A stretch of 49,221 nt of DNA from an uncultured Alphaproteobacteria bacterium. Its GTDB lineage: Bacteria; Pseudomonadota; Alphaproteobacteria; UBA7985; CAJQQZ01. Location: contig CAJQQZ010000099.1 of assembly GCA_905480575.1 (NCBI GenBank), forward strand, positions 1-49,221, given 5' to 3'. The notes below the pieces were generated by a model. The model had not been told where the DNA came from. It saw only the letters and a program-made list of their open reading frames with translations, and ran no database searches. Of this stretch, positions 1 to 49,221 are shown piece after piece. A program made the translations under genes and the position numbers. The first letter of the stretch is position 1; every line of letters begins with the position of its first letter.

Positions 1-23
1 CCAAACAACACCCATCATAGGTC

Positions 24-998
24 TCAATGACGGACAATGTCTTCTGGCCCCTGCAGAGGCCAGAAGACATACCCAAAAATCAAACAAACTGGCCTACTTT
101 TGCTCCGCCCCAATGGCAGACTTTTACTCCGCCGTTGACAATCGTTAATCGTGATCGACATGAGCTCAGATTCGTTTGTAATCTTGGCAAACCCAGTTGC
201 GGACTTAGCTCTAGCCGTCAACATCGCTGTCACAACCACATCATCGCCAGCGTCAGCTTGGCCATAACCTGATCTTCTAGAAAAAGCAGGAGGGAATGGA
301 TGCCCCAACGTGCCTATCCAAGCGTTTACATGGCGGAATATAGTTGATCGTCGAACCCAATTCCTTTGTTTTCCAGGTGTCACTAGGGAGGTGAAGATGG
401 CGAAGTCTAGTTGTACGGTTGCGTTTGAGAAAAACCCCCACGCTGCTGCAGATAATCCGCGATCTCTCAAAAGGCAAGTGGGAGCCATTTTGTAGTTTGA
501 ATGCCTCATCCTAAAGGTTTGTGATAGTGAGGCGGATGAAAAATCAAAATTTCCATCGAAATGGGCTTCAGCTTCTACTTTCATGATCCCTGAAGCCCTG
601 TCAGCAAACGATTGATTCCGGCCGGTCCGGCTGCCTTCTGCTTCGCCGGAGAAAGGTTTTGTTTTAGTTTGTTGAGGAATTGCCGGTCCTGTAGGTGTCG
701 GGACTGGCATAAATTGTCTCAATGTTCCAAATTCGCTGTCTTGAGCGTTTGACGCGTCCAACTTGGTTCGGAAGTCTTCCTCCAAATGGTGTTTCAGCAT
801 CGTGAAATCCGGGTTTTCGGGGACAAGACCAACTTCGCGTGCGCGCTCCAAAAACGGAGCCGTTAGTTCCTCCTCAAGCGAAGCCTCTCGGTCAAACCGC
901 GCATTATCAATAGCTATTTGCTCTTCGATGAAGGAGTTTACCTGGTCACTAGCAGCAGCATAATCTAGTTCGATTGGTTCTAAGTTGATTGAAGACAT
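24..998 (-). CDS. Hypothetical protein, probably chimeric at its C-terminus
   Basis: I do not recognise this protein. The ATG at 998 has a good ribosome-binding site (AAAGGAAAGG) just upstream. An in-frame TTG at 1022 is less likely. The first ~160 residues are acidic and low in hydrophobic segments, with a Pro/Thr-rich stretch (VPTPTGPAIPQQTKTKP), and look like a soluble or partly disordered protein. The last part of the frame runs through the IS21-like end repeats (91-133) and the hairpin (37-70). Those residues are therefore probably not original coding sequence, and the gene may have lost its true 3' end to an insertion. There is no signal peptide or membrane segment. The N-terminal half being coding is likely; the end at 24 is doubtful. 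Confidence 0.45.
   Translation of the reverse strand: MSSINLEPIELDYAAASDQVNSFIEEQIAIDNARFDREASLEEELTAPFLERAREVGLVPENPDFTMLKHHLEEDFRTKLDASNAQDSEFGTLRQFMPVPTPTGPAIPQQTKTKPFSGEAEGSRTGRNQSFADRASGIMKVEAEAHFDGNFDFSSASLSQTFRMRHSNYKMAPTCLLRDRGLSAAAWGFFSNATVQLDFAIFTSLVTPGKQRNWVRRSTIFRHVNAWIGTLGHPFPPAFSRRSGYGQADAGDDVVVTAMLTARAKSATGFAKITNESELMSITINDCQRRSKSLPLGRSKSRPVCLIFGYVFWPLQGPEDIVRH
37..70. repeat. Perfect 13-bp inverted repeat (hairpin)
   Basis: Positions 37-49 and 58-70 are exact reverse complements of 13 bp around an 8-base loop. There is no T-run on either side, so it does not look like an intrinsic terminator. It lies about 20 bp from IS21-like end repeats and may belong to that element or be a small dispersed palindrome. 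Confidence 0.7.
91..133. mobile_element. Probable remnant of an IS21-family element end
   Basis: Two imperfect 19-bp direct repeats, at 91-109 and 115-133, match at 16 of 19 positions with a 24-bp period. On the minus strand each reads like GGCGGAGTAAAAGTCTGCC. Repeated GGCGGAG(T/C)AAAAGT units are, from memory, typical of the multiple terminal repeats of IS21-family elements. No istA or istB reading frame is visible, so this is only an end or a scar. The other end could lie left of the window. Confidence 0.4.
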
Positions 999-1108
999 TG
1001 TGTATTCCTTTCCTTTGAACAATGTCTTTCCGGTATTGCATTCTTTCCATTAGTTTTTTGTGATATACGTTACCAAACTGATGTGATGTTGATCACGTAG
1101 GACCAGGT

Positions 1109-2284
1109 TTACTGTGGCAAACGGCTGTGTTTGATCATGGCGAGAACACCCAGGATTGGACCGATAGCCAATCCAGCTAACACCAGTGGCCACCCCATAT
1201 TGGCTGCTAAAACCGGGATGGCTTGAACCACAAAAAAGGTGAGCAAAAAACCTAGAGCGGTTTGCAGCGTCATGAGGCTGCCTGCAAGCTCTGGTGGTGA
1301 TGCGTCGGCGACCAGAGCTGAAAACTGTGCGGAATCAGGGATAACAGTCAGACCCCATACCAGCACGCAAACAAAATTTAGCCATACAGGTCCGCCGAAA
1401 GTAAAGGCTGTCGCTAGCGCTGCGCTGGCACTGAGTGCCATTGCTATGGCTGCTACCTTTGCTTTACCAATCCGATCAGCGACTTTACCAGCAAAGACAC
1501 AAGCAAAACCGCCCAGAGCTACCGCTACAAAGGTCGTTAGTTTGGCGAAAGAGATAGCTTCTGCTTCCGGCAAATGAAAGACATAGGAAGCAGCAACAGC
1601 AGTACCTATCCAAGCCCACATACCGTACAGCTCCCACATGTGCCCGAAGTAACCAGCATAAGCCAACCGCACCTTTTTGTTGGTCCAAACTACCGCAATG
1701 GATCGTGGGTCAAAAGAGCTAGCCTTTTGATGAAAAGGACCCAGCTTTGTCAGTAAACAGGCGATCCCGCCGAGCATTGCAGCAAGTGATGTAATTATAA
1801 CTGTAAACTGCCAATCAGTACCGCCCGTAAATGCAAATAAGTGTGGTAGAGCGGAGCCCAAAGTCAAAGCCGCAACCAGCGATCCCACAAGAAACCCTCT
1901 GTCTTTCTGGCTCCATCCAACAGTGATTTTCATGCCTACAGGGTAGACACCGGCCAAAAGAGCACCAGTAGCAAACCTTGCAGCGATGCTTGCGAATGAA
2001 CCAGGCACGAGTACGAGTAAGGCAAGGTTCGCCAGCCCTGCTAACACTGCGCATATGGCGAAGACCCGCCTTGGGTCAAATCGATCTGCTATGCCAAGAA
2101 AAGCGGACACAAGCGCTCCAACAACAAAACCGGCCTGGACCCCACTGGATAACAAGGCTTGGCTCATGCTTGAAATAGGCTGATCCAGTAACAAGTCTGG
2201 AAGGATCGCCGCTGACACGAACCACAGGCTCATACCGGCGACTTCCGCAGCGAAGAGGATCAAAAGGGAGGCGAGCTTTGACAT
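1109..2284 (-). CDS. MFS transporter
   Basis: A 391-residue inner-membrane protein with about twelve hydrophobic segments, typical of the major facilitator superfamily. Motif-A-like loops follow TM2 (GIADRFDPRRVF) and TM8 (GKVADRIGKAK), the expected pseudo-repeat of the two six-helix halves. A substrate cannot be assigned; the length fits small-molecule exporters or anion/nitrile-type (CynX-like) carriers. It is transcribed divergently from a second MFS gene that begins at 2394, and the 109-bp gap must hold both promoters. The ATG at 2284 has no clear Shine-Dalgarno, so the start is moderately certain. Confidence 0.85.
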   Translation of the reverse strand: MSKLASLLILFAAEVAGMSLWFVSAAILPDLLLDQPISSMSQALLSSGVQAGFVVGALVSAFLGIADRFDPRRVFAICAVLAGLANLALLVLVPGSFASIAARFATGALLAGVYPVGMKITVGWSQKDRGFLVGSLVAALTLGSALPHLFAFTGGTDWQFTVIITSLAAMLGGIACLLTKLGPFHQKASSFDPRSIAVVWTNKKVRLAYAGYFGHMWELYGMWAWIGTAVAASYVFHLPEAEAISFAKLTTFVAVALGGFACVFAGKVADRIGKAKVAAIAMALSASAALATAFTFGGPVWLNFVCVLVWGLTVIPDSAQFSALVADASPPELAGSLMTLQTALGFLLTFFVVQAIPVLAANMGWPLVLAGLAIGPILGVLAMIKHSRLPQ

Positions 2285-2393
2285 AGTTTGCTGTGGCAGT
2301 TTGGTTCAGATTTGGCAAGGCTTCTATTGTAAAAGCCATTGCCAGTTCCTTTATGCTTCTTTAGGTCATTGGGAGAACCCCAAAGGAGCGGAC

Positions 2394-3584
2394 GTGCGTC
2401 TACCGATCATATTCATTTGCATCACTATTATGCTGGACGCCATGGGTATTGGTTTGATTATGCCCGTCATGCCAGAACTTCTGCAGGAAGTGGGCACCGT
2501 AGACCTTTCGAATGCTGCTCGCTGGGGCGGCCTTTTGACTGTTATTTTTGCGGTCAATCAATTCTTGTTCGGCGCCTTCTTAGGCTCACTCTCAGATGCT
2601 TATGGGCGTCGCAAAATACTGCTAATTTCTCTTTTTGTTATGGCTTTAGACTATCTGTTGATGGCGGTTGCTGGAACAATATGGTTGTTGATTATTGGCC
2701 GTTTTATCGGCGGAATTACCGCCGCAACGCATTCTACCGCCAGCGCATTCATGGCTGATGTTTCTAAGCCTGAAGAAAAGGCGAAAAACTTTGGCCTCAT
2801 TGGTGCGGCCTTCGGCGTTGGCTTTATCCTTGGGCCATTCATTGGTGGTCTGTTATCAGAGTACGGTGCGAGGGCGCCTTTCTATGCGGCGGCGGTGCTT
2901 GCAGGAGCCAACTTTGTGTTTGGTTTTTTTGTCATGCCTGAAACTGTAACCGACAAAATTCGCCGGAAGTTTGAATGGCGCAGAGCAAACCCCTTTGTTG
3001 CCTTCGGGCAGGTTCGAAAGCTGCCGAGCATGGGCAAGCTTTTGGCTGTGATGTTTTTAATGAACCTCGCCTTTTTTGTTTATCCCTCCGTATGGGCCTA
3101 CTATGGGACGGCACAACATGGTTGGGACGGCAGGATGATCGGTATCTCTCTGGCGATCTTTGGTCTTTGTTCTGCGATTGTGCAGGGGGGACTTATGGGT
3201 CCTATTATCAAACGGTTGGGAGAATACAAGGTTGTCATCCTTGGGATTTGCATCAACTTCGTTGGCTTCATCGCTTTGTTTTTTGCCTGGGAAACTTGGC
3301 AGGTTTTTGTACTGACACCTTTGTCAGCCTTGGCCTCTATGGCGACACCGGCCTTGCAAGGTCTGATGAGCAAAGCGGCACCTGACAATGCACAGGGCGA
3401 GCTGCAAGGTGTTAACTCTGCCTTGCAAGCAATCGCCACAATCGTCAGTCCTTTGGTCATGACGCAGATTTTTGGCTATTTCACGTCAAACGCGGACTTC
3501 TATTACCCCGGCGCGCCTTTTATCATGTCGGCGGCAATGATGGTGATTGCCTTCTTGATTATTGTTGGGCGGTTTAGGAGTTAG
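2394..3584 (+). CDS. MFS drug-efflux-type transporter (TetA/DHA1-like)
   Basis: I place the start at the GTG at 2394 because AAAGGAG sits five bases upstream (2382-2388). Upstream in-frame codons from 2301 have no such signal and would add non-family sequence. The resulting protein of about 396 residues has twelve hydrophobic segments. It has the motif [11 protein letters not shown] between TM2 and TM3, as in TetA-type proton antiporters, and [19 protein letters not shown] in TM1, a strong TetA/DHA1 hallmark. Its role is probably export of a drug or metabolite; true tetracycline resistance is not implied. The Lrp/AsnC regulator converges on it from the right (stop at 3597), and the divergent MFS gene shares its promoter region. 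Confidence 0.85.
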
Positions 3585-3596
3585 GCGAGGTGGCCG

Positions 3597-4076
3597 TTAC
3601 GGTCGGATCAGTTTTTCAAGCGGTGGCGCACGACCAGTGATGGGTGACTTAATCACGATATAGCTGAAGTATTTCTCGATTCCGATGGAGGCTTCCAAAA
3701 CCAGTTCCATGGTTTGTTGGTAAGAGGCGACAGAGCGGCAAGCGAACTTTAGCAAGTAGTCATAGCCGCCACTCACCAGATGACATTCAGTGACCTCAGT
3801 GAAACGCGCTATTCCGTTTTCGAATTTGGAGAAGTCTGTTGGCCTATGGTCGCTAAGCGTTACCTCTGTGAAAACTGTGATTGATTCCGCCAATTTGCTG
3901 ATGACCAAGTTGGCGGAATAACCAGAAATGAGGCCGGAGTTCTCCAGCCGTTTAAGCCGTTGCAAACAGGAACTGGGCGACAGCCCCACGACGTCAGCCA
4001 GAGCCGCATTGGTGATCCGACCGTTGCGTTGAAGCTCAGCCAAGATCTTGATGTCAATGAGGTCTAACTTTTCCAT
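3597..4076 (-). CDS. Lrp/AsnC family transcriptional regulator
   Basis: A 159-residue protein of the usual Lrp/AsnC size. An N-terminal winged-helix HTH (residues ~1-60, beginning LDLIDIKILAELQRNGRIT and containing LADVVGLSPSSCLQRLKRLE) is followed by a RAM ligand-binding domain. The RAM domain includes the characteristic VSGGYDYLLKF strand-turn. Such proteins sense amino acids or related small molecules and often control an adjacent transporter, so the TetA-like MFS gene converging on it is a candidate target. Between its start and 4299 lies a decayed dehalogenase fragment on the same strand. Assignment to family is firm; the ligand is unknown. Confidence 0.93.
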   Translation of the reverse strand: MEKLDLIDIKILAELQRNGRITNAALADVVGLSPSSCLQRLKRLENSGLISGYSANLVISKLAESITVFTEVTLSDHRPTDFSKFENGIARFTEVTECHLVSGGYDYLLKFACRSVASYQQTMELVLEASIGIEKYFSYIVIKSPITGRAPPLEKLIRP

Positions 4077-4131
4077 GAACTAGCTTTCTGTGAGTGCTTT
4101 TTGGTGGGCTTTAACAAGATCGGCCGTCGAT

Positions 4132-4299
4132 TTAAAACATGTCAGCTTCCCAATCAACCAGAGTGCCGTTTGCATCGAAGGTAAGGGCATTGAAATCTGT
4201 GAGGCGCATGAATTTGCCCTTGGCTTTTGTTTGGATCTGGCGGAAACTTACCTCATCAATCGGCGAAGTGGGCTGCTGAACTGACACAGGCGTCGACAT
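4132..4299 (-). pseudogene. Haloacid dehalogenase type II (HAD) N-terminal fragment
   Basis: Reading leftward from the ATG at 4299 gives 55 codons. Residues 31-55 read MRLTDFNALTFDANGTLVDW plus five more, which matches the N-terminus of type II haloacid dehalogenases. The HAD motif I (D-x-x-G-T, with the nucleophile Asp) is intact. The frame then ends at TAA (4132-4134). Skipping one T of the TTTT just before the stop keeps a frame open for another ~20 codons, ending at a TAG about five bases before the Lrp gene start. A full enzyme needs ~220 residues, so this is a stub whose remainder has been lost. The Lrp gene may have been fused to its promoter by the deletion. Confidence 0.7.
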
Positions 4300-4339
4300 T
4301 TAATGCCAAAATCAGCTGATTTAAAGCACAAAATTTGGA

Positions 4340-5563
4340 ATGGATTGGATGAGTAAAGAGCGATTTCTTTTGGACGATAAAGATGATCCTTGGGAGTCGA
4401 TCGACAAAAGAAAGATCTCGCATGCTCTTGCCATCCGAGATTTCATGCTCGGGCCTGGGCGGTTTTTACCCGACCCCAATGAAACGCTCCAGAAGTTGTC
4501 CGAGAAAATCGTCAATGCCGACGTCCCTTTAGATCGCTGTGTGACGATTGTCGGGTTGCTGAACGCAGAAGGTCTGGCCTCCATGAGGGTTTGGAACAAA
4601 GACCAAGGCGCTGAAGCCCATATCCTGCCTCACAGTCCAGAATCTGATAGAGGCTACCGTCGGTCACCAGCTGCTTTGGCGCATGAACACAAACAATGGG
4701 TATTCTTCAATCCCCAGCTTACAGAAGAGGCTGCTTTTGGCATCGTGAAGGAGCTGCAGGGTGATGGGTTTACCGGCTATATCTGTGCGCCTAACTTTAT
4801 GGCCAACGGCATGCATTCCATCTTCTCCTTTGCCACCAAAGCAAAGGATGGTTTCTCGCAAGAGGACATAGCATTCTTTAAAGCGGTGTTTCCTGCAATA
4901 GCTGCCTGCCAGGAAATTCTGATGGTTCATCGTTTGTTGAAAGAAGTTACCCGCACTTACATTGGTGAGGAGCCGCACCGTCGCGTTCTATCTGGCGATG
5001 TTAGGCGCGGAGAGGTCAGTCGCATTAGCTCAGCTATTCTCTTTGCAGACATGCGGGACTTCACTCAGTTAACTTCCACCATGACAGCGGAAGAAACGAC
5101 CTCGCTGCTCAACACTTATTTCGATTGTATTGTTCCTGCCATTGAACAAAATGACGGGGAAGTTTTGAAATTCATGGGCGATGGAATTCTCGCCATTTTC
5201 AGAGATGTTGAGAGCGATGTTGTGGCCTCAAACAATGCGCTAAAAGCCGCTCTGTTAGGTTTGCAAGCCGTCGAAGATAACAATGTTAACGACGTACTCA
5301 AATTTGAAGTTGGCATAGCACTTCACTTTGGTGAGGTCGCTTATGGCAATGTTGGCTCCGGCCAGCGGCTTGACTATACGGTCATCGGTCGAGATGTGAA
5401 TCTAACCAGTCGGATCGCTGGTCTTTGCGGTCCTAAGGGGCAAAAATTGCTGCTTTCAGAGAGCTTGAAAGAACGAGTTGAAAGCGGTGAGCTTTTGGAT
5501 GTCGGGGAGCAGGCCTTGAAAGGCATCGACGAGAAGCAGCGGGTGTTTGCATATAGTTTCTGA
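4340..5563 (+). CDS. Class III adenylate cyclase with N-terminal sensory region
   Basis: A 407-residue soluble protein. Residues ~45-200 form a GAF-like or family-specific sensory region. Residues ~225-400 are a class III cyclase homology domain. Both metal aspartates are visible (D237 in FADMRD, D281 in FMGDG). The adenine-selecting pair is K277 and D345 (RLDYT), and the transition-state pair is N354 and R358, so it should convert ATP to cAMP. There is no membrane segment. It converges with the DUF427-cyclase (stop 5579), which has a similar middle region and cyclase domain, suggesting a local duplication. The start could also be the ATG at 4349; neither has a strong ribosome-binding site. 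Confidence 0.88.
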   Translation: MDWMSKERFLLDDKDDPWESIDKRKISHALAIRDFMLGPGRFLPDPNETLQKLSEKIVNADVPLDRCVTIVGLLNAEGLASMRVWNKDQGAEAHILPHSPESDRGYRRSPAALAHEHKQWVFFNPQLTEEAAFGIVKELQGDGFTGYICAPNFMANGMHSIFSFATKAKDGFSQEDIAFFKAVFPAIAACQEILMVHRLLKEVTRTYIGEEPHRRVLSGDVRRGEVSRISSAILFADMRDFTQLTSTMTAEETTSLLNTYFDCIVPAIEQNDGEVLKFMGDGILAIFRDVESDVVASNNALKAALLGLQAVEDNNVNDVLKFEVGIALHFGEVAYGNVGSGQRLDYTVIGRDVNLTSRIAGLCGPKGQKLLLSESLKERVESGELLDVGEQALKGIDEKQRVFAYSF

Positions 5564-5578
5564 CGGCCTGTGTTGGGG

Positions 5579-7120
5579 CTAAACATTTACTGAAAAGATT
5601 TCCGTTTCACCAGCTACGTTGCGCAACTGTCTTTTACCGAGAGACAAAGTTTGTAAACCCGCGAGGCCTTTGAAGTCTTCGGACATTGCGATCCCACTTT
5701 CGGCTGCTTTGCCTTTATCGGCTAATCGTGCAGCCACATTGGCGGCGGCTCCAAGCACCGTGAAGTCTAACCGTTCTTTGGACCCTATGTTGCCATAGGT
5801 AACTTCACCGAAAGCAAGGCCAATAGCGCTGGCGCTGGGCTCCTTACCAGCTGGAATCTTAGGGCACCCTCTTTGTATCAGCCGAGCGGCTTCAACGGCT
5901 TGCAACTTAGCAGCCTCCGGATTGTTGCCTGCCGGGAAAATGGCGAGGATCGCATCGCCAATGAATTTGAGGACTTCACCACCACATTGGTTAACAGTGT
6001 CAGTGGTTAGCTCTAAGAAGGCATTGAGCAGGGCCAAGTAGTCTTCACGGCCCAACTCAGTTTCCAATTTGGTCGAATGGCGCAGATCACAAAACAGAAC
6101 GGCTGCGTCAACGATATCACCGTCGCCACGCCGGATCTCACCGTCTAACACACGCAAGGCTGTTCGTTTCCCGAGGTATGTTTCAAGTAGGGACCGGGCA
6201 TTGCCTCTCAGCGCGAAGACTTCATAGAGCCTGGCCAAGGATCCACTGCATTCGAATATGAGCCCGAGATTAGCGGTTGTGAAGCCCTCTGGATGATCGC
6301 TGGCTAAGGTGATGACGTTGAATGTGCCGTTGGAAAAAATCAACGGCATTGCCACATAGTCCGTGGCGCCTTCCGCGACCAGCTCGTCAAAAATTGGGAA
6401 AGAGAATTCGCGGTCTTTTTCTAGGAGTTGAACACGAACACCACCGAGGCCATCAGCGACATGTTTGAGCGGAGAGTTTTGGTAACCTGGCAACAGCAAG
6501 TTCTCATAAGAAGCTTCAAAGGTTGAGACTTTATTCTTCGCTTTTCTCCAAACATAGCCATAGCCAGCGGTTTGAGGGTGGAGCGACCAAACCATGATCG
6601 ATAAGCGGGAGACAGCAATCCCAACCTCGAGAAAGCGTGTGGCCAGCTCTTGGGTCAGATCTTCCGGTGTTGAGCAGAAAGGAGCGGCACGCAACAACCA
6701 GTCCACCAAAGCACTGCGGTTTTCATCGGGATCGGCGAGATGTTCTTTGACCTCGTTCCCTTTGTCAATTTCTGAAAGGAGATTCTGGGAAAAGCAAACC
6801 ATTCCGCCGACTGGCTTGGCCTCTAACAAGGCGTTCTCATAGCTCCAAGCAGCCTTGGAATGAACTTCACCCTCAACGACAACATCCCAGTAAGTTGCCG
6901 TGCCTTTGAAGGGGCAGAAGGTCCGAAAATCTGGTTGCTTAATGAGCTCGACAGAAAGGTCCTTTTTCGGAAAGTAGATCGTGGGACCGAGGCGTGTTTC
7001 CCGCATCAATACCGCCTCTTTGCTTTGCGCCAGAATTTTGCCATTGCGCAGTGCTGTGACAGGACCAACTATGGTTTCTGTTTCAATCTCGTAGGCTGGA
7101 ACAATAGTAGTGTCCGGCAT
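5579..7120 (-). CDS. DUF427 domain-adenylate cyclase fusion
   Basis: A 513-residue protein. Residues ~15-105 resemble DUF427, with the typical FRTFCPFKGTATYWDV and AAWSYENAL motifs. The middle (~120-300) resembles the sensory part of the neighbouring cyclase. Residues ~330-510 are a complete class III cyclase domain: metal ligands D345 (FCDLR) and D389 (FIGDA), adenine-selecting K385 and D452 (RLDFT), and catalytic N461 and R465. DUF427 is usually a stand-alone ~100-residue protein, so its use as an input module for a cyclase is unusual. The ATG at 7120 has GGAGG about eight bases upstream. No membrane segments; a cytoplasmic cAMP source is inferred. Confidence 0.88.
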   Translation of the reverse strand: MPDTTIVPAYEIETETIVGPVTALRNGKILAQSKEAVLMRETRLGPTIYFPKKDLSVELIKQPDFRTFCPFKGTATYWDVVVEGEVHSKAAWSYENALLEAKPVGGMVCFSQNLLSEIDKGNEVKEHLADPDENRSALVDWLLRAAPFCSTPEDLTQELATRFLEVGIAVSRLSIMVWSLHPQTAGYGYVWRKAKNKVSTFEASYENLLLPGYQNSPLKHVADGLGGVRVQLLEKDREFSFPIFDELVAEGATDYVAMPLIFSNGTFNVITLASDHPEGFTTANLGLIFECSGSLARLYEVFALRGNARSLLETYLGKRTALRVLDGEIRRGDGDIVDAAVLFCDLRHSTKLETELGREDYLALLNAFLELTTDTVNQCGGEVLKFIGDAILAIFPAGNNPEAAKLQAVEAARLIQRGCPKIPAGKEPSASAIGLAFGEVTYGNIGSKERLDFTVLGAAANVAARLADKGKAAESGIAMSEDFKGLAGLQTLSLGKRQLRNVAGETEIFSVNV

Positions 7121-7294
7121 TCTTCATTCCTCCATAGGCCTTCTATTGTTGGGAGCCTTTGAACCGAAAGCAACCGATTTTTCCTTCCCGCCCTGTAGAA
7201 GCTTCTTTGCGCTAGTTCTATTTGGATTTAGCACGGGCAAAAATTTCATAAGAAAAAAGGAACTCAGTTTATGAGCCGATATGAGAAACAGTTT

Positions 7295-8260
7295 TCAGGT
7301 GACTTTATCACCGGGCTCTTTACCGCTAAAGAAGGCCTCAAGATTGTCCAGCGCTCTAAAGCCCATGGCATTACGGGTCTCGAAAGTCGCGCTGCCGATG
7401 TGTGGCAACATGAAGACGTTATCATAGGCCGCCAGCTTTGAATTTCCGCCTGGTTCCACTTGGAAAACATCCAATCCAGCAGCGGCCAGTTTACCACTAT
7501 CCAATGCGGTCATGAGGGCCTGTTCATCGACGACTGCTCCGCGCGCGGTGTTCACCAAAACAGAGCCATCTGGCATGAGTGCAAAGCGTTCACTGCTCAT
7601 CAGGTTTGTTGTCTCAGCGGTTGCCGGGCAGTGCAGCGATAGAAAATCGGCGGTCGGCAATAAGTCCTCAACTGAACTATGATAAATCGCACCTTGTTCT
7701 TTCTCGGGCGAAAGACGGCTGCGATTGTAATAATGAATTTCCATGCCAAAGCCGCGCGCCATCCGAGCCATGACTTGACCGATCCGGCCCATCCCCACGA
7801 TGCCCAACCTAGCGCCGGAAACTTGTTTCCCAACCATGAAAGAGGGCGACCAGGAATCCCATTGGCCTGTTCGAACCAGCTTGTCTCCCTCGACTGCACG
7901 TCGTGCCGCCCCCAAAAGCAACAACATAGCGGTTTCTGCCGTTGCTTCTGACAGCACCTCGGGCGTGTTGGTGACCGTGATACCGTGAGCCGTCAGCGCC
8001 GGTACGTCACAGTGATCATAACCAACGGAGTAGTTGGCAATGATCTTTAGTCTAGGGTCGAGCTGCAGTACGACGTCTGCCGTGAACTTCTCACTGTTAC
8101 AGGCAAGGAACCCTTCGGCCTTGCCGCTCATCTCAATCACTGTCTCTGAACTTCGAGGGACATCGTCTTCGAATTGAAGGACTTCAAATGACTTAGCAGC
8201 GCGTTCAACTACCGCTGTAGGCAATTTTCTTGAAATCCAGAGTGTTGGCTTGATGCTCAT
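7295..8260 (-). CDS. D-2-hydroxyacid dehydrogenase (NAD-dependent, GyaR-like)
   Basis: I use the ATG at 8260 (MSIKPT...), which has AAGGA upstream; an in-frame upstream codon at 8284 lacks one. The 321-residue protein carries the NAD-binding motif GMGRIGQ (residues 156-162). It also has the family catalytic triad R240 (in NTARGAVVDE), E269 (in VEP) and H287 (in LPHIGS). It should reduce a 2-keto acid such as glyoxylate or hydroxypyruvate, or run in reverse. The exact substrate cannot be read. It is divergent from the luciferase-like gene at 8461 and shares a ~200-bp promoter region with it. Confidence 0.92.
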   Translation of the reverse strand: MSIKPTLWISRKLPTAVVERAAKSFEVLQFEDDVPRSSETVIEMSGKAEGFLACNSEKFTADVVLQLDPRLKIIANYSVGYDHCDVPALTAHGITVTNTPEVLSEATAETAMLLLLGAARRAVEGDKLVRTGQWDSWSPSFMVGKQVSGARLGIVGMGRIGQVMARMARGFGMEIHYYNRSRLSPEKEQGAIYHSSVEDLLPTADFLSLHCPATAETTNLMSSERFALMPDGSVLVNTARGAVVDEQALMTALDSGKLAAAGLDVFQVEPGGNSKLAAYDNVFMLPHIGSATFETRNAMGFRALDNLEAFFSGKEPGDKVT

Positions 8261-8460
8261 TGTTTGTCCTTCCAGAAAATTCAATCCGAGTTATTTACGT
8301 TCTTTGAAAAACAAATCCTGCTCTGGGTCAAGTTGGTTCGCGGTGAGCTGAAAAACAGTCGGGCGGCGAAATATTTCATTTCATGTCGAATATTTATTAA
8401 CAATCAGAGGCGCGCTGGCGAAAAGTGGATCCATAATACAGCCCAAAGAAGGACAGGAAA

Positions 8461-9501
8461 ATGAAGTTTCAGCTAGCGGTGAATTTGGAGCGGATCGATG
8501 ACCAGTTAGATATGCAGCAAGTCATGCGGCATACTCTAGAAATGGTTCAAATGGCTGAACGGGGCGGCTTTCATATTGTTTGGTCAGCTGAACACCATGC
8601 GTTGGAAATGACAATTGCTCCGGATCCTTTTCAATTGTTGACTTGGTGGGCGCAACACACTGATACGATCCGTCTGGGTACAGCTGTCGCGGTGGCAGCT
8701 TACTGGCATCCTATCAAGCTGGCTGGTACAGCCGCCATGACTGATTTGTTATCGGGTGGCCGATTGGAGTTTGGCATTGGTTCTGGCGCTTACCAGCGCG
8801 AGTTTGATCGCATGCAACCCGGATTAAAGCAATCCGATGGCTGGCGCTATATGAACGAAATGCTGCCTGTTCTTAAAAATCTTTGGCAAGGTGATTATGA
8901 GCACAACGGAGAGTTTTGGCAGTTCCCTGTGTCCACCTCAGTACCAAAGCCAGTTCAGACACCACACCCGCCGATCTGGGTTGCTGCCCGTGCGCCGGTG
9001 ACCTTTGATATGGCGGTAGAGCATGGTATGAACATCATGTCTTGGCCACTTACGCGCGATATGTCTGAAGCAGAACTCTACAAACAACGCCTTGACGACG
9101 CGATGGCAAAATTTCCCGGGATGCCAAAACCGATCTTTGCAATGATGCGCCATACGGCCGTTTACGATAAGCCCAGTGATGTTGATGTTCCCATCAAAGC
9201 GATCCAAAGAACATTGGGGCAGTTCGAGAATTTGTTCAGAAATCTTGGGGACGTCCACAATGGTTTCCCTCGTGAGATTCCCTTGAACGAGCTAGAAGGG
9301 CGCGAACAATATGACCCAAAGATGCTGCAAGAAAACTTGATGTTTGGTACACCTGATGAGTGCATCAAGAAACTGAAACGCTATGAGGCTTTGGGCGTGG
9401 ATCAGTTCACTTATTACGCGAGTATGGGCCTCGGCCATAAAGAGCAAAAGCGATCACTTGAGCTGTTCATCAACGAAGTCATGCCAGAGTTTGCTGAGTA
9501 G
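8461..9501 (+). CDS. LLM-class flavin-dependent oxidoreductase (luciferase-like)
   Basis: A 346-residue bacterial-luciferase-like protein. It has the TIM-barrel family's typical N-terminal strand (MKFQLAVNLER), WSAEHHALEM near residue 41, the TAVAVAAYWHPIKLAG segment and GSGAYQREFDRM. The last lies in the region that usually contacts the flavin phosphate. Members oxidise diverse substrates with reduced FMN supplied by a separate reductase. A flavin reductase domain exists in this window at 46762-47928, but nothing ties the two together beyond being in the same window. AGGACAGG precedes the ATG. It converges tightly on the TPR gene that ends at 9508. Confidence 0.9.
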   Translation: MKFQLAVNLERIDDQLDMQQVMRHTLEMVQMAERGGFHIVWSAEHHALEMTIAPDPFQLLTWWAQHTDTIRLGTAVAVAAYWHPIKLAGTAAMTDLLSGGRLEFGIGSGAYQREFDRMQPGLKQSDGWRYMNEMLPVLKNLWQGDYEHNGEFWQFPVSTSVPKPVQTPHPPIWVAARAPVTFDMAVEHGMNIMSWPLTRDMSEAELYKQRLDDAMAKFPGMPKPIFAMMRHTAVYDKPSDVDVPIKAIQRTLGQFENLFRNLGDVHNGFPREIPLNELEGREQYDPKMLQENLMFGTPDECIKKLKRYEALGVDQFTYYASMGLGHKEQKRSLELFINEVMPEFAE

Positions 9502-9507
9502 GACGTT

Positions 9508-10791
9508 CTATCCAGGCCATCCAGCAAGAGGTACGGAATCCGTAAAAGCGGCTCGGCGCGTTTTGATAAAGCGCTGGGCTTCGCTCGATTTGCCAAGTTT
9601 CAGCAGGAGGTTCAAGTAGGTGAACTCAAGCATGTCTCTCTTCGCTCTGCTGCCACCAAGCTTGGCATGCTCACTCATTACTGGTGTTAATGCCGTCAGT
9701 GCTTCTTGCCATTTCTGTTGAACGATCAACCGCCAAGTCTCGGCTATTGAACGCACGAGGTTTCCGGCGAAACCTTTGGGTTGATCCAGGAACTTCGCTA
9801 ACTCTGCACTGTTACCTGCCATGGCGTGGCTGAGTGCTGAATGAATGTCGACAAAGCTCTGACCTGGATTGGGGAACTTTTCGGCCACATACTGGCTTAG
9901 CTTTTGCCAGCGTTCCGGTGCGACTTCGACGCCAGCTAATTCAGCGCGGTAGTAGATAGCAGCCGTATCTGTTGCCGTGTTGATCGGCAGCCCCAACGAG
10001 GCCCCGGGGCCAACGTTTTCATCGATCATGGACCACATGGTCTTCTTGTCACCGAGACCCATAGACCAGAGTGCAACGTGCCAGCTCAAATGCCCATGGA
10101 GCTGGGATCGCTTATCATAGTCGGTTAGCCATTTGCTCAAGTATTCCAACCCGGCTTCCGGCTTGTTCATTTCATAAAGAGCATGGGCTTTGAAATGAGC
10201 GCCATTGGCATTGCGAGGGTTGGTTTCCAGCGAGAGTTCCATGAGATCGAGCGCCTTATCCGGTTGCCCGGTTTCACACAGCGATACGGCATGGATGCCA
10301 CGCATCCACCAATCATCGCCGTAGTGCGGCATCAACCAGGAAGAAAATCCCCGAATTTGCGCCTCTGTGGCGGCGCAGCCGGAAAAGGCGATCAGCCCAA
10401 AGACGCCGCTGCAAAGCTGCGCGATTAAAGCGTCGCGGGGAAAAGTGATCAGATGAGCTTCAGCCAACCGCCGCGCCTCCGCGGCTCTATTCGCGAACAG
10501 TTGTTCAAACACTTGGACGTGCAGCTGCTCTCTTTCACTACAGGTCGCGCGATTGTTTATGGCTGACGTAATGGCTTCTTTCGCTGATTTCATGTCACCA
10601 GCCATCATAAGCGCTCGGGCCAGTCCTGCCTGTGCAATGGCAAAGCCTGGATCGATTTCCGTCGCCTTAGACAAGGCTTCGACAGCACCGTAGGTTGCGC
10701 CAAGTAAGTGATCGATACCTTCTCTATAAGCAGCGGCGGCCTCTTCGGATGAGCAAGTCAGTTGGTTACCGTATCGATCTTCGAAAGCCAT
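9508..10791 (-). CDS. Tetratricopeptide repeat protein
   Basis: I start the gene at the ATG at 10791 (MAFEDRYGNQL...), with AAGGA upstream, just past the fahA stop. Longer forms would overlap fahA. The ~427-residue protein has helical TPR-type repeats (for example GAVEALSKATEIDPGFAIAQAGLARALMMA-like units near residues 30-60 and later PDKALDLMELSLETNPRNANG). No signal peptide or catalytic motif is visible. This type of ~430-residue TPR protein often sits alone in Proteobacteria without a known role. Being translated straight after fahA suggests co-expression with tyrosine/homogentisate breakdown, but no functional link is established. Confidence 0.85.
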   Translation of the reverse strand: MAFEDRYGNQLTCSSEEAAAAYREGIDHLLGATYGAVEALSKATEIDPGFAIAQAGLARALMMAGDMKSAKEAITSAINNRATCSEREQLHVQVFEQLFANRAAEARRLAEAHLITFPRDALIAQLCSGVFGLIAFSGCAATEAQIRGFSSWLMPHYGDDWWMRGIHAVSLCETGQPDKALDLMELSLETNPRNANGAHFKAHALYEMNKPEAGLEYLSKWLTDYDKRSQLHGHLSWHVALWSMGLGDKKTMWSMIDENVGPGASLGLPINTATDTAAIYYRAELAGVEVAPERWQKLSQYVAEKFPNPGQSFVDIHSALSHAMAGNSAELAKFLDQPKGFAGNLVRSIAETWRLIVQQKWQEALTALTPVMSEHAKLGGSRAKRDMLEFTYLNLLLKLGKSSEAQRFIKTRRAAFTDSVPLAGWPG

Positions 10792-10801
10792 TCGATTTTC
10801 C

Positions 10802-12082
10802 TTAACTCTTACGCTTGTATGGATCACTAGCTGCCGCAACAACTTTGCCAGCGCAATCTCCAAAGCCAATGCGATACCCTTCACCTAGAGCGTTCCCGCG
10901 CAGAGTTAAGGTATCGCCGTCTTCGACGAAAGTTCTGCTTATGCCGTTACCAAGATCAATGGGTTCTTTGCCGCCCCAGCTGAGCTCTAACAGTGAGCCG
11001 CGTTCATTTTTGGTTGGTCCTGAGATTGTGCCGGTGCCAAGCAAATCGCCGACTGACATGGGACAGCCGGAGGTGGTGTGATGGGCGAGTTGTTGGGCAG
11101 AAGAAAAATAAAGCTGGTCCATGTTAGTCGCCGAAAGTGTTGTTGCCACAGAGCCCTCCGGTTTCAATTCGACTTCCAAAGCGACGTTGTACAATAAAGG
11201 TTTTGGCTCTACCAAGTGAGGTAGTAAGTCTTTTTCCCTTTCGGGGGTGGAGGTCCTAAAGGGTTCCAACGCTGCTTTGGTGACGATCCACGGGCTTATA
11301 CTGGTTGCTGTTGCCTTGGCTTGGAAAGGGCCGAGAGGGTGATATTCCCAAGCTTGAATGTCTCTCGCTGACCAGTCGTTAAGCAAAACGTAACCGAATA
11401 TGTTGTCGTCGGCTTCCGCCACAGTTATTGGGCCTGATGAGGCGGTTCCAACTATGGCCCCCATTTCCAACTCAATGTCGAACCGTCGACTTGGTGTGAA
11501 GATTGGCGTGTCGAACTCCGGGCTTTTCAATTGTCCCCAAGGGCGTTGAACATCGGTGCCTGACACGACGACGGATGAGGACCGACCATTGTAACCAATA
11601 GGGAGGTGCAGCCAGTTTGGCGGCAAGGGATTTTCGGGGCCTCTCAGCAGAGTGCCTACGTTTGTGGCGTGATGTTTTCCTGAATAAAAGTCGGTATATT
11701 CTGCGACCTTGAGCGGCAGGTGAAGGCGGGCTTTGTCGGCGTCAATCAAGACTTGCTCACGAAGGTGACGGTTGGCGGAGAGGCTGGTTTCTCCGCCCTC
11801 AATAAGCAATTCGACAAGACGCATCCGAAACTTGGACCAAACTTGTGAACCGGCTTCCATCAAAGAATTCCATCGCGCCTCTTGGCACAAGGGAAAAGTC
11901 GTGGCTTTAATGAGGCCCTTTGCTTCCAGTGTAGAAACGTCGAGGATCAGATCACCGATGGCAACGCCGCAACGCGCATCCAGGTCTTTCGTAGAGAAAA
12001 CGCCATAAGGAAGGTTATTCAATGGGAATGGCGTTTCATGAGAATTGGCGCTTTCGACCCAGCTTCTGATCAGCTTTGACAT
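10802..12082 (-). CDS. fahA: Fumarylacetoacetase
   Basis: A 426-residue enzyme that hydrolyses 4-fumarylacetoacetate to fumarate and acetoacetate, the last step of tyrosine/homogentisate breakdown. The N-terminal SH3-like domain is followed by the FAH fold. Metal and catalytic residues are visible: D131 (YTDFYS), H138 (KHHAT), E204 and E206 (FDIELEMG), and D236 with R240 (LNDWSARD). The length is normal for the family. It lies ~50 bp downstream of hmgA on the same strand, so the two form an operon with the TPR gene behind. No maleylacetoacetate isomerase (maiA) gene lies beside it, although the pathway needs that step. Confidence 0.97.
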   Translation of the reverse strand: MSKLIRSWVESANSHETPFPLNNLPYGVFSTKDLDARCGVAIGDLILDVSTLEAKGLIKATTFPLCQEARWNSLMEAGSQVWSKFRMRLVELLIEGGETSLSANRHLREQVLIDADKARLHLPLKVAEYTDFYSGKHHATNVGTLLRGPENPLPPNWLHLPIGYNGRSSSVVVSGTDVQRPWGQLKSPEFDTPIFTPSRRFDIELEMGAIVGTASSGPITVAEADDNIFGYVLLNDWSARDIQAWEYHPLGPFQAKATATSISPWIVTKAALEPFRTSTPEREKDLLPHLVEPKPLLYNVALEVELKPEGSVATTLSATNMDQLYFSSAQQLAHHTTSGCPMSVGDLLGTGTISGPTKNERGSLLELSWGGKEPIDLGNGISRTFVEDGDTLTLRGNALGEGYRIGFGDCAGKVVAAASDPYKRKS

Positions 12083-12133
12083 GGTGTTCTTTCTTGGATT
12101 TGGTGATTGAGACAGATCATCGAAGCATAGGGC

Positions 12134-13450
12134 CTATTTTGGCCCTGGCGTACCGTCGAATTTCTTCTCAATTGAAGACCAGCAATCAATATAGTCGTCT
12201 TGCATAGGGGCTTCTTTGGCGGCGAAGGTTGTCAGATGCTGTGGAAACCTTGTTTCAAACATGAAAGACATGGTGTTTTCTAGTTTCGCTGGTTTGAGCT
12301 CTGCATTGGACGCCCCCTCAAAAGCATCGCGATCGGGGCCATGAGGCAGCATCATGTTATGGAGGCTCATACCGCCTGGAACGAAGCCTTCTGGTTTGGC
12401 ATCATATATTCCGTAAATATTACCCATCAATTCTGACATAATGTTCTTGTGATACCAGGGGGGCCGGAAGGTGTTTTCGGCCACGGACCAACGTTCTCTG
12501 AACAGTACAAAATCAATATTGGCGGTTCCCTCTACACCTGATGGAGCGGTCAAAACAGTGAAGATTGACGGATCCGGGTGATCAAAAAGAACGGCTCCGA
12601 CCGGGCAGAATGTTCTGAGATCATACTTCACAGGAGCATAATTACCATGCCAGGCCACAACATCCAGAGGGCTTTGGGCTATGTGAGTTTCATGGAACTG
12701 CCCACACCATTTGATGGTGAGTACACTTGGAACTTCTTTGTCCTCGAACGCCGCGACAGGGGCTTTGAAATCACGGGGATTAGCAAGACAGTTGGCCCCA
12801 ATGGGGCCGCGGTTTGGTAAATCGAACTTTTGGCCATAGTTCTCACAAACAAAGCCTCGAGCTGGCCCTTCCAACAATTCGACACGGTAGACTAAACCTC
12901 TTGGAATGATGGCAATCTCTTTGGGCTCCAGATCAATAATACCTAATTCAGTATGAAATCTGAGACGCCCTTCTTGTGGAACAACTAACAGCTCTGAGTC
13001 TGCTGAATAGAAATATTCGTCAACCATTGACTGTGTGACGAGATAGATGTGGCTGGCCATGCCCACTTGAGTGTTGACGTCACCCGCTGTTGTCATGGTT
13101 CTCATGCCGCTCAGAAAGGTAAGAACTTCGGTTGAATGAGGAACAGGGTTCCATCGATATTGACCGAGGCTTGTGACACTGTCGTCAACTGCTGGAGCGG
13201 TTTTCCAATGCGGTAGATCAATCCTGGCATACCGGCCTGAATGTTTGACTGATGGACGAATACGATAGCACCAAGTTCGTTCATTTTGACCTGCTGGGGC
13301 CGTAAAGGCGGTACCGGAAAGCTGCTCTGCGTAAAGGCCATAGTCACATTTCTGCGGTGAATTCATGCCTTGGGGTAGGGCACCAGGCAAGGCTTCTGTT
13401 TCGAAAGAATTCCCAAAGCCTGGCATGTAGTTTAACGCTGAAGCACTCAT
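12134..13450 (-). CDS. hmgA: Homogentisate 1,2-dioxygenase
   Basis: Cleaves the ring of homogentisate to 4-maleylacetoacetate using non-haem Fe(II). I choose the ATG at 13450 ([14 protein letters not shown]...), which gives 438 residues, the usual length. An upstream in-frame codon at 13507 would add an odd hydrophobic leader. The iron ligands correspond to H334, E340 and H370 ([12 protein letters not shown] and [13 protein letters not shown]). The protein is cytoplasmic and normally a hexamer. It is followed by fahA and preceded by a GlxA-type AraC gene on the same strand. A 19-bp inverted repeat lies 34 bp upstream of the start and is a candidate operator. Confidence 0.97.
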
Positions 13451-13483
13451 TACTCTGTCCAATTTGTTTAGTATTAAGATTAA

Positions 13484-13502
13484 CAAAGTTAGCAGAACTT
13501 TG
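13484..13502. promoter_or_regulatory. Candidate operator upstream of hmgA (inverted repeat)
   Basis: CAAAGTT (13484-13490) and AACTTTG (13496-13502) form a perfect 7-bp inverted repeat with a 5-bp spacer between the AraC gene and hmgA. No T-run follows on the minus strand, which argues against a terminator. A repressor or activator site for the hmgA-fahA operon is the simplest reading; which protein binds is unknown. Confidence 0.4.
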
Positions 13503-13512
13503 GGCAATTTTT

Positions 13513-14538
13513 TTAGCTGTTCAACCCTCTGTCTTCACGAACAAAATCATAAAGAGTTCCTGGCCAAGAAGGAGCAGGCTCTGAGGATGGCCAGGCCTGT
13601 CGGTACAAGCTTGGTTTTTTCCCAAAACATTTTTGAAAGGTGAGAGAAAAATAGGACAGAGAATTGAAACCGCAAGCGACGGCCACTTCGCGGATAGACA
13701 TTGAAGTGGATGTCAGTAAAACCCGTGCGTGTTGCAATCTAACCAATTGTCGAAACTGGACAATGGAACACCCGGTATCACGCTTGAAAATGCGTTCTAG
13801 TTGCCTTTGCGAGATGGAAAGCCGTTCACAAATCTGCGGCACTGACAAAGGGTCTTCAATGTTCTGCTCAATCAGTGAAATTGCGGCTCGGACTTGTTGG
13901 TGAGTGTCCTGGTTTTGATTGTTTGACAGTGTTCTCTGTGGCGCCTCGGCGGGCCTCCTGCCGCAATAGAGCATTTGATTGCCCACCTCGGCTGCAAGAT
14001 CCTCACCGTGATGATCGGCAATCATAGAAAGCATGAAATCAATGCAAGTCATGGAGCCGGCAACTGTATGAAGGGTACGATCGGAGGTGAAAAGTTGTTC
14101 CAGGACCTCAATGTTGGGGAAGGCTTCCGCTAGGCCTGGTTTCCACGACCAATGGGTTGTTGCTCTTTTGTCTGCAAGAAGGCCTGTTTTGGCTAGAGTA
14201 TGAACCGCCATTTCGATTGCTATAAGCGTCTTACCCTGCCGGCTTTGTTTACGCAGCCAACTGAGGCAGCTAGCGTTTTCATAATGCTCTGCCCCCCAGC
14301 TTCCTGTGATCAATATAATGTCAGAAGAAGGCAGTCCCTCTTCGGAAATTGATCTACTGCTTATCGAGAGATCGTTACTGGCGAATACTTCGCTGGAGCT
14401 GGAGGAGCGAAAATCCCATGAATAGAGCGGTGCTGGGGAAAGGTAATTGGCAATCCTCAGCGGTTCAATGCTTCCGGTAACCGTCAGCATATTGAAACGC
14501 GGTATTAAATAGAAACTAAGATGTTTGGGTTCTGACAA
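13513..14538 (-). CDS. GlxA-type AraC family regulator (DJ-1/PfpI domain plus HTH)
   Basis: A 341-residue regulator with an N-terminal DJ-1/PfpI-like domain (~1-190) and a C-terminal AraC double HTH (~225-320). The HTH includes [21 protein letters not shown] and [26 protein letters not shown]. The architecture matches GbdR/CdhR-type regulators of betaine, carnitine and arginine catabolism ([17 protein letters not shown] at the N-terminus is typical). At the usual nucleophile-elbow position the sequence reads [16 protein letters not shown], so there is no catalytic Cys, as expected for a ligand sensor. The start is a TTG at 14538, needed to keep the first β-strand. It begins 3 bp after the methyltransferase/QueC-like gene, suggesting co-transcription. 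Confidence 0.85.
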
Positions 14539-14541
14539 AAA

Positions 14542-15909
14542 CTAGTCCAGTCCAATAGCTCTCCTGCTTTTACAAGTTTTGCACTCTCCACAGGCTTTTG
14601 TTAAGCCATTTCGTTGCACTGGCCGACGGCACCCCCAACTAAATTGCACTAGTTCATGGGGCATCTGGTCTTTTTGGGCGGCTTTTGAGATGAGTTCTCG
14701 GTGAAGGTAGGCGGGAGGATCGAAGGGGAAACTGCCCGCTTCTGCGCAATTTAGAACGTTGCGCCAAAGTGCTGGCCAACCGTTTCCTTCGTCCAAACAA
14801 TGGCCAATTTGCCAGTAGTCCACCGTTTGATTGGTCTTTTGTTGGTATGATTGCGCTGCCAATCCAGCCTCAAACCCCACGGCTGCCAAATCCATGCCGA
14901 AATGGGAAAGCTCATTCCTGTTGGCAGAGGAAGTGGTGTAGTGAAAATCTCGGCAGTTCTTTTTCAGCCAGCCGACAACCTGCTGGCAGGCCAGGTTTTC
15001 GACAAGGCCACGTTCTTCCCTGTTTATCAACTCGACATGATGAGCAATGACCCGCCGCATTGTATTAGCCAAAGCATCCCAAAGGATAAAGATCGAATCT
15101 AACCCACCACTCAACATGACGAGTATGCATTGATCTTGTTCGGTTTTATCAGTCCAAGTAAGCGTGGAGGTTTTGTTAACTCGGCTTAGCTCTAGTCTCT
15201 GATAGCTCATTTGGCCGCTTTCCAAGCCAGAAATTAGGAGCTCCAGTTTGTCTAGGTGGTGTTGAATGTAGCGAGCATGAACAGCTTTGTTACTTAGAAG
15301 GTTTCTACAGCTTTTTAAGAACTCTTCGCTTACATCCTTTCGTGAGTGAGACTTGAGCGAGGAACGACGGACCCCATCTTCCCAGTCACTTTGGTAGAAT
15401 GAAAGCCCCAGAGATTTTGTTAATTCTATATCCCTTGAAAACAAATCTTCAACAATGATGTGGCCGCCGTCGAAAGAAGCACTCTCGATGGCGCACAAAA
15501 GGTTCTCCGCTGAAGGGTGATAGAAGGACGAGCGAATTGAGTATGATTGATCGAATTGTTCGCCTTTGGGCAGTGGTTTCTCGGCACCCCCCTGTTGAAA
15601 GATCAGGTTGGAGCGATAGCGATTGGGGAACAAAGCGTTACAATAGTCAGCTCTATCCTGATCGATCGCTGTCACGCGGGTTTTTGCATTTGCGGGCAAA
15701 GCAATGGCTGCTTGAACGGCCCCGAGTCCCAGCAGCAGAATGGATTGCCGTTCCAAATCAAGAGAAAGATCATGAGGGAAGGGCTTTGAGTCTTGATCTC
15801 TACATTTCTTTAGCTCTTTGACGAGCCAATTGGGGAAATCTTCCTCCGGTGGTTGTTCAGGATTTTCCTTGTGATGGGTCGTAACAACAACAGCTGGTCG
15901 TGCAGGCAT
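14542..15909 (-). CDS. Methyltransferase-like/QueC-like PP-loop fusion protein
   Basis: A 455-residue two-part protein. Residues ~50-160 look like a class I SAM methyltransferase fold: a glycine loop (LLLGLGAVQAAIAL, 58-71), an acidic end of strand 2 (AIDQD) and FDQSYSIRSSFYHP as motif IV. Residues ~258-455 resemble QueC (7-cyano-7-deazaguanine synthase). They have an ATP-pyrophosphatase PP-loop (SGGLDS, 267-272) and a C-terminal zinc knuckle: C427, then C440, C443 and C446 in ACGECKTCKSRR, the QueC arrangement. QueC activates a carboxylate with ATP and converts it to an amide and nitrile. No queC-pathway neighbours (queD, queE, folE) are present, so a specialised role is likely. I know of no described protein with this fusion. 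It is followed 3 bp later by a GlxA-type regulator. Confidence 0.75.
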   Translation of the reverse strand: MPARPAVVVTTHHKENPEQPPEEDFPNWLVKELKKCRDQDSKPFPHDLSLDLERQSILLLGLGAVQAAIALPANAKTRVTAIDQDRADYCNALFPNRYRSNLIFQQGGAEKPLPKGEQFDQSYSIRSSFYHPSAENLLCAIESASFDGGHIIVEDLFSRDIELTKSLGLSFYQSDWEDGVRRSSLKSHSRKDVSEEFLKSCRNLLSNKAVHARYIQHHLDKLELLISGLESGQMSYQRLELSRVNKTSTLTWTDKTEQDQCILVMLSGGLDSIFILWDALANTMRRVIAHHVELINREERGLVENLACQQVVGWLKKNCRDFHYTTSSANRNELSHFGMDLAAVGFEAGLAAQSYQQKTNQTVDYWQIGHCLDEGNGWPALWRNVLNCAEAGSFPFDPPAYLHRELISKAAQKDQMPHELVQFSWGCRRPVQRNGLTKACGECKTCKSRRAIGLD

Positions 15910-15989
15910 GATAAGTAACCGCTCTATGGTTGGTGAGCGGAAAAATTACCAATAAAATACCAAAATGTCAAATAATACCGTTTAGGGAA

Positions 15990-17303
15990 TTATCGTTCGT
16001 GCCTATTCATGAGCCGCATCCATGTGAGATTTGCTCTCACACCGATATCCATGAAGGGGCGCGGGGGGAAGGAATTTGGCTGTCCCAAAGAATGCATGTC
16101 ATCGATAAGTGGGTTGTCGACCTGGCAAGCCATATCCGCTGCCAGCATGCCCGCAGCCGTTCCCTTCGTGACCCCGACGGCATTTTGGCAAACCGCCGTC
16201 CAGATATTTGGCGCGACCTGGCCAAATCCGGGTGAACCATTGCGGGCCATGGCAACAAAGCCACTCCAAGTATGTTCCATCTCTACATTGGGCAACATAG
16301 GGAAACGGTCGTCAAAAAGCTGCTTGTGTCGCGCTTTCAAAGCCAGTCGTTTGCTCTCGCTTATTTTCTGACCAGGGCAATAGTCGATACCTTCTCTAAT
16401 CAGAATACGATGATCGTTTGTGTAGCGCATGGTGATAGAGACAAAGGCGTTTGCAGGTGTGACACCCCAGGGTTTTTCAACACCGTAGGCTGCGCGCTCT
16501 TCCTCGTTTAACGGACGTGATAGGGATGCATGAGCCACCATGGGCATAATCTTGCCTTGATACTGCCCAAACTGACAGGAGTAGGTGTTGACAGCTAGGA
16601 TCATACGGGGTGCGCGAACAGAGCCACTTGGCGTCGTGGCGAGTATGCCATTTTCCTGCTCCAGCGTTGTCACGGGAGAATGCTCATAAAGAGTTGCGTT
16701 GTTAGGTAAGCTGTCAGCTAAGCCTTGTGTGAGTCCCGCTGGGTTCATCAAAACGCAGTATGGGGTGTAGATAGCTGAATGGAAATGGTCGGTGCCAAGC
16801 TTCTCCTTGCACCCCGCTGCATCAATCCAGGTGAAAGGCTCCACCAAAGCCTCGAGTTCCTTGGCAAAAGGTTCCAGCAGTTCTTTTGATCCTCTAGCGG
16901 AGGAGGCCGTTTGATATTTGCCATCACGTGACCAGTCGCAGTTGATTTCATGCTGCTCCACAGAGGTCTCGAGATAATCGAGAGCCGCTCTTGCTAAGTT
17001 CATGTATCGACGAGAGCCTTCGAGTTCTTCGAGGGTACCCACGATGTGGGGCAGGTCGATACCAAAGCCGGAATTTCTGCCGGAGGCATTCATACCAGAT
17101 TGACCGGCTTCCAAAACGACTACTGATTCATCTGGGCGGTTTTCTGCCAGTCGTCGAGCTGCCGCAAGACCGGCATAACCAGCGCCGATAACGAGCCAAT
17201 CGGCAGCGACGTGATCTTCCAAAGCAGGCTTTGGTGTTCGTGTAGGCAGTATTTTTGACCAGCCGTTTGTTGTGTCTTCTTTGGGGAAGGCCTTGATTTG
17301 CAC
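15990..17303 (-). CDS. FAD-dependent amine oxidoreductase (DAO/PuuB-like)
   Basis: A 437-residue flavoenzyme of the D-amino-acid-oxidase superfamily. The dinucleotide-binding motif is VIGAGYAGLAAARRLAE (residues ~38-54), followed by VVVLEAGQSGMNASGRNSGFG, typical of gamma-glutamylputrescine oxidase-like enzymes. The C-terminal FAD contact NAVGVTKGTAAGMLAADM is present. It probably oxidises a secondary or primary amine to an imine. The GTG start at 17303 follows the cupin stop by 6 bp with GGTAAGG as ribosome-binding site, so the two genes are one operon. That operon is divergent from tetR-mttB, suggesting a shared methylated-amine pathway. Confidence 0.88.
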   Translation of the reverse strand: MQIKAFPKEDTTNGWSKILPTRTPKPALEDHVAADWLVIGAGYAGLAAARRLAENRPDESVVVLEAGQSGMNASGRNSGFGIDLPHIVGTLEELEGSRRYMNLARAALDYLETSVEQHEINCDWSRDGKYQTASSARGSKELLEPFAKELEALVEPFTWIDAAGCKEKLGTDHFHSAIYTPYCVLMNPAGLTQGLADSLPNNATLYEHSPVTTLEQENGILATTPSGSVRAPRMILAVNTYSCQFGQYQGKIMPMVAHASLSRPLNEEERAAYGVEKPWGVTPANAFVSITMRYTNDHRILIREGIDYCPGQKISESKRLALKARHKQLFDDRFPMLPNVEMEHTWSGFVAMARNGSPGFGQVAPNIWTAVCQNAVGVTKGTAAGMLAADMACQVDNPLIDDMHSLGQPNSFPPRPFMDIGVRANLTWMRLMNRHER

Positions 17304-17309
17304 TGAACC

Positions 17310-17657
17310 TTACCCCGCCCAGTTCGCTGGGTGGATTGAGTAGAACAACAAGGCCTTTTCGGACTCGTAGATCAACTCAGTTCCCTTTGGTAACCAGATC
17401 GACTCTCCTGCCTGCGCCGTCAGTTTTTCTTCACCGACATGAATGGTGATTGACCCTTCGATGACCAGAACCATCTCATCATACTTGATTGTCCAGGGGA
17501 TGTGCGCGTTGGACATTCGAACATATCCAGCGCCGAGCTCAGTCGTCTTATCGACTCCACAAACGGGCGCGACCTGTGCTTGCTCGCCATATTCGAAGCG
17601 AGGATTAAAGGTCATGTTTTGTGGCTTGAACACTGATGCAGCGGCTTTAGTGACCAT
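17310..17657 (-). CDS. EutQ-like cupin protein
   Basis: A 115-residue single-domain cupin. The strand pattern KYDEMVLVIEGSITIHVG (near residues 58-75) followed by AQAGESIWLPKGTELIYESE fits the two cupin motifs. Overall similarity is to EutQ-type cupins of ethanolamine utilisation and related amine operons. The usual metal-binding histidines are mostly replaced, so a role as a small ligand-binding or stabilising subunit is as likely as catalysis. GAGGAAG lies upstream of the ATG. It is the first gene of the leftward arm of the divergon, with the FAD oxidoreductase 6 bp downstream. Confidence 0.8.
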   Translation of the reverse strand: MVTKAAASVFKPQNMTFNPRFEYGEQAQVAPVCGVDKTTELGAGYVRMSNAHIPWTIKYDEMVLVIEGSITIHVGEEKLTAQAGESIWLPKGTELIYESEKALLFYSIHPANWAG

Positions 17658-17676
17658 TTTTTCTTCCTCAATTTTC

Positions 17677-17711
17677 TGTCAACTTGACAAAACCATACAC
17701 TGATGTATGGA
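17677..17711 (+). promoter_or_regulatory. Promoter and TetR-type operator of the tetR-mttB divergon
   Basis: A -35-like TTGACA (17684-17689) lies 16 bp before a -10-like TATGGA (17706-17711). The TTGACA is half of a 13-bp palindrome, TGTCAA-C-TTGACA (17677-17689). Between -35 and -10 lies a second inverted repeat, CCATACA-N4-TGTATGG (17693-17710). Two palindromes embedded in the promoter are what a self-regulating TetR repressor would use, and the site is also close enough to control the divergent cupin operon. Confidence 0.55.
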
Positions 17712-17744
17712 AACAGACAACCCTGTATGGGAAAGGATAAAAGC

Positions 17745-18380
17745 TTGAGCAAATCAATCCATCGAACAAAACGCGTCGTGCTAAGCAAAGAGGATTGGGT
17801 AAATGCCGCCTTGGTCGTCTTGGTGTCCGAAGGAGTCTCCGCCGTCGAGATTACCCGTCTGGCCTCAGATCTTACAATGACCAGGGGCAGTTTTTATTGG
17901 CACTTTAAAGATCGTGGAGATCTGCTTGCTTGTTTGATTGACGAGTGGCAGCATCTTAACTCTGATGTCATGGGCAAGGCTTTGGAAGGCTCCTCCAGTT
18001 TAGAAGAAGGCATTCTGGCGCTGTTTTCAGTGTGGGTGGCGGCCGAGCCTTTCAACGCTCAATTGGATCAGGCCATGCGTGATTGGGCCAGGCATTCTGA
18101 GGCTGTCAAAGAAGCCGTTGAAGAGGAAGATGACAAGCGTCTTGCGACCATCAAAGCCTTTTTCGAGCGTCAAGGCTTTGAAGCAACAGAGGCCTTTATC
18201 CGCGCGAGGGTGCTCTATTTCACACAGGTCGCTTATTACGCGCTCGGTGTGGAAGAACCCATGGCGCAACGTTTGTCCTATCTGAAAGAATATTATCGCA
18301 GTTTCACAGGCAGGGAAATCAATCCTGAAACGGCAGAGGCTTACTGTCAGAGCATTTCTCAAAAGGAGAAAGTCGCATGA
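17745..18380 (+). CDS. TetR family transcriptional regulator
   Basis: An N-terminal HTH (VNAALVVLVSEGVSAVEITRLASDLTMTRGSFYWHFKDRGDLL, in shorter pieces) marks a TetR repressor. The rest is the variable helical ligand domain. I choose the TTG at 17745 because AAAGGA lies 7 bases upstream (17732-17737). The in-frame ATGs at 17703 and 17727 have no ribosome-binding site, and the first lies inside the predicted operator and upstream of the likely transcription start. That gives ~211 residues. Its stop overlaps the MttB-like start by four bases (ATGA), so the two are translationally coupled. A small amine or its product is a plausible ligand. Confidence 0.88.
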   Translation: MSKSIHRTKRVVLSKEDWVNAALVVLVSEGVSAVEITRLASDLTMTRGSFYWHFKDRGDLLACLIDEWQHLNSDVMGKALEGSSSLEEGILALFSVWVAAEPFNAQLDQAMRDWARHSEAVKEAVEEEDDKRLATIKAFFERQGFEATEAFIRARVLYFTQVAYYALGVEEPMAQRLSYLKEYYRSFTGREINPETAEAYCQSISQKEKVA

Positions 18381-19924
18381 ACGAGCAAACCAGAACCAGC
18401 CGCAGAGGTCGCAAGCGTCAACAAGATAAGACACAAGCCTCGGGTAACAACACGGCTGTTTACCGTCAGCTCAAACATCCCTATGAGCCTCAAAAGGTTT
18501 TTTCAGACGACGAAGTGCACGCCATTCATGACACGGCGCTCAAGGTTCTAGAAGAACTGGGCATCAAGATCTTGCTCGAGGAAGCGAGATCAATTTTTCA
18601 AGCGGCCGGGGCCAAGGTAGAGCAAGAAAGCCAGATGGTTTTCATCGGCAGAGATATCGTTGAATCTGCCCTCAAGACTGCACCCAAATCAATCAGAATG
18701 CGGGCTCGAAATCTGGAACGTGAACAAGACTATGCGCTGGGCTCAATGCTGTTTGCCCCAGGGGCCGGCTGTCCCAATGTGACGGATCGGTTGAGAGGAC
18801 GTCGGCCAGGTGATCTCGAATCCTATGAAGAAACCCTCAAACTACAGCAGGCCTTTGACGTTATGCATGTCTTGGGGCCATCGTCAGAGCCGCAAGATGT
18901 TCCCATCCAAGACCGCCACTACGCTCAGATGAAATCCCAGATGACCCTCTGCGACAAGCCAATGTTTGCTTATTCGAGAGGCCGCCAACAGGTGGAGCAG
19001 ATCTTTGAATTGCTTCAAACTGGATTGAATTTGTCGTCAGATGACTTTGTGGACGGCAGTTGGGTGTTTACGATCATCAACACGAACTCCCCTCGCTTGA
19101 TTGACAACCCAATGGCACAAGGGGTTATCGATTTTGCGCGTGCGGGTCAAATGTCGATCATTACGCCCTTTTGCTTGTCTGGCGCTATGGCACCGGTGAC
19201 AGTGGCCGGTGCTTTGGTGCTACAGCATGCCGAAGCCTTAGCGTGCATCGCCCTTTCACAATTGGCTAAATCGGGCGCGCCGGTGTCATATGGCGGCTTT
19301 GCTTCAAATGTTTATATGAAGTCTGGCGCTCCTGCTTTTGGCACGCCTGAACATGTGAAATTGGAAATTGGTTCCGGCCAGCTGGCTCGATTGATCGGCC
19401 TACCCTGGCGCACGGCGGCGGGTTCGGCCGGTGTTGCCAATGACATGCAATCCGCAGGCGAGAACCATATGGGACTGTGGGGATCTTTGATGGCGAACGC
19501 TACCGTTTGTGTACATTCTGCAGGTTGGTTGGAAGGCGGATTGACCTTCGGATATGAGAAGTACATCAACGATATAGAGGCGCTGCAAACCATAGCGGAA
19601 CTGTGTAAACCAACCGCTGCTGACTTTGGTGCCCTGGCGTGGGAAGCCTTGTCTGATGTAGAGCCTGGTGGACATTTCTTTGGCACGCAGCACACAATGG
19701 ATCGTTACCAGACGGCCTTCTATGATCCTCTGGTCGCTGATCTGAACAACCACGGGAATTGGGTCGAGGGTGGCTGTGTTGAAGCCCCAGAACGAGCGAC
19801 AAAAGTCTGGCAAAAAACGCTGCAGGAATTTGTGGCTCCGGAAGGTGCCCTTGAAATAGAAGAGCGCCTAGCACCCTACATAGAAAAGAAAAAGGCGGAG
19901 GGTGGCGCTCCGCCTCTGGATTAG
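18377..19924 (+). CDS. Trimethylamine methyltransferase family protein (MttB-like, non-pyrrolysine)
   Basis: A 515-residue member of the MttB superfamily (COG5598). Recognisable stretches include MLFAPGAGCPNVTD, the GAMAPVTVAGALVLQHAE helix and the end-of-barrel GNWVEGG. There is no in-frame amber codon, so it is not the pyrrolysine-containing trimethylamine enzyme. Non-Pyl members that have been characterised (MtgB, MtpB, MtcB) demethylate glycine betaine, proline betaine or carnitine and pass the methyl to a corrinoid protein. No corrinoid protein or methyl-acceptor gene is present here, so the methyl acceptor is unknown. It is coupled to the upstream tetR and divergent from the FAD amine oxidase. 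Confidence 0.88.
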   Translation: MNEQTRTSRRGRKRQQDKTQASGNNTAVYRQLKHPYEPQKVFSDDEVHAIHDTALKVLEELGIKILLEEARSIFQAAGAKVEQESQMVFIGRDIVESALKTAPKSIRMRARNLEREQDYALGSMLFAPGAGCPNVTDRLRGRRPGDLESYEETLKLQQAFDVMHVLGPSSEPQDVPIQDRHYAQMKSQMTLCDKPMFAYSRGRQQVEQIFELLQTGLNLSSDDFVDGSWVFTIINTNSPRLIDNPMAQGVIDFARAGQMSIITPFCLSGAMAPVTVAGALVLQHAEALACIALSQLAKSGAPVSYGGFASNVYMKSGAPAFGTPEHVKLEIGSGQLARLIGLPWRTAAGSAGVANDMQSAGENHMGLWGSLMANATVCVHSAGWLEGGLTFGYEKYINDIEALQTIAELCKPTAADFGALAWEALSDVEPGGHFFGTQHTMDRYQTAFYDPLVADLNNHGNWVEGGCVEAPERATKVWQKTLQEFVAPEGALEIEERLAPYIEKKKAEGGAPPLD

Positions 19925-19947
19925 ATCCAGCGTAAACCGGATTTTTG

Positions 19948-20946
19948 TTAGTGGATCAATTCTTTTCGAATGCTGGCCAACAACCAGGAATTTGGTTGGA
20001 TCATGGTCAAGACAAATGATTGAGCCAGAATTTCATCTGGATGGAAGATTTCATTGGTGAAGTTACGTCCCACGAGGCGGTAATATTGCTCGAGCATGTC
20101 CTCTCCCTGGTACAAAATCGGCTGGCCCGCGCCATCAAGAACGGGTTTCCAATTGCCGTCGGAGGCCTGGTCCACAACCATGAACCACCAGCCCAGTTTG
20201 GAAAAGAATGAGCCGCCGTCATAGGGCGAGGAAGCCAAGAGAACGGGCATCATATTTTGCAGAATAGAAGCGTCCTTCGGTGACTGCATCTTGATGTAAA
20301 CGTTCAAGAATGGCGTGTCGGGATTGGTTATCTTCATCTCTGACATGGGATGCCCGCTGGGGCCGGGAGTGTCCGGCAGCTCGACGTTATTGTCCATCAT
20401 CGAATAATTGACAAGTTGATAGAGTGAGCGGCGGTAATCGGGATTGTTCTTACTCAACAAGTGAAAGAACTCATGAATAATGATGTTCTCGAGGTAGGTT
20501 TTGCTGGGCCCTGGATGAAGTGGATCGCCGTAGCCACCAGAAGCGACGATGGAGGCCACCATGTTGGCTGGAAGAACAATAACGTTCTCAAGCCTTGTAT
20601 AGGCGGCATAGCCTTCCTCCTGCCCCGTAGTTTTGATAAGATAGACCTTGTCAGGGAGTTGTAGTGCTAGTTCGTCGAACTTTGCTTTAACAGACTCGAA
20701 GATAGCTTTTAGGGCTCGGAGCTCTGTCTTGTCCCAAGCCATCACTTGGGATCGCACGTAGTTTAGATATACAGCGCGGCTGACTTCCAGCGTGGATCGT
20801 TCCAATCCAGTGCGTGCTTGTCGATCAAAAGTTGATTGCTGGGACACATAGGCGTCGACAGTGGTGATCAGTTCTCGCGCCTGATCCAGTCCAGAAGCGT
20901 AAACTTTTGTGTTAGTTAAAACGTCTCCTATATGAATCGTCTTCAT
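19948..20946 (-). CDS. Putative zinc metalloprotease (HExxH), uncharacterised
   Basis: I do not recognise the family. The ATG at 20946 has GGAGAGG upstream and gives 332 residues; a longer start at 20970 is less likely. The sequence IIIHEFFHLLSKNN contains HExxH with H158, E159 and H162. E305 in HPDEILAQSF is a good candidate for the third metal ligand, as in glu-zincins. No signal peptide or membrane helix is visible, so it is probably cytoplasmic. It is the last gene of a leftward run behind the cyclase/AAA/TPR protein (27-bp gap), so it may act in the same response. The peptidase activity is inferred from motif only. Confidence 0.7.
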   Translation of the reverse strand: MKTIHIGDVLTNTKVYASGLDQARELITTVDAYVSQQSTFDRQARTGLERSTLEVSRAVYLNYVRSQVMAWDKTELRALKAIFESVKAKFDELALQLPDKVYLIKTTGQEEGYAAYTRLENVIVLPANMVASIVASGGYGDPLHPGPSKTYLENIIIHEFFHLLSKNNPDYRRSLYQLVNYSMMDNNVELPDTPGPSGHPMSEMKITNPDTPFLNVYIKMQSPKDASILQNMMPVLLASSPYDGGSFFSKLGWWFMVVDQASDGNWKPVLDGAGQPILYQGEDMLEQYYRLVGRNFTNEIFHPDEILAQSFVLTMIQPNSWLLASIRKELIH

Positions 20947-20973
20947 TTTGCCTCTCCATTTTAGTGTCAATCG

Positions 20974-23900
20974 CTATCCCAGGGTTGGGAAATGTGCCTC
21001 GATGTTGTTCTGCCAGAGCCTGGCTTGTTGCTGATTGGCGATCTGCAATGCGGTTTTTGCTTGTCGTTCTGCAAGTTCTGGTTCGTTGTTCTTTTGATGC
21101 AGTAAAGCGCGACAGAGTTTCAAAGGTGCCAAAGCTTGGCTTTCACCCGTAACGGCAACAGTGTTGTCAAAGCGATCCAGCAATTCTTTGGCTTCTTCTG
21201 TTTGTCCGACAAGAATCATTTGTTCAGCGGTGAGTGCAGCGAAAAGGGGTTGCCAGGTCATGAACCCAGTGGCGTTCCAAACGGCCGCCCCTTCTTGCAT
21301 ACGTTTTAGACCTTCCGTAAATTCGCCCCGCTTGCATTCGACCCAACCTTGGCAAAAATTCGACATTGCAACAAATTCAGGAAAACCTTGTGTTTCAGAG
21401 AAACTAAGACTTTCGAGGGAGTAGTGGTCCGCTGCATCCACATCACCGCGCAGCATTGCTGTATTGAAATTTGCCAACATGGCAAATCCCTGCGCGTGAG
21501 GGCGACGAACAAGTTTGGCAAGCTCAAGAGCTTCTTTAGCGTGGTTAGAACCTGCTTCGGTATTTCCAAGTACTGTCTCTGTTAGTCCCAAATAGAAAAG
21601 GCTGAAAACCCCAAACTCTTTCAAGAATGTATTATAGAGATTGCGGTGAATGCTGGGGTCGTAGCGTGTGACCGTTGCTGACAAAGATGTTTTGGCTGAT
21701 AGGTTTTGGCCCTGATGCCAGGCGATGAGACCCCGCATCGTATTAGACGCCAGGTAGGCGGCATCACTAGGGTTCGTAACTAGGATTTCATTGATTTCGT
21801 TGGTCAGTTGACTGGCGGCGTCCAGATCAGCAGTGGCCCATTTGTGAAGGGCACAGTTGTATATGACGGGAACAATCGCGTCGCTGTAATCTTGTTTCTG
21901 AAGCAGTTCTTTCGCCCGCTCTTGCGTCGCGCCAAAGGCAGGATTACCAGGGCCACGTGTGACCATCTGAGTTGGACCTTGAATGGCTTTGATCCGTAGT
22001 TCGATTTGATCTTTCTCGGCTGACTCTGGTAGATGGGCAAGGGCCGAGGAGGCGCGCTCCAAATGGCCAAGTGCCTCGCCCGCGTTGCCACCGGCCACTG
22101 CTGTCATCGTAGCACGAAGCAGCCATTCAATGGCTGATTTATGGTCGGCGCCCTGCAAAAAGTGCTCTGCAACGACCTCTTCAGCCACCGGAGATTTGTT
22201 ATGGGTTCTGACAAAATGGTTAGCGATTTCCAGGTGCAGTTGACGCCGCCGATCTCTCCTGAGCGAAGCGTAAATGGCATCTCTCACCAACGCGTGTTTA
22301 AAAAGATAACGATTGAGCTCGGCGTGTGTGCTGTCAAGATGAATGAGTTGAGTTTTTTCCAATTCTACAACAGCGTCGGTCGCAAGTTCGTGGCTGTAAC
22401 CCGTGAGGTGTTTGACGAGTGGTTGATCGAAATGTCGCCCGATCGTAGACGCCGTTAGCGCAAAATGCCGGGCTGTGACTTCCAATCGATCAAGTTTGCT
22501 TTGAACCAGACCACCAATAGTAAGGGGTATGTCGCCAGCCTTCAGGTTCTTGCCTTGCGCAACGGCCTGTTGAGCCATCTCCGCATACTCTTCAATGAAC
22601 AGCGGAACACCATCTGACTTTTGCAGGATGGTTTTAAAGACGTCTGAGGGAAGGCCACTTTGCTCCACAGAGAAGCTAGCAAGTTCCGCGCATTCCTCAT
22701 CGGAAAGTTTTTCAAGTTTCAGGTTATCGTAGTCTATTGCACTGTCGGCATATCTCGAGTTGGGTCTTGTCGTCAAAAGAACAAAGGCCGAGGTCCGTTC
22801 TGCTTTAGCCACCAAATAGCTGATGAACTCCTCGGAACTAGGGTCAATCCAATGTACATCTTCAAAAATGATGACTAGATTGCGATTACCCGCTGCTGAC
22901 CTGAAAACGATATCGGTGAGCGTCTGAAAAGCCAAGCGTCTTCGCGCTGGTACGGAAACATTTTCATCCGCTTCTTCGCCAGATCCCAAAGGCGAAAGCA
23001 GGTCAAGGAGAAGAGGAAGTTCAGTTTCGTTGGCACCCCAGACCTGTGAGAAAAGCTGGCTAAGCTTTTTATGGCGCGCTTCTGGTTCGTCACGGTTGTT
23101 TACACCTGCAATCCACTCCAGATATTCTTTGACCGGATGAAGCGCTGTACCGCCATGTTCAGGAGAACACTGCAACATGAAACTGCGGCAGTTCTCGAGC
23201 ACGTCATGGCCTTGGAATTCATTAACGAGCTTTGATTTCCCCATGCCAGCTTCGGCAACAAGAATAAAGGCGCGTCCCTGTTCGATTTCGCTGCGGCGGT
23301 AGCTATCAATCAACTGTTGCATTTCATTTTGGCGCCCGACAAGGGGGGCTTGCTTCTTGCCGCGCAAGGCATCAAAGCGATAGGTCACGCCGGTTTTCTG
23401 TCGTCGGACTTTGAAAACTTGTTGGTCGCCGGAGAAGCCTTTCAGATGTTGAGGCGGCAGTTCTACAAAGTCAAAGTAGTCGCCGACCAGTTTTTTGGTT
23501 TCTGAGCAAATCAGAACAGTATTTGGTTCGGCTAGGCTTTCCAGACGTGATGCTTTGTTAAGGCAGGGGCCGACGAAGTTTTCGCCGAAATCACCGGTCT
23601 GTCCCTGGATAATGACCGAGCCAGAAGCGATCCCTATCCTGGTCTCGATAGGACTGTCCAGGATAGGAATCTTTAGTTGTTCGAGTTTTTTCAGAATGGC
23701 CAAACCTGTGGAAACGGTTCGATGGCTGTCATTCTCACCGCTATTGGGGTAGCCAAAATAGCAAACTAATCCATCACCGCGGTATTGAGCGACTTGCCCG
23801 TTTTGCCCGCGAATCGCCTCATTACAAGCAGAATAGAACAGTCGCAGAACTTCGGAGAAATCTTCTGGACCCAGATCCTCTAACATCGTAGTCGAATTTA

Positions 23901-24012
23901 CTAAATCAGCGAAGAGAACGGTGATTTGTCGTTGTTCGGAAAGGGGTTCGTCGCCAGCTGAAACAACTGACGACGAGGTAGGTTGAGATAGACTAGTTTT
24001 TTTAGTGGACAT
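20974..24012 (-). CDS. Class III cyclase-AAA ATPase-TPR signalling protein
   Basis: A 1012-residue multidomain protein. Residues ~28-200 are a class III cyclase domain with both metal aspartates (D36 in FADLV, D80 in YRGDG) and the N152/R156 pair. The adenine-selecting Lys is Gln76 and the matching Asp is missing, so substrate choice is uncertain. Residues ~225-500 are an AAA/STAND-type ATPase (Walker A AEAGMGKS at 253-260; Walker B VIIFEDVHWID at ~380-390). The C-terminal ~400 residues are TPR-like helices. This layout resembles large adenylate-cyclase/LuxR-like ATPases that sense by oligomerising. The start overlaps the end of the cytochrome-like gene, so translation is coupled. Confidence 0.88.
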   Translation of the reverse strand: MSTKKTSLSQPTSSSVVSAGDEPLSEQRQITVLFADLVNSTTMLEDLGPEDFSEVLRLFYSACNEAIRGQNGQVAQYRGDGLVCYFGYPNSGENDSHRTVSTGLAILKKLEQLKIPILDSPIETRIGIASGSVIIQGQTGDFGENFVGPCLNKASRLESLAEPNTVLICSETKKLVGDYFDFVELPPQHLKGFSGDQQVFKVRRQKTGVTYRFDALRGKKQAPLVGRQNEMQQLIDSYRRSEIEQGRAFILVAEAGMGKSKLVNEFQGHDVLENCRSFMLQCSPEHGGTALHPVKEYLEWIAGVNNRDEPEARHKKLSQLFSQVWGANETELPLLLDLLSPLGSGEEADENVSVPARRRLAFQTLTDIVFRSAAGNRNLVIIFEDVHWIDPSSEEFISYLVAKAERTSAFVLLTTRPNSRYADSAIDYDNLKLEKLSDEECAELASFSVEQSGLPSDVFKTILQKSDGVPLFIEEYAEMAQQAVAQGKNLKAGDIPLTIGGLVQSKLDRLEVTARHFALTASTIGRHFDQPLVKHLTGYSHELATDAVVELEKTQLIHLDSTHAELNRYLFKHALVRDAIYASLRRDRRRQLHLEIANHFVRTHNKSPVAEEVVAEHFLQGADHKSAIEWLLRATMTAVAGGNAGEALGHLERASSALAHLPESAEKDQIELRIKAIQGPTQMVTRGPGNPAFGATQERAKELLQKQDYSDAIVPVIYNCALHKWATADLDAASQLTNEINEILVTNPSDAAYLASNTMRGLIAWHQGQNLSAKTSLSATVTRYDPSIHRNLYNTFLKEFGVFSLFYLGLTETVLGNTEAGSNHAKEALELAKLVRRPHAQGFAMLANFNTAMLRGDVDAADHYSLESLSFSETQGFPEFVAMSNFCQGWVECKRGEFTEGLKRMQEGAAVWNATGFMTWQPLFAALTAEQMILVGQTEEAKELLDRFDNTVAVTGESQALAPLKLCRALLHQKNNEPELAERQAKTALQIANQQQARLWQNNIEAHFPTLG

Positions 24013-25395
24013 CGAATTCTTCTAAAACGAAGGCATCATTGCCCATTGCTCCGTTGAATGCACTATAGGCAAACATGAGCGCCATATTGTAATCTAGCGC
24101 CGTAATTCCTGTACGACCCTCACCTGTATTTGGCACATTTCCAGGGCGATTTTGGAACCATCCGGCCCACTCTTCTGAACCTGGTTCAAAAAGAAGGAAG
24201 GGTTCTCCATCCAATGGGAAAGTCTTGTTAGGAGATGGATAAAGGTTAGTCGTCATTGGGAACTCTGCAGAGCTATGACAACTCATACATGCAGATGCTC
24301 TCAGGTGATTGGCTCCCTCATACCGCTTTCCAGATGGCGTGATAACATTATGACGGGTTGCGACGTCGAAAGGACCAGCAAGTCGTTCACCCCAACCAAG
24401 AGTAGATCGCGTGAATTCTGGTGCCGCTGGATTGACCCAAGTTTCTCTTAAGGGGCCGCCATCTGGATCTTTACCATCCGGAGTGTTTGCGAACTCAGGA
24501 TCATTTCCCCACTGTGCGCCCAGCGGAATGAAACGATCCCAAGGAGTGTCTCCCTTAGCATCTTTGTCATAGACAAAAGCATTGAAAACCCAGCCAGTTT
24601 CAGGGGAGGCAATTGAGTCTTTTAAGGCAATGCTCATTTGCAAAGCTCTCAGTTCAAGCACTTGTGGTTTCAATGGTTTCACGCCATTTTGTTGGTCGGC
24701 TAGACTTGGTCTAAAGACATTCCATTTAGCAGCACGTTCAAGGACGGGCCATTGTTCAGGTGTTGCCGTTGCGGCCTCAACCTTGATGATGATAGAGCCA
24801 TCTGGGTAAAGGACATTGTCGAGCCTTGGATCGTAGAGATTTTCCCAAATCTCCCCAACTTGGCAGCAGCCACATCATTGTAATAAATCACCGCGTGATT
24901 TTGGACATTAACGGCTGGTTGGTGTGGTGGGAAGAATGTTTCTTTTGGAAGGATCTGCCCGGTGTAAGTTGACAGCAAGGCATCACGACCGGAGTTGGGA
25001 TCAGTGGACCCGTCTTTCAACGGTGATGGCTGCCCAAGCCAGACAAGATCATACCAACCCGCTTGCTTTGGATCCCAGCTTTGCGGATCATTGATCATAT
25101 CGGCAATTGTTTCGCCCAAATGTGCTTTGAATTCCCAAAGGTATTCCTCAGCCAAATCAGGCGTTAGGGGCTCATTTATGGAAGGAAGCCAAGCACGCTC
25201 CACCGGTGACTGTGGATAATCATGGTTAGAGAGCCGGTAGGTTCCGCTCCACTCTTCTGGTGTCGGATAGAGCCCATTGTTCGAGGCCAAAGGGTCTTGA
25301 GCGAGGGCTGTTGTGCCAGCACAGCCAATCACGGCGACAACCATCGCGGCAAGCCACTTATGGGCGGGTTTGGTTTTGGTACGACTGAAATTCAT
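24002..25395 (-). pseudogene. Periplasmic c-type cytochrome-like protein, split by a one-base frameshift
   Basis: The ATG at 25395 (GGAGG upstream) opens a frame with a Sec signal peptide (VVAVIGCAGTTALA followed by QD). The frame runs to about 24857, then shifts. In the next frame the protein continues seamlessly (EIWENLYDPRLDNVLYPDGS onward) to 24002, and includes one haem motif CMSCH. The break is a GGGG run on the minus strand (24853-24856); one more G restores a single protein of about 464 residues. The family looks like ~460-residue secreted proteins with a single CxxCH and no known function. Either the gene is disrupted or the assembly lost a base. It leads an operon with the cyclase/AAA/TPR gene, whose start overlaps its end. 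Confidence 0.82.
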
Positions 25396-25800
25396 AACGC
25401 TTTCCTCCTGTTTATTATTACAAGGAGAATGGTTAGTTGAACGTTAAACAACGCTTTGAAAATGACCATAAGTAGGCCACGTTCCAAATCGAAGATGCGG
25501 CAGCCATTGATCAACGGCCTATATCTCCTGTTCAAATCGTCTTTTGCCCTTATCTTGGACCAGTTCCCATCGTGTAACTCAGCCTGCCCTGTTTTGGACT
25601 TTTAGTCAATCTGGAAACGTTTGTTTTTCGGTTGGGTAGGCGGGGTGTTCTGGCGAACAACAGCCCTCTTTGCGCTAGCCGATTCAGGCAACATTCAGCC
25701 TGTAGTTACTTGAAGGGAGATAGCGTTGACTTTTCAACCTCATGGAAAACCCAACCGACAGTAATGCTTAGGCCGCACGAACTTGCGCGGCTTTTGATAG

Positions 25801-25843
25801 AAAAAACATGCGTTGGAAAAAGTTTCGGTTTAGCTTCCAACGC
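25801..25843 (-). terminator. Rho-independent terminator after prfH
   Basis: On the minus strand a 9-bp stem (GCGTTGGAA with TTCCAACGC; plus coordinates 25810-25818 and 25835-25843) is followed after three bases by TTTTTT. It lies ~40 bp past the prfH stop. The rest of the 25396-25883 gap shows no convincing gene; it must also hold the promoter of the cytochrome-cyclase operon. Confidence 0.6.
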
Positions 25844-25883
25844 CTGCGTTTTCTGTCGGATGGGAAACATCTCAAGGGAAGAG

Positions 25884-26525
25884 TCAGGGAATTTCGGTAA
25901 ACTCAGGCCCTTTAAAGCTACGTGTTGGGTTGCCTCGTTCAAGCTGTCGATGAAAACTACGCTCCAGTGCTTTGTGCAAGGCGTTCTCAAGTTCATGTTG
26001 AGAATTAAGCAGTTGTTGGAGGCGGGCCAAAGCAACTTTTCTATTGCTATGTTGGGACCGTTGATCACGTGCGACAACAGAAAGTCCGGTCATAACAAGC
26101 GTTGCGCGAACTGCGCTGTCTGTTGTGTTCTGATGTTGGCCACCTGGTCCACCGGCCCGAAATGTCTCAAACCTGACATCGGTGATATCAATCTTTTCGA
26201 TGATTGAGGAACCATGCTGCAGTTCGAACACGCCTACGAACCAATTGCGCCGTCGGTGATGGGGCCGAATCTTACTCTTTGCTGTCCATTGGATTGTTCC
26301 AAGCCACCTGGAGCCCAAGGCTTGGCCATCTGCACCATGGAGATTGACGATAGATGACGAAGGGCCATGTTTGCCCTCCTTTGCCGAAGTGGTTACTTCG
26401 CAATCAACCAATGTTTCTTTGGCCTCCTGCTCTATTCGTCCAATGACATGCGATACAGCCACACGGCATTCCGCTGGACCATCGCCGCTGGTCACAAGAA
26501 GACGGAGAGATTGATTTGAGATCAT
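25884..26525 (-). CDS. prfH: Release-factor-like protein PrfH
   Basis: A 213-residue class I release-factor homologue. It has the peptidyl-tRNA hydrolysis loop GGPGGQHQN (GGQ) in the context [14 protein letters not shown], and the basic tail-helix typical of RF domain 3. It lacks the stop-codon-recognition domain, which is the mark of PrfH. PrfH proteins are known partners of RtcB2 and act on ribosomes damaged by decoding-centre cleavage, releasing the stalled peptide so that RtcB can religate 16S rRNA. The ATG overlaps the rtcB stop by four bases, so the pair is translationally coupled. A terminator follows ~40 bp later. Confidence 0.92.
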
Positions 26526-27664
26526 GAACTCTTTCCCTTCTTGAACGTAACCAAGGGCTTGAATGAAGCGATCGCAACGCCGAGACCGAAATTTTCGATA
26601 TCAGCGCGAACTTGATCGATTGCTTTGTAAGCTTTTGGCGCTTCCTCTAACAACAAGTTCTTGTCTGCGCAAACCACTCGGCCGCCGAAGGATGTGCGGA
26701 GCATTTGTGATCGAGCAGCTTTCTTGTTGCTGAAGCGACCGTGCATCGACCGACGGTCGTGCTTTCGGCCCGCCCCATGAGAGAGGGAAGCGAGAGACCT
26801 TTCAGCAGCACCGGTCGGTTTGAGGAGATAAGACAAAGCGTCCCGCGAACCAGCCAATGGAACCAACGGAATATTGGCTTTCGCGGCTCCCTTTCGATGA
26901 AGGAAGCCTTCGTTATGGTGTTCGATCAGGTTATGCGGTGAATCAGTTAGTAAGCGCCAGTCGGTGCCCAATACTTGGGCAGCACGGGAAGCGATTAACC
27001 GACGATTGAGGCTTGCCCAGTGAACCGCTTCGTCATGCCTGATCATATAGGCTGTGGTTTCTTCGCTTTTTGGATCTAACCCTTCCATCACAACATTGGA
27101 AACTGTTGAAAAGACTTCCTCGCCCAGGGTTCGCGATCCAGAGTGCACAAGAAGAAAGCGATCCCCCTTTTGTAGGTCATATTGAACGCAGATACCTTCA
27201 TCGAGAACTTCGTTCAATTCTTGAAGTTCGCAAAAATGATTGCCGCCGCCGATCGTTCCCATGGACGAGGGGAAAAGTGCACCTGATAGACCATGACCTT
27301 CCAGGTATTCCCTTGCATGCACCGGCGAAGAGCCTTCCAAAGATTGTAGGCGTTTGGCAGCTTTATCGACCTTCAGTTTTTTGCTGCCCTTGTCCAATGC
27401 AAAGAGCGACATACCGCATCCGATATCGTTGCCAATCAAATGAGGATGAATGTTTTTCGAAAGAACAGCGCAGCCGACAGGGCCATACTTTCCGGGATGA
27501 AGATCTGGAAAAGCAGCTACTCGTTTTACAGCGGGGTAGTTGAGTAAATGTGTGAGTTGATCTTCGGCTTTTCCTTCGATCCAAGCGGAAGAAGAATAGA
27601 ACTTTTGTATGATGCCTGCGCGATCATTATTGCGCGCGACATCACCTAGATGGGGATTGCCCAT
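26522..27664 (-). CDS. rtcB: RNA ligase, RtcB family (RtcB2 type, paired with PrfH)
   Basis: A 380-residue RNA 3'-phosphate/5'-OH ligase. Metal-site and guanylylation motifs are visible: [13 protein letters not shown] (with the metal Cys), [23 protein letters not shown] and [11 protein letters not shown] near the C-terminus, whose His is the expected GMP acceptor. The length is shorter than E. coli RtcB (~408) and fits the RtcB2 branch that occurs with prfH. No rtcA or rtcR lies nearby. The 27665-27944 gap upstream shows no recognisable gene and must hold the promoter. Confidence 0.93.
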
Positions 27665-27944
27665 GGTATTTCACCTTAGTAAATATGAGGGAGCCTGCGC
27701 AGCGAAAAAGATCACGCACAGTGCAAGCCTGCCAAACTGCAAATGCAGTCAGGATTAAGCTCTGGCCCCTTGGGGCAAACGACCGATTGTCGGCATTTGA
27801 TTGCTCCGTTACTAAGTAGAAATTGAAACTTGCGGATCGCATGGCTTCTGTAAGACCCAGGGTTTCCTATAGAAATACGTCCAAAAAATGACGCCTCTCG
27901 TGGTGCGCAAATGCAATCCAGGTCTGTGATAAAGTAGTCACAAC

Positions 27945-29171
27945 TCAGCTCAATAAATCTTCCTCAAAAGGATAGTTTGATAAGAGCTCGTATCCATCAT
28001 CGGTTACCAAAACTTGTTGCTCGAGCTTCACACCATCACGCTCTCCGACCGCGCCCATATAGCTTTCAATACACAGCACCATGCCTGCCTCAATCACGCC
28101 GTCATAGGGTGTTGGACCTCTGAAAGGATAGTTGATGCGCGGGTATTCATCACACATTCCAACCGCATGGAGAATACAAGAGTAAGCGTTTTGCTGAAAT
28201 TCTTCGGGCACCGGATAGGACTGCTTTTGCAATTCAACAAAAGTGATGCCTGGTTTCACCAAAGCCATGTTGTGATGAACTTCGTCGTAAGCCAACCGAT
28301 AAAGCTCTTTCTGTCGTTTGGTAGGTTTGGCTGGGCCGCAATGCATAGTCCTGGAAATGTCGGCGAAATACCCAAATGGGCCAACCATATCGGTGTCGAA
28401 ACCGACGAGATCGCCAGATTCAATTCTGCGCGGGGAGGCTTCTTGGAGCCAAGGGTTGATGCGGTCACCGGAGGCCAACATACGCCCATCATGCCAATCG
28501 CCATCGTTGGCCAGGTTGGTGTAATTCAGCAAGCCCCAAAGCTGGACTTCCGACACACCAGGTTTGATGGCTTCTTTCAGCTTGGCGATGCCCAACTCAG
28601 CAACGTCAACGGCCCATTGTATGCAAGCGACCTCTTCGGCGGACTTGATAAGTCTTGCTTCTTCAGAAACAACCACACCATCGATGACTTCTAAGCCTCC
28701 TTGGAGCAGGGCTTGGGTGATGGTGGGATTGACGTATTCAACTGCCACCCGCCGGTTGTCTGTGCCCAATTCGCTGAGGTAATTGACGACATCATCCGCG
28801 AGTTTTCTAGCGGCATCAGCTAAGTTAAAACCGCCATCGAAGAAGGCTAATGCATGTCCCAGAATTGACCTGTCCACCCCAGGAGATGAGCCATAGGCTG
28901 CATGCATAACAGTCGGCCCTTCATCTTGCGGCACGAAGAGATAAGTCGAGGGGATATGGGATTGAAAGAGGCCATATGTGCGGTAGTCGACGGCATAGCG
29001 TAGTGACAAAGGACTGTGAAGCAGACACATAGCGGCGTCATGTTTCTTGAGGCAACCCTTGATGCGACCCACTCGATAGGCGTGAAGCTTGTCGAAATTT
29101 ATTTCCGGGAGTTCTTTGATCTTACTCAAATCACTCCATTCATCATTCATGACGAGTTGATCGGGGTGCAT
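27945..29171 (-). CDS. M24 family metallopeptidase-fold enzyme (DddP-like ligand set)
   Basis: A 408-residue pita-bread-fold protein with a creatinase-like N-terminal domain. Candidate metal ligands are D259 and D261 (FDTDMVG), D271 (YFADISRT), H335 (LHAVGMCD), E369 (LCIESYMG) and E383 (LEQQVLV). Plain aminopeptidase P has a single first Asp. The D-x-D pair and the 2/12/76-residue spacings match what I recall for the iron site of the DMSP lyase DddP, so a lyase or a small-molecule hydrolase is as likely as a peptidase. The gene follows the TRAP permease across a terminator-like hairpin. The ATG at 29150 is an alternative start; neither has a clear ribosome-binding site. Confidence 0.82.
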   Translation of the reverse strand: MHPDQLVMNDEWSDLSKIKELPEINFDKLHAYRVGRIKGCLKKHDAAMCLLHSPLSLRYAVDYRTYGLFQSHIPSTYLFVPQDEGPTVMHAAYGSSPGVDRSILGHALAFFDGGFNLADAARKLADDVVNYLSELGTDNRRVAVEYVNPTITQALLQGGLEVIDGVVVSEEARLIKSAEEVACIQWAVDVAELGIAKLKEAIKPGVSEVQLWGLLNYTNLANDGDWHDGRMLASGDRINPWLQEASPRRIESGDLVGFDTDMVGPFGYFADISRTMHCGPAKPTKRQKELYRLAYDEVHHNMALVKPGITFVELQKQSYPVPEEFQQNAYSCILHAVGMCDEYPRINYPFRGPTPYDGVIEAGMVLCIESYMGAVGERDGVKLEQQVLVTDDGYELLSNYPFEEDLLS

Positions 29172-29173
29172 AG

Positions 29174-29208
29174 AAAAAGCGGCCTTAGAAATTGTTTTCT
29201 AAAACCGC
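29174..29208 (-). terminator. Rho-independent terminator/attenuator after dctM
   Basis: On the minus strand a 13-bp stem (29196-29208 pairing with 29179-29191, two G-U pairs) with a 4-base loop is followed directly by TTTTT. It ends three bases before the first possible start of the M24 gene. It should reduce readthrough from the TRAP operon into the M24 gene. Confidence 0.75.
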
Positions 29209-29243
29209 CTTAACTCAGTTTTCCCGGTTTGAATAGAGCAAAG

Positions 29244-30554
29244 CTATCTGGGTCCTTGTCTCATGTTTTCTGGCAACCAAGTGGCGAGTTCTGGCCAAGC
29301 GACAAGGATCACCACCATAAGAACCATTAGCAACACCATCGGGATGGCTGTCTTGGCGATGTAGGAAATCTCATGCTTCGTCATGCCTTGGAGTACGAAC
29401 AGGTTGAAACCGATGGGCGGCGTTACTTGAGCCATTTCAACAACAACAACAATGAAGATGCCGAACCAAATGACATCAATGCCTGCAGCTCTGATCATAG
29501 GCTCAACAATGGCCATGGTGAGAACAACGGAAGAGATTCCATCCAAGAACATACCTAATACGATATAGAATATGGTGAGGGCAGCTATCAACACGATGGG
29601 AGACAATCCCATTTCGTCAATCCAGGCGGCAAGTGCTCTTGGCAAACCAGTGAAACCCATGGCCAAGGACAGGAAGGAGGCCCCCATAAGAATGAGTGCA
29701 ATCATGGCCGAAGTTCTGGTGGCACCCATGAGTGATGTAGTGAAAGTTTCCCAGCTGAGTGAGCGTTGCATAGCGGCAAGCCCCAATGCACCAACGACAC
29801 CAACAGCGGCGGCTTCGGTTGCCGTCGCCCAACCGAAATACATGGATCCGATAACCGCGAAAACCAAAGCCAGCACAGGTATCAAAAAGCGGCTTTCTTT
29901 GAACATTTCAGTCAAACTCATAGCCGGTTCAGGCGCTGGCCGTTGGTCCTTTTTGATGAAGTGCCAACCCACAATGTAAGCCATGAACAGACCTGCTAGA
30001 ACAAGGCCAGGTAGAATCCCAGCCATGAAGAGCTTGGTGATCGACTCGTTGATGGTCACGCCATAAACGATCAATGTTAGAGAGGGTGGAATCATCAAAC
30101 CGAGTGTAGCGGCACCGGCCAGTGTTCCAATGATCATGTACTCAGGATATCCGCGTTGGCGCAGCTCCGGGATCGACATTTTGCCCACTGTTGTCAGAGT
30201 GGCAGCGGAAGAACCGGAAACTGCCGCGAAGATCGTGCAACCGGCAATGTTCGTATGCAACAATCCACCGGGCAGCCAGCGCATCCACGGAGCCAAGCCC
30301 CGAAACATGTCTTCCGATAATCGCGTTCGATAAAGTATTTCACCCATCCATATAAAGAGGGGCAAGGCGGTGAGTGTCCAACTGGAAGCACCAGTCCAGA
30401 TGGTCGTGATCATAGCGTCGCCAGCGGGCCTGGATGTGAACAATTCCATGCCGACCCAGGCGACGCCCATCAAAGCGAGGCCGATCCAAACAGAGCCACC
30501 TAGCAAGGCAAAGAGTACAAAGAGGAATATCAGCGTTGCATATAGTTCGGTCAT
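29244..30554 (-). CDS. dctM: TRAP transporter large permease (DctM)
   Basis: A 436-residue inner-membrane protein with about twelve hydrophobic segments, the size and pattern of DctM. The start is the ATG at 30554 (MTELYATLIFL...), which overlaps the dctQ stop by four bases (ATGA). A longer frame from 30710 would simply overlay dctQ. Family signatures include AAVSGSSAATLTTVGKMSIPEL and LGLMIPPSLTLIVYG. DctM forms the Na+-driven channel for the substrate delivered by DctP. A strong terminator-like hairpin follows the gene. Confidence 0.95.
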   Translation of the reverse strand: MTELYATLIFLFVLFALLGGSVWIGLALMGVAWVGMELFTSRPAGDAMITTIWTGASSWTLTALPLFIWMGEILYRTRLSEDMFRGLAPWMRWLPGGLLHTNIAGCTIFAAVSGSSAATLTTVGKMSIPELRQRGYPEYMIIGTLAGAATLGLMIPPSLTLIVYGVTINESITKLFMAGILPGLVLAGLFMAYIVGWHFIKKDQRPAPEPAMSLTEMFKESRFLIPVLALVFAVIGSMYFGWATATEAAAVGVVGALGLAAMQRSLSWETFTTSLMGATRTSAMIALILMGASFLSLAMGFTGLPRALAAWIDEMGLSPIVLIAALTIFYIVLGMFLDGISSVVLTMAIVEPMIRAAGIDVIWFGIFIVVVVEMAQVTPPIGFNLFVLQGMTKHEISYIAKTAIPMVLLMVLMVVILVAWPELATWLPENMRQGPR

Positions 30555-31264
30555 TCGACGGCCTCCCCCTTGATCGGGCTTTCGCTGTTGACCATGAGGC
30601 GGGATAAACAATCCCACAAGGCAATGGCGAGCAATATTGTACCAATAGACATGGGCAGCTGTGGTAACCAGACAGGTGTATAGACCCAGCCATCGCCAGT
30701 GGATGCCCACATCTCAGCCCACTTGGTGGGCGAGGTCTTGAACATTCCAAAGAAGGTGATGACCCAGTCAGGGACCATATCCTGGCCTTGTGTTCTGTCG
30801 CCAATCATTCGAGAGACAAAGTTAGTCTTGATCGCGAAACGCGCGAAATAGGTCGCGGTCACAGCGGCAATCAACAGTGCTAATGCATCGAGCCATAGGG
30901 CTGTGAAGCGGTTCATGTTGAGAAAAATGGAGACCCGAATGTGAGCGCCTCTTGTGAGCGCTTGAGCAAGGGCAAAGAATGAGGCCGCTGCCATGGCGTA
31001 GCCAGCGAATTCCGTTGACCCTTGAAAGGGAATGCCCGTCCACCTTGTGAACATTTGCGTCACGATGATCAACAAAATGGTGATCAAGAAAAGTGCAGAT
31101 ATGATTCCACCAAAGAAGTAGAGGCGATCCAGGATGCGCCAAACAGGACTCAGGATTGATCTGGCAGTTGGTCGGAATAGCCGACAAAGAACGATTATGG
31201 CGGTGGGGATGACGAACAGCCAAGCCCAAAGAGGAAGGCCCAAAAAAGGTGCCCAGTTGCTCAT
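30551..31264 (-). CDS. dctQ: TRAP transporter small permease (DctQ)
   Basis: A 237-residue membrane protein, somewhat longer than a typical DctQ (~170-200). It has about four to five hydrophobic segments and the family-typical QMFTRWTGIPFQGSTEFAGYAMAAASFFALAQAL region, quoted here only in part (TGIPFQGSTEFAGY). It pairs with DctM in the membrane. It is translationally coupled to dctM by an ATGA overlap and separated from dctP by a hairpin terminator. Longer DctQ forms occur with transporters for larger or less polar substrates, but the substrate here is unknown. Confidence 0.92.
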   Translation of the reverse strand: MSNWAPFLGLPLWAWLFVIPTAIIVLCRLFRPTARSILSPVWRILDRLYFFGGIISALFLITILLIIVTQMFTRWTGIPFQGSTEFAGYAMAAASFFALAQALTRGAHIRVSIFLNMNRFTALWLDALALLIAAVTATYFARFAIKTNFVSRMIGDRTQGQDMVPDWVITFFGMFKTSPTKWAEMWASTGDGWVYTPVWLPQLPMSIGTILLAIALWDCLSRLMVNSESPIKGEAVE

Positions 31265-31303
31265 GGTTTAATACTCGTAGAAATGTCGCTATGAAAAGAT
31301 CCT

Positions 31304-31339
31304 AAAAAGAAAAGGCCTCCTCAAAAAAGAGAGGAGGCC
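31304..31339 (-). terminator. Intergenic terminator/attenuator between dctP and dctQ
   Basis: GGCCTCCTC (31314-31322) pairs with GAGGAGGCC (31331-31339), an exact 9-bp stem. On the minus strand it is followed by TTTTCTTTTT. Its position between dctP and dctQM suits partial termination, giving more binding protein than permease. Confidence 0.85.
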
Positions 31340-31346
31340 ACTTCGA

Positions 31347-32330
31347 TTACATTGCGTTGTAAGCGTCGACGATAGCCTGACCTTCAGCGCCAGTTGTTGC
31401 CAACCAATCGGCCTGCATCTTAGCACCGATGGTCTTTAGCTCGGCTAGGAACTCAGGACCAGCATCTGTCACTGTCATGCCGTTGGCTTCCAACTGCTCA
31501 AAGTACCAGTCGGCGAGCTCCGCTGATTTCGCAGCACAAGCAGCACCTGTTTCATCAGCGGCTTTAGTGATCGCAGCCTGGACGTCGGCATCAAGGCCTG
31601 CCCAAGCAGCAGAGTTTACCATGACATAGTTGCGTGGCAACCAAGCGTTGACTTTGTAGTAATGTGTGAGGTGTTCCCAAACCTTGCGGTCATATCCTGT
31701 AGAACCAGAAGAAATGAAGGCTTCAGCAACACCAGTGGCCAGTGCCTGGCTCAATTCCGCCGCTTCAACCTGAACTGGGAGCATGCCGAGTTCTTCAGCA
31801 AATGTTGCTGTTGTTGAGTTGTAAGAACGGAACTTAACGCCTTGAGTATCGGCGCTGGAATTGACTTCTTTCTTGAAGTAGAAGCCCTGACCTGGCCATG
31901 GACAGGTGTAAAGTGCAGTTAGGTTTTGGCCGGCGAGAGCTGCGTTAACTGTGTCTTTTGCGGCTGCCCAAAGCTTGTCACCATCTTCATAAGTTGTGGC
32001 CAAGAAAGGCTGGTTGTCCCATGCAAGGATTGGTAGTTCGTTTGCATGTGCGGACATGAAACGCTCACCAATTGGGGCTTGGCCTGTTTGGATTGCACGC
32101 TTGATTTCACCACCTTTGAAGAGTGAACCACCTGGGTGCACGGTAATATCCATCTTGCCGCCGGAATATTCTCTCACTTTATCAGCAAAGATAACGCCGT
32201 GCTCTGAGTGGAAGTTAGTGGCGGAATATGCCATCGGCATGTCCCACTTCTGCGCGGATGCGAGGCTGGCGCTGCCTACGATCGCAATGGCGGTACCGGC
32301 TGCAAGTGTTACTAGTTTTGTGATTTTCAT
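31347..32330 (-). CDS. dctP: TRAP transporter substrate-binding protein (DctP)
   Basis: A 327-residue periplasmic binding protein with a clear Sec signal peptide (AAGTAIAIVGSASLASA before QKWDM). The DctP fold is supported by the HPGGSLFKGGEIKRAIQTGQ region and GVKFRSYNSTT, where the conserved Arg binds a carboxylate in this family. The substrate therefore probably carries a carboxyl group. The last ~20 residues are normal for the family. It leads the dctPQM run; 148 bp upstream ends the 2OG-type oxygenase on the same strand, so a promoter in that gap or readthrough are both possible. Confidence 0.94.
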   Translation of the reverse strand: MKITKLVTLAAGTAIAIVGSASLASAQKWDMPMAYSATNFHSEHGVIFADKVREYSGGKMDITVHPGGSLFKGGEIKRAIQTGQAPIGERFMSAHANELPILAWDNQPFLATTYEDGDKLWAAAKDTVNAALAGQNLTALYTCPWPGQGFYFKKEVNSSADTQGVKFRSYNSTTATFAEELGMLPVQVEAAELSQALATGVAEAFISSGSTGYDRKVWEHLTHYYKVNAWLPRNYVMVNSAAWAGLDADVQAAITKAADETGAACAAKSAELADWYFEQLEANGMTVTDAGPEFLAELKTIGAKMQADWLATTGAEGQAIVDAYNAM

Positions 32331-32478
32331 TTGGATCTCCCTGAAGAATGTTGACCACTATCAGCTCAGATGTGAGCGATAGAACCCTTTCGCAGTATTG
32401 TCTGCTGACGTGAAGGTGAAGAGTTTCACCCAATTAGTCAACCATCACATAGGGCTAAATTGGATAAAACAAGTCGCT

Positions 32479-33474
32479 TTATTCGCGCTTTTTATAGTGG
32501 GAGAAGTTTCGTTTATTGCGGCTAGCTATATGTTCGCCTGCTGTGATCGGCGGGAAGATAGCGGCCTTCTCCGAGATCCCCATCTCCTTCGGGTCGACAA
32601 CTGCGTCGCTGGAAGGATCATAAAAAATGGGGATCGAGAAACGAGCTTTGTTTGAGCGATTGATCACACGATGTTTGGTTGAAACCAGTCGCTTGTTTGT
32701 CCAGCGCTCAAGCAGATCACCGATATTGCAAACAAAAGTGCCTGGGATTGGCGGTGCTTCAATCCAGTCTCCTGCCAAGTTTTGAACCTGCAGACCACCA
32801 AGGCTGTCCTGCATTAAAATAGTGAGAGCGCCGAAATCGGAATGGGCGGCGGCGCCAAAGCGCTCAACTGCTTCGTCCCCTAATTGGCTGGGTGGGTAGA
32901 AGACCAATTGACCACGCGTTAAAGGTTTTTTGTATCGGGATTTGAAGAAATTAGAATCTTGCCCCAACCCTACGGCGATGGCTGATAAGAGTCGATCACC
33001 CAGTTCTACGACCTGATGATAGTAGGGCAGGAGGTCGGGTTTTAGAGTAGGCGCTACTTGATCCGGCCAGAGGTTAGGCCTGACAAGAGGTAACCCGGCG
33101 GCGACGTCAGGATCATTGGCTTCAACGTCCCACCCCCAAAAGAAAACTTCTTTGGCATCGTGGGTTTTGGAACCTTCCAAGTTCGACAACCCTTGGGCCA
33201 TCCAACCACGTTGGTCCTGGTTTACAGCAATGGTTGCCTTTTTCTCCTCCGGTAGGGCAAAGAAATCACGAGAGGCCTGGAACGCCTGATCAATCAAGGT
33301 CTCGGCGATCCCGTGGTCCTTTACATAAAAGAAACCGCTGATGGTCGCCGCATCAATGATCTGGCTTGCGACTTGCTCTTTGTTGCTTTGGTTCGAAGAG
33401 CCTAAAGCCGAAACGGAAATAATTGGAATTTCAGACCAGCTGGTCTTTTGAGCAGTCGCAAAGTCTTGGGTCAT
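32479..33474 (-). CDS. Isopenicillin-N-synthase-like 2OG/Fe(II)-dependent oxygenase
   Basis: A 331-residue cytoplasmic oxygenase. The N-terminal DIOX_N region (IPIISVSAL..., GFFYVKDHGI) is followed by the jelly roll. Fe(II) ligands are the HSD of AAHSDFGALT and the His of STKHRVIN; the 2OG-carboxylate motif is RFSIP (R-x-S). It could hydroxylate or demethylate a small molecule. The ATG lies one base after the stop of the sulfotransferase gene, so both belong to the same operon, which also has a Rieske oxygenase at its head. The two oxygenases in one operon suggest successive oxidations of one substrate. Confidence 0.9.
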   Translation of the reverse strand: MTQDFATAQKTSWSEIPIISVSALGSSNQSNKEQVASQIIDAATISGFFYVKDHGIAETLIDQAFQASRDFFALPEEKKATIAVNQDQRGWMAQGLSNLEGSKTHDAKEVFFWGWDVEANDPDVAAGLPLVRPNLWPDQVAPTLKPDLLPYYHQVVELGDRLLSAIAVGLGQDSNFFKSRYKKPLTRGQLVFYPPSQLGDEAVERFGAAAHSDFGALTILMQDSLGGLQVQNLAGDWIEAPPIPGTFVCNIGDLLERWTNKRLVSTKHRVINRSNKARFSIPIFYDPSSDAVVDPKEMGISEKAAIFPPITAGEHIASRNKRNFSHYKKRE

Positions 33475-33475
33475 T

Positions 33476-34246
33476 TTAGACCTGAATCCTGTGTTGTCGC
33501 AAGGCGTTATAGTGTTCCAAGAATTCGGGATAGAACGCCTGCAAGCCTGAAGGAAGGGCAGAAACGTCGACGTCTTTTCTTGGCTGCGCTTTTAGTCCAT
33601 CTGAATTCTTGAGCGACTCATGCCAGATTGAATCGTCGTTGTCGTACCAAAGCACTTCAGCGCGACAGCCTGGGTCCCAGGTGAGGGCGCTTTCAATGTA
33701 GGGAACACCGATTGCGCTGCAATAAGCCTCCGCCATTGATGGGGGATCAGCGAGCAAGTCGTCGCTGTCAATAACAACAGGTGCTTGGCCCGTCCTTGCC
33801 TTTAACAAATCAAAAAGTTGGCGCTGGGGTTCGAAAGAGATTTCGTGGGCTTCAAATCCGCTGTCTGTTCGACCGGCCTTCAGGTAAGACTTGTGAAGTG
33901 ACGTCAAAACTTTCGCTGGATCGCGGATAAGAAAAGAGTGTTGAAATGTGTTGAGAAAATCATCGGTCCAAAGATGATCACAGTGATGGGGCATGTCTTT
34001 CAAAAAAACTGCCCTCGTCTCTGCGGCTTTCTGCAGCCGATCAATCACCGCTTGAAAAGTGAGGTCTTGCTTTCGACGGCCCGGTGGGGCTGGCCTCGGC
34101 GCTCTGGCTTCCGGCCCTTGATACCAGGCCTCACCAAAGGGTTCGTGAAAACAAGCCATGTCACCGCGCATCCGCATCATCCATTCGGAGGCGGTTGAAG
34201 TAGACCGTGGTGTTGCCCAGAGCGCGTATAGAGGATAGTTCGCCAT
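33476..34246 (-). CDS. Sulfotransferase-family protein
   Basis: A 256-residue protein with the 5'-phosphosulfate-binding P-loop at its N-terminus (LWATPRSTSTASEWMM, around residues 9-24). It also has the LIRDPAKVLTSLHKSY motif of the 3'-phosphate-binding region. By family it would transfer sulfate from PAPS to a hydroxyl or amine, but bacterial members of this size are often uncharacterised and the acceptor is unknown. Its ATG directly abuts the stop of the Rieske gene (TAA then ATG) and its own stop is one base from the next start. That makes it the middle gene of a very tight operon. Confidence 0.85.
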   Translation of the reverse strand: MANYPLYALWATPRSTSTASEWMMRMRGDMACFHEPFGEAWYQGPEARAPRPAPPGRRKQDLTFQAVIDRLQKAAETRAVFLKDMPHHCDHLWTDDFLNTFQHSFLIRDPAKVLTSLHKSYLKAGRTDSGFEAHEISFEPQRQLFDLLKARTGQAPVVIDSDDLLADPPSMAEAYCSAIGVPYIESALTWDPGCRAEVLWYDNDDSIWHESLKNSDGLKAQPRKDVDVSALPSGLQAFYPEFLEHYNALRQHRIQV

Positions 34247-35431
34247 TTAGGCCTCTATGATTTTTTCGACAATACGACGCCCAAACTGATGGGTTGGATC
34301 TTCCCAGTGCGGTGACAAACGGCCACCATCGTAAGCAGGCGAGAGGCGGCCTTCTTGCAACAACTCAAGCATGCCGATGTCTTCGCGGTTGAGATCATCC
34401 CACATCTTCATAACGGCTTCTCTCGGTTCTTTGTAGATGTCGGATGTGGCAGCCTCCCCAATCAGGAAGACGTGCAGTTCTTCCCGGGTTTTGTTAGGCG
34501 CGATTGGATAAGAGACTAGAAGTGTAAACTGGTCAGGAAAGACTTCGGCAGCAAAGTGAGGAAAGGCCAGGAACCAAAGGCCGCGTTTGGCGTCATCTTC
34601 TGGCAGATCTGGATAATGAGGAAGTCCATCGCCTCGGCCTTCTTCTATCTCTGGAAAAATATAGTCGTTGTAAAAAACGTGGTCGTCCCATTCGCCAGAC
34701 CAACGCACGTTCATGGGTGCGAATTTCAGCAGTTTTGGATGGACAGCAAAGACGTGATAGCCTTCCATATAGTTCTCATAAACCAGCTTCCAATTGGCAT
34801 CGACTTCAAAGTCAATTTTGCCAGCCCAGCGGATCGAGGAATAGTCGTAATTTTTGGTTCGGTTGAGCATTGGCCTTAGCCAATCGAGAAGTGGCTCAGC
34901 AGTGCCGGAAACGTTGACGAAGATACAACCATTCCAGGTTTCACATCGGGCTTCAACCAGATCTAGCTTCGGTCCGCCACCGTCCTCAAAACGATCAATT
35001 TGATCAGCGCCGCTGAAATGAGGACGGGCACGGAGCTTACCATTCAAGCCATAGTTCCAAGCGTGATAAGGGCAAGTGAAAGAGGCTTTACGGCAGGGTT
35101 TTGTGACGAGCTTAGCGCCTCGATGGCGGCAAACGTTATGAAGCGCGCGAACGGAACCGTCCTGATCTCTAACAATGACTAGAGGCGCACCACCAATTGA
35201 TAGAGGCTTCATGTCGCCGTTCTCTGGAATTTCCGCTTCAGCTCCAGCGAAAACCCATGATTTTTGGAAAACGTGCTCCTGCTCAAGCTTCAACCAGTCC
35301 TCGGACCAATAAGCAGCATTAGGCAAACCCGAAGCTTCTTCGATTGGCGCGAAGGTTTGTTCGAAGCCTTCTTCGCCCAGCAGAACCTTAACTTTCTCAA
35401 CCATTTTAGGATCGTGATTGAATGCGTCCAT
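34247..35431 (-). CDS. Rieske non-haem iron oxygenase, alpha subunit (quaternary-amine type)
   Basis: About 394 residues from the ATG at 35431; a TTG at 35458 is an alternative. The Rieske centre is C101-x-H103 and C120-x2-H123 (CRHRG, CPYHAW). The mononuclear iron site follows in NWKLVYENYMEGYHVFAVH, with H226 and H231. The bridging residue is Glu (MEGYH) rather than Asp, as I recall for carnitine monooxygenase CntA. The similarity overall is to choline/betaine-type (GbcA-like) enzymes. It should monooxygenate a methylated or quaternary amine; no dedicated reductase lies next to it. It is divergent from the DMGDH-like gene at 35532, which could take the demethylated product. Confidence 0.9.
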   Translation of the reverse strand: MDAFNHDPKMVEKVKVLLGEEGFEQTFAPIEEASGLPNAAYWSEDWLKLEQEHVFQKSWVFAGAEAEIPENGDMKPLSIGGAPLVIVRDQDGSVRALHNVCRHRGAKLVTKPCRKASFTCPYHAWNYGLNGKLRARPHFSGADQIDRFEDGGGPKLDLVEARCETWNGCIFVNVSGTAEPLLDWLRPMLNRTKNYDYSSIRWAGKIDFEVDANWKLVYENYMEGYHVFAVHPKLLKFAPMNVRWSGEWDDHVFYNDYIFPEIEEGRGDGLPHYPDLPEDDAKRGLWFLAFPHFAAEVFPDQFTLLVSYPIAPNKTREELHVFLIGEAATSDIYKEPREAVMKMWDDLNREDIGMLELLQEGRLSPAYDGGRLSPHWEDPTHQFGRRIVEKIIEA

Positions 35432-35531
35432 GGCTTGCACCCATTTTAGTCTTGCCAACTTTTGTTTTTTTACGTTGGATGAAAAATCAAAAAGGTCAAT
35501 TGAAATCTGACCAGACTATCAGAGGATCCCT

Positions 35532-37940
35532 ATGAGAAATTATGCTCGGGTTGTGGTCATTGGCGGTGGTAATTTGGGCGCTGGCGTTCTCTACCATCTT
35601 GCCAAAGAGGGCTGGACGGACTCTGTGCTGGTCGAAAAGGCCGAGCTGACCTCTGGCGCTACTTGGCATGCGGCGGGGTTGGTCAGCCGTATGGTCGGTG
35701 GACAGGCCTTGGGCTCCATGCATGACTACGCCGTGGATCTCTACAAAACAATCGAGCTGGAAACGGAGCAGTCTGTCACCTGGCATGGTTGCGGATCGCT
35801 GCGGGTGGCTACGTCATCAGAGCACATGGATTGGATCAATCATATTCGTGATGCTGTCTTAGCACGAGGCCAAGTCGCAGAAATCGTTTCACCGGAAGAA
35901 GTAGCTCGCCTTAATCCGCTTTACGACGTTAAAACCGCTGGCATTTTGGGCGCTATCTACACACCTGACGATGGTCATGTCGATCCTGCAGGAACCTGTT
36001 TTGCCATGACGAAGGGCGCTCGTCAGATGGGTGCTGAAGTCATACGTCATTGCCGGGTTACTGATGTGAAAGCTTTACCTTCTGGTGAATGGCTCGTTGA
36101 GACTGAGAAAGACTCGATTACCTGTGAGCATGTGGTGAATGCCGGTGGTTATCATGCGAAACAAGTCGGTGGATTCTCGGGACTAGACCTGCCAATCACG
36201 ACCATGCAGCATCATTACGTTGTCACTGACCCAGTGCCTCAGTTCGACGAGATTGATCACGAGATACCAGTCACGAGAGACGATCATTTTTGTGGCTATA
36301 TTCGCCAAGAACAAAAGGGTGTTTTGATCGGTCTTTATGACAAGCAGGCACCTCAATCGGTTTGGTTGGAGGGTTGTCCTTGGGACTCAGAAAATGAGCT
36401 TTTCGATACCAACTGGGATGGAATTACACCTTGGTTGGAGAATTGTTTTGAGCGTTGTCCTGATTTGGCCGAGCGTGGCATCAAGAAGGTCGTTAACGGC
36501 GGTATTACTTATACACCAGACGGAGCCATGTTGTTGGGCCCAGCACCTGGTTTGAAAAACTATTGGCTCGCATGCGGAGCGACCGTTGGCATTGCTTGGG
36601 GTCCAGGTGCAGGGCGTACCTTGGCACAGTGGATGGTTCATGGCTCGGCTGATATTTCGACCCGTGCTTTCGACCCACGCAGGTTCGCCATCTGGGCAGA
36701 CAGTGACTATGCAAAAGCCAGAGCGACGGAAGACTACACTCTGCGCCAAGCCATCCCATTCCCTCAACACCAAAGGGCCGAGTGCCGAGGAATCAAAAAG
36801 TCACGCGCCCATGAAAGAACGAAGGCACTCGGCGCAGTCTATGAAGAAGCAGGCGGATGGGAACGTCCACGTTGTTATGCGCCTGAACCCTTTGGCTGGC
36901 GACGAACCAGTCTTTTCGATGCCGTTGAAAAAGAACATAGGGTTGTTCGTGAGTCTGTTGGGCTCGGCGACTTCTCTGGGTTCGCGAAGTTCGAAGTCAT
37001 AGGTCCTGGCGCTGAAGCTTATCTAAATAAGGTTTGTGCCAATTCAATGCCGAAGAAAGTTGGCGGTACCTGCCTAACTATGATGCTCAATCGACGCGGT
37101 ACTATAGAGGGTGAGGCCACGATTGCCAGGTTGGGCGAAGAACGGTTCTATCTTGTGACCGGCGCGCCTTCAGAACGACGGGTTTGGGACTGGATGACAC
37201 TTCATTCTGGCGTTGCCATGGACGGAATGGCGTTGATCAATCGCACAGATGAAGTTGGCATTTTGACCTTGGCTGGCCCGAGTGCGCGTAAAGTCTTGTC
37301 GTCTTGTGCAGATGCCGATCTTTGCAACGCGGATTTCCGTTGGTTGCAAGCAAGAGAAATTGAAGTGGCAGGCATTCCTGTAACAGCTTTGCGCCTGTCC
37401 TTTACTGGCGAGTTAGCTTGGGAACTACACGCTCCCAACGAAAGGCTCGGTGACCTCTGGGATGTCTTATGGTCTGCAGGGCAAGCTTTTGGGATTGGCG
37501 CATTTGGTTCAAAGGCGCTGGACTCCCTGCGACTGGAGAAATTCTATCGCGGCGGCCATGAGCTTGCCAATGACGCCTCGCCGGTTCATGTTGATCTCAT
37601 GCGCTTTGTCAAAACAGACAAAGATTTTGTTGGCCGAGAAGCCGTTGTTAAGCGCGCAAAAATTGGCGAAACTTCGGCTATTGCTTTGCTTGCGCTGGAA
37701 GATGAAGAAACGGAGTGTCTGATAGGGGAAGCTGTTTTCAAAGAGGACAAACTTGTAGGGTCTGTAACCTCAGCCGCCTTTGGCTATTCGGTTGGCAAGA
37801 GCCTTGCGATCGCTTTTCTTAAAGAAGACGCCCACCATCCGGGGACAGCGTTAGAAGTGGCCTTATTGGGCAAACGGACCCGAGCCATCGTGCTTCAGAA
37901 TGCACCTTACGATCCAACCAACAGAAACCTAAGGCAATAG
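35532..37940 (+). CDS. Dimethylglycine/sarcosine dehydrogenase-like flavoprotein with GcvT domain
   Basis: An 802-residue, two-part enzyme. Residues ~1-400 are a DAO-type FAD oxidoreductase: GGGNLG (11-16) binds FAD, and TSGATWHAAG holds H46 where dimethylglycine dehydrogenase links FAD covalently. Residues ~430-800 are a GcvT/aminomethyltransferase-like domain that, in relatives, hands the released formaldehyde to tetrahydrofolate. It should oxidatively remove an N-methyl group. The ATG has AGAGGATCC upstream. A methyltransferase gene follows 18 bp later and an MDR oxidoreductase after that. Exact substrate (dimethylglycine, sarcosine or another N-methyl amino acid) is not decidable. Confidence 0.93.
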   Translation: MRNYARVVVIGGGNLGAGVLYHLAKEGWTDSVLVEKAELTSGATWHAAGLVSRMVGGQALGSMHDYAVDLYKTIELETEQSVTWHGCGSLRVATSSEHMDWINHIRDAVLARGQVAEIVSPEEVARLNPLYDVKTAGILGAIYTPDDGHVDPAGTCFAMTKGARQMGAEVIRHCRVTDVKALPSGEWLVETEKDSITCEHVVNAGGYHAKQVGGFSGLDLPITTMQHHYVVTDPVPQFDEIDHEIPVTRDDHFCGYIRQEQKGVLIGLYDKQAPQSVWLEGCPWDSENELFDTNWDGITPWLENCFERCPDLAERGIKKVVNGGITYTPDGAMLLGPAPGLKNYWLACGATVGIAWGPGAGRTLAQWMVHGSADISTRAFDPRRFAIWADSDYAKARATEDYTLRQAIPFPQHQRAECRGIKKSRAHERTKALGAVYEEAGGWERPRCYAPEPFGWRRTSLFDAVEKEHRVVRESVGLGDFSGFAKFEVIGPGAEAYLNKVCANSMPKKVGGTCLTMMLNRRGTIEGEATIARLGEERFYLVTGAPSERRVWDWMTLHSGVAMDGMALINRTDEVGILTLAGPSARKVLSSCADADLCNADFRWLQAREIEVAGIPVTALRLSFTGELAWELHAPNERLGDLWDVLWSAGQAFGIGAFGSKALDSLRLEKFYRGGHELANDASPVHVDLMRFVKTDKDFVGREAVVKRAKIGETSAIALLALEDEETECLIGEAVFKEDKLVGSVTSAAFGYSVGKSLAIAFLKEDAHHPGTALEVALLGKRTRAIVLQNAPYDPTNRNLRQ

Positions 37941-37958
37941 AACAGAGGACAGATCGCA

Positions 37959-38582
37959 ATGGCAAATCCAGCAGTCGCCAAGAGCTACCAAGCAAAGTCG
38001 ACAGATGATCAAAGAGAGGCGTATGACGAATGGGCAAATGACTACGAGGCCGACCTTTGCCGCGACGGAAATCGCATCCCTCAAGTGATATCCACGCTCT
38101 TCACTCATTTTGTGCCGCTTGGGACGGCGCCGATTTTGGATGCTGGTTGTGGCGGCGGTATCCAGTCAGAGGCCTTGGCATTGCTTGGTTATAAACCGAT
38201 CATTGGTATGGATCTGTCCGAGGGCATGCTTGAGGTCGCTCGAAAGAAGGGCTTTTATTCAGAACTCCACCGCATGACCATGGGTGAAGAACTGGATTTC
38301 GAAACCGATCTATTCGCTGCAACCCTTTGCTCCGGTTGCATCACGCCGCGACACGCGCCACCACATTCCCTGGACGAGCTCATTCGAGTCACCAAACCCG
38401 GTGGCAAATTACTCTTCTCCATGCGCGATGACGACAAACAAGAGCCGGAGTATTATGCGGCTTTGGAAAGTTTGGATGCCTCAGGTTTGTGGCAACATAT
38501 CTTTACGACTGACAAATTCCAATCCATGCCTTATGGCGAAGGAAGTGTTCGCCACCGCGTCCATGTTTACGAAATTCTCTAG
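37959..38582 (+). CDS. Class I SAM-dependent methyltransferase
   Basis: A 207-residue protein with the SAM-binding motif ILDAGCGGGIQSEAL (residues ~59-73), the acidic end of strand 2 (GMDLSEGMLEVA) and the post-motif LIRVTKPGGKLLFSMRDD. The fold is that of small UbiE/COQ5-like methyltransferases. The acceptor is unknown; being between a DMGDH-like gene and an MDR oxidoreductase suggests it acts on a small molecule of the same pathway. It follows the dehydrogenase by 18 bp with GAGGACAG upstream of the ATG. Confidence 0.9.
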   Translation: MANPAVAKSYQAKSTDDQREAYDEWANDYEADLCRDGNRIPQVISTLFTHFVPLGTAPILDAGCGGGIQSEALALLGYKPIIGMDLSEGMLEVARKKGFYSELHRMTMGEELDFETDLFAATLCSGCITPRHAPPHSLDELIRVTKPGGKLLFSMRDDDKQEPEYYAALESLDASGLWQHIFTTDKFQSMPYGEGSVRHRVHVYEIL

Positions 38583-38593
38583 AGCTGATTCTT

Positions 38594-39700
38594 ATGACGT
38601 CTTTGCCTGAAACTATGCGTGCTGTTGTCCTTACTGGGCACGGTGGTCTCGAGAAACTTGACTATCGTCTGGATTGGCCAACGCCTGAACCTGGCCCTGG
38701 CGACGTAATCGTTAAAGTCGGTGCCTGCGGACTGAATAATACGGATATCAACACACGCACCGCTTGGTATTCCAAAGCTGTCAGTGATGGGATCACAGAT
38801 GATGGTGGTAAAGAAGGTTTTGATGAAGCCGATGAAACCGACGCCAGTTGGGGCAGTTCCACAATCACCTTCCCGCGCATTCAAGGTGCCGATGTCGCTG
38901 GCATAATTGCAGCCGTGGGAGAGGGCGTTAATCCCGATCGTATCGGTGAACGTGTGATGATTGATCCTTGGTTGCTGGGCCTCGGTGATTGGATGGACAC
39001 CAGTCGATCGCTCTATTTTGGTTCAGAGTGTGACGGTGGTTACGCAGACTACACCAAAGTCAGAACAGAGAATGCGATCAAACTTGAATCAGATTTGAGT
39101 GATGCCGAGTTGGCAACATTCCCCTGTGCTTACACAACAGCTGAGAATCTTGTAGCACGCACCAATCTGCAACCGGGAGAAACCATTGTGATAGCGGGGG
39201 CTTCTGGCGGTGTTGGCTCCGGGGCAATTCAACTGTGCAGGCTGCGCGGGGCTAACGTCATCGCGATTGCTTCCTTATCAAAAGCCGACCACCTGTTGTC
39301 ATTGGGTGCAAACCAAGTCATCGACCGCAATGAAGCCAATATGGAAGCGGCTATCACAGAGGCCGCCAAGGGACCAGTAGATGTGGCTTTGGATGTTGTT
39401 GGTGGTTCAGGTTTTATGCCTTTGATCAACGCCCTTCGGCAGGGCGGACGCTACTCATCCAGCGGCTGTATCGCTGGACCAATGGTGGATTTTGATCTCC
39501 GTCAGTTGATTTACAAAGATCTGCAACTAACCGGTGCAACCATCGTCCCACCCGGCACCATGAAACGTTTGATTGGCCTGATCGAGCAAGGCTTATTAAA
39601 GCCATTGTTGGCTGAGACCTTTGCTTTGAAGGACCTCGGCAAAGCGCAAGAAGCCTTCATGGCCAAGAAGCATGTCGGCAACATTGTGGTGACACCCTAA
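38594..39700 (+). CDS. MDR-family NADPH:quinone/alcohol oxidoreductase
   Basis: A 368-residue medium-chain dehydrogenase/reductase. The GroES-like N-terminal half contains GLNNTDINTRTAWY, then RIQGADVAGIIAAVGEGV. The Rossmann motif is IAGASGGVGSGAIQLCRLRGA (residues ~200-220). The structural-zinc Cys cluster of classical alcohol dehydrogenases is absent, so it is more like the zinc-independent quinone-reductase/enoyl-reductase branch. It begins 11 bp after the methyltransferase stop, making it the last gene of that operon. Its stop overlaps the zur stop region (convergent genes). Confidence 0.9.
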   Translation: MTSLPETMRAVVLTGHGGLEKLDYRLDWPTPEPGPGDVIVKVGACGLNNTDINTRTAWYSKAVSDGITDDGGKEGFDEADETDASWGSSTITFPRIQGADVAGIIAAVGEGVNPDRIGERVMIDPWLLGLGDWMDTSRSLYFGSECDGGYADYTKVRTENAIKLESDLSDAELATFPCAYTTAENLVARTNLQPGETIVIAGASGGVGSGAIQLCRLRGANVIAIASLSKADHLLSLGANQVIDRNEANMEAAITEAAKGPVDVALDVVGGSGFMPLINALRQGGRYSSSGCIAGPMVDFDLRQLIYKDLQLTGATIVPPGTMKRLIGLIEQGLLKPLLAETFALKDLGKAQEAFMAKKHVGNIVVTP

Positions 39701-40095
39701 TGTGCTTTTGAGGAGCAGTTCTCGCAATGGCCTGAGATTTCGATTGTGGTTTTGTGTGGATGAAATTTTCGTTTGTTCGCCCAAGCGATGAGGCAGGCGA
39801 TCATGTCAGTATCTGAAAACTCCGTCACCTGATCACAGGTGTCACAAATGGCGAATGCCAGAGTTTCTGACCCATGAGGGTGGGGATGACTGCAGCTGAC
39901 AAAAGCATTCAGGCTTTCAAGCCGGTGAACCAGCCCAAGGGATTGTAGCTTGTCGAGGGCGCGGTAAACCTGGAGCGGAGCCTTCATGCCATGGTCTCTC
40001 AGCAGATCGAGAATGGCATAGGCCGTCAAAGGCGCATTGGCCTCATTCAAACAGTTAAAGACAAGGGACTGATTGGTCGTCAGTTTGTCACTCAT
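39697..40095 (-). CDS. zur: Zinc uptake regulator Zur (Fur family)
   Basis: The ATG at 40095 (MSDKLTTNQSLVF...) gives 132 residues and overlaps the znuB stop by four bases. The Fur-type winged helix spans ~1-70, including ILDLLRDHGMKAPLQVYRALDKL. Structural-zinc cysteines are C84 and C87 (CDTC) and C124 and C127 (CENC), with a HPHPHG stretch in the regulatory metal site. It represses zinc uptake genes when zinc is sufficient. As the third gene of znuC-znuB-zur it would control its own operon through the Zur-box-like palindrome at 41737-41753. Confidence 0.95.
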   Translation of the reverse strand: MSDKLTTNQSLVFNCLNEANAPLTAYAILDLLRDHGMKAPLQVYRALDKLQSLGLVHRLESLNAFVSCSHPHPHGSETLAFAICDTCDQVTEFSDTDMIACLIAWANKRKFHPHKTTIEISGHCENCSSKAH

Positions 40096-40898
40096 AGCTT
40101 CGATCCTTTGCCAAACTTTCCAATAGGCAGCAGTGAGAGTAGAAACATTACAAAGGCAGCAACAACGATGGAAGGGCCAGACGGGCTGTCCCATTCGAGC
40201 GACGCATAAAGCCCGGCAACAACGGAGGCCACGCCCAGACCGGTTGCTATGACCGCCATGGTTTCGGGACCGGAGGCTAATCGCCTCGCGGTTGCGGCCG
40301 GTATCACCAACAAAGCGGTGATGAGCAGGACGCCCACGATCTTCATTGAAATAGCAATCATGCAAGCCATGAGCAGCATGAAAATCAAATTGGTTCTTGC
40401 CGGGTTGAGGCCTTCAGCTCGGGCCAGGTCAACGTTGACTGTCGCGGCCAACAGAGGATGCCAAATGATCCCCAGCACGACTAGAATCAAAATCGCGCTG
40501 CCATAAATCACCAAAAGATCCGAGTGGTTGACGGAGAGGATATCGCCAAAAAGAAAATCCAGCAAATCGACGCGGATCCATGTCATGAAGGCTAAGGCAA
40601 CCAATCCAAGCGCTAAGGCCGAATGAGACATAAGGCCCAGCAAAGCGTCAGAAGATAGCGAAGGTTTCTTTTGTAAGAAGTACAACAGCAAAGCGACCAG
40701 GGCTGAGACCAGAAACACCCCGATGGTTGTGTGCATTTCCGTCAGGAGTGCTATCACCACGCCAAGCAAAGCCGAATGGGCCAGAGTGTCGCCAAAAAAG
40801 GCCATGCGACGCCAGACAATAAAACAACCAAGAGGTCCGGCAACAATGGCAACGCCAACACCAGCTAACAAGGCTCTGACAAAAAAATCATTCAGCAT
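40092..40898 (-). CDS. znuB: Zinc ABC transporter permease ZnuB
   Basis: From the ATG at 40898 the protein has 268 residues and about eight hydrophobic segments, normal for ZnuB. The cytoplasmic coupling region and the sequence CFIVWRRMAFFGDTLAHSALLG are typical of metal-type (ABC-3) permeases. A longer frame from 41027 would only overlay znuC. The start overlaps the znuC end by 11 bp, and the stop overlaps zur by four bases, so the three genes are translated as a coupled set. Confidence 0.95.
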   Translation of the reverse strand: MLNDFFVRALLAGVGVAIVAGPLGCFIVWRRMAFFGDTLAHSALLGVVIALLTEMHTTIGVFLVSALVALLLYFLQKKPSLSSDALLGLMSHSALALGLVALAFMTWIRVDLLDFLFGDILSVNHSDLLVIYGSAILILVVLGIIWHPLLAATVNVDLARAEGLNPARTNLIFMLLMACMIAISMKIVGVLLITALLVIPAATARRLASGPETMAVIATGLGVASVVAGLYASLEWDSPSGPSIVVAAFVMFLLSLLPIGKFGKGSKL

Positions 40899-41673
40899 GA
40901 TGGCCGTCCTCGTGATGACAGTGTTCGGTGACAGAGCCATCAGCATGTTGCACGCGACCATCCGGCAAATGGGTATGATCGTGATGGTGGCGGTAAACGG
41001 CCATGGCATCTGCGGCACGATTCCCAAAGAGCTTACGGTATTCGTCGTTCTCAGAAACCGCCTTTGGTGTTCCCTGGCAACAAAGATGCCCGTTCAAACA
41101 AAGCACTCTATCGGTCGCCGCCATGACCATGTGGATGTCGTGGGATATCAGCAGAATGCCACAGCCAAGCTCATCCCGGATTTCAGTGATCAGTTCATAG
41201 AGCGCGATCTCTCCTGCGAAATCAACGCCCTGTACAGGTTCATCTAAGACCAGCAAGTCGGGGTTGCGGGCAATTGCTCTTGCCATCAATGCGCGTTGAA
41301 ACTCTCCGCCGGAAAGGTTTTGCACGGGGTTCTTAAGAAGATGAGGGATGCCAACGCGTTCCAGTGCTTTTTCCAGGTCTGGCTTCTTCATCGGACCCGT
41401 TAGCTTCATCAATCGCTCAACCATCAAAGGCAAGGTCCAATCGATGCTCAGCTTTTGTGGGACGTAGCCCACCTTCAAACCAGGTCTTTGGCGAGCCGTT
41501 CCTTCGGTTGGATCGTGGATACCCAGTGCTATTTTCACGGTTGTAGATTTGCCGGAACCATTAGGGCCTATCAGAGTGACGATTTCACCTGCCTCTACGG
41601 TTAAGTCTATCGACCGAACCAACCAGCGTTGATCCTGATAAAGACCAGCACCTTTCAATTCGACGAGTGGCAT
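40888..41673 (-). CDS. znuC: Zinc ABC transporter ATP-binding protein ZnuC
   Basis: An ABC ATPase of about 261 residues from the ATG at 41673; a GTG at 41694 is an alternative start. Walker A is GPNGSGKST, the signature LSGGEFQRA and Walker B DLLVLDEPVQG. The last ~35 residues are rich in His (YRHHHDHTHLPDG..., ...CHHEDGHHAE), which fits zinc handling and is seen in ZnuC proteins. It powers ZnuB. Divergent from znuA, with a shared control region of ~115 bp. Confidence 0.95.
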   Translation of the reverse strand: MPLVELKGAGLYQDQRWLVRSIDLTVEAGEIVTLIGPNGSGKSTTVKIALGIHDPTEGTARQRPGLKVGYVPQKLSIDWTLPLMVERLMKLTGPMKKPDLEKALERVGIPHLLKNPVQNLSGGEFQRALMARAIARNPDLLVLDEPVQGVDFAGEIALYELITEIRDELGCGILLISHDIHMVMAATDRVLCLNGHLCCQGTPKAVSENDEYRKLFGNRAADAMAVYRHHHDHTHLPDGRVQHADGSVTEHCHHEDGHHAE

Positions 41674-41736
41674 TCGCTTTTGAGTGTTTGTCACCTTGAC
41701 AAAACCTTTGGACTAGATTAGGGGGTGGTTTCTAGA

Positions 41737-41753
41737 ATGTAATATTATAACAT
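41737..41753. promoter_or_regulatory. Zur-box-like operator between znuC and znuA
   Basis: ATGTAATATTATAACAT (41737-41753) is near-palindromic and close to the Zur box pattern I know from Proteobacteria, GTTATAnTATAAC. A perfect 10-bp palindrome ATAACGTTAT follows at 41752-41761. Its position between the divergent znuCB-zur and znuA genes suits repression of both by Zur. Confidence 0.65.
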
Positions 41754-41789
41754 AACGTTATCTGTTTTCGCTAGTTCTAAAAGGTCATA

Positions 41790-42722
41790 ATGAAAATCAC
41801 ATCTTTTGCAGCTTACCTTTTTTGCCTGTTTCTCTGGACAGAGACAGCTCTATCGGCGCCTAAAGCGGTCGCTTCGATCCGCCCGATCCATTCCATATTG
41901 ACGACGGTGATGGCGGGTGTAAGCGAGCCAGATTTGCTCATCGAAGGTCTCTCTCCTCATGGCGCTAGTCTGAAGCCATCACAGGCTCGAAAAATTCAAG
42001 AAGCTGATTTGATTGTTTGGGTCGGACCTAGTTTAGAGAGCTTCCTCGACAAGCCTCTGCACTCGATTGCAGGAGATGCAGATGTTGTGTCATTGCTCAC
42101 GGTGGATGGGCTGAACCTCTGGCCCCTGAGAGATGAAGATGGCTTCTTAGGCTCGTCCGATTCAAATCATGATCATGATCATGATCATGACCATGAACAC
42201 GAGGGCGAGTTCAACCCGCATATCTGGTTGGACCCAAAAAATACTGCCATCATTGCTAGGTATCTTGAACAGAATTTATCAGAATTGGATCCAACGAATG
42301 CAGCCGCTTATAAACTCAATACGGCGCGGTTTGTAAGTGAGCTCAATCTCTTTACTGTGACAACAAAATCGGAGCTTGCTACGGCTCAGGACCGCCCCTT
42401 CCTAGTTTTCCATGACGCTTACATTAATTTTGAAAAGGCCTTTGGTCTGAAGGCCGGTGGGGTTGTTGCACTTAATCCTGAAATCAAACTCAGTGCGAAA
42501 AAGTTTAGGTCTTTGTCAAACCAGATTGGGCGGGGTGATTTTGAGTGTATCTTTTCAGAGCCACAGTTTGACGGTGCCTTGATTCAAAGGTTGGCCGAAC
42601 AATCGAAGATCAAAGTCTCAAGCCTGGACCCGATGGGAAGCCAGCTTGAACTAGGTCCCAAACTCTATTTGCAGCTCATGAAAGAAATGGTGCAAGCGTT
42701 CAGACAGTGCCTTATTCCCTGA
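41790..42722 (+). CDS. znuA: Zinc ABC transporter substrate-binding protein ZnuA
   Basis: A 310-residue periplasmic zinc-binding protein (cluster A-I). A Sec signal peptide (AAYLFCLFLWTETALSA) precedes the mature chain. The first metal His is in SIRPIHSI. The family's acidic/His-rich flexible loop is SNHDHDHDHDHEHEGEF (~residues 127-143), followed by NPHIWLDPKN with the next His. Later FHDAYINF and the C-terminal SLDPMG region give the remaining ligands. It is transcribed alone to the right, opposite znuC, under a shared Zur-box-like site. Confidence 0.95.
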   Translation: MKITSFAAYLFCLFLWTETALSAPKAVASIRPIHSILTTVMAGVSEPDLLIEGLSPHGASLKPSQARKIQEADLIVWVGPSLESFLDKPLHSIAGDADVVSLLTVDGLNLWPLRDEDGFLGSSDSNHDHDHDHDHEHEGEFNPHIWLDPKNTAIIARYLEQNLSELDPTNAAAYKLNTARFVSELNLFTVTTKSELATAQDRPFLVFHDAYINFEKAFGLKAGGVVALNPEIKLSAKKFRSLSNQIGRGDFECIFSEPQFDGALIQRLAEQSKIKVSSLDPMGSQLELGPKLYLQLMKEMVQAFRQCLIP

Positions 42723-42727
42723 AAGCA

Positions 42728-42752
42728 AGCCTCAAATTTAAGACTCTTTTTT
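42728..42752 (+). terminator. Possible terminator after znuA
   Basis: An imperfect 18-base hairpin (42728-42745, two C-A mismatches) is followed by CTTTTTT. The stem is weak, so this is only a candidate. Confidence 0.3.
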
Positions 42753-42856
42753 GTGTTAGAACACCAACTTAACTCTTCACCACCTTGGAGCTTAGGCCAT
42801 TAACAGGGAGGTTTGGGGCCAACAATAATAGAAACCGGTGAACCAACGCTCTTCTA

Positions 42857-44479
42857 ATACATAGGCTCCTCGATCCTGGCAAAGTCGGGCGCTGGTAGTT
42901 ATTTTATTAAGCTTTCATTTGCACTCCTGGGTCACTTCAGGGGAGGATCTGCCAAGGCCACGGTTATTGCTTCAGCCATGAGTGGTCTTTACTCCGGTTC
43001 GTCGATTGCTAACACAGTGACCACTGAAACTTTCACGATTCCCCTCATGAAACGCACGGGTTTTTCGGCAGAAAAAGCCGGGGCAGTTGAAGTCGCCGCG
43101 TCAACCAACGGACAGTTGACCCCTCCCGTCATGAGGGCTGTAGCGTTCTTGATGCCGGAACTCACCGGCGTCTCTTACGCGGAAATCATTAAACACGCTT
43201 TGGTGCCAGCCCCGGTCTCATACATAGCGCTCGTTTACATCGTTCATTTGGAAGCGATGAAGATGGATCTGAAAGGTTTGCCGAAACCGCCATCATCAAT
43301 GACGTTCATGTCGAAACTTATCGGTTTCTTAGGTGGGTTTATCGGTATCGCTTTGCTGGGACTTGCAGTCTATTACGGCCTTGGCTGGATAAAAGTCGCT
43401 GTGCCATCTATATCGTTGCCGGTTGTTGTTGTGCTTTGTTCAACCATCTATCTGTTCCTGATTTGGTGCATCATCATTGAGCAGCTATCGCCTGCTTACT
43501 CTGCCGTCTGGGCGACATTTTGGTCCAACATCCGATCAAGGCTTTCTTCCGTAACGCTGGTGGCTACAGCGCTGCATTCAAGCGAGGCTAAAGCGAGTGG
43601 ATCGAGGGCATGGTTGCTGGTTCACGCAACATGATCGGTATCTCGGTCGCGACCGGAGCAGCTGGGATCATCATTGGATCAATTTCTTTAACGGGTGCGC
43701 ACCAAGTCATAACCGAATTGATAGAATTTTTATCAGGTGGCGGCTTGATTATCATGTTGATCTTGGTTGCGGTGATGAGTCTTGTCTTAGGCATGGGGCT
43801 TCCGACAACAGCGAACTACATTGTTGTGTCATCGATCATGGCACCGATCATTGTGGTTCTTGCGGCACAAAATGGGCTGTTAGTGCCCATTATTGCGGCC
43901 CACATGTTTGTCTTCTACTTCGGAATATTGGCAGATGACACGCCCCCGGTAGGGTTGGTCGCCTTCGCGGCGGCGGCCATTTCTAAAGGTGATCCGATCA
44001 AGACAGGTATACAGGGCTTTGCCTACGATATCCGCACGGCTTTGCTGCCGTTCTTGTTCATCTTCAACACCGAGCTTCTATTGATTGATGTCACCTGGAT
44101 GAAAGCGATTTTTGTCTTCATCATGGCTGTGATCGCCATGTTGCTGTTCGCGTCGGCAACACAAGGATGGTGGTTGACCCGGAACAAACTTTGGGAATCA
44201 GCACTTCTGCTTTTAATCGCATTCACTTTGTTCCGACCAGGCTACTGGCTTGATCAGGTGGCTTCGCCTCATGAAGACCATGAGCCCACCAAAGTCTTCG
44301 AAGTTGTTGACAGTTCTCCAGATGGTAAGGTGTTAACCTTCGTGGTTTCTGGCCCTGACTATGATACCGGGAAGGAGACCTCGACGACTTTGCTTGTGCC
44401 ACTGGGCGATCGAACAGAAGCCGTCAAGCGACTGGAAAAAGCGGGTTCATCTTGTGCCACTATTTACAGGGCTAATTGA
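42857..44479 (+). pseudogene. TAXI-type TRAP permease (fused DctQM), degraded
   Basis: Recognisable TAXI-TRAP fused permease sequence begins near 42857 (GSSILAKSGAGSYFIKLSF) without a start codon, so the N-terminal part is missing. The frame runs to 43517, then shifts at a TTTT run (43518-43521). The next frame continues with VQHPIKAFFRNAGGYSAAFKRG, hits an in-frame TAA (43589-43591), and resumes SEWIEGMVAGSRNMIGI to the end at 44479. Three lesions (5' truncation, frameshift, nonsense) argue for a true pseudogene rather than one sequencing error. The usual TAXI binding-protein gene is absent. Two shorter open frames (42978-43634 and 43610-44479) remain but neither could form the full permease. 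Confidence 0.85.
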
Positions 44480-44607
44480 AGTTCGTAGGCGGTGGCACAA
44501 CCTTTTAACGGTCAACGGACCACGATTTCTCTGATCTAACTGCAAACTGCTTTTGATATTGGCTTAATGGCCCTATCAGAATAGGCTCAGGCTTGAGAGG
44601 AAACGCC

Positions 44608-46647
44608 ATGAGCCAATACCAATCGCTTTTTTCGCCGCTGAAAATCAGGCAGCTAACCTTGAAGAACCGCGTGTTCTCGAGTGGCCACGCACCTGGGTAT
44701 TCGGATCAGGGTATGCCCGCTGAGCGCTATCAAGCCTACCACGAAGAAAAGGCAAAGGGCGGTATTGGGCTAACAATCTTTGGTGGATCGTCCAATGTCA
44801 GTCGTGACAGTGGCTCTATGTACGGACAGATATACGTCGGTGATGATCGGGTAATCCCTTACTTCAAGGAATTCTCCGAGAAATTGCATGGCTATGACAC
44901 AGCGCTCATGTGCCAATTGACCCATATGGGCAAACGCATGTCATGGGATTCAGGAGATTGGATGCCGACTATGGGACCATCCGTCATTCGTGATCCAGCC
45001 CATCATTCAGTGCCTTTTGAGATGTCGTCGAGCGACATTAAGCGGATTGTTAATGCATTCGCTGCGGCGGCGCTGCGCTGTAAAGAGGGCGGTCTTGATG
45101 GTTGTGAACTCTTGGCGACAACCCATCTGCTTGGGCAATTCTTGACACCGCTTTCGAACCAAAGAAATGACAACTACGGCGGTAACCTAGAGAACCGTGC
45201 ACGGTTCTTGATGGAAACCCTGGAGGCCTGCCGTGAGAAGGTTGGCAATGACTTTATCATTGGTGTTCGCTATGCCGCTGACGAAAGCAATGAGCAAGGA
45301 ATGCCCTCGGAAGAGGGCGTTGAGCTAGCGCAAATACTTGGCAGCCATGGCGCAACGGACTTCCTGAACGTCAATGGCGTTTACGGTGGATCTGATCATG
45401 GCTTGGCAGAAAACTATCCCGGGATGGCGTTCAAGGTTGCGCCCTATATCGAGCTGGCAAAGCGTGTAAGGGAGGCATCAGGGCTGCCAACATTACAGGC
45501 ATCGCGTTTGTCTGACCCAGCGACGGCCAACTGGGCGATCGAGCAGGGTTGCGTGGACTTGGCAGGCCTGACCCGCGCTCATATGGCTGACCCGCATTTG
45601 GTCCGAAAAATCGAAGAGGGCCGCGAAGACACTATCCGCCCCTGTGTTGGGGCGGGCTATTGCATTGATCGCATCTATTGGGGCCGTGATGCCTTTTGTG
45701 CGCACAACGTATCGACGGGGCGGGAGACCAAACTGCCCCACGACATAGCCAAAGCTGACAGGGCAAAGAAAGCTGTTGTTATCGGCGGTGGGCCAGCGGG
45801 AATGGAGGCAGCAAGGGTGCTAGCCTCACGAGGACACAAAGTTGAGCTTTATGAAGCTGGAACGCGGTTAGGGGGTCAGCTGGTCCTGGCAGCCAAGGGT
45901 GGTTGGCGAAAAGATATTATTGGTATTGCCGATTGGTTGGCTGAAGAAATTGAGCGCCTTGACGTGTCTGTTCATCTCAATTCCTGGGTACAAGGAAACG
46001 AAACATTTCTTACAAAAGCTGATATCGTCATCGTCGCCACTGGCGGTGTCCCCGATACTTCCCTGCCTGACGATGAGGCGCCACCAGTCGTATCGACCTG
46101 GGATATCTTATCAGGGGATGTGCAACCAACAGATCAAGTCATGGTCTATGATGAAAGCGGCAGTCATGGCGCTTTGTCGGTTGCTGACCATCTTTCATCC
46201 CGGGGCATTCAGGTCGAATTCGTGACACCGGATTACCGGGCGGGCCAGGCTTTAGGCTCGATCAATCTGCCGATCTATTTGCGCAACCTTTATAGACAAG
46301 GTGTGACGATCACGCCGAACAATCGGTTGATTGCGGCCAAGAGAGATGGGAACGAGGTTGTTGCAACGCTTTGGAACGACTTCTCCCGTGCGGAAGAGAA
46401 GCGAAGAGTGCCACAAGTCATTGTTGACCGTTGCACGCTGCCAGCAGATGGTCCCTTTGAGCAGCTTAAAAAGAACGCAACCAACTTAGGCGAAATTGAC
46501 ATAGAGGCTTTGCTAGAAGTCCTGCCTCAGCCAGCAGGAACAAATCCCGATGGCGCTTACCAACTCTTCCGAGTTGGTGACGCTCTCGCAGCCCGTGATC
46601 TGCATGCAGCAATGTTGGATGCCAGCCGACTTTGCCGTGCCTTATGA
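44608..46647 (+). CDS. NADH:flavin oxidoreductase/FeS demethylase-like (DgcA/TMADH family)
   Basis: A ~679-residue protein from the ATG at 44608 (GAGAGG seven bases upstream). Residues ~1-330 are an old-yellow-enzyme TIM barrel for FMN. A cysteine region CVGAGYC...FCAHN follows. The C-terminal half is an FAD/NAD(P)-type domain (VIGGGPAGMEAARVLASRGHKV). This is the layout of trimethylamine dehydrogenase, 2,4-dienoyl-CoA reductase and the demethylases DgcA and StcD. The second of the four cluster cysteines of TMADH is Ala here (C-x2-A-x2-C), which I believe recurs in the DgcA branch. Demethylation of an N-methyl amino acid is likely. The flavin-reductase fusion gene follows on the same strand. 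Confidence 0.9.
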   Translation: MSQYQSLFSPLKIRQLTLKNRVFSSGHAPGYSDQGMPAERYQAYHEEKAKGGIGLTIFGGSSNVSRDSGSMYGQIYVGDDRVIPYFKEFSEKLHGYDTALMCQLTHMGKRMSWDSGDWMPTMGPSVIRDPAHHSVPFEMSSSDIKRIVNAFAAAALRCKEGGLDGCELLATTHLLGQFLTPLSNQRNDNYGGNLENRARFLMETLEACREKVGNDFIIGVRYAADESNEQGMPSEEGVELAQILGSHGATDFLNVNGVYGGSDHGLAENYPGMAFKVAPYIELAKRVREASGLPTLQASRLSDPATANWAIEQGCVDLAGLTRAHMADPHLVRKIEEGREDTIRPCVGAGYCIDRIYWGRDAFCAHNVSTGRETKLPHDIAKADRAKKAVVIGGGPAGMEAARVLASRGHKVELYEAGTRLGGQLVLAAKGGWRKDIIGIADWLAEEIERLDVSVHLNSWVQGNETFLTKADIVIVATGGVPDTSLPDDEAPPVVSTWDILSGDVQPTDQVMVYDESGSHGALSVADHLSSRGIQVEFVTPDYRAGQALGSINLPIYLRNLYRQGVTITPNNRLIAAKRDGNEVVATLWNDFSRAEEKRRVPQVIVDRCTLPADGPFEQLKKNATNLGEIDIEALLEVLPQPAGTNPDGAYQLFRVGDALAARDLHAAMLDASRLCRAL

Positions 46648-46709
46648 AACAAAGCTACGATTGGCTCTGATTTTCAAAATCGACTCTGCTTCTATTTCTT
46701 CTTTGCAGC

Positions 46710-46725
46710 GCCGCCAAAAGGCGGC
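46710..46725. repeat. Short GC-rich hairpin before the flavin-reductase gene
   Basis: GCCGCC-AAAA-GGCGGC forms an exact 6-bp stem with a tetraloop. No T-run follows. It would bury an ATG at 46729, which supports the downstream GTG at 46762 as the real start. Confidence 0.5.
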
Positions 46726-46761
46726 ATCATGGCCCCAAAAGCATATTGGGGGACCAGAAAA

Positions 46762-47928
46762 GTGAATGAAATAACAGATCCGGCTCTAAGGCAGAGTTTC
46801 CTAGAAGGTATGAGTCATGTAGCGGCAACGGTTAACATTATCACGACAGATGGGACCGAAGGGCGTGCAGGAGTGACTGTGTCTGCTATGTCATCTGTTT
46901 CTGCCGATACCCCCAAACCCTCCCTACTAGTCTGTGTCCACCATCTTAGCCCGGCCGCTGAGAAGATTGTCAAAAACGGTGTTTTTTGCGTTAATGTTTT
47001 GAGCGACAGCCAGTCCCATATCTCAGACTCCTTTGCAGGCCGCCGACCGACAGTTGATGGCGACAAGTTCTCCTGTGCAAATTGGCAAGCCATGTCGACC
47101 GGCGCGCCTAGGATCATTGACCCGCTCGTGGCTTTTGACTGTAAAGTCACTTCATCAGACCGCCTGGGAACGCATCATATATTTATTGGTGAAGTCGAAG
47201 AAATTTTCAAAGCGGAACAAGGGTCTCCACTGATATTTGCCAATCGCGCTTACGGGGCGGCGAGCCGGATAGACGCGATCGCGCCTTCTGAAGCTGTCGA
47301 GGCGCAATCTGGTTCCGTCACTGTTGGTTGTTTTCATACATTTGGTCCTTTCTTGGTGCCAAAACTGTTGGCAGAAATGAACAGCGACAGTGGCGCGCCT
47401 AAAGTTAAACTGATGGAAGGCGATCAGCGCACCATTGTTGCCGGCCTCTTATCGGGGGATGCCGAAGTTGGTCTGCTCTATGACATGAACCTGGGTGATC
47501 AGCTGGAGAGTGAAGTTCTAGCCTCTGTTGAACCCTACGTCTTGCTGGCAGACGGGCACCCTCTTGCGGAGCAGTCTGAAATCTCGCTCGACGACCTCAA
47601 GGAAGAGCCATTAGTTTTGCTGGATAGTCCGCCTAGCCGTGATTACTTTCTTTCACTTTTTGATGGTGTTGAGTGGGATCCTCGAGTGGCTCACACCTCG
47701 TCGTCATTTGAAATGGTGAGGGGCATGGTCGGTCATGGATTGGGCTATTCTTTGCTGGCCACCAAACCTGCTTCAGCGATGACCTATGATGGCAAGGCCT
47801 TGATTACGCGTCCATTAGCCAGCAAGTTGAAGCCCAGTGATGTTGTCCTGGCCAAGAAGACTGGCGTAACCTTGTCACCTGAGGCCCAGGCTTTTACCGC
47901 TTTCTGTCGACAAACGTTTGCCGGATGA
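46762..47928 (+). CDS. Flavin reductase-LysR substrate-binding domain fusion
   Basis: About 388 residues. The first ~165 are a flavin reductase-like split-barrel domain (SFLEGMSHVAATVNIITTDG, VSAMSSVSADTPKPSLLVCV). The rest (~180-385) resembles the ligand-binding domain of LysR-type regulators (VTVGCFHTFGPFLVPKLLAEM, GDAEVGLLYDM, VLLADGHPLAEQSEISL). There is no HTH, so it does not look like a transcription factor. A reductase with its own effector domain is the natural reading. The GTG at 46762 has GGGGA nine bases upstream; an ATG at 46729 is the alternative. It lies downstream of the DgcA-like gene and may supply or regulate reduced flavin for it. Confidence 0.82.
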   Translation: MNEITDPALRQSFLEGMSHVAATVNIITTDGTEGRAGVTVSAMSSVSADTPKPSLLVCVHHLSPAAEKIVKNGVFCVNVLSDSQSHISDSFAGRRPTVDGDKFSCANWQAMSTGAPRIIDPLVAFDCKVTSSDRLGTHHIFIGEVEEIFKAEQGSPLIFANRAYGAASRIDAIAPSEAVEAQSGSVTVGCFHTFGPFLVPKLLAEMNSDSGAPKVKLMEGDQRTIVAGLLSGDAEVGLLYDMNLGDQLESEVLASVEPYVLLADGHPLAEQSEISLDDLKEEPLVLLDSPPSRDYFLSLFDGVEWDPRVAHTSSSFEMVRGMVGHGLGYSLLATKPASAMTYDGKALITRPLASKLKPSDVVLAKKTGVTLSPEAQAFTAFCRQTFAG

Positions 47929-47937
47929 AGGGAAACG

Positions 47938-49074
47938 TCAACGAATGAAGGCTGCTCCGATCTCAGTGTAGTCGAAGCCACCATCACGACCGCCGATGTT
48001 TCTGACTAGGTATTTTTCGATTTTTCGCCACATCTTGATTCGAGATTGCCATTTGGCAGCGCCATGCTCCTCACCCTTTAAGTATAGAGATGTTACTTTC
48101 TTGCCATGACGTCGGAGGGCTTTTTCCATTCGGTAGGAATCTCCAGGCACGACAATGCGGTCTTTGGTTCCATGGATAAGCAACACGGGAACGCTAAATT
48201 TTTCGACGTGATTGATTGGGGAAATAGCTTTCAGATTTTGGCGAACTTTGGGATCTCTTGGATCTCCTGAGTAACGATACCAAGAATGAGAAGCTAACTC
48301 CCAAAATTTGGGAACCTCCAGGGTCTGTCTTTCCATGTCTGATACACCTGCAATGCTAATGGCTGCTTTGTAACGTCTTCCGCTTTGCCAAGCTCCCATT
48401 AAACTCGCGTACCCGCCATGACTGCCTCCCATTATGACCATTCTGTTTGGATCGGCTATCCCCTGACGCACGGCCCAATCTGTGGCGTCATAGATGTCTT
48501 GCTGAATTTTCTGCCCCATCTGACCAAAGCCAGCATGCTGAAACGCGCGCCCGTAACCAGTAGATCCGCGGAAGTTTACTCTAAGAACAGCATACCCGCG
48601 ATTAGCCAAAAAGAGAGTGTCCGCTCCCACGTTCCAAGTATCCCGCGAGGCTGGCCCACCGTGGACGTAAACAACCAAAGGCAACGGCCGATTGGAAGAG
48701 TTGTGCGGCAGAGTGATAAAGGCAGGGATTTCCAGTCCATCACGGGCTGTGACCGTGATAGGCCAAGTCTGAGCTAGTATAGCATCGTGCTTACCAAAAT
48801 AGGGCGTGTTTAAGTGAGAGACTTGATTGGTTGCTAGATCGACAGCGTAAGATTTTGCAACAAGGCCCGTTTGAGTAAAGGATACGATGAAACGCGACAA
48901 GTCTTTGGTTGCAGACTCAATCGAAAAGACACTTCGTTGATTCGGTTGGAAGATTGAAAGCAGCTTTTTGATTCTGGGGTCGAAAGCGATGATCTTTGGG
49001 TAAGGGTTGTTTACGACGGCAAACATTGGTGTTTGTGTATCATCGTGAATTGAAATCCCGTCGACATCCACCAT
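47938..49074 (-). pseudogene. S9 family peptidase (prolyl oligopeptidase-like), 5'-truncated by an IS
   Basis: The surviving 378 residues contain the whole α/β-hydrolase catalytic domain: S218 in GGSHGGY, D305 in GTKDRIV and H337 in EEHGAA. Only ~100 residues of the β-propeller remain, while complete members have 600 or more residues. Upstream of the apparent ATG at 49074 the frame continues for three codons to the edge of an IS481-like element at 49084 and then meets a stop inside it. The gene is thus interrupted at its 5' side, and expression, if any, must come from the IS. The missing part should lie beyond the right edge of the IS, if it still exists. Confidence 0.8.
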
Positions 49075-49083
49075 TGAATTAGC

Positions 49084-49221
49084 TGTAGAAGTTCAGACCT
49101 GATCTGACAGTTTCCGGATTTTGATGCGGTGTCTGTCGGATCAAATTCAGTTTATGAACTTGGCCTTCCAGATTTCTTTGCCCTCTATCATTGTCTCAAA
49201 TGGCGTTCTTCCGCAACACCT
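49084..49221 (-). mobile_element. Right end of an IS481-like insertion sequence (runs off the window)
   Basis: A TGT...-type end begins at 49084 (TGTAGAAGTTCAGACC on the plus strand). About 60 bases further right lies the C-terminus of a transposase on the minus strand. The element continues past the window. It sits inside the S9 peptidase reading frame. The exact boundary is inferred from the end of peptidase-like sequence and the TGT terminus. Confidence 0.6.
49147..49221 (-). CDS. Transposase, C-terminal fragment (IS481/IS3-type)
   Basis: Reading leftward from the window edge gives 24 residues ending at TGA: CCGRTPFETMIEGKEIWKAK near the end. The pattern GRTPxET...K-W-K closely resembles the last residues of IS481/IS3-type DDE transposases. 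The rest of the gene is outside the window, so family is tentative. Confidence 0.6.
   Translation of the reverse strand, partial: RCCGRTPFETMIEGKEIWKAKFIN

Follow-up and report, generated by a model that had tools for sequence, protein, structure and literature searches.

We find that a single gene in the window (the whole 49,221-nucleotide stretch of alphaproteobacterial DNA analysed here) encodes two domains in one protein, with a class I methyltransferase-like domain at the N-terminus and a QueC-like PP-loop domain at the C-terminus (Table 1). A first-pass annotation of the DNA had proposed such a fusion; the 455-residue open reading frame is real and is encoded on the minus strand, not the plus strand, with an orthologue in another species of the same genus, and the SGGLDS loop and four cysteines (C427, C440, C443 and C446) all lie at the positions it had named. 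Profile and predicted-structure matches identify the C-terminal half, with weaker matches for the N-terminal half, and the observation of a fused QueC-like and methyltransferase-like protein is confirmed.

The gene forms part of a run on one strand, in the order cupin, DAO oxidoreductase, fusion, GbdR-like regulator, hmgA and fumarylacetoacetase, with gaps that are mostly short, and the sister-species contig retains the same order from oxidoreductase to fumarylacetoacetase. Given that promoter and terminator scans performed at chance level, the case for an operon is one of gene spacing and synteny only, from which we infer that the gene is co-expressed with the clustered cupin, oxidoreductase and regulator genes. 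The window locus itself is devoid of exporter, RTX and virion genes, and a host-genome scan for HlyC gave no match, although its control gave none either. The regulator, a relative of the choline regulator GbdR, has a 54% paralogue in the host genome (G000:C20:58000-70767, L113) beside probable carnitine-catabolism genes, whose identities were assigned by eye from translations. The earlier suggestion was that the fusion is coupled to a GlxA-type regulator that may sense its product; synteny of the two genes is conserved, and product sensing is an argument from that synteny only. Divergent from the cupin end, a TetR regulator and an MTTB-family gene (trimethylamine methyltransferase superfamily) occupy 17703-19924 on the plus strand, and a 1012-aa protein encoded on the minus strand at 20974-24012 looks like a nucleotide cyclase that also has ATPase and repeat regions.

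Table 1 Coordinates of the fusion gene, its putative domains and motifs, and its neighbours in the window
Feature	Position	Strand	Remarks
Whole gene, 455 aa, methyltransferase-like / QueC-like	14542..15909	-	ATG at 15909; sister-species orthologue 59% identical
N-terminal half, residues 1-254	15148..15909	-	PF13649 below cut-off; predicted Rossmann topology; 46% identity to sister; dN 0.47
Class I methyltransferase-like core, about residues 54-156	15442-15750	-	
Putative SAM glycine loop, residues 58-71	15697..15738	-	Not kept in sister species
C-terminal QueC-like PP-loop domain, residues 255-455	14545..15147	-	PHROG 1550; 75% identity to sister; dN 0.19
SGGLDS ATP-pyrophosphatase loop, residues 267-272	15094..15111	-	S, G, G and S invariant in 32-sequence alignment
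His-His pair, residues 290-291	15037..15042	-	Family-specific; near position of canonical YxQxHxxE
Cys knuckle C427...C440xxC443xxC446, with family-specific WxCRxP	14572..14631	-	Cys invariant in alignment
EutQ-like cupin, first gene of run	17310..17657	-	PF06249, E 2.1e-17
FAD-dependent (DAO) oxidoreductase, upstream	15990..17303	-	PF01266, E 1.6e-49; adjoins gene in sister too
GlxA/GbdR-type AraC regulator, next gene, 3-nt gap	13513..14538	-	NF052371 GbdR-like, below cut-off; DJ-1/PfpI + HTH_18
Homogentisate 1,2-dioxygenase hmgA, downstream	12134..13507	-	TIGR01015; kept in sister species
Fumarylacetoacetase, downstream	10802..12082	-	TIGR01266; kept in sister species

Judged from its sequence, the C-terminal half belongs to a divergent branch of the QueC family that occurs in phages and marine bacteria. 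The best profile match of this half is to PHROG 1550 ('QueC-like', E = 6e-15), while the PF06508 score of the protein (20.6 bits) is just below the cut-off of 22, and that for TIGR00364, which describes canonical QueC, is far below (11.7 bits vs a cut-off of 150.3). The predicted structure of this half (pLDDT mostly > 90) finds its best viral match in gp16 of phage Muddy (TM 0.83 by target length) and aligns with B. subtilis QueC 3bl5 at TM 0.57; other PP-loop enzymes, which share the ATP-pyrophosphatase fold, are also among its structural matches, and a PDB sequence search yielded nothing beyond weak nitrile-synthetase matches. The residues conserved in PHROG 1550 (SGGxDS, HH, RxxxE, WxCRxP and four cysteines) are all shared by the window protein. 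Among 70 family members, SGGxDS is kept in 66 domain sequences, the HH pair in 64, the cysteine-knuckle pattern in 63 and WxCRxP in 62, and the knuckle is a probable zinc site. Conversely, the motifs YxQxHxxE, VPxRN and YPDC, defined as those of canonical QueC (PMC13329287), each occur in 0/70, and the true QueC of Aestuariispira carries all three.

Family scans recovered 26 bacterial loci and > 40 viral locus matches, the latter including some contigs counted twice. Within the class the family is rare, occurring in 3 of the 385 alphaproteobacterial genomes sampled, one of the three being the host genome itself; a plasmid search by protein query gave no match, and an initial genome-contig scan with the window protein as single query gave no relative. 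In our tree, the window protein is placed together with phage members, on a long branch in a mainly alphaproteobacterial group that also holds RTX-associated members. Altered catalytic loops are seen in individual relatives: the first of two Aestuariispira fusions (L007:7942-9600) carries SGGVSS instead of SGGxDS, which suggests that one copy is inactive, and a Sneathiella protein (L026:7341-8612) contains two QueC-like domains, the first with SGGAKS.

The N-terminal half matches PF13649 below the cut-off (E = 0.004, 18.2 bits vs 27), and its counterpart in the sister-species orthologue has no Pfam methyltransferase match at E <= 0.01. Modelling predicts a class I Rossmann topology with modest confidence, and the top PDB matches of the model are all class I methyltransferases, yet true methyltransferases were present in the alignment behind the model and possibly shaped it, and these matches are not independent evidence. 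The putative glycine loop at residues 58-71 reads LLLGLGAVQAA (with GLGAVQA) in the window protein, but is not conserved in the sister species (LLFGQNQIHCA, with GQNQIHC); both proteins retain the acidic residue that follows beta-2 (AIDQD/AIDCD). The halves also differ in constraint, with 46% identity to the sister species in the N-terminal and 75% in the C-terminal half, and dN of 0.47 vs 0.19, such that the former evolves about 2.5 times faster (dS is saturated). Loss of the glycine loop in the sister species and the faster evolution of the methyltransferase half lead us to interpret this half as probably degenerate in this genus. The first-pass proposal that the protein combines carboxylate activation with methyl transfer consequently fares unevenly: the unusual PP-loop enzyme stands, whereas methyl transfer in this lineage is unsupported. 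A viral scan with the N-terminal half by itself returned no match, and profile-profile comparison of this half with methyltransferase domains of other proteins and with methyltransferase-like phage proteins was uninformative, given that even true methyltransferases did not match one another.

The pairing itself recurs elsewhere, with the methyltransferase motif intact. Both domain types are fused in three genera of one other alphaproteobacterial family, namely Aestuariispira, with two copies in tandem, and Hwanghaeella, where Pfam methyltransferase scores exceed the cut-off, and a third genus, where the glycine motif is intact, while in Denitrobaculum a separate methyltransferase gene adjoins the QueC-like gene. 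On viral contigs, the commonest recurring neighbour is a 135-169 aa 'LGMTKEL' protein (12 loci), which we read as methyltransferase-like and which, where tested, matched neither Pfam nor PHROG; next comes a 'DIPxLGGYL' protein (9 loci) that has a weak methyltransferase match. Many of these viruses are relatives of one another, so the counts are not independent. The AU test (p = 0.39) provides neither support for nor grounds against the idea that all methyltransferase-QueC fusions arose once.

In several Alphaproteobacteria, family members lie beside a type I exporter (T1SS), HlyD, a HlyC-like acyltransferase and giant proteins, with RTX repeats confirmed in Denitrobaculum and Hwanghaeella, and in phages family genes adjoin major tail, portal, capsid, head-protease or fibre genes. 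An ATP-grasp ligase adjoins the QueC-like gene in PIS136 and in a viral relative. Across the family, such neighbours suggest that these enzymes modify large proteins destined for export or for virions. Among individual loci, QueC-like genes occur near a large protein at L035, L040 and L041, with a match to a sortilin/Vps10-type propeller in one, and L040 contains two units of QueC-like gene plus large protein; cytochrome P450-like genes were also read by eye inside two export clusters (L019:2959-5693, L023:2640-3968).

Canonical QueC converts CDG, a queuosine precursor, to preQ0. In the host genome, which is 99.8% complete, we detected no match above cut-off to canonical QueC and no match to QueD, in agreement with the earlier remark that the gene lies away from queuosine genes. 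Canonical QueC was likewise not found above cut-off in 10 order-mates, nor in Denitrobaculum, and QueD was found neither in five order-mates nor in Denitrobaculum and Sneathiella, both of which carry QueC-like family members; QueD is present in Aestuariispira, Roseovarius and Hwanghaeella. Given that the host and the order-mates checked are without canonical QueC and QueD, CDG is an unlikely substrate of the window enzyme. The host could in principle import CDG, and our genome searches for the pathway covered QueC and QueD.

Comparison with known systems reveals both shared and divergent features. PHROG 1550, annotated as 'QueC-like queuosine biosynthesis' and represented by Mycobacterium phage Muddy gp16, has SGGxDS, HH, WxCRxP and the Cys knuckle in common with the window protein, yet its phage members are single-domain proteins of about 185-275 aa, to which the window protein adds a methyltransferase-like half, and 'queuosine' in its name is an annotation label and not an assayed function. 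Canonical QueC (PF06508 cluster 1, TIGR00364) shares the PP-loop fold, SGGxDS and a C-terminal CxxCxxC knuckle, but the latter is spaced C(x)8CxxCxxC as opposed to C(x)12CxxCxxC in the window protein, which is without all three canonical motifs. TtuA, LarE, NcsA, the ArtA nitrile synthetase and YcfA have the same ATP-pyrophosphatase fold as the C-terminal half, but other metal or FeS sites and substrates, and weak or no sequence similarity. Cap9 (type IV CBASS) and QatC (Qat) are QueC-family enzymes turned from base synthesis to protein modification, of which Cap9 retains canonical CDG-site residues and QatC has a motif set of its own (PMC13329287). The one QatC motif scanned occurs in 0/70 family members, and the window protein has no match of usable strength to QatC (profile NF041925, 12.1 bits vs a cut-off of 280) or to the PADLOC QueC model. 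Among the scanned neighbours, neither a CD-NTase nor the qatA, qatB and qatD partners are present (the genes there are unrelated), as the first reading of the locus had also found, and with partners and motifs absent and profile scores low we reject membership of Qat or CBASS. A literature search found no description of a QueC-like protein fused to a methyltransferase, and no such fusion is mentioned in a 2026 survey of the PF06508 superfamily (PMC13329287); the assertion that this chemistry was undescribed has to be narrowed, in that the PP-loop family was already catalogued as PHROG 1550.

Several explanations may be considered for the function of this protein. That it is a canonical QueC with an accidental extra domain could be argued from PF06508 similarity, yet 0/3 canonical substrate motifs are present and the TIGR00364 score is far under its cut-off, making this close to impossible; queuosine synthesis is effectively refuted by the sequence. 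A protein deazaguanylase that attaches CDG to a protein N-terminus, as QueC-family enzymes such as Cap9 or QatC do or are proposed to do (PMC13279940, PMC11996544), would have this precedent in its favour, together with the protein genes that adjoin relatives of the window gene. However, the CDG-facing motifs are absent, usable matches to QatC or the PADLOC QueC model are lacking, QueD was not found in the host, Denitrobaculum or Sneathiella, nor canonical QueC in the first two, and we consider such an activity highly improbable.

An unlikely, if less remote, explanation is a bifunctional enzyme whose QueC half amidates a small acid and whose N-terminal half methylates the same molecule, with the adjacent regulator sensing the product: the intact glycine motifs of the Aestuariispira, Hwanghaeella and third-genus fusions, the retained acidic residue after beta-2 and the regulator synteny conserved in the sister species are in keeping with this, but the sister orthologue has lost the glycine loop and has no Pfam methyltransferase match, and the N-terminal half is under less constraint. 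A small-molecule amide synthetase acting in quaternary-amine or amino-acid catabolism, with no protein target in this genus, is a plausible though doubtful alternative. The same-strand run, which is shared with the sister species and comprises the cupin, DAO oxidoreductase, GbdR-type regulator and homogentisate genes, points in this direction, as do the regulator paralogue by probable carnitine-catabolism genes and the MTTB-family gene on the plus strand just beyond the cluster; the closest homologues of the enzyme, however, reside in export/modification clusters and not catabolic ones. Moreover, a catabolic role is a narrower form of the explanation that we prefer, and not its opposite.

The explanation that we prefer, in which our confidence is about evenly divided, is that the clustered gene encodes an ATP-dependent, CDG-independent amide-forming enzyme with an N-terminal half of lost or reduced catalysis. 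The C-terminal half would adenylate a carboxylate other than CDG, a chemistry inferred from the PP-loop fold (some PP-loop relatives, such as TtuA and LarE, are sulfurtransferases), and would then transfer the activated carboxylate to ammonia or an amine, yielding an amide. Across the family, natural substrates would probably be supplied by neighbouring enzymes, and the acceptor may often be a large exported or virion protein, whereas in the window genus the N-terminal half would probably serve to bind substrate or a partner, and the gene would be expressed with the conserved cupin, oxidoreductase and regulator cluster. The idea of a protein acceptor is carried over from relatives of about 36-40% identity, and the acceptor here could be a small molecule, a role that fits the catabolic-type operon found locally no less well.

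Considered over the family as a whole, retention of the catalytic loop, loss of the CDG-site motifs, the RTX and phage neighbours, and hosts of which some are seemingly without CDG synthesis together point to a chemistry outside both known uses of QueC. We tentatively suggest, while regarding it as rather unlikely, that QueC-derived ligases widespread in phages and bacteria join a non-CDG acid to large proteins that are exported or built into virions, frequently in partnership with a dedicated methyltransferase, the window gene being a fused member of this group. Protein modification by QueC-family enzymes has lately been demonstrated in anti-phage defence, and the present family points beyond that use; if true, QueC-derived attachment of a non-CDG acid to exported or virion proteins would constitute a protein modification not yet described.
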